NCBI GenBank assembly: GCA_016789785.1
Contig: JAEUQE010000154.1
Span: 1 to 21,549 of the forward strand
Direction: 5' to 3'
Source: Bryobacterales bacterium
GTDB taxonomy: Bacteria; Acidobacteriota; Terriglobia; Bryobacterales; Bryobacteraceae
DNA: 21,549 nt
This document shows, piece after piece, positions 1 through 21,549 of the stretch; position 1 is the first letter of the stretch; each line of letters opens with the position of its first letter. The notes under the pieces were generated by a model. That model was not told the DNA's origin, searched no databases, and was given only the letters and a program-made list of their open reading frames with translations. Both the position numbers and the translations under genes were made by a program.

Positions 1-112
1 GTCCGTTTCACCTGAGGGGCCGACATTGCTTTCTCCTGCGTTGGATGGGGAGGGCCGATCCGGGTTGGACCTGGGTCTCCACTTCCGATTGAATCATCCG
101 GGCGCGAGGCGG

Positions 113-363
113 GTGGATTGTGAATTCGGGAAGTTGTTGAGAAACCAATGTGATTTTGTTGTGGATTGGCTGGAAATGCGGAGTGGCGCCTCGCGAATCA
201 AACAGAAGAGCGCTGGTTCTCGATCGGATTGGCAAGCAATGGTGTGCCGATGCCGGTAGCCTACCTCTGGACCGGCGCTGGTGCCGGCGTTATCAAAATT
301 CGGCTCATCACCGCCCGCCGGGCGACAGCCACGGAAATTCGTTACTACACGGAAAGCCAGTGA
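113..363 (+). pseudogene. Decayed BrnT-type toxin (frameshifted or N-terminally truncated)
   Basis: The C-terminal half reads like a BrnT ribonuclease toxin: an EERWFSIG strand, then a strand ending in IRLITARRAT and a final EIRYY helix (codons from about 166 to the TGA at 361-363), which matches the family's usual ERW..IG and R.ISAR.A...E...Y pattern. The part corresponding to the N-terminal half is in a different frame: from the GTG at 113 the reading DCEFGKLLRNQ..DFVVDW loosely resembles the BrnT start, but lacks the usual KHG motif. The C-terminal frame has a stop at 151-153, so a single full-length product needs a frameshift near 155-166. A 65-residue product from the TTG at 166 would lack about a third of the family length of roughly 90. 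It sits directly upstream of a matching antitoxin, the normal brnT-brnA order. I infer a dead or dying toxin. A divergent intact small protein is less likely. Confidence 0.5.
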
Positions 364-374
364 TCAACCAACCC

Positions 375-602
375 ATGGGTGAAGAAATGGCGCAAGAAAT
401 GCCGGCGGAAATCGACTTCAGCAAGGCCACCAGAGGCCGTCATCATATTCCCGCAGAGGCGGCTGTCTTCCTGCCCGCTTCGATCGAGCGAAGTGTTTGG
501 GAGTATTTTTCAGACAAGGCCGAACGCAAGGGTATTGGGCTTTCGCAACTGCTCACCGACGTTTTGAAGCGGGACATCGAAATCAACGAAGCGCTGAAAT
601 AG
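375..602 (+). CDS. BrnA-like / ribbon-helix-helix antitoxin
   Basis: A 75-residue protein. Its N-terminus carries EIDFSKATRGRHH, like the DFSKGKRG segment of BrnA-type antitoxins that lies over the toxin. Its C-terminal half (from about residue 30: FLPASIERSVWEYFSDKA, then LSQLLTDVLKRDIEI) has the strand-helix-helix pattern of MetJ/Arc/CopG-type DNA-binding domains. Such proteins neutralise the BrnT RNase and repress their own operon. The gene starts 11 nt after the toxin stop. The ATG at 375 or the ATG at 387 may be the true start; 387 has the purine-rich GGTGAAG before it, and 375 has no clear ribosome site. Since the upstream toxin appears broken, this may be an orphan antitoxin, perhaps kept because it neutralises a related toxin elsewhere. 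The family assignment rests on short motifs. Confidence 0.6.
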   Translation: MGEEMAQEMPAEIDFSKATRGRHHIPAEAAVFLPASIERSVWEYFSDKAERKGIGLSQLLTDVLKRDIEINEALK

Positions 603-801
603 CCCATGTTCCCGGTTGCGCGCTGGGCGGGAAGTGTCTGTGCCAAACGATGTTACGCAGGATCGGGCGTCATCGCTCCTGAGTAACGCCCACAGGGCCA
701 CGGAGATTGGGACTGCGCTCGCTCGCGTACCAGTCTATTGCCACCTGCGCCGTTGATCGTTCTTTATTCCTCAAGGACCGACCCAGGGGCTCATCGCCAT
801 G

Positions 802-1893
802 TCAACGCCGGGCTGGTCGATCTCCTGTAGACGCTTCCGTCCAGACATCCTGGATTGCCGAAATCACTGCGCCTGGGCACTCGAATTGAATAAGGTGACC
901 GCACCCGTTCAAGACGATATGCCGACCGCGGGTCGACATCTGCGCAAGTCCTCCCTGCAAAACATTGATCCACAGGTTCTTCAACTGGCTCTGAGTTTCG
1001 GGTGGTGTCAGTGGATCGGGACGAAACTTCATATTGCCTCCGGTCAGGACGACGAGCGGCCAGTTGCCGATTCCACCAGATGACCGCGCCTGTTCGCCAC
1101 TTTGGGTGGCTGAGGTCGTCTCGGCCTCGACGGTCTGGCGGGTCTTCGCCTGGCGATCCAGGTATCTGAACTCCTCCATCACGCTGCTAGACCACCCAAA
1201 CGGCGGAGGCGACGTATCGGGGTTCATCGCTGATCGCAGGCGATCAATTCCGAGATAGGACGAGAGCGGTTCGATGAAGGGCAGCATTCGCGCGCTCTGT
1301 TTTGCTCGCGCTTCGGCAGCAGCCCGTTGCGCTTTCGCTTCCGCAGAGATGATGCGATCGACTTGTTCCCGCTCGTCTTCGTGGCTAGCCTCGACCAGGA
1401 CCAGTCCCGCGACGTCTGCAGGGTATTCCCCAGCAAACACCCGCACGATGAAACCGCCAAACGAGGGGCCCACCAAGACGTACGGGCCGCCCTCGCCAGC
1501 CGCCTTGAGAAGCGCTTTGAGTTCCCTGGCAATCTGCAGTGCTGTCCGTGGTTTGCTGGCAGGCGCGCTCCCTCCATAGCCTGCGCGGTCATACGAACAC
1601 ACGCGCGCATACTTCGCGATCTCGGGCTGAACGCTGATCCAGCCCAACGAGGAGACGCCCAACCCGCTCTCGAGGATTACCGTGGGAGGAACCGAGCCCG
1701 TGCAGTTGAGATTGAGCACAAGACCTCCGCCGATATCGAAGGACTTCCCTCGTTGAGGAAACCGTTGCGTATCGTGTCTAGCTCCCAAGAACTCGTACGT
1801 GGCGCCGATCGCAACGGCCGCAGCAAGGGCGGTGGCCGCGATGAACAGCGCCCGGCCAAGCCTGCCGTTATGGTGGTGACGACGTGTACTCAT
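802..1893 (-). CDS. Membrane-anchored alpha/beta hydrolase
   Basis: A 363-residue alpha/beta hydrolase-fold protein. Residues 12-31 form one hydrophobic segment after a basic start (STRRHHHNGRLGR), so it is probably held at the membrane with its catalytic domain outside. Visible fold marks are the oxyanion-region ESGLG (75-79), YDRAGYG (101-107), the nucleophile elbow GPSFGG with Ser144, and the late GCGH with likely catalytic His333. The third catalytic residue is not obvious; an Asp/Glu after the VVLTGG strand is probable. A charged AKAQRAAAEARAKQ stretch (about 187-200) lies where a lid or cap would be. Substrate cannot be told; related proteins are esterases, lipases or lactonases. The frame stays open to a TTG at 1983, but the ATG at 1893 puts the membrane segment at the N-terminus and is preferred. 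It is transcribed away from the higBA-like pair. Confidence 0.8.
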   Translation of the reverse strand: MSTRRHHHNGRLGRALFIAATALAAAVAIGATYEFLGARHDTQRFPQRGKSFDIGGGLVLNLNCTGSVPPTVILESGLGVSSLGWISVQPEIAKYARVCSYDRAGYGGSAPASKPRTALQIARELKALLKAAGEGGPYVLVGPSFGGFIVRVFAGEYPADVAGLVLVEASHEDEREQVDRIISAEAKAQRAAAEARAKQSARMLPFIEPLSSYLGIDRLRSAMNPDTSPPPFGWSSSVMEEFRYLDRQAKTRQTVEAETTSATQSGEQARSSGGIGNWPLVVLTGGNMKFRPDPLTPPETQSQLKNLWINVLQGGLAQMSTRGRHIVLNGCGHLIQFECPGAVISAIQDVWTEASTGDRPARR

Positions 1894-1988
1894 GAACGAA
1901 CCGATGCTATCAAACTGTTCTCGTTCCGCCCTAGTCGTGTTTACCGGGCGACCGGGACTAGGCGCCAGTGAACTATCCGCCAATGGCG

Positions 1989-1994
1989 TACAAT
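1989..1994 (+). promoter_or_regulatory. Candidate -10 box (TACAAT) for the higBA-like operon, possibly leaderless
   Basis: TACAAT matches the -10 consensus at five of six positions and lies 7 nt before the GTG start at 2002, so transcription would begin about at the start codon. No convincing -35 hexamer lies 16-18 nt upstream. The AAGGA at 1996-2000 is only 1 nt from the GTG, too close for normal ribosome binding, which fits a leaderless mRNA. Toxin-antitoxin promoters are usually autorepressed; no clear palindrome was seen here. Confidence 0.35.
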
Positions 1995-2001
1995 TAAGGA
2001 T

Positions 2002-2337
2002 GTGGAGCTGATCGAGACCTCGGTCTTCACGCGACAGATTACGGAACTCCTTAGCGACGACGAGTATCGGCGATTCCAGACCGAACTCGCGGCCAATCCA
2101 GCCATAGGGCCGGTCATTCGGGGAGGCGGCGGAATCCGGAAAGTTCGCGTGGCGGTCGGATCGCGAGGGAAGAGCGGCGGTGCGCGAGTGATCTACTACT
2201 GGGCAGTGCGAAGAAACTTGGTCCTTCTGCTGTATGCATTTCCTAAGAACGTCGCAGCGAACCTGACCGCCAAGCAGACAGCGCAGCTAGCAAAGGCCGT
2301 GAAAGAGGAGTTTGGAGATGAAGAACAACGGACTTGA
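2002..2337 (+). CDS. HigB/RelE-family toxin
   Basis: A 111-residue protein of the RelE/ParE fold, closest in pattern to HigB-type toxins, which cleave mRNA on the ribosome. Features seen: an N-terminal ETSVFTRQITELL helix, the helix DDEYRRFQTELAANP, the GGGGIRKVRVAVGSRGKSGGARVIYYW core (basic residues in R.....GKSGGARVIYY are typical), and the hydrophobic strand LVLLLYAFPKN followed by a C-terminal helix with many Lys and Gln. Start is the GTG at 2002, since upstream in-frame codons are few. Its last 20 nt overlap the antitoxin gene in another frame, giving toxin-first order as in higBA. The full length suggests it is functional, in contrast with the decayed pair at 113-602. Confidence 0.85.
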   Translation: MELIETSVFTRQITELLSDDEYRRFQTELAANPAIGPVIRGGGGIRKVRVAVGSRGKSGGARVIYYWAVRRNLVLLLYAFPKNVAANLTAKQTAQLAKAVKEEFGDEEQRT

Positions 2338-2626
2338 TGCGAAGACCTTCGGCGAGCTTCTTGCAAGCGTTCGGGAGGGCGGAGCGATCCTGCGTGGCCA
2401 GCATAAGCCCTCGCGCAGTTTCGTCGTCGAAGCATCCGCCGTGCGCGCAATCCGAGAACGGACGAGCCTTTCGCAATCGGAATTCGCCGATCTCATCGGA
2501 GTCAGCATCAAGACGCTGCAGAATTGGGAACAGGACCGCCGCCGCCCAACGGGTCCGGCCGCGGCCCTGTTGCAGATCATCGCGCATGAGCCACAACTCG
2601 CGCTGAAAGCGATTCATCGCGAATAG
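2318..2626 (+). CDS. HigA-like XRE-family antitoxin
   Basis: A 102-residue helix-turn-helix antitoxin. The C-terminal half is a Cro/C1-type domain: VRAIRERTSLSQSEFADLIG (about 44-63), VSIKTLQNWEQ recognition helix, RRRPTGPAAALL. Proteins of this kind bind the toxin through the N-terminal part and repress the operon through the HTH. The start is set by GAAAGAGGAG (2301-2310) 7 nt before the ATG at 2318; a TTG two codons earlier is less likely. The overlap with the toxin's 3' end implies translational coupling. Confidence 0.88.
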   Translation: MKNNGLDAKTFGELLASVREGGAILRGQHKPSRSFVVEASAVRAIRERTSLSQSEFADLIGVSIKTLQNWEQDRRRPTGPAAALLQIIAHEPQLALKAIHRE

Positions 2627-2803
2627 CCAGGCATCACGCCAGTGACAATCTGGAGCCGCTCTCCGAGCGATAAAGAACGACTAGTCGCGTTTGTGACGTT
2701 GAAATGGAACCCGGCTCGCCGCCGTACGGCCGGCCGGGAGCCCCGCTGGTACCGACCCGACGACCGGCCCAGTCTTCTGCCGAGCAAAACCGTTTATCGT
2801 GAT

Positions 2804-3172
2804 CTATCCTGGGGGCCCGTCCTCGACGATGTGGCATTGCGGAAGCAATTGCCGCAGGCGCTGTTTACCTGCTGTCGTGATCCGGGTCTTTCCGACGGCC
2901 AGCTCCCTAAGCGATTCGAATCGGGTAAGCAGGTCCACACTCTCATCGGTGATGCCGCAGTGAGTGAGCCAGAGCACTTCCAACCTACTCAATCTGGAGA
3001 TTTCGCGGAGGCCCCGATCTGTCACTCCCGGAGCGCAGACGTCGAGATGCCTTAACGAAGTCATTGTCGCAACCGCATTCATTCCGCGGTCGTTGATCCG
3101 GCCTCCTAGCCAAAGAATCTCTAGCGGCGCACCAGCCAAATGATGAACCCCTTCATCGGTCAATCCAGTCAT
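2804..3172 (-). CDS. Small leucine-rich-repeat protein (possible 5'-truncated remnant)
   Basis: About 122 residues made almost wholly of leucine-rich repeats of the internalin/F-box-like bacterial type: four or five units of the form LTDEGVHHLAG / LEILWLGGRINDRGM / LRHLDVCAPGVTDRGL / LEVLWLTHCGITDES / LRELAVGKTRITTAG. Such repeats bind proteins; no enzymatic domain or secretion signal is seen. The ATG at 3172 has a weak GGAA before it; a TTG lies at 3190. Repeat-like sequence (FNWLKLEIHM) continues upstream of both starts, inside the end of the HNH gene and in a different frame. This suggests a longer LRR gene that lost its 5' part when joined to the HNH gene, rather than an intact small protein. 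Confidence 0.6.
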   Translation of the reverse strand: MTGLTDEGVHHLAGAPLEILWLGGRINDRGMNAVATMTSLRHLDVCAPGVTDRGLREISRLSRLEVLWLTHCGITDESVDLLTRFESLRELAVGKTRITTAGKQRLRQLLPQCHIVEDGPPG

Positions 3173-3568
3173 ATGGATTTCCAACTTCAACCAGTTGAAG
3201 CCGGAGTCTCATTCGTTTGCCGTCGTTCAACGCAAGCACATTCACCGTCGCCCGCCCAATGGCCGAGAGACCTTCGATTAACGGTCCGTTCCATCGGAAA
3301 TGGTCATGCCAGGTCTCTCGACGCGGATGGAAAAGCACCGTGATCTCGCCGGTCTTTGGGTCGATCCCAGTCAGGTTCGGGCCTTTCTTGCGATTGCAGA
3401 AGTGGCACGCCAAGGCCAAGTTGCCGGGAGTATTGGCTGTGAGGTGTGGCGGGCGACGATGTGCTCAACATGGTGAGCACATTCGCAATGCTCTTGCCGT
3501 AACCGACAGTATTCACAGCGGTCTCCAGCCCGCGTGCGTACGCTCTGGCGAAGGGACTCGGTACTCAC
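3153..3568 (-). pseudogene. Frameshifted HNH endonuclease
   Basis: The first part, from a GTG at 3568, reads SLRQSVRTRAGDRCEYCRL, then HVEHIVARH: the first CxxC zinc pair and the catalytic His region of HNH nucleases. The rest is in another frame: NLALACHFCNRKKGPNL (conserved Asn and second zinc pair), GIDPKTGEITVLFHPRR, HFRWNGPLIEGLSAIGRATV. Together they cover the standard family from end to end, so one base is missing or two are extra between about 3430 and 3450. The GTG overlaps the upstream gene's TGA as GTGA, which points to former translational coupling. All zinc-binding and HNH residues survive on either side, so the break is recent, or it is a base error. The last codons run 20 nt into the LRR reading frame. 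Confidence 0.8.
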
Positions 3569-3810
3569 GCCGCCAACAGGCGCTTGGCTTTCAATCTCAG
3601 AATGGTGATCAAGTCCGCGCCGTCGATCAAAGCTTCATATTCGGCGTCTTCGTCCGGCGTAAGTTCTCCGTCGTTCGCGCGTTTCGCCAAGTAGTCGATG
3701 CGCGCCTGTACCGCTGGGGAAATCCGGAACTCCATGATTTGTCGCAGTGCGGATGGATCCAACGAAGACGCCAGTGGGTCCAAGAGGCCGTCCAAAGCGG
3801 CTGTACTCAT
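3565..3810 (-). CDS. Small conserved protein upstream of HNH endonuclease
   Basis: An 81-residue acidic, helical protein: LLDPLASSLDPSALRQIMEFR, then ARIDYLAKRANDGELTPDEDAEYEALID, then DLITILRLKAKRLLA. I know this pattern (AR.D.LA.RAN.G.LTPEE.AEYE..I...D..AILQ.KAR) from short ORFs directly upstream of HNH nucleases in many bacteria, where the pair looks antitoxin/immunity- or regulator-like, but the function is unknown to me. Its TGA is shared with the GTG of the HNH gene. Start ATG at 3810, preceded by GAGAT at very short distance, so initiation may be weak or the mRNA leader short. Confidence 0.7.
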   Translation of the reverse strand: MSTAALDGLLDPLASSLDPSALRQIMEFRISPAVQARIDYLAKRANDGELTPDEDAEYEALIDGADLITILRLKAKRLLAA

Positions 3811-4173
3811 ATCTCAACGTTAGCACCATCGGGGTATCGCCGGGACGCATCATGCGGAGCCGTTCACAGAGAGTCGGCGATAGCTCGCGGGATAAGTCGC
3901 GAAGTGTAGGCCGAAGGAGCTTCGCGTCCACATCAGGGCGCTACTGTCGTCTGTGAACATGCCGCCGCCCTCGGCACTTCAGTTCTTACTCGGCCACGTT
4001 CTCGATTCGAACCACGAAGCGCTACCTTCAATGATGGCTTGGGAGGCCAGCGGCCTGACGCTGCCGCGCGCCAGTTGACGGATTGCCGGCGGCGCGGCTG
4101 GGACCGGGCCGCCACATCAGACGATGGGACGTATCTCGTTCAAGTTGGCGAGCGATGGGAATCTACCCGCGCG
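3811..4173. other. Intergenic stretch without a recognisable gene
   Basis: About 360 nt between the small HNH-associated gene and the PhoD-like gene. Short ORFs run on both strands, but none has a recognisable domain, a ribosome site or a plausible neighbour. I see no tRNA, repeat array or clear terminator. It should hold the promoter of the minus-strand HNH pair near 3811-3850, but no good -10/-35 pair stands out. Confidence 0.5.
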
Positions 4174-6012
4174 CTAGGCGTGGATCGGCTCGGCGTAAAG
4201 CAGATCGCCGGTCAGCCCGTCGTAGTACTGAATCACGACGTGCGGCTTCGGATATGCCACCCAGCGCTGCTCGCCTTCCTTCAGTGGATTTGAGAAGACG
4301 TTGTTCACCTGCGCCACTGCGTAGACGGGCCAGCGGCGCAGTTTGTTCGGCACATCGTTGCGGTAAAACGTCGACCAGCGGATCTCGCACATGCGGCCGC
4401 GGGAATCGAAGGGGCCATTGGCCAGACGGTCGCCTTCACTGCGCGCGGGATGGTTCGCGGAGTTGTGCGGGCCGGAACAGAACTCCCACACTTTGTCCGT
4501 CACCTTCACCGCAAAGCTGTTATGCAGATCGCCCGTCATCACCACAACCGGCTTCTTCAAGCCCACCCAGTGATCGATGAGCATCTCACGTTCTTCCACA
4601 AAGGCGGTCCATGCATCGTCCTTGCCGGCGATCGGGCCTTCCGAGCCTGGGCTGCCAACATGCGGAATCATCAGGTTTACGCTCGATGCGAGGAAGAAGA
4701 AGCTGGCATCACTGGCCGACATGCTCTTCATGAGCCATTCCCGCTGCGCTTTCCCGATCATGGACAGACCCTTGCGATGCGGGTTCTTCGGGTCGTGCTG
4801 AGCCCGCAAGCTGCGCGTGTCGAGCAGATAGACTTCGACGTTGCCCACGCGGAACTTGCCATAGGAATGCCGGCCGATCGAGTAGCCGCTGGTTCCGTCC
4901 ATGCGCGCCTGCGGACTGATGCGCAGCCTGTTCTTATCGAGCACCTTGACGATGTCATAGACGCCTGCGTTCGGGTCGCCGTCGGAGTTGTCGAGCTTGG
5001 GATTGTCGACGCCCGCGAGTTGCCCGCCCCAATGCACGTGCAGATTGCTGAGCTGTTGCAGGTCGAGGTTGGTGAAGTCGGCCGCCTCATCGATCAGCAC
5101 ATCGCTTCCGGCTTTCAACTTGGCCTTGCCGAAATGCGCATGCTGGCTGGTGTGGAGCGGATTGCCGCCGGCAATGTAGTCGAACCAGCCGCGCATCGCG
5201 ATGTCGCGGAAGACCGCCCGCCTTGTGCGGATACCCGCGGTGCCTGTGCCATAGACGTCGTTCAGAATCTCGTGGTCATCCGGCGTGAAGTAACACGGCA
5301 CATCCTTGTGCCAGTTCGCCATGTTGACGCCGCGCTCAAGGAAGAACTTATAGTTCTCCCACACGCCAACAATGCTGGGCGCAAGCTTCACGATCTCAGG
5401 CGTGGCGCTTTCGGGGCAACCGGTCTGTTGGCGCCATTGCTCCACGGTGAACTCGCGCTTGTCTTCGTAAAGCCAGTCGCCGTTGAGAATCGAGAAGTGC
5501 ACCTTGTCGCGAAGCTTCTCATGCATCAGCTTGAACGCTGGCAGGCCCGGTCCCATGCCCTGATTCGGCTTCTGATTGTTGCAGGACCCGAACTCGAAAC
5601 GAAAGTTGAAGAGGCCATCCGGATTCAGATCGCCGCGATAGCCGTCCGCGCTGGGCAGCGTGCGAAACGAGCCGCTGTGCTCCTTCGAGCCACTGGATGC
5701 GGAACCGGGCAGCAGTTCGTAGTAGTAGCGAGTGTCGGGCTTCAGGCCGCTGATCTCGATCCATGCGCTGTTGTCGTGATCGAACGCCGTCGTTACTGGT
5801 GGAGACACCTGGTCGAGCTTGCCGCTGCTTACTCCATAGCGCACACGGAATTCCCCGGGTGCTGACGTGCGTCCCCAGATGTGGATCTCGCTTGCGCCGG
5901 CATGGCCAAGAATCGGGCCGTGCGTGATTCGCAGCGGCCCGGTCTGGCCGGCGGCGGGCATGCTCATCGCGGTGATCGCGGCTTTCGTCAGTTGGCGGCG
6001 GTTTAGTTTCAA
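4174..6012 (-). CDS. PhoD-like alkaline phosphatase/phosphodiesterase, Tat-exported
   Basis: A 612-residue metallophosphatase of the PhoD family, which removes phosphate from organic phosphoesters outside the cytoplasm. An N-terminal leader NRRQLTKAAITAM (4-16) has the twin-arginine pattern, followed by an Ala/Gly cleavage region. Residues about 27-118 form the fibronectin-like PhoD N-domain (IWGRTSAPGEFRVRYG, LKPDTRYYYEL). The catalytic domain shows FGSCNN (141-146), NGDWLYE (177-183), PDDHE (244-248), and GDLHNS (494-499), the metal-binding Asp, His and Asn positions of the family. Start is TTG 6012 with AGGAG 8 nt before it, so this is the likely start despite the codon. It lies 50 nt after the NADH dehydrogenase gene on the same strand, so it may be the last gene of that operon. 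Calcium/iron dependence is known for the family, not shown here. Confidence 0.88.
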   Translation of the reverse strand: MKLNRRQLTKAAITAMSMPAAGQTGPLRITHGPILGHAGASEIHIWGRTSAPGEFRVRYGVSSGKLDQVSPPVTTAFDHDNSAWIEISGLKPDTRYYYELLPGSASSGSKEHSGSFRTLPSADGYRGDLNPDGLFNFRFEFGSCNNQKPNQGMGPGLPAFKLMHEKLRDKVHFSILNGDWLYEDKREFTVEQWRQQTGCPESATPEIVKLAPSIVGVWENYKFFLERGVNMANWHKDVPCYFTPDDHEILNDVYGTGTAGIRTRRAVFRDIAMRGWFDYIAGGNPLHTSQHAHFGKAKLKAGSDVLIDEAADFTNLDLQQLSNLHVHWGGQLAGVDNPKLDNSDGDPNAGVYDIVKVLDKNRLRISPQARMDGTSGYSIGRHSYGKFRVGNVEVYLLDTRSLRAQHDPKNPHRKGLSMIGKAQREWLMKSMSASDASFFFLASSVNLMIPHVGSPGSEGPIAGKDDAWTAFVEEREMLIDHWVGLKKPVVVMTGDLHNSFAVKVTDKVWEFCSGPHNSANHPARSEGDRLANGPFDSRGRMCEIRWSTFYRNDVPNKLRRWPVYAVAQVNNVFSNPLKEGEQRWVAYPKPHVVIQYYDGLTGDLLYAEPIHA

Positions 6013-6062
6013 GTGCGCGGCTCCTGTGAGCTGAGTTTGTCAGAATCCGAGCGCCGGTGCAT

Positions 6063-7337
6063 CTACGATATGGAAGGATCCTTGGTGATCAGCCGTGCGC
6101 CGCGATTGAACGTGAAGTAGTGAAACGCCCACTGCACCAACACCAGCAGCCGGTTTTGAAATCCGACCAGATAGAGAATGTGCACGAAGACCCACGTGAA
6201 CCAGGCGAAGAAGCCGCTGAGTTGCAGGGAGCCGAAGTTGGCGACGGCGGATGCCCGGCCAATGGTGGCGAGTTCGCCTTTGTTCCAGTAGCGGAAGGCG
6301 GGCGCCTGCGGTTCGCCCTTGATGCGGCGAGCGATGCGTTCGGCGGCATACTGCCCCATTTGGACCGCGGCCGGACACACTCCCGGGACCATGGTGCCGT
6401 CGGGGTTCGGACAGTGGGCCATGTCGCCAAGCACGAAGATTTCGCGATGCCCTTTGAGTGTGAGATCGGGCTCCACTTTGATGCGGCCCGCGCGGTCGAG
6501 TTCCGCACCGGTCTGTTCCGCGAGAGATCGCGCCAGCGGGGATGCCTGCACGCCGGCGCCCCAGAATACAGTGCGGGCGGTGATGCGCTCCGTGCCTTTG
6601 CTGGTCTCGATGCTGACCCCTTCGGCATCAATGGCAGTCACCTTCACGCCGCAGCGAGTGCGCACGCCGAGCCGGATGAGCGCCTGCTCAGCGTGATAGG
6701 ACAGGCTTTCGGGATAGACCTGCAGGACCCGTGGCGAGAAATCGATCAACAGGATCTGCGACTCCTCGGTGCGGATGCGGCGGAAGTCGCCCTTCAGTGT
6801 CTCGTTCGCGATTTCGCCAAGAGCGCCTGCGAGTTCCACGCCCGTGGGTCCCGCGCCGACGATGACGAAGGTGAGCCAACGCCGCCGCACCTCGGGATCC
6901 TCTTCGCGTTCGGCCGCCTCGAAGGCGTAGAACATGCGCCGCCGGATATCGGTGGCATCCTCAATGGTCTTGAGGCTTGGAGCATGCTGCGCCCATTCGG
7001 GATGTCCGAAGTAACTTGGGACGGCGCCGGCCGCGACAATGAGCTGGTGGTAACGGATTGCCCGCTCGCCCATGAGTACCCGCTTGCCCGCGACGTCGAT
7101 ATCGTTGACCTCGCCCAGCAGCACCTGTGTATTCTTGTTCCGGCGCAGCACCCATCGCAAGGGGGCCGCGATATCGCCGGGGGACAAGCCTCCCGTCGCC
7201 ACCTGGTACAGCAGCGGCTGGAACAGGTGAAAGTTGCGCTTGTCGATGAGTGTTACGTGAACCGGGGCTTTTCCCAAAGCCTTCGCGGCGTACAGCCCCG
7301 CAAAACCGCCGCCTACGATGACGACTTCAGCATCCAC
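6063..7337 (-). CDS. ndh: Type II NADH dehydrogenase (NDH-2)
   Basis: A 424-residue single-subunit NADH:quinone oxidoreductase that passes electrons from NADH to quinone without pumping protons. The FAD-binding Rossmann motif VIVGGGFAG is at residues 6-14, the FQPLLYQVATGGLSPGDIA quinone/FAD segment at about 42-60, the second nucleotide site VIVGAGPTGVELAG in mid-protein, the third FAD contact FVLGDMAHC, and PAAVQMGQYAA nearby. The C-terminus (LVGFQNRLLVLVQWAFHYFTF) is the amphipathic membrane-binding region typical of NDH-2. The open frame runs upstream to 7763, but only this GTG at 7337 puts the first FAD motif at the normal position; the upstream part is the membrane-protein gene read in another frame. 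No strong ribosome site is visible, so translation is probably coupled to the upstream gene, which it overlaps by 25 nt. Confidence 0.93.
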   Translation of the reverse strand: MDAEVVIVGGGFAGLYAAKALGKAPVHVTLIDKRNFHLFQPLLYQVATGGLSPGDIAAPLRWVLRRNKNTQVLLGEVNDIDVAGKRVLMGERAIRYHQLIVAAGAVPSYFGHPEWAQHAPSLKTIEDATDIRRRMFYAFEAAEREEDPEVRRRWLTFVIVGAGPTGVELAGALGEIANETLKGDFRRIRTEESQILLIDFSPRVLQVYPESLSYHAEQALIRLGVRTRCGVKVTAIDAEGVSIETSKGTERITARTVFWGAGVQASPLARSLAEQTGAELDRAGRIKVEPDLTLKGHREIFVLGDMAHCPNPDGTMVPGVCPAAVQMGQYAAERIARRIKGEPQAPAFRYWNKGELATIGRASAVANFGSLQLSGFFAWFTWVFVHILYLVGFQNRLLVLVQWAFHYFTFNRGARLITKDPSIS

Positions 7338-7738
7338 AACACCAGGATCGCACGGACGGTCCAAAGAGCCGTACGGACCCAGTTGGTGGTGACCAGCCGC
7401 TGATGCGCCTCGGCGTCGAAGCCCTGCGCGAGGATGGTGTGTTGCGGCACCTGCAGCAGCCACGTGGAAGCCCAGATCAATGCCAGCAGGATCAGCCCCA
7501 GCCAGGCCGCACCAGCGAGGACACGCGGCGGAGGCGAGATCGCGAGTGCGAGCGCCGTGGCGATCTCGATCAGCATTGGCGGGCCTACCACGAGCGTCGT
7601 GTAGTTCGAATGGAGTTGCTCGTACTCGGCAAAGGCCGTGCGCCCGACTTTGGCCATCAGCGGATAGTGAACCACCTGCACGAACCAGATCAACCCGGTC
7701 ATGTAGAGTGTCGCGGCGGCATGGATCAGCAGAATCAT
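7313..7738 (-). CDS. Small four-helix membrane protein of unknown function
   Basis: A 141-residue integral membrane protein with about four membrane segments (roughly 2-25, 46-67, 72-93, 117-136). Recognisable features are TGLIWFVQVVHYPL near the start, HSNYTTLVVGPPM, and QGFDAEAHQRLVTTNWVRT between the last helices; this pattern recurs in uncharacterised bacterial membrane proteins. The conserved-looking His residues (HYPL, QLHSNY, PQHTIL) could bind heme or a metal, which would be speculative. It is tightly packed: its ATG forms ATGA with the protease stop, and its end overlaps ndh by 25 nt. This close link suggests co-translation, and perhaps a part in membrane redox or quinone processes. 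Confidence 0.75.
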   Translation of the reverse strand: MILLIHAAATLYMTGLIWFVQVVHYPLMAKVGRTAFAEYEQLHSNYTTLVVGPPMLIEIATALALAISPPPRVLAGAAWLGLILLALIWASTWLLQVPQHTILAQGFDAEAHQRLVTTNWVRTALWTVRAILVLWMLKSSS

Positions 7739-8844
7739 GATTCCGTGGCGTTGGCGCGATCAAGGCGGCGCAGCAGAAGGAACTCCGTCAGATTCTCCGA
7801 TGTCAGCAGACCCCGTAGTTCGTTGCCTTCCATCACCAGCGCACACGTGCCGGCCTGGGCGAGCATCATCATCGCTTCGGACAGATCCATCGCGGGATCG
7901 AGCCGGAGGAAGTCGCGCTCCATTACGCCGGCGACGTAACTCTCGGGCCCTTGTTGCGCCATCGCTCGGAGCAGTGTGCCGCGGCTGAGCAGGCCGATGA
8001 CCTGCGTGCCGTTCATGACAGGGAAGTCCTGCTGCGAAGTGGCCAGCAACAAATCCGCGGCATCCCGCACCGTCTGCCCGTGCGACAACGTGCGATAGTC
8101 GGTAACCATGGCGGCACTCACCGGAACACCCTGCGTAAGCTGACGGCCCATCATGGCGGCGCTCTCCTGAGCCGCGCCGAGATACACGAAGAAGGCAATG
8201 AAGATCAACATGTAGCTTGCACTGAGCAGACCGTAGAGCCCCATGCAGATTGCGAGAAACCGCCCGGCTTTGGCGGCGAGTTCCGTGGCGCGCGCCTCCC
8301 CGTATTTCAGCGCCAGCATCGATCGCAGCACGCGGCCGCCATCCATCGGAAACGCAGGCAGCAGGTTGAAGATGGCGAGCGCGACGTTCCCCGTCGCGAT
8401 CTGGCCCAGCAGGTTGCCGCCCTGAGGGGCGAACACCTTAACCCAATCCACACTGCCGTGGATTCCGGCCGCGATTGCGATGAGTGCCGCCGCGATCACA
8501 ACGTTTACCGCGGGACCCGCGAGCGCGATCCACAGTTCTTCGGAAGGCTTCGGGTTGCGCTCCAGTTTGGCGACCCCGCCAATCGGAAACATCACGATTT
8601 CGACGGTGCGAATGCCGTATCGCCGGGAGACCAGAGCGTGGCCGAGTTCATGCAAAAGCACAGATCCGAAGAGCGCCAGCACGTAGATCGCGGCTTTCGC
8701 TCCCGAGGGCCCTTCCAGCCCCACTACACCGAGGAAGATCACGAAGAGGACAAAGGTGAAATGGAAGCGGACGGGGACTCCAAACAGTCTCAGGCCCAAG
8801 GCGCTTCCTTGCGATTTCGACGGTGTCTGGTTCGTGTTGTCCAT
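7735..8844 (-). CDS. Site-2-protease family (M50) intramembrane zinc protease with tandem CBS domains
   Basis: A 369-residue multi-pass metalloprotease. Membrane segments begin at about 27-48 and 54-66. The zinc motif HELGH is at about 65-69, followed by SRRYGIRTVEIVMFPIGGVAKL, and the second zinc ligand is in NLLPAFPMDGGR (Asp at about 168). Two CBS units follow (about 228-285 and 290-350: VSAAMVTDYRTL..., VMERDFLRLDPAMDLSEA...), which in related proteins bind adenosine nucleotides and adjust activity. This is the SpoIVFB/Rv-type M50B-CBS layout. Substrates are likely membrane proteins such as anti-sigma factors, but none is implied here. The ATG at 8844 is chosen over a TTG at 8862. Spacing from the upstream peroxiredoxin-like gene is 53 nt. 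Confidence 0.9.
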   Translation of the reverse strand: MDNTNQTPSKSQGSALGLRLFGVPVRFHFTFVLFVIFLGVVGLEGPSGAKAAIYVLALFGSVLLHELGHALVSRRYGIRTVEIVMFPIGGVAKLERNPKPSEELWIALAGPAVNVVIAAALIAIAAGIHGSVDWVKVFAPQGGNLLGQIATGNVALAIFNLLPAFPMDGGRVLRSMLALKYGEARATELAAKAGRFLAICMGLYGLLSASYMLIFIAFFVYLGAAQESAAMMGRQLTQGVPVSAAMVTDYRTLSHGQTVRDAADLLLATSQQDFPVMNGTQVIGLLSRGTLLRAMAQQGPESYVAGVMERDFLRLDPAMDLSEAMMMLAQAGTCALVMEGNELRGLLTSENLTEFLLLRRLDRANATES

Positions 8845-8897
8845 CCCGCGACCATGATACAACCCGGAGATTGGGGAAAACCCGTCAGACGATCCAG

Positions 8898-9836
8898 TTA
8901 GACGACTTCGGTTTCGATCACAGGAGCGGAAAGCATCACATAGTCGGGACGGTCCGCCGCACTTTGATGGCGGTAGCTACGGATCACTTCGCCGTGATAC
9001 ACCAGGAAGGCGCCGGGCATCTGGAACCCATCTCCCACCAGGCCACCAACACCGTGCTTGTCGAGCAAGCCTGCCTGAAAGCCTCGCCACCACACCTTCG
9101 GCCCGAAGAGATTCGCCAGCGTACCGCGTGTCAACCCAAACGCGCGATAAAGAGACTGCTGAGGATCACTCACGCGCGCTACATCTTCCATGCGATAACG
9201 CCGGAAGAAACGCTGCGCTTGTTCCTCAGTGCCCATGTGGACCAGGACCAGCCCCACCCCGGAACGCTCAATCTCGGCGCGGGATTTCGCAAGATCGGAT
9301 AGCGCCTCCCGGCAGAACGTACAACCAAAGTGCCGCAGAAACACCATCATGGTCGGCCGGCGCCGGCTCATTTCCATGAGCGACATTCCGTTCTGGGACT
9401 GCGCGCGCAAGGACATGCGCATGATCTCCGGCGCAGCCACCCGGCGATGGCCCAGGCTGGCATCATGAGCGCCCTTGAGAATCAGGGCGAACGGAATCCA
9501 CCAGATCAGGTCGTTCGTCAGGATGGTCCATCCCAGGGTCCACGGCATCCGGTCTGCCATGGCTGCCTGCACGAATCCGATGGGGCCGAAAACCTTGCCC
9601 AGCAGGCCCACCAGAACGATCGGCCAGTGGCGATTCGGGTCTGTGGCGGCGATCAGATAACCGACGCCATAGACACCGACGATCATGCCGATGCACTGCC
9701 ACAACTCGGGATAGTTCGGTGCCGGCATTCCCAGCCAGGAGAAGACGGATAGCGGCGATATGACCGCGAAGGCGCCCCACAGGAGATTGTAGACGCCGGC
9801 CGCCGAGAGTGTGTATTTCTTCCAACGAGGACTCAT
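8898..9836 (-). CDS. Membrane-domain / peroxiredoxin-like (AhpC-TSA_2, PRXL2-type) fusion
   Basis: A 312-residue two-part protein. Residues 8-121 carry about four membrane segments (YTLSAAGVYNLLWGAFAVI, ELWQCIGMIVGVYGVGYLIA, WPIVLVGLLGKVFGPIGFVQ, LIWWIPFALIL). This resembles the small hydrophobic proteins with a PNYPELWQCIGM signature that occur on their own. Residues about 150-310 are a thioredoxin-like domain: FLRHFGCTFCREAL with Cys172 and Cys175, LVLVHMGTEEQAQRFFRRY, and GDGFQMPGAFLVYHGEVI, which follow the AhpC/TSA_2 (PRXL2/SelL) family, usually cytosolic and thought to be redox enzymes. The CxxC may make it thiol-active. With the N-terminal helices anchored, orientation is unknown. The start ATG at 9836 is 67 nt from the divergent exonuclease gene, so the two share a control region. 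It heads the minus-strand operon. Confidence 0.82.
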   Translation of the reverse strand: MSPRWKKYTLSAAGVYNLLWGAFAVISPLSVFSWLGMPAPNYPELWQCIGMIVGVYGVGYLIAATDPNRHWPIVLVGLLGKVFGPIGFVQAAMADRMPWTLGWTILTNDLIWWIPFALILKGAHDASLGHRRVAAPEIMRMSLRAQSQNGMSLMEMSRRRPTMMVFLRHFGCTFCREALSDLAKSRAEIERSGVGLVLVHMGTEEQAQRFFRRYRMEDVARVSDPQQSLYRAFGLTRGTLANLFGPKVWWRGFQAGLLDKHGVGGLVGDGFQMPGAFLVYHGEVIRSYRHQSAADRPDYVMLSAPVIETEVV

Positions 9837-9903
9837 AACCGCTCATCCCTACAGATGCCCCTTTTCGGGCAGCCGGTTTAAAATTACGGAAACGATCTCC
9901 AAA

Positions 9904-10887
9904 ATGCTTGTCGAAGCGGCGCCGAACGGAATCTACCTGCCCGAGATTGACCTCTGGCTGGACTCCCGCGAGCCTTGCCGGGCGGCGTGGATCTCACACG
10001 CGCACAGCGATCACGCACGATCCGCTCATGGGTGCGTTTTCGCGACGCCAGCAACGCTCTCACTCTATCAGGCCAGGGTCGATTTGGGTAGTGAGGCGCG
10101 CGCCGGGCTCCGGCCGCTGGCGTACGGCGAGACGGTGGAATGGAATGGCGCCCGGCTGACCGCGCTGCGGGCCGCACACATCGTAGGCGCGGCACAGCTT
10201 CTAGTGGAGTATCGCGGCGAGCGCCTCATCTACACGGGAGACATCAAGCTACGTACTCCCTTGTGCGGCGAGGCAACGGAAGTGGCCACCTGCGACCACC
10301 TGATCATCGAGTCGACCTTTGGGCTACCCGTGTTCCACTTCGTCGATTGCGACGAAGCCCGGCGGCGCATTGTGGCGTTCGCCGCGGAGTGCCTGGCGGA
10401 AGGCGCCGTACCCGCCTTTCTCGGATATGCCCTTGGAAGAGGGCAGGAGATCGTGTATGCCTTGCGTCAGGCGGGCATTCCGGTGGCGGTGCATGGGGCC
10501 ATTGCCCGCTTTCTTCCCTACTACGCGGAACAAGGTTTCGATGCGCCGGGTTGGGAGCCCTATGAACAGGGAGCCGTGAAGGGGAAGGCTCTGGTGGTGG
10601 TTCCTGGAATGCGCAAGTTCCTGGAAGCTTCCGGGAAGAACGTGCGCATCGCTTATGTCTCGGGATGGGCGGCACTGAGCAATGCACGCACGAGAGCCGG
10701 CGCGGAGCATCTGATTCCTTATTCCGATCATGCCGACTTTGAGGAATTGCTCGCGATCGTGACCCAAACCGGCGCTCGCCGCGTGGATATCGTGCATGGC
10801 TACACGGAGGCATTTGCACGCATCCTGGCGCAACGAGGTCTCCAGGCACAGCCGCTGGAAGTAACGCCGGAGGCGATCCAGGAGTAG
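9904..10887 (+). CDS. Ligase-associated DNA exonuclease (metallo-beta-lactamase/CPSF fold)
   Basis: A 327-residue MBL-fold nuclease of the type always found next to the ATP-dependent ligase in this cluster; characterised relatives are metal-dependent DNA exonucleases. The metal site is SHAHSDHA (His32, His34, Asp36, His37). Further fold marks are the AAHIVGAAQLLVEYRGERLIYTGDI segment, IIESTFGLPVF, RGQEIVYAL, and the C-terminal IPYSDHADFEELL of CPSF-like enzymes. The ATG at 9904 matches family N-termini (GIYLPEIDLWLD); the frame opens earlier, to 9811, only through non-conserved sequence. The stop is 1 nt from the ligase start. TAAAAT at 9879-9884 could be the -10 of the operon, with no good -35. 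Confidence 0.92.
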   Translation: MLVEAAPNGIYLPEIDLWLDSREPCRAAWISHAHSDHARSAHGCVFATPATLSLYQARVDLGSEARAGLRPLAYGETVEWNGARLTALRAAHIVGAAQLLVEYRGERLIYTGDIKLRTPLCGEATEVATCDHLIIESTFGLPVFHFVDCDEARRRIVAFAAECLAEGAVPAFLGYALGRGQEIVYALRQAGIPVAVHGAIARFLPYYAEQGFDAPGWEPYEQGAVKGKALVVVPGMRKFLEASGKNVRIAYVSGWAALSNARTRAGAEHLIPYSDHADFEELLAIVTQTGARRVDIVHGYTEAFARILAQRGLQAQPLEVTPEAIQE

Positions 10888-10888
10888 C

Positions 10889-12493
10889 ATGGACCAACTC
10901 GCCGAAGTCTGCGACCGTGTGGCCCAAACGAACAGCCGTAAGCGCAAGAGCGGCTATGTCGCGGATTATCTGCGCGCACTCGATGATGCCGATCTGGAAC
11001 GTGCAGTGCGCTTCCTCTGCGGGCTTCCTCTGGCAAGCACCGAGGCGCAGCTTTCCGTGGGCTACTCGAAGCTGAGAGAGGCCGCGCTTGCGGCGTCGGG
11101 CTGGGATCTGGAGACATTGCGAATCTGCTATCGCGAGGTGGGCGACGCGGGCGAGACGATTGGGCTGCTGCTCCATGGCAAGACCGCGAATCAGCCGATG
11201 ACGCTGGCCGATGCGGATCGCCTTTACCTGGAACTGCATCGCAGCCGCCCGGCGCGGAAAGTCACGTTGTTGACAGAGATCTTCGCCACATACCAGCCGC
11301 GCGCGATTCAGTACTTCGTGAAAGTGATCACCGGGAATCTGCGGATCGGACTGCAGCAGAAGATGGTGGAGGAGGCGGTGGCGGCTGCACACGGGCTGGC
11401 GCACGAACCCGTTCGGGAGGCGAGCAACCGCTCTGGCGACCTGGCGAGAGTTGCGCTGGCGGCCCGCCGGGGCGAACTGCACCAGATCGAGGCGAGCCTC
11501 TTCCATCCCATGGACTTCATGCTCGCCAAGCCGCTGGATGAAGTGGGTGACCTCGGAGACGCCGCGCACTGGTTTGTCGAGGACAAATACGATGGGATTC
11601 GCGCGCAGATTCACGCCTCGCACAACCGCGTGCAGATCTTTACGCGCGGCCTCGAAGATGTCACGGCCTCCTATCCCGAACTCACCGCGGCGATTCGCTT
11701 CCTGCCGCAGAGCCTGATCCTCGACGGCGAAATCCTCGCCTGGAAAGATGGCCGCGCTCTCAACTTCACGGTTCTGCAGCAGAGGCTCGCGCGAAAGAAA
11801 CTCACAGAGATCTACCTGCGCGAGATTCCCGTTGTGTTCATGGTCTACGACATCCTGTACCGCAACGGCGAGTTGCTGTTGGATCGAAAGCTGGAGGAGC
11901 GTCGTGGCCTGCTGGAAGAGACACTGGACGGCCGCGGGCTGCCGCTGTTGCTCTCGCCGCAGGAGCGTTTGGGTAGCGTGGATGCCATCGACAGCCGCTT
12001 TGCCGAAGCCCGGGAGCGAGGGAATGAAGGTCTGCTGCTGAAGCGCGCAGGCAGCATCTATGAGCCGGGCCGCAGAACCGGGCAATGGGTGAAAGTGAAG
12101 CGTCCGTTCGCCACTCTGGATGTGGTGATCACGGCGGCGGAGCAAGGCCACGGACGCCGCGCCACCATGCTTTCCGACTACACCTTCGCGGTGCGTTCGG
12201 GCGATCGCTTCCTGAATGTCGGCAAGGCGTACTCCGGGCTGACCGACGACGAGATCCGCGAGTTGACGAAGCTGCTTCGGACATCGGCCACCGAACGCTA
12301 CGGCCGGGTGATGCTGGTGAAGCCGGAGATCGTGCTGGAAGTCGCTTTTGACGGGATCCAGAAGAGCCCGCGGCACAAGAGCGGATTCGCGTTACGGTTT
12401 CCGAGAATCGTGCGCTGGCGTCAGGATAAGCGGGCGGATCAGGTGGACGATCTGGAGCGCGTTGTCCAGTTGTATGAGGCGTCGTTGCGATGA
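10889..12493 (+). CDS. ATP-dependent DNA ligase (cluster type)
   Basis: A 534-residue ATP-dependent ligase that seals nicked DNA by an enzyme-AMP intermediate. The N-terminal domain (about 1-200) is the DNA-binding region. Motif I is EDKYDGIR with the adenylated Lys233; then come DGEILAW (motif III), the QQRLARKK region, FMVYDILY, EGLLLKR (motif IV), and the GQWVKVKR (motif V) lysines. The C-terminal OB domain runs to the end (ATMLSDYTFAV, VGKAYSGLTDDEI). AGGAG overlaps the exonuclease end, 4 nt from the ATG at 10889. The stop overlaps the helicase start as ATGA. Length and layout are those of the bacterial ligase-associated cluster, distinct from LigD and LigC of end joining. Confidence 0.94.
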   Translation: MDQLAEVCDRVAQTNSRKRKSGYVADYLRALDDADLERAVRFLCGLPLASTEAQLSVGYSKLREAALAASGWDLETLRICYREVGDAGETIGLLLHGKTANQPMTLADADRLYLELHRSRPARKVTLLTEIFATYQPRAIQYFVKVITGNLRIGLQQKMVEEAVAAAHGLAHEPVREASNRSGDLARVALAARRGELHQIEASLFHPMDFMLAKPLDEVGDLGDAAHWFVEDKYDGIRAQIHASHNRVQIFTRGLEDVTASYPELTAAIRFLPQSLILDGEILAWKDGRALNFTVLQQRLARKKLTEIYLREIPVVFMVYDILYRNGELLLDRKLEERRGLLEETLDGRGLPLLLSPQERLGSVDAIDSRFAEARERGNEGLLLKRAGSIYEPGRRTGQWVKVKRPFATLDVVITAAEQGHGRRATMLSDYTFAVRSGDRFLNVGKAYSGLTDDEIRELTKLLRTSATERYGRVMLVKPEIVLEVAFDGIQKSPRHKSGFALRFPRIVRWRQDKRADQVDDLERVVQLYEASLR

Positions 12494-15024
12494 GCCGGTC
12501 CGGTGTCCAGGAGTTGCCGCGGGACCTTGCCCTGTGGTTCGCGGCGAGGTTTCCGCAGGGCCCTACCGCGATTCAGCAACTCGCGCTTCCGCACACACTG
12601 CGCGGTGAGAACACGTTGATTCTCGCGCCCACGGGCAACGGGAAGACGCTTGCGGCATTTCTGTCGGTTCTGGCGAGGCTTGCCCGTCAAGAAGAAGCGC
12701 TGCCCAACGCCGTATCCGCGATCTACGTGTCGCCCCTGCGATCCCTTACGCGCGATATTCTTCGCAATCTCTCTGAGCCGCTGGATGCGATCAACACCGG
12801 GCTTCCCGAACGCCTCAGCATCCGCATGGAAGTGCGCACGGGCGATACGAGCATGACCGAGCGCAGCCGCCAGCAGCGCAAGCGTCCACACCTTCTGTTG
12901 ACCACTCCCGAGAGTTTGAGTTCGCTCCTGTCGCAAACTGCCTTTCAGAAGGGGCTCGATCCAGCGGTGGTGATCGTGGATGAGATCCACGCACTTGCGG
13001 AGAACAAGCGCGGCTCGCTGCTGGCGCTGTGTCTGGAGCGATTGGAGAGCCGCGCGAAGCAGCCGGTCCAGCGGATTGGCGTGTCGGCGACGGCTTGGCC
13101 GATTGACGCCGTCACGCGTTTTCTGTGCGGTGCGCGCCCCTGTGCGGTGGCGATGCTCGATCAGCGCAAATCGCATCGTCTGGAGATCGCGCTGCCTCCG
13201 GCGGATCAGAAACTGCCGCCGGCAGGCTTCAATCCCTATCGCATCGCGCAGCCCGTTGCGGACCTTGTGGAGCGCGCGCGGTGCTCGCTGGTGTTCACCT
13301 CTACCCGATCCGCGGCAGAGCGCCTCGGCCTCGCCTTGAAGATCCTGCTCCCGGACTACGATGAGCACATCGCGGTGCATCATGGCTCCATCGAGAAGAC
13401 GGAGCGCCTGGCCATTGAGGAAGGGCTTGCCAGCGGGCGCTGGAAGGCTGTGGTGTGCAGCACAAGCCTCGAACTTGGTGTCGACTTTCAGGCTGTGGAT
13501 CAGGTGCTGTTGATCGGTGCACCTCGCGGCGTATCGCGCGCCCTGCAAAGGCTGGGGCGAAGCGGCCATCGCGTGAACGGCGTGGCGTCGGGTTCGCTGG
13601 TGCCGCTGAGTCTTCCCGATCTTGCCGAATGCGTGGCCCTGCGGCGCGCCGCGGCCGAGGGCCGGCTCGACGAGTTGCGTGTGCCACGGGCTCCGCTCGA
13701 CGTGTTGGCCCAAGTGCTGCTCGGGATGTCGGTGGAACGGGCCTGGCCGCTGGATGAGGCGTTCGAAGTGGTGCGGCAGGCCGGGCCCTATCTGGAGTTG
13801 CCCCGCAGCGACTTCGACCGAGTGATCGAGTATCTCGCCGGCGGCGGGCCGGTGCTCGGCCCAACTGGCCGGTACGGCAAGATTGTTGTCTCGGGCGGCA
13901 TGTTCCGAATCGTGTCGCCCAAAGCTGCGCGGATGTACTACTCCAACATCGGCACCATCAGCGACGACTCGCAGGTCAAGGTCGTGACCGGACGGAATCG
14001 CTATCTCGGCGCCGTGGAGGAGAGTTTCCTGTCGAGTCTTGCAGCCGGCGAGGCCTTTATCCTCGGCGGCAAGACCGTGCGCGTGAAGAGCTTCTATCAG
14101 AACATGGCAATCGTGGAACCGGCGCAGGGCGAGCAGGTGAAGACTCCGCGTTGGATGGGTGGGAAGATGCCGCTCTCGGCGCAGTTGGCTTCCGAGGAAC
14201 TCCGCTTGCGTCGCGATCTGCGCGATGCCTGGCGGCGGGGAGAATCGAAGGCCTGTATTGCAATGCTGCGCAGCACCTGGCGTCTCGATAGCGAGGCCGC
14301 GGAGCGTCTGACGGCTTTCGTGGCGCGACAGCAGCGCGCGTTTCCGATTCCAGTGGATGCTCCGGTTGCGATTGAGCGTTTGCGTCACCGGCGGGCCGAG
14401 TTGCTGCTGTTTCATGTGGTGGCGGGGCGTAGCGTGAATCGCGCACTGGCTTTTGTCGTGACACAACGTCTCGGGCTGCCTGGTAGCGTTGTCGCAAACT
14501 TCGATGATCACGGATTTCTCTTGTCGATCGACCGAAAGGCTGCGCCATCCGAGAGCTTACTGCGCGGCACGTTCCGCCCCGCGCATTGGAGCCAGGATTT
14601 GCGGAGTGCACTCGAAGCGAACGAGGCGCTCGGGCGTAAGTTTCGGGGCGTTGCGGAGACAGGCCAGTTGATTCCGAAGCGGTCGCTGCAGGGGCCCATC
14701 TCGTCGAAGTCATCGACGTGGAGCAGTGCGCTGCTTTACAAAACACTGCTTAAGCATGAGCCGGATCATCCGCTGGTGCGCGAGGCGATTCGCGAGGTGA
14801 TGGAAGATCAACTGGACGCGGAGCGTGCGGAGCGCGAGGCGGAACGCATCCACAACGCACCGTGGGAAGTTCATGATCTCCCGCGGCCCTCGCCATTTGC
14901 GCTGCCCCTGTTTGCGATGTTCAACCGCGAGGTGGTGCAGTCGGCGGATCCTGACCGTGCTCTGGACGACTACTTCGCGGCTGCCTACGATGAGTGGCAG
15001 CAAGAGGTCGAGGTCGTGGCATGA
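12490..15024 (+). CDS. Ligase-associated Lhr-core DEXH-box helicase
   Basis: An 844-residue superfamily 2 helicase. Motif I (Walker A) APTGNGKT is at 46-53, motif Ia SPLRSLTRDI at 81-90, TTPESL, motif II DEIH at 164-167, motif III SAT at 199-201, motif V TSLELGVDF about 325-333 and motif VI LGRSGHR at 355-361. The remaining residues (about 400-840) form the winged-helix and Lhr-core C-terminal domains: GPTGRYGKIVVSGG, YYSNIGTISDDSQVKV, LGAVEESFL, then RRHRAELLLFHVVAGR near the end. These enzymes unwind DNA or RNA:DNA 3' to 5' with ATP. Size is that of Lhr-Core rather than full Lhr. Both ends overlap neighbours by ATGA, supporting one polycistronic message. Confidence 0.95.
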   Translation: MSRSGVQELPRDLALWFAARFPQGPTAIQQLALPHTLRGENTLILAPTGNGKTLAAFLSVLARLARQEEALPNAVSAIYVSPLRSLTRDILRNLSEPLDAINTGLPERLSIRMEVRTGDTSMTERSRQQRKRPHLLLTTPESLSSLLSQTAFQKGLDPAVVIVDEIHALAENKRGSLLALCLERLESRAKQPVQRIGVSATAWPIDAVTRFLCGARPCAVAMLDQRKSHRLEIALPPADQKLPPAGFNPYRIAQPVADLVERARCSLVFTSTRSAAERLGLALKILLPDYDEHIAVHHGSIEKTERLAIEEGLASGRWKAVVCSTSLELGVDFQAVDQVLLIGAPRGVSRALQRLGRSGHRVNGVASGSLVPLSLPDLAECVALRRAAAEGRLDELRVPRAPLDVLAQVLLGMSVERAWPLDEAFEVVRQAGPYLELPRSDFDRVIEYLAGGGPVLGPTGRYGKIVVSGGMFRIVSPKAARMYYSNIGTISDDSQVKVVTGRNRYLGAVEESFLSSLAAGEAFILGGKTVRVKSFYQNMAIVEPAQGEQVKTPRWMGGKMPLSAQLASEELRLRRDLRDAWRRGESKACIAMLRSTWRLDSEAAERLTAFVARQQRAFPIPVDAPVAIERLRHRRAELLLFHVVAGRSVNRALAFVVTQRLGLPGSVVANFDDHGFLLSIDRKAAPSESLLRGTFRPAHWSQDLRSALEANEALGRKFRGVAETGQLIPKRSLQGPISSKSSTWSSALLYKTLLKHEPDHPLVREAIREVMEDQLDAERAEREAERIHNAPWEVHDLPRPSPFALPLFAMFNREVVQSADPDRALDDYFAAAYDEWQQEVEVVA

Positions 15025-15782
15025 CCCGGATGGTCGAAATGGCCGCCGGCCGGTGGGCGCATGCATCGGGAGCGCTGTGGCTTGCCGCAAGTGGTACTCT
15101 GCTGATCGCCGACGCCCATCTCGGCTATGGTTGGGCGATGCGGCGGCGAGGTCAACTGGGTCCCGTACACGATGAAGAGGCAGTGCGAAAGTTGCGGGAG
15201 GTGGTTTCGGAAATGCAGCCGCGGCACGTCGTCTTTCTCGGCGACCTGGTGCATGCGCCGAGACCGTCGCCCGCGGAATTCGCGCTGTTGAACGGTGCGC
15301 TGGAGTGGCTGATCGCGCGGGCCAGGGTGACCCTGGTGGAGGGCAACCACGACCGGGGCTTCCGGCGCGATTTTGGGCATCTGGCAATGGACGTCTGCCG
15401 GGAGTGGACAGACGGGCAATTGCGTGCCATTCACGGTGACCGTGCTGGCGCTGACACCGCAATCCGTCATACAGTGGCGGGCCATTTCCATCCCTCCTTG
15501 AGCCTGCGGGATGCTGCCGGAGCCAACCATCTTCTTCCCGTGTTTCTCTATGACGAGGCCGCAAGCGTGATGCCAGCCTTCTCGCCATTCGCGGCGGGCG
15601 GAGACATCCGGCGGGGGGTGCCTGAAACCATGGTCGCGCTCTTCTCGGGTACTGGAGTTGGTGTGGTCGCGGCAAGTGGGAAACAGGCGAAGGCGTTGCG
15701 TCGGTTCCGGCTCACTGCCTCGGCGCATGCTCAGGGCGACGCTCACACTTGGGCCCCAAAAAACAGACGGCGTTTGGGCTGA
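15021..15782 (+). CDS. pdeM: Ligase-associated metallophosphoesterase, PdeM-type nuclease
   Basis: A 253-residue calcineurin-like phosphoesterase, the fourth member of the repair cluster; relatives are manganese-dependent DNA nucleases. Metal motifs: DAHLG (31-35), GDLVH (74-78), GNHD (108-111), IHGD, and GHFHP in the second half. LLPVF and the following Ala/Gly-rich loop match the family. The ATG at 15021 overlaps the helicase TGA by four bases. The last residues (about TWAPKNRRRLG) are read through the left arm of a large hairpin that contains the stop codon, so the C-terminal end is not conserved in the family as I know it. The whole set is exonuclease, ligase, helicase, phosphoesterase without insertion. 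Confidence 0.92.
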   Translation: MTRMVEMAAGRWAHASGALWLAASGTLLIADAHLGYGWAMRRRGQLGPVHDEEAVRKLREVVSEMQPRHVVFLGDLVHAPRPSPAEFALLNGALEWLIARARVTLVEGNHDRGFRRDFGHLAMDVCREWTDGQLRAIHGDRAGADTAIRHTVAGHFHPSLSLRDAAGANHLLPVFLYDEAASVMPAFSPFAAGGDIRRGVPETMVALFSGTGVGVVAASGKQAKALRRFRLTASAHAQGDAHTWAPKNRRRLG

Positions 15783-15807
15783 GCAAGGGAAGCTCAGCCA
15801 AACGCCG
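15768..15807 (+). terminator. Large hairpin at the end of the ligase operon
   Basis: Left arm CGGCGTTTGGGCTGAGC (15768-15784) and right arm GCTCAGCCAAACGCCG (15792-15807) pair over 16 bp with one extra G in the left arm, loop AAGGGAA. The TGA of the upstream gene (15780-15782) is inside the stem. On the plus strand no T-run follows. Read on the minus strand, the hairpin is followed after 4 nt by a run of six T (bases 15758-15763). It therefore looks like an intrinsic terminator best formed for minus-strand transcripts, though it could also stop or protect the plus-strand mRNA. Confidence 0.6.
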
Positions 15808-16018
15808 AAAATCCATGGCACTTTTACTCCAAACGGCGCGCCCCGTTTGAATGCTGCCATGACCCGCTCGCCTCGGTTGCTGGCGAGCAACGGTTGCACC
15901 TGCTAATGGTATCGGTGGATGCGTGCCGGGGCTTTAGATCCGGCAAAACCATGCCGCTCGGATTTTCAATCTCGCCGCGAAACCTCCGCGCGTGCGCTGC
16001 GTGATACCATCCGAAGTT

Positions 16019-16900
16019 ATGCTCCATGCCACGCTCACCCGCCGCGATCTGGCGCGCACACTCATGGCTCTGCCTGTGGCTGCGTCGGCGTCTCCGGCGA
16101 TTCACTCGACAGTCGATGGCGTCATGATCGGCGCACAGAGCTACAGTTTCCGCGACCGCGGCCTTGACGACGCGATCAACGCCATGCAGGAAATCGGGCT
16201 CGGCTTTTGTGAACTGTGGAGCGGGCACGTGGAGCCCGCCAGCACGCCGCAGAAGCGCATTCCGCGCGAAGAGATCCGCATGTGGCGCAAGACGGTGTCG
16301 CTGGATCATTTCCATAAGATCCGTGACAAGTTTAAGAGCGCGGGCATTGTGCTCTACGCCTACAACTACAGCTTTCGCGATGACTTCGATGAGGAGGAGA
16401 CTGCGCGAGGTTTCGAGTTCGCCAAGGCTCTGGGCGTGAAGGCGCTCACTGCTTCTTCCAACGTTTCCACCGCGAAGAAAGTGGATTCGCACGCGCGCAA
16501 AGCGAAGATCCCGGTCGGCATGCACAACCATTCGCGGATTGTGCCCAACGAGTTCGCCACGCCGGAGAACTTCGAGGAGGCGATGCGGGGTATGTCACGC
16601 TACATCGCGATTAATCTCGACATCGGCCACTTTTCCGCGGCCAACTTCGATCCGGTTGCATTCCTCGACAAACACCACAAGAGCATCGTGACCCTCCATC
16701 TCAAGGACCGGAAGAAGGATCAGGGTCCCAATGTGCCGTTTGGCGAGGGAGACACACAGATCAAGGAAGTGCTTCAATTGCTCCGCGCGAAGAAGTACAA
16801 GATCCCCGCGATGATTGAGTATGAGTACAAAGGCGTGGAGACGGTCTCCGAAGTGAAGAAGTGCTACGAGTATTGCCGGAAGGCGCTCGGCAAGGCCTAA
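16019..16900 (+). CDS. Sugar phosphate isomerase/epimerase-family TIM-barrel protein, exported
   Basis: A 293-residue xylose-isomerase-like TIM barrel. The N-terminus LTRRDLARTLMALPVAASASP is a Tat-type leader, so it is probably outside the cytoplasm. Barrel marks: IGAQSYSFRDRGLDDAI, GLGFCELWSGH, KALTASSNV, IPVGMHNHSRIVPNEF, NLDIGHFSAANFDPV, VTLHLKDRKK and IEYEYKG; the Glu, Asp and His residues at strand ends are likely divalent metal ligands. Exact reaction and sugar are unknown. Such secreted family members are common in Acidobacteria and Planctomycetes and may be hydrolases or lyases of sugar compounds. The ATG at 16019 is preferred; an upstream in-frame ATG at 15992 would add nine residues before the leader. 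No strong ribosome site is visible. It converges on a minus-strand gene with only 7 nt between stops. Confidence 0.85.
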   Translation: MLHATLTRRDLARTLMALPVAASASPAIHSTVDGVMIGAQSYSFRDRGLDDAINAMQEIGLGFCELWSGHVEPASTPQKRIPREEIRMWRKTVSLDHFHKIRDKFKSAGIVLYAYNYSFRDDFDEEETARGFEFAKALGVKALTASSNVSTAKKVDSHARKAKIPVGMHNHSRIVPNEFATPENFEEAMRGMSRYIAINLDIGHFSAANFDPVAFLDKHHKSIVTLHLKDRKKDQGPNVPFGEGDTQIKEVLQLLRAKKYKIPAMIEYEYKGVETVSEVKKCYEYCRKALGKA

Positions 16901-16907
16901 TACACCG

Positions 16908-17831
16908 TTAGCCACGAACCGCTTCGCCCGGAACCACCTCTACCGCGGAAGCGGCCGATCGGGCGCGGACAAGCGCGCTGTATTGGTAGGCGGGGCCGAG
17001 GGCGAAGGCTGCCGCCGCGGGAAACCAGATGAACCAAGTGATCGATCCGAGCGGCCACGGAATGTGCCCCCAGGAGGATGCCCACAGACCCACATCGCCC
17101 AGCGAAGTGAGCAGGATCCCTGCCGAATAGGCGCCCCAGCACTTGCCGAGCAGCCCGCCTCGCATCCGGCGGGAGGATCTCCAGAGCACGACAGCCTCCA
17201 GGGTGAGGACAGTAAGCATCAGGTCCGTGACAAGTGTGATGTAGTTGAACGGGCTCAGCCTCCGGGCGAATTGGGGGAAGTACTGGATTACCTCATGAAT
17301 CTGGTGCGCGGCGAAGGTGAGACTGATTGTGATGATCAGGTAGTCGGCGGAACGCAACCTTCCCACCAGCCCAAGGCGGCGGTAGCAACGGATGGCGATG
17401 CCAAGCCCACCCGCCATCAATGCCATGTGCATGGGGCCGGAGATCGCGAGCCCCATCTCCCTCGCCGGGCCAGTGACCAGGAGTTGTCCCGCTTCCGGAA
17501 GCAAGGGAGCCACGATGTGCGCAATGAACGTTCCTCCGGCGCGGCACGCCCCCGCCATGAGAAGCAGAAACCACGACAGTTCCATCGGCTCTCCCGGCAG
17601 GAACGATCTCCATGTCATGAACGCGGCCCAGGCCTCCACCACGCAGGTGAACAGCAGAAACATGGAGCCCGCATAGCGGAAGTACTCGAGCACCCAGATC
17701 ACGTCCCCGGTCAGGGCCCACGCACCCATGCTTGCCAGCCCCAATGTCAGTTGAATGTACAGCACCACCATGATCTGGCGGGGAAGTGCCGTGCAAAACG
17801 AGGAGGGGAGCGTTAGGGCTGCGGTTGGCAT
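16908..17831 (-). CDS. Polytopic membrane protein in ECF sigma operon
   Basis: A 307-residue membrane protein with about eight segments (roughly 20-41, 50-70, 86-106, 125-147, 165-185, 198-216, 231-252, 260-282). I do not recognise the family. Charged or polar residues in or near the membrane include His in FIAHIV, GPMHMALMAGG and FAAHQIHEVIQYF; the last pair could bind heme or a metal, but this is inference. The ATG at 17831 overlaps the preceding gene by 19 nt, so co-expression with the sigma pair is likely; a longer start at 17915 would overlap that gene by more than 100 nt and lacks a membrane segment. It could be the signal receptor or the output of the sigma factor. Confidence 0.75.
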   Translation of the reverse strand: MPTAALTLPSSFCTALPRQIMVVLYIQLTLGLASMGAWALTGDVIWVLEYFRYAGSMFLLFTCVVEAWAAFMTWRSFLPGEPMELSWFLLLMAGACRAGGTFIAHIVAPLLPEAGQLLVTGPAREMGLAISGPMHMALMAGGLGIAIRCYRRLGLVGRLRSADYLIITISLTFAAHQIHEVIQYFPQFARRLSPFNYITLVTDLMLTVLTLEAVVLWRSSRRMRGGLLGKCWGAYSAGILLTSLGDVGLWASSWGHIPWPLGSITWFIWFPAAAAFALGPAYQYSALVRARSAASAVEVVPGEAVRG

Positions 17832-18250
17832 GATTGCTCGCGGAACTTCCGCCTTAACATGATGGTGCTTCGATAGCCGAGCAATACACCGAGTTGCCGT
17901 TCCAGCGTGAGCCAATTGCTCTCGTTCAGGTTGGACGCATACTCCTCGCCGAGGAGATCGCGGACAACCTCTCTGGCCAGCGCGCTGGGAGGCAGTGGCT
18001 TACGGCTTTCGCCGATGTCGGCGAGCAGGCGGCGCCGTACCGCTTCTATCCTCGCTTCAAGATCACCCTCGACTTGCAGCCCGGCTCGATGCGGAACCGC
18101 GCGCAGACGGTCGCGACAGGGCCGGCAAGTCAGTACATGCAGGGAAATACCCCACGACGAGAATGGTCCCGCAGCTGGGCCATTCTGGTGGACTATCAAT
18201 TCGTTATCGGATGGATGCCAGTTTCTGGAGAAGACGCCCACAAATTCCAA
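17813..18250 (-). CDS. Soluble zinc-finger anti-sigma-like protein
   Basis: A 145-residue protein directly after the sigma gene. Near its start HPSDNELIVHQNG is followed by HVLTCRPC: His38, Cys42 and Cys45 make the HxxxCxxC pattern of zinc-binding anti-sigma (ZAS) domains, with the earlier HP...EL as usual in this class. No membrane segment follows, unlike most ZAS anti-sigma proteins; the rest is helical (DLEARIEAVRRRLLADI, REVVRDLLGEEYASNLNES, WLTLERQLGVLLGYR, MLRRKFREQ). It may hold the sigma factor inactive in the cytoplasm. Start is TTG at 18250, immediately after the sigma TAG; a GTG at 18241 is an alternative. A short hairpin (18161-18185) lies within the coding region. Confidence 0.65.
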   Translation of the reverse strand: MEFVGVFSRNWHPSDNELIVHQNGPAAGPFSSWGISLHVLTCRPCRDRLRAVPHRAGLQVEGDLEARIEAVRRRLLADIGESRKPLPPSALAREVVRDLLGEEYASNLNESNWLTLERQLGVLLGYRSTIMLRRKFREQSCQPQP

Positions 18251-18763
18251 CTATCTTAACCGGTCCAAGCGTACTCGCAGGTGGAGCTTGCGGAGTGCCC
18301 TGCCCAGAAGAGTTCCAACGGTTCCCATTGCGATGCTTAGCGTATCAGCGATCTCGCTATACTTCAAGCCCCGGCTTCGAAGACGCACCACTTCAGCTTC
18401 CCGGGGCGAAAGGAACTCTTCAAGCCTCATCATCACCTGATCCGGCAGATCCAGAAGTTCGCCACTTACGGCTGACTGCGGAAGTCTCCCGAGAAGGTTG
18501 CGGCGAACGTCGGCCAAGAGCCAGCCTTTCGGATCGTCGACCACGCCGCCTGCGTTGAGCACGCTGTAATAGGCGAAGAAGCTCTCCTGCAACACCTCCT
18601 CGGCAGTGATGTTGTCCGCGCCCATTGCGGCGGCGGCGAGCAGAAGATCCGCCGCGTGTTGCGAGAAAACCTCCAGCGCCTCAGACTGCGCGCACTTGTC
18701 CGCGGGAGCCTGCGTTTCCGCAGCCCGTCCAAGAGGGGTTGAGATCTCAGCGTGGTCGGGAAT
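18251..18763 (-). CDS. ECF-type RNA polymerase sigma factor with probable ATT start
   Basis: A short ECF sigma factor of about 170 residues. Region 2 runs at residues 30-95 (EVFSQHAADLLLAAAAMG, TAEEVLQESFFAYYSVLN, PKGWLLADVRRNLL) and recognises the -10 element. Region 4 runs at 104-165 (RLEEFLSPREAEVVRLRSRGLKYSEIADTL, GTVGTLLGRALRKLHLRV). The only ATG in frame, at 18625, would cut off the first helix of region 2. Between it and the in-frame TAG at 18776-18778 there is no ATG, GTG or TTG in this frame. The ATT at 18763 follows GGAGGTG with 4 nt between them (6 nt from the GGAGG core), a near-perfect ribosome site. Other chances are CTG at 18676 with poor spacing, a frameshift, or a base error. 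A good promoter lies just upstream. The next two genes look co-transcribed. Confidence 0.75.
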   Translation of the reverse strand: MPDHAEISTPLGRAAETQAPADKCAQSEALEVFSQHAADLLLAAAAMGADNITAEEVLQESFFAYYSVLNAGGVVDDPKGWLLADVRRNLLGRLPQSAVSGELLDLPDQVMMRLEEFLSPREAEVVRLRSRGLKYSEIADTLSIAMGTVGTLLGRALRKLHLRVRLDRLR

Positions 18764-18767
18764 TGGG

Positions 18768-18774
18768 CACCTCC
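18768..18774 (-). promoter_or_regulatory. Strong Shine-Dalgarno site deciding the ATT start of the sigma gene
   Basis: GGAGGTG on the minus strand matches seven bases of the anti-SD complement. The GGAGG core is 6 nt before ATT 18763. The GTGs overlapping it are in a frame that ends at a TGA after a few codons, so they are not good starts for the sigma. Confidence 0.7.
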
Positions 18775-18784
18775 ACTAAACGTT

Positions 18785-18814
18785 TATGATACGAACAAAC
18801 TTCCGGGCGAGCAA
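18785..18814 (-). promoter_or_regulatory. Promoter of the sigma operon, with symmetrical -10
   Basis: On the minus strand TTGCTC (18814-18809) and TATCAT (18791-18786) are 17 nt apart, fitting a housekeeping sigma promoter, and would start a leader about 17 nt before ATT 18763. The plus strand of the same bases reads TATGAT (18785-18790) with TTGGGC 16 nt upstream (18763-18768), so one TATGATA element could drive both directions, toward the sigma operon and toward the PyrE-like gene. Match to consensus is by eye. Confidence 0.45.
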
Positions 18815-18847
18815 TCCGCGCGAAGCACACCAGTGGAACGGCTCGCT

Positions 18848-18871
18848 ATGTCTTGCGCAATGTCTTGCGCA
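18848..18871 (+). repeat. Perfect tandem 12-bp repeat
   Basis: ATGTCTTGCGCA occurs twice in a row (18848-18859, 18860-18871) in the leader between the divergent promoter and the PyrE-like gene. It could be a pair of binding sites on one helix face or a slippage duplication. Confidence 0.8.
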
Positions 18872-18920
18872 GCGTCCGCTCGCGCACGCCAACCCAATCA
18901 CACAGAGCTACACTGAAGGC

Positions 18921-19535
18921 ATGGATCTCGTACCCTCGGAACAAGACGTGATTGGGTTGCTAAAGCAGACCGGCGCACTGCGTCACGGTCACTTTGTTTA
19001 TCCCAACGGTCTGCATGCCGATGAATACTTACAGGTATCTTTGGCGATGCGGCACTATGAGCACTTAAGAACTCTCAGCGTGGGTTTGAGCCGGAAAGTT
19101 CGTGCGAATTCGGAGTTGCGGGCGATGACCGCGCAACTGTCAGTGGTTGCACCTGCCGGAGGCGGCGTACCGGTCGCCTACGGGGTGTGCGAAGCCCTGC
19201 GTGCCAAGCAGGTCTACTGGGCCGAATCGAGTGGAGAGGATACTCCGCTTCATTTCCGGCAGTACTTTGTGAGTCAGCCCGGCGAGAAAGTCTTGCTGGT
19301 GGATGATATTTTCCGCTCCGGCAAGAGGTTGCAGGAACTGAAGTCCCTGGTGGAGAAGAATGGCGGTGAGGTGGTTGGGCTGGCTGTAATGGTGTATCAG
19401 CCGACGCCCCGCACTCCCGACTTCGGCGCCATCCCGCTGTTCTATTTGGCCAAGCTGGATGCGCACTATTCCAACGATGCGGCGTCGTGCTTGCTGTGCC
19501 GCAAGGGATTGTCGCTGGAAGCTGTGTGGGTGTAA
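18921..19535 (+). CDS. Orotate phosphoribosyltransferase-like protein (PyrE family)
   Basis: A 204-residue type I phosphoribosyltransferase. The PRPP-binding loop is VLLVDDIFRSGKRL (about 124-137), in the place of the usual VLxVDDVxTTG; the two acidic residues are kept, while the third part is FRSG rather than TTGG. The N-terminal region (LLKQTGALRHGHFVYPNGLHADEYLQ) resembles PyrE hood and substrate loops, with ALRHGHF in place of AL..G.F. Near the end Cys190 and Cys193 in SCLLCRKGLSLE form a pattern seen in some PyrE-like proteins. It could make orotidine phosphate, or use another base. The ATG at 18921 has GAAGG just before it; the frame opens to 18786 but the upstream part is not conserved. 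TACACT (18909-18914) ends 6 nt before the start, so a leaderless transcript is possible. Confidence 0.78.
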   Translation: MDLVPSEQDVIGLLKQTGALRHGHFVYPNGLHADEYLQVSLAMRHYEHLRTLSVGLSRKVRANSELRAMTAQLSVVAPAGGGVPVAYGVCEALRAKQVYWAESSGEDTPLHFRQYFVSQPGEKVLLVDDIFRSGKRLQELKSLVEKNGGEVVGLAVMVYQPTPRTPDFGAIPLFYLAKLDAHYSNDAASCLLCRKGLSLEAVWV

Positions 19536-19783
19536 CCTGACTGCCGGATCTCAGACCGCGGATCTCAGGGCGCTGGTTGCCATGCCGGCGCCCTCCCTCC
19601 CGAAAAACCATTCCTGGATTCCAGCCCGCCAAATCGGACGTCTGCTGTCTCAACACTTTCTCCGTGCGTCCCACGCAGACCGGTCGGTGGCCCTTCCTTG
19701 TCGCGAGTCGCGCGCCAGATTCGGCGGCGCACGGGCTTTGACGGAGCAGGTCGCCGCGGCCGCATCGCCGCGCCGATTCAGTA

Positions 19784-20060
19784 GCTCTCCAGAAACTTCC
19801 GTCTCGGAGTTACCGGATTTCGCCCAGATTGCGCCGCCTGAGTGTCACACCATCCGGTGGCACATCGCTCCTGTCCAGATCGAGTTTCAGGTTCCATGAG
19901 CGGGATCGCGCCCCGCTCGGGGGCTCTCCAGAAACTTCCGCGTCGGAGTTGCCGGATTTCGGCCAGATTGCGCCGCCCGAGCCACACCATCCGATGGCAC
20001 ATCGCTCCTGTCCAGATCGAGTTTCAGGTTCCGTGAGCGGGATCTCGCCCCGCTCGGGGG
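19784..20060 (+). repeat. Two tandem copies of a structured ~139-nt element
   Basis: Copy one is 19784-19922, copy two 19923-20060; they differ at about a dozen positions including a short gap. Each has three small hairpins: AACTTCCG/CGGAGTT (19794-19811; 19933-19950), CCAT-CCG-GTGG or CCAT-CCG-ATGG (19850-19860; 19987-19997), and GAGCGGG/CCCGCTC (19898-19918; 20035-20055). The single change inside the second stem keeps pairing (T-A versus T-G). Confidence 0.85.
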
Positions 20061-20066
20061 CTGAAG

Positions 20067-20090
20067 GCTGACGGCTGAGCGCTGACGGCT
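20067..20090 (+). repeat. Duplicated GCTGACGGCT
   Basis: GCTGACGGCT occurs at 20067-20076 and 20081-20090, right after the 139-nt repeats and just before the end of the SIS gene. Related CTGAAGGCTGACGGCTGA strings recur in intergenic DNA of some GC-rich genomes; their role is unknown to me. Confidence 0.7.
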
Positions 20091-20095
20091 ATTCC

Positions 20096-20659
20096 CTAGT
20101 TCTTCGATTCCACGTCCATGAAGTAGTAACAGATCATGTGGCAGATGATCATGTGAGCGTCTTCGATGCGGCCCATATGAGGATTCGGCACGTGAATGTT
20201 CAGCTTGGAGAGGCCCGCCAACTTGCCGCCATCACGCCCCGTGAGTCCGATGGTCTCGCAGCCGATCGAATTGGCGTACTCCATCGCGCGCAGAACATTC
20301 GGCGAGTTGCCCGAACCGCTGATGCCCATCACCAGGTCGCCGGGCCTTGCGAAGTTTTTCAACTGCTCGACGAAAATCGCATCATAGGCGACATCGTTCG
20401 AGTAAGCCGTAATAGTCGGCAACGAATCCGTCAGCGCTTGAATCCGGAACCGCTTCGGGCGATTGAAACTTGCGCCCTTCACCATGTCGCAAACGAAGTG
20501 TGATGCTGTCGACGCACTTCCACCATTGCCGCAAATGAAGATCTGCCGGTCATTGGCGCGCGCTTCCACGAACATGTCGATTGCCTTCTGAACAAGCGAG
20601 GCATCAATCGACTCCAGCGCCTTCATGCAATCCTGCCGGTATGCTTCCGCAAAACTCAC
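20096..20659 (-). CDS. SIS-domain sugar isomerase (GmhA/DiaA-like)
   Basis: A 187-residue single SIS-domain protein. ICGNGGSASTASHF (42-55) and GISGSGNSPNVLRAM (112-126) are the two phosphosugar-binding loops. RIEDAHMIICHMIC (164-177) is the family's IQE.H....H helix, but the usual Gln is Glu166 and the HFAxE motif reads HFVCD, so zinc ligands His54, Asp58, Glu166 and His174 are only partly kept. GmhA makes heptose-7-phosphate from sedoheptulose-7-phosphate; DiaA-type relatives bind DnaA. Here the neighbouring ROK kinase suggests a sugar-phosphate role. The GTG at 20659 follows AGGGAG with 9 nt spacing; the open frame further upstream is the shadow of the ROK gene. It starts 25 nt after the ROK gene on the same strand. 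Confidence 0.85.
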   Translation of the reverse strand: MSFAEAYRQDCMKALESIDASLVQKAIDMFVEARANDRQIFICGNGGSASTASHFVCDMVKGASFNRPKRFRIQALTDSLPTITAYSNDVAYDAIFVEQLKNFARPGDLVMGISGSGNSPNVLRAMEYANSIGCETIGLTGRDGGKLAGLSKLNIHVPNPHMGRIEDAHMIICHMICYYFMDVESKN

Positions 20660-20684
20660 GTTAGAACACTCCCTTTCTAGATTC

Positions 20685-21536
20685 TCACCCACGGCGGGCA
20701 AGCAATGCCGCACCCCACAACACGGAGTCGTCTCCCAACGCAGCGGGCACAACCTCGATCCGCGCGCGCGACCACTCCGTAATCTGCCGCCGCAATTCCG
20801 TGCGCAGCGGTGCGAAGAGGCGGTCCCCCGCTTTGCTGATGCCGCCGCCAATGACGATTCGCGCGGGATTCAGCAGCATGATGCATGACTTCAGCCCAAG
20901 CGCGAGGTCCACCACATACTGATCCATGAACCCGGGCCGTCCGAGCAACTCCACCACTGGCGCGCCATGATCGCGTTCCAGCCACAGTCCACAACACATG
21001 CGTTCGAAGCAGCCATTGGCGCCGCACAAACACCGTGGCCCACCGGGACGAATGGTGAGATGCCCGATCTCCCCGGCATAGCCATCCGCGCCGTGCCAGA
21101 TCTCGCCATGCGAGACAATGCCGCCGCCGATTCCGGTGGACAGGGTCATGTAGAACAGCGGGTCCGCTCCTTGCCCGGCGCCATGGAGCGCCTCGCCCAG
21201 TGCGCCGGCATTCGCGTCGTTGTCCATGATGCTCGCGAGGCCGAGTTCGGCGCGCGTCCAGGCCGGAAAATCGAAGTCCTGCCACCCGCCCACATGCGTG
21301 GAACAGGCGACGCGCTGGCGGCTGAAATCGACCGGGCCGCCGAATCCGATGCCGCAAGCATCGAACGAAATCTGCTGGCGCCAAGCGTCCGCGATTTCCG
21401 CGATCTGCCGCAGCATCCAGTCGCGGCCAGCCTCGCGATCCGTCGCGCGTGACTCGCGCAGAATGATGCGGTCCTCCGCAAACGCAGCCATCGAGAACTT
21501 CGTGCCGCCAATGTCGATCGCCAGTGTGTGACTCAT
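20685..21536 (-). CDS. ROK-family sugar kinase
   Basis: A 283-residue ROK kinase that phosphorylates a hexose or amino sugar with ATP. The first phosphate loop is DIGGTK (8-13), GFGGPVD (64-70) follows, the catalytic Asp is in DNDANAGALGE (about 105-115), STGIGGG at 133-139, and the ROK zinc site is GH (158-159) with CLCGANGC (Cys169, Cys171, Cys176). The C-terminus has IVIGGGISKAG. Substrate cannot be fixed; glucose, N-acetylglucosamine or mannose are typical. It lacks an HTH, so it is a kinase rather than a repressor of this family. It is slightly shorter than the usual ~300. The ATG at 21536 lies 13 nt from the window edge; the operon may begin further right. Confidence 0.92.
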   Translation of the reverse strand: MSHTLAIDIGGTKFSMAAFAEDRIILRESRATDREAGRDWMLRQIAEIADAWRQQISFDACGIGFGGPVDFSRQRVACSTHVGGWQDFDFPAWTRAELGLASIMDNDANAGALGEALHGAGQGADPLFYMTLSTGIGGGIVSHGEIWHGADGYAGEIGHLTIRPGGPRCLCGANGCFERMCCGLWLERDHGAPVVELLGRPGFMDQYVVDLALGLKSCIMLLNPARIVIGGGISKAGDRLFAPLRTELRRQITEWSRARIEVVPAALGDDSVLWGAALLARRG

Positions 21537-21549
21537 TGGAGCCGCCGGG

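Follow-up and report, generated by a model that had tools for sequence, protein, structure and literature searches.

The nearest sigma-factor precedent for gating by initiation fidelity is Streptomyces sigR. In the available excerpts of its description (PMC5472188), the true start of sigR is GTC, and the annotated GTG sits within the AGGAGGTG ribosome-binding site. The experiments reported there showed that the GTC start is repressed by IF3, and that a canonical codon puts SigR in excess over RsrA and leaves the response unregulated. The same excerpts give the start codon in Streptomyces genomes as GTC in 32 of 34 and GTT in 2 of 34. AUU starts are described for E. coli infC and pcnB (excerpts of PMC9410913), and in the one paper from our search where 'AUU start codon' and 'sigma factor' occur together, the accessible portion applies the former term to infC (PMC5730168). 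In S. aureus, near-cognate starts with extended Shine-Dalgarno sequences are described for cvfC1 (AUU) and ccpN (AUA) in excerpts of PMC13009471. A preliminary description of the locus studied here had named infC as the known AUU case; pcnB and cvfC1 show that it is not the only one. Our search of the open-access literature returned no AUU-started sigma factor and no non-canonical starts in Acidobacteria.

We analysed a 21,549-nucleotide stretch of Bryobacterales contig JAEUQE010000154.1 (the window). The gene for a 170-residue ECF-type sigma factor lies on its minus strand at 18251..18763, counted from ATT to stop inclusive. Its reading frame is bounded on the 5′ side by an in-frame TAG (18776..18778, minus strand). 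From there it reads TAG (18778-18776) TGG AGG TGC CCA ATT (18763-18761) CCC GAC and stays open until TAG 18253-18251. The earliest canonical start is ATG 18623..18625 (minus), which is also the start chosen in the public gene call, P0001; as the preliminary description had said, the frame contains no ATG, GTG or TTG between this codon and the upstream TAG. The proposed AUU start, ATT at 18761..18763 (minus), stands behind an extended Shine-Dalgarno sequence, GGAGGTG (18768..18774, minus), with a 4-nt spacer (CCCA), and the well-spaced site and the 170-residue reading claimed earlier were both confirmed. On the sequence evidence, this AUU is probably a real translation start, and we infer that it is used in vivo.

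The strength of the ribosome-binding site argues for that start. Upstream of ATT 18763, the predicted duplex with the 16S 3′ end reached -12.9 kcal/mol, a value equalled or bettered at 0.077% of 14,350 window positions (each third position on both strands), and the site is thus stronger than chance would give. GGAGGTG itself occurs three times in the window, the two strands taken together. ATG 18625 has no Shine-Dalgarno sequence (+1.4 kcal/mol). The other codons that we scored in the sigma frame were all much weaker, at -6.0 (ACG 18715), -5.6 (GTT 18670), -5.0 (CTG 18643), -2.6 (AAG 18697), -1.5 (CTG 18676), +0.4 (ATC 18745) and +0.7 kcal/mol (AGG 18772). In a predicted RNA fold of 75 nt from 18780, the AUU is unpaired and the Shine-Dalgarno sequence partly paired, a prediction that we set aside. 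Further upstream, a TATCAT at 18791-18786, spotted by eye as a promoter candidate, was set aside as well; the promoter scan gave none.

The gene product is an ECF-type sigma factor. Sigma region 4 was matched at its C terminus by two Pfam models (Sigma70_r4_2, 31.5 bits against a cut-off of 25.7; Sigma70_r4, 27.5 against 24.1), with the LuxR-type GerE model slightly above both at 33.9 bits. Pfam reported no sigma region 2 in the window protein at E values up to 5, and its relatives P0002, P0003 and P0014 gave scores below the cut-off; judged by these profiles, region 2 of the window protein is diverged. ECF models of NCBIfam also matched the protein, with scores under their cut-offs. A profile of 20 relatives aligned at E 3.6e-19 with M. 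tuberculosis SigL, covering positions 14-168, and a structure model built from those 20 sequences (mean pLDDT 86.6, pTM 0.52) predicted sigma-2 helices at residues 13-46, 51-70 and 78-93, followed by the helices of region 4. Foldseek returned two matches with E <= 0.001, both of them ECF sigma factors (SigL, 1.1e-4; BldN, 3.9e-4), at a TM of ~0.35, a low value that is expected if domain placement differs. Because ATG 18625 is residue 47, a start there would lose the whole first sigma-2 helix, which bears out the earlier remark that region 2 is incomplete from this ATG. A start at CTG 18676, which is residue 30, would cut the same helix.

Relatives carry the sigma frame through the proposed start. 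Three protein searches gave a focal family of five: P0001 (the window's own call), P0002, P0003, P0004 and P0006. Their gene calls fall on both sides of the aligned ATT, three of five beginning downstream and two upstream: one internal Met is the called start of both P0001 and P0006, P0004 is called at another downstream Met, and P0002 and P0003 begin 14 and 5 residues upstream. Both of these long relatives have Ile at the position aligned with the window ATT. Directly before it P0002 has WRCP, the same residues as the window between TAG and ATT, as would be expected if GGAGGTG is conserved. In P0003 the residues are MEGGT, encodable by a AAGGAGGT-like site when worked out by hand, and the scan gave GGAGG at 4 nt. 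Over residues 1-29, P0002 is identical to the window at 14/29 positions and P0003 at 9/29, with a one-codon gap in the alignment, and this in-frame conservation makes the stretch look translated. The Met that P0003 has five codons before Ile makes a canonical start possible in that protein.

These relatives bear on two rival readings of the locus. A base error or recent mutation, with a canonical start misread as ATT or just lost, is very unlikely: the window sequence does come from one assembly, but Ile stands at the same place in P0002 and P0003, which lie on other contigs, and P0004 and P0006 likewise have no upstream call. Slightly less credible still is a frameshift, programmed or due to assembly error, in which translation would start at GTG 18776 or 18770 and have to switch to the sigma frame ahead of TGA 18749. 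The neighbouring frame (GTG GAG GTG CCC AAT TCC CGA CCA CGC TGA) is indeed open for nine codons, up to TGA 18749-18747, and a +1 shift in that stretch would reach the sigma frame. However, neither GTG 18776 (+0.5 kcal/mol) nor GTG 18770 (-1.2 kcal/mol) has a usable Shine-Dalgarno sequence, the latter codon falls within GGAGGTG itself, and in P0002 the sigma frame still reads WRCPI through this stretch, which argues against an indel. The preliminary description had ranked a base error or nearby frameshift as the main rival to an AUU start; since relatives share the frame and the Ile and have no consistently placed canonical start, we consider both improbable.

A sister family comprising P0011 (source name Acidobacteria), P0012, P0014, P0015 and P0016 has a similar pattern. 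Its calls P0011 and P0015 begin at downstream Mets, and P0012, P0014 and P0016 extend past the aligned Ile, which opens the motif I[SA]DF in all three. P0012 and P0014 share 24/34 residues after this Ile and 1/10 before it. By comparison, P0014 and P0016 are identical at 6/10 positions before it, their Met among them, so a canonical start is possible in these two. Measured to the Q59 column, called starts of the two families spread widely, between 13 and 85 residues before it, and this disorder favours the AUU start. Among distant ECF proteins taken as a control, five are called 38-41 residues before that column, two at 56 and P0008 at 52; P0019 (58) and P0021 (45) were left out because their records have no initial Met.

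Called starts of this kind could also speak for initiation further downstream, at a near-cognate codon such as CTG 18676 (residue 30) or ACG 18715 (residue 17). P0004, P0011 and P0015 are annotated from near residue 30, and the five distant proteins begin only 38-41 residues before Q59. Against this, the CTG is weak and the ACG moderate beside the -12.9 kcal/mol at ATT, residues 1-29 are conserved in frame, and the first helix is predicted from residue 13. We therefore judge a downstream start unlikely and keep to AUU 18763.

The preliminary description had looked to homologues for a retained start and Shine-Dalgarno sequence. At the protein level they keep the Ile, preceded by residues that could encode such a site. 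We scored whether the five residues before Ile can encode GGAGG, AGGAG, GAGGT or AAGGA at a spacing of 3-11 nt, and they can in 5/5 long relatives (P0002, P0003, P0012, P0014 and P0016). P0016 passes at the aligned Ile, I12, and fails at a nearby one, I10. The test discriminates weakly, given that a quarter of control peptides pass: 25% of 7,868 5-mers drawn from the collected proteins, relatives included, and the window genes, and, for the 327 of them followed by Ile, 26%. Because the relatives are not independent of one another, we count the outcome as suggestive only. The aligned Ile in 5/5 long relatives is consistent with a codon in them that may be AUU, as against AUC or AUA.

Searches for the DNA of closer relatives covered several routes. 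A first contig search matched 422 stretches, none of which was confirmed; of the 14 matched by a second, one was confirmed, as a distant ECF gene at 30% identity in a Gemmatimonadetes MAG (L001). In 394 relatives of that MAG, 51 had a match at E <= 1e-8, the best at 46.5 bits, and no ortholog appeared among the up to eight candidates scored per genome; as a yardstick, P0002, P0003, P0004 and P0006 scored 200-324 bits in the protein search. A ligase search of 99 relatives of the MAG (67 with a match) and a zf-HC2 search of one genome gave no route to a closer genome. Sigma-like frames were read by motif in 10 of the loci L001-L022, with L002-L005 outside the scan. Viral contigs, plasmids and phages yielded no member of the sigma family, the plasmid search giving one Paenibacillus record at 36.7% that was not a member either.

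Taken across both families, the pattern raises the possibility, which we put forward tentatively, that an AUH start (perhaps mostly AUU) with an extended Shine-Dalgarno sequence is ancestral in two clades of ECF sigma factors, probably acidobacterial to judge by the source name of P0011, and evolved independently of sigR; limiting sigma dosage by way of initiation fidelity would then have evolved on two or more occasions. In the mechanism we favour, GGAGGUG would direct initiation of the 170-residue sigma factor to AUU 18763, 4 nt further on. Such a near-cognate start would be old, with Ile at the same place in relatives and a canonical codon not consistently placed, and the strong Shine-Dalgarno sequence would make good the poor codon-anticodon fit. 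IF3 and ordinary initiation fidelity would keep sigma synthesis low. The neighbouring probable anti-sigma factor would then be in excess and hold the switch off without a signal. By analogy with the known systems, IF3 repression of an AUU-started sigma factor combined with anti-sigma excess is plausible.

The candidate anti-sigma factor is encoded by the next ORF (17813..18250, minus strand), which adjoins the sigma stop and starts at TTG 18250 or GTG 18241. It contains HPSDNEL and an H-x3-C-x2-C motif (H38, C42 and C45, numbered from TTG 18250), which we take to be the signature of zinc anti-sigma (ZAS) factors. Neither Pfam (E values up to 5, zf-HC2 included) nor NCBIfam gave a match to it, and for this reason we grade it only as a probable zinc anti-sigma factor. 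Its single-sequence structure model (mean pLDDT 55.5) was too poor for use. A third ORF of the apparent operon (16908..17831, minus strand), whose ATG 17831 lies within the end of the previous ORF, has three hydrophobic stretches in a Kyte-Doolittle scan and no Pfam match, and probably encodes a membrane protein.

Set beside sigR-rsrA as excerpted in PMC5472188, the locus likewise combines an ECF sigma factor, an extended Shine-Dalgarno sequence (the sigR one given above, GGAGGTG here) ahead of a non-canonical start misannotated by gene callers, and an anti-sigma gene next door; here the start is a proposed one and the anti-sigma gene a candidate. In contrast to sigR, the codon is ATT, not GTC or GTT, and the sigma family is a different one; the start, the IF3 repression and the anti-sigma excess are experimental results there and what we infer here. 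The trait that links the two at ATT 18763 is a non-canonical codon behind an extended Shine-Dalgarno sequence, with a conserved N terminus that has no canonical start. With infC and pcnB the window gene would share the AUU start, which in infC is discriminated by IF3 (excerpts of PMC9410913). It differs from infC, autoregulated by its own product, and from pcnB, another kind of protein, in being a sigma factor. The S. aureus genes in the PMC13009471 excerpts have an AUH start and, close to it, an extended Shine-Dalgarno sequence, the two being conserved jointly, as is proposed here; they also resemble the window gene in regulatory role, ccpN being a transcription regulator and cvfC1 a possible one. 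Unlike the window gene they are not sigma factors, and their starts were mapped with retapamulin and reporters.

The same comparisons bear on a reading in which the AUU start is real and has no regulatory role, the Shine-Dalgarno sequence offsetting the codon so that output is as from GTG or TTG. The site is among the window's strongest, as this would have it. Yet in S. aureus, grown in poor medium, expression from non-canonical starts was still ~10% of that from AUG despite extended Shine-Dalgarno sequences (excerpts of PMC13009471), and sigR is repressed by IF3 despite AGGAGGTG (excerpts of PMC5472188), so we see an unregulated start as the minor prospect, with perhaps some chance of being right. 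If regulation through AUU is borne out, the gene would likely be a second, independent case of IF3-limited sigma synthesis, at a codon other than that of sigR. A whole set of sigma factors would then have misannotated N termini, and a transcriptional switch would be tied to how faithfully translation is initiated. Disagreement among gene calls on the start of a family would then be a usable signal of hidden non-canonical starts.

Several other features of the window were recorded. Divergent from the sigma gene, on the opposite strand, lies an orotate phosphoribosyltransferase-like ORF (18786-19535) whose family match begins at residue 55, so that its true start is probably ATG 18921 and not ATG 18786. 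Rfam and tRNA scans of the whole window were empty. An NDH-2-like ORF (6063-7763) has its Pfam match only from residue 146, and TTG 7763 is the only canonical start in its first 80 codons. An apparent DNA-ligase cluster (9904-15782) holds, in tandem, an ORF with no Pfam match, an ATP-dependent DNA ligase, an Lhr-type helicase and a metallophosphoesterase. An intergenic tandem duplication of ~138 bp occupies window positions 19784-20062; its arms are 92% alike between 19784-19842 and 19923-19981 and 96% alike between 19846-19925 and 19983-20062.
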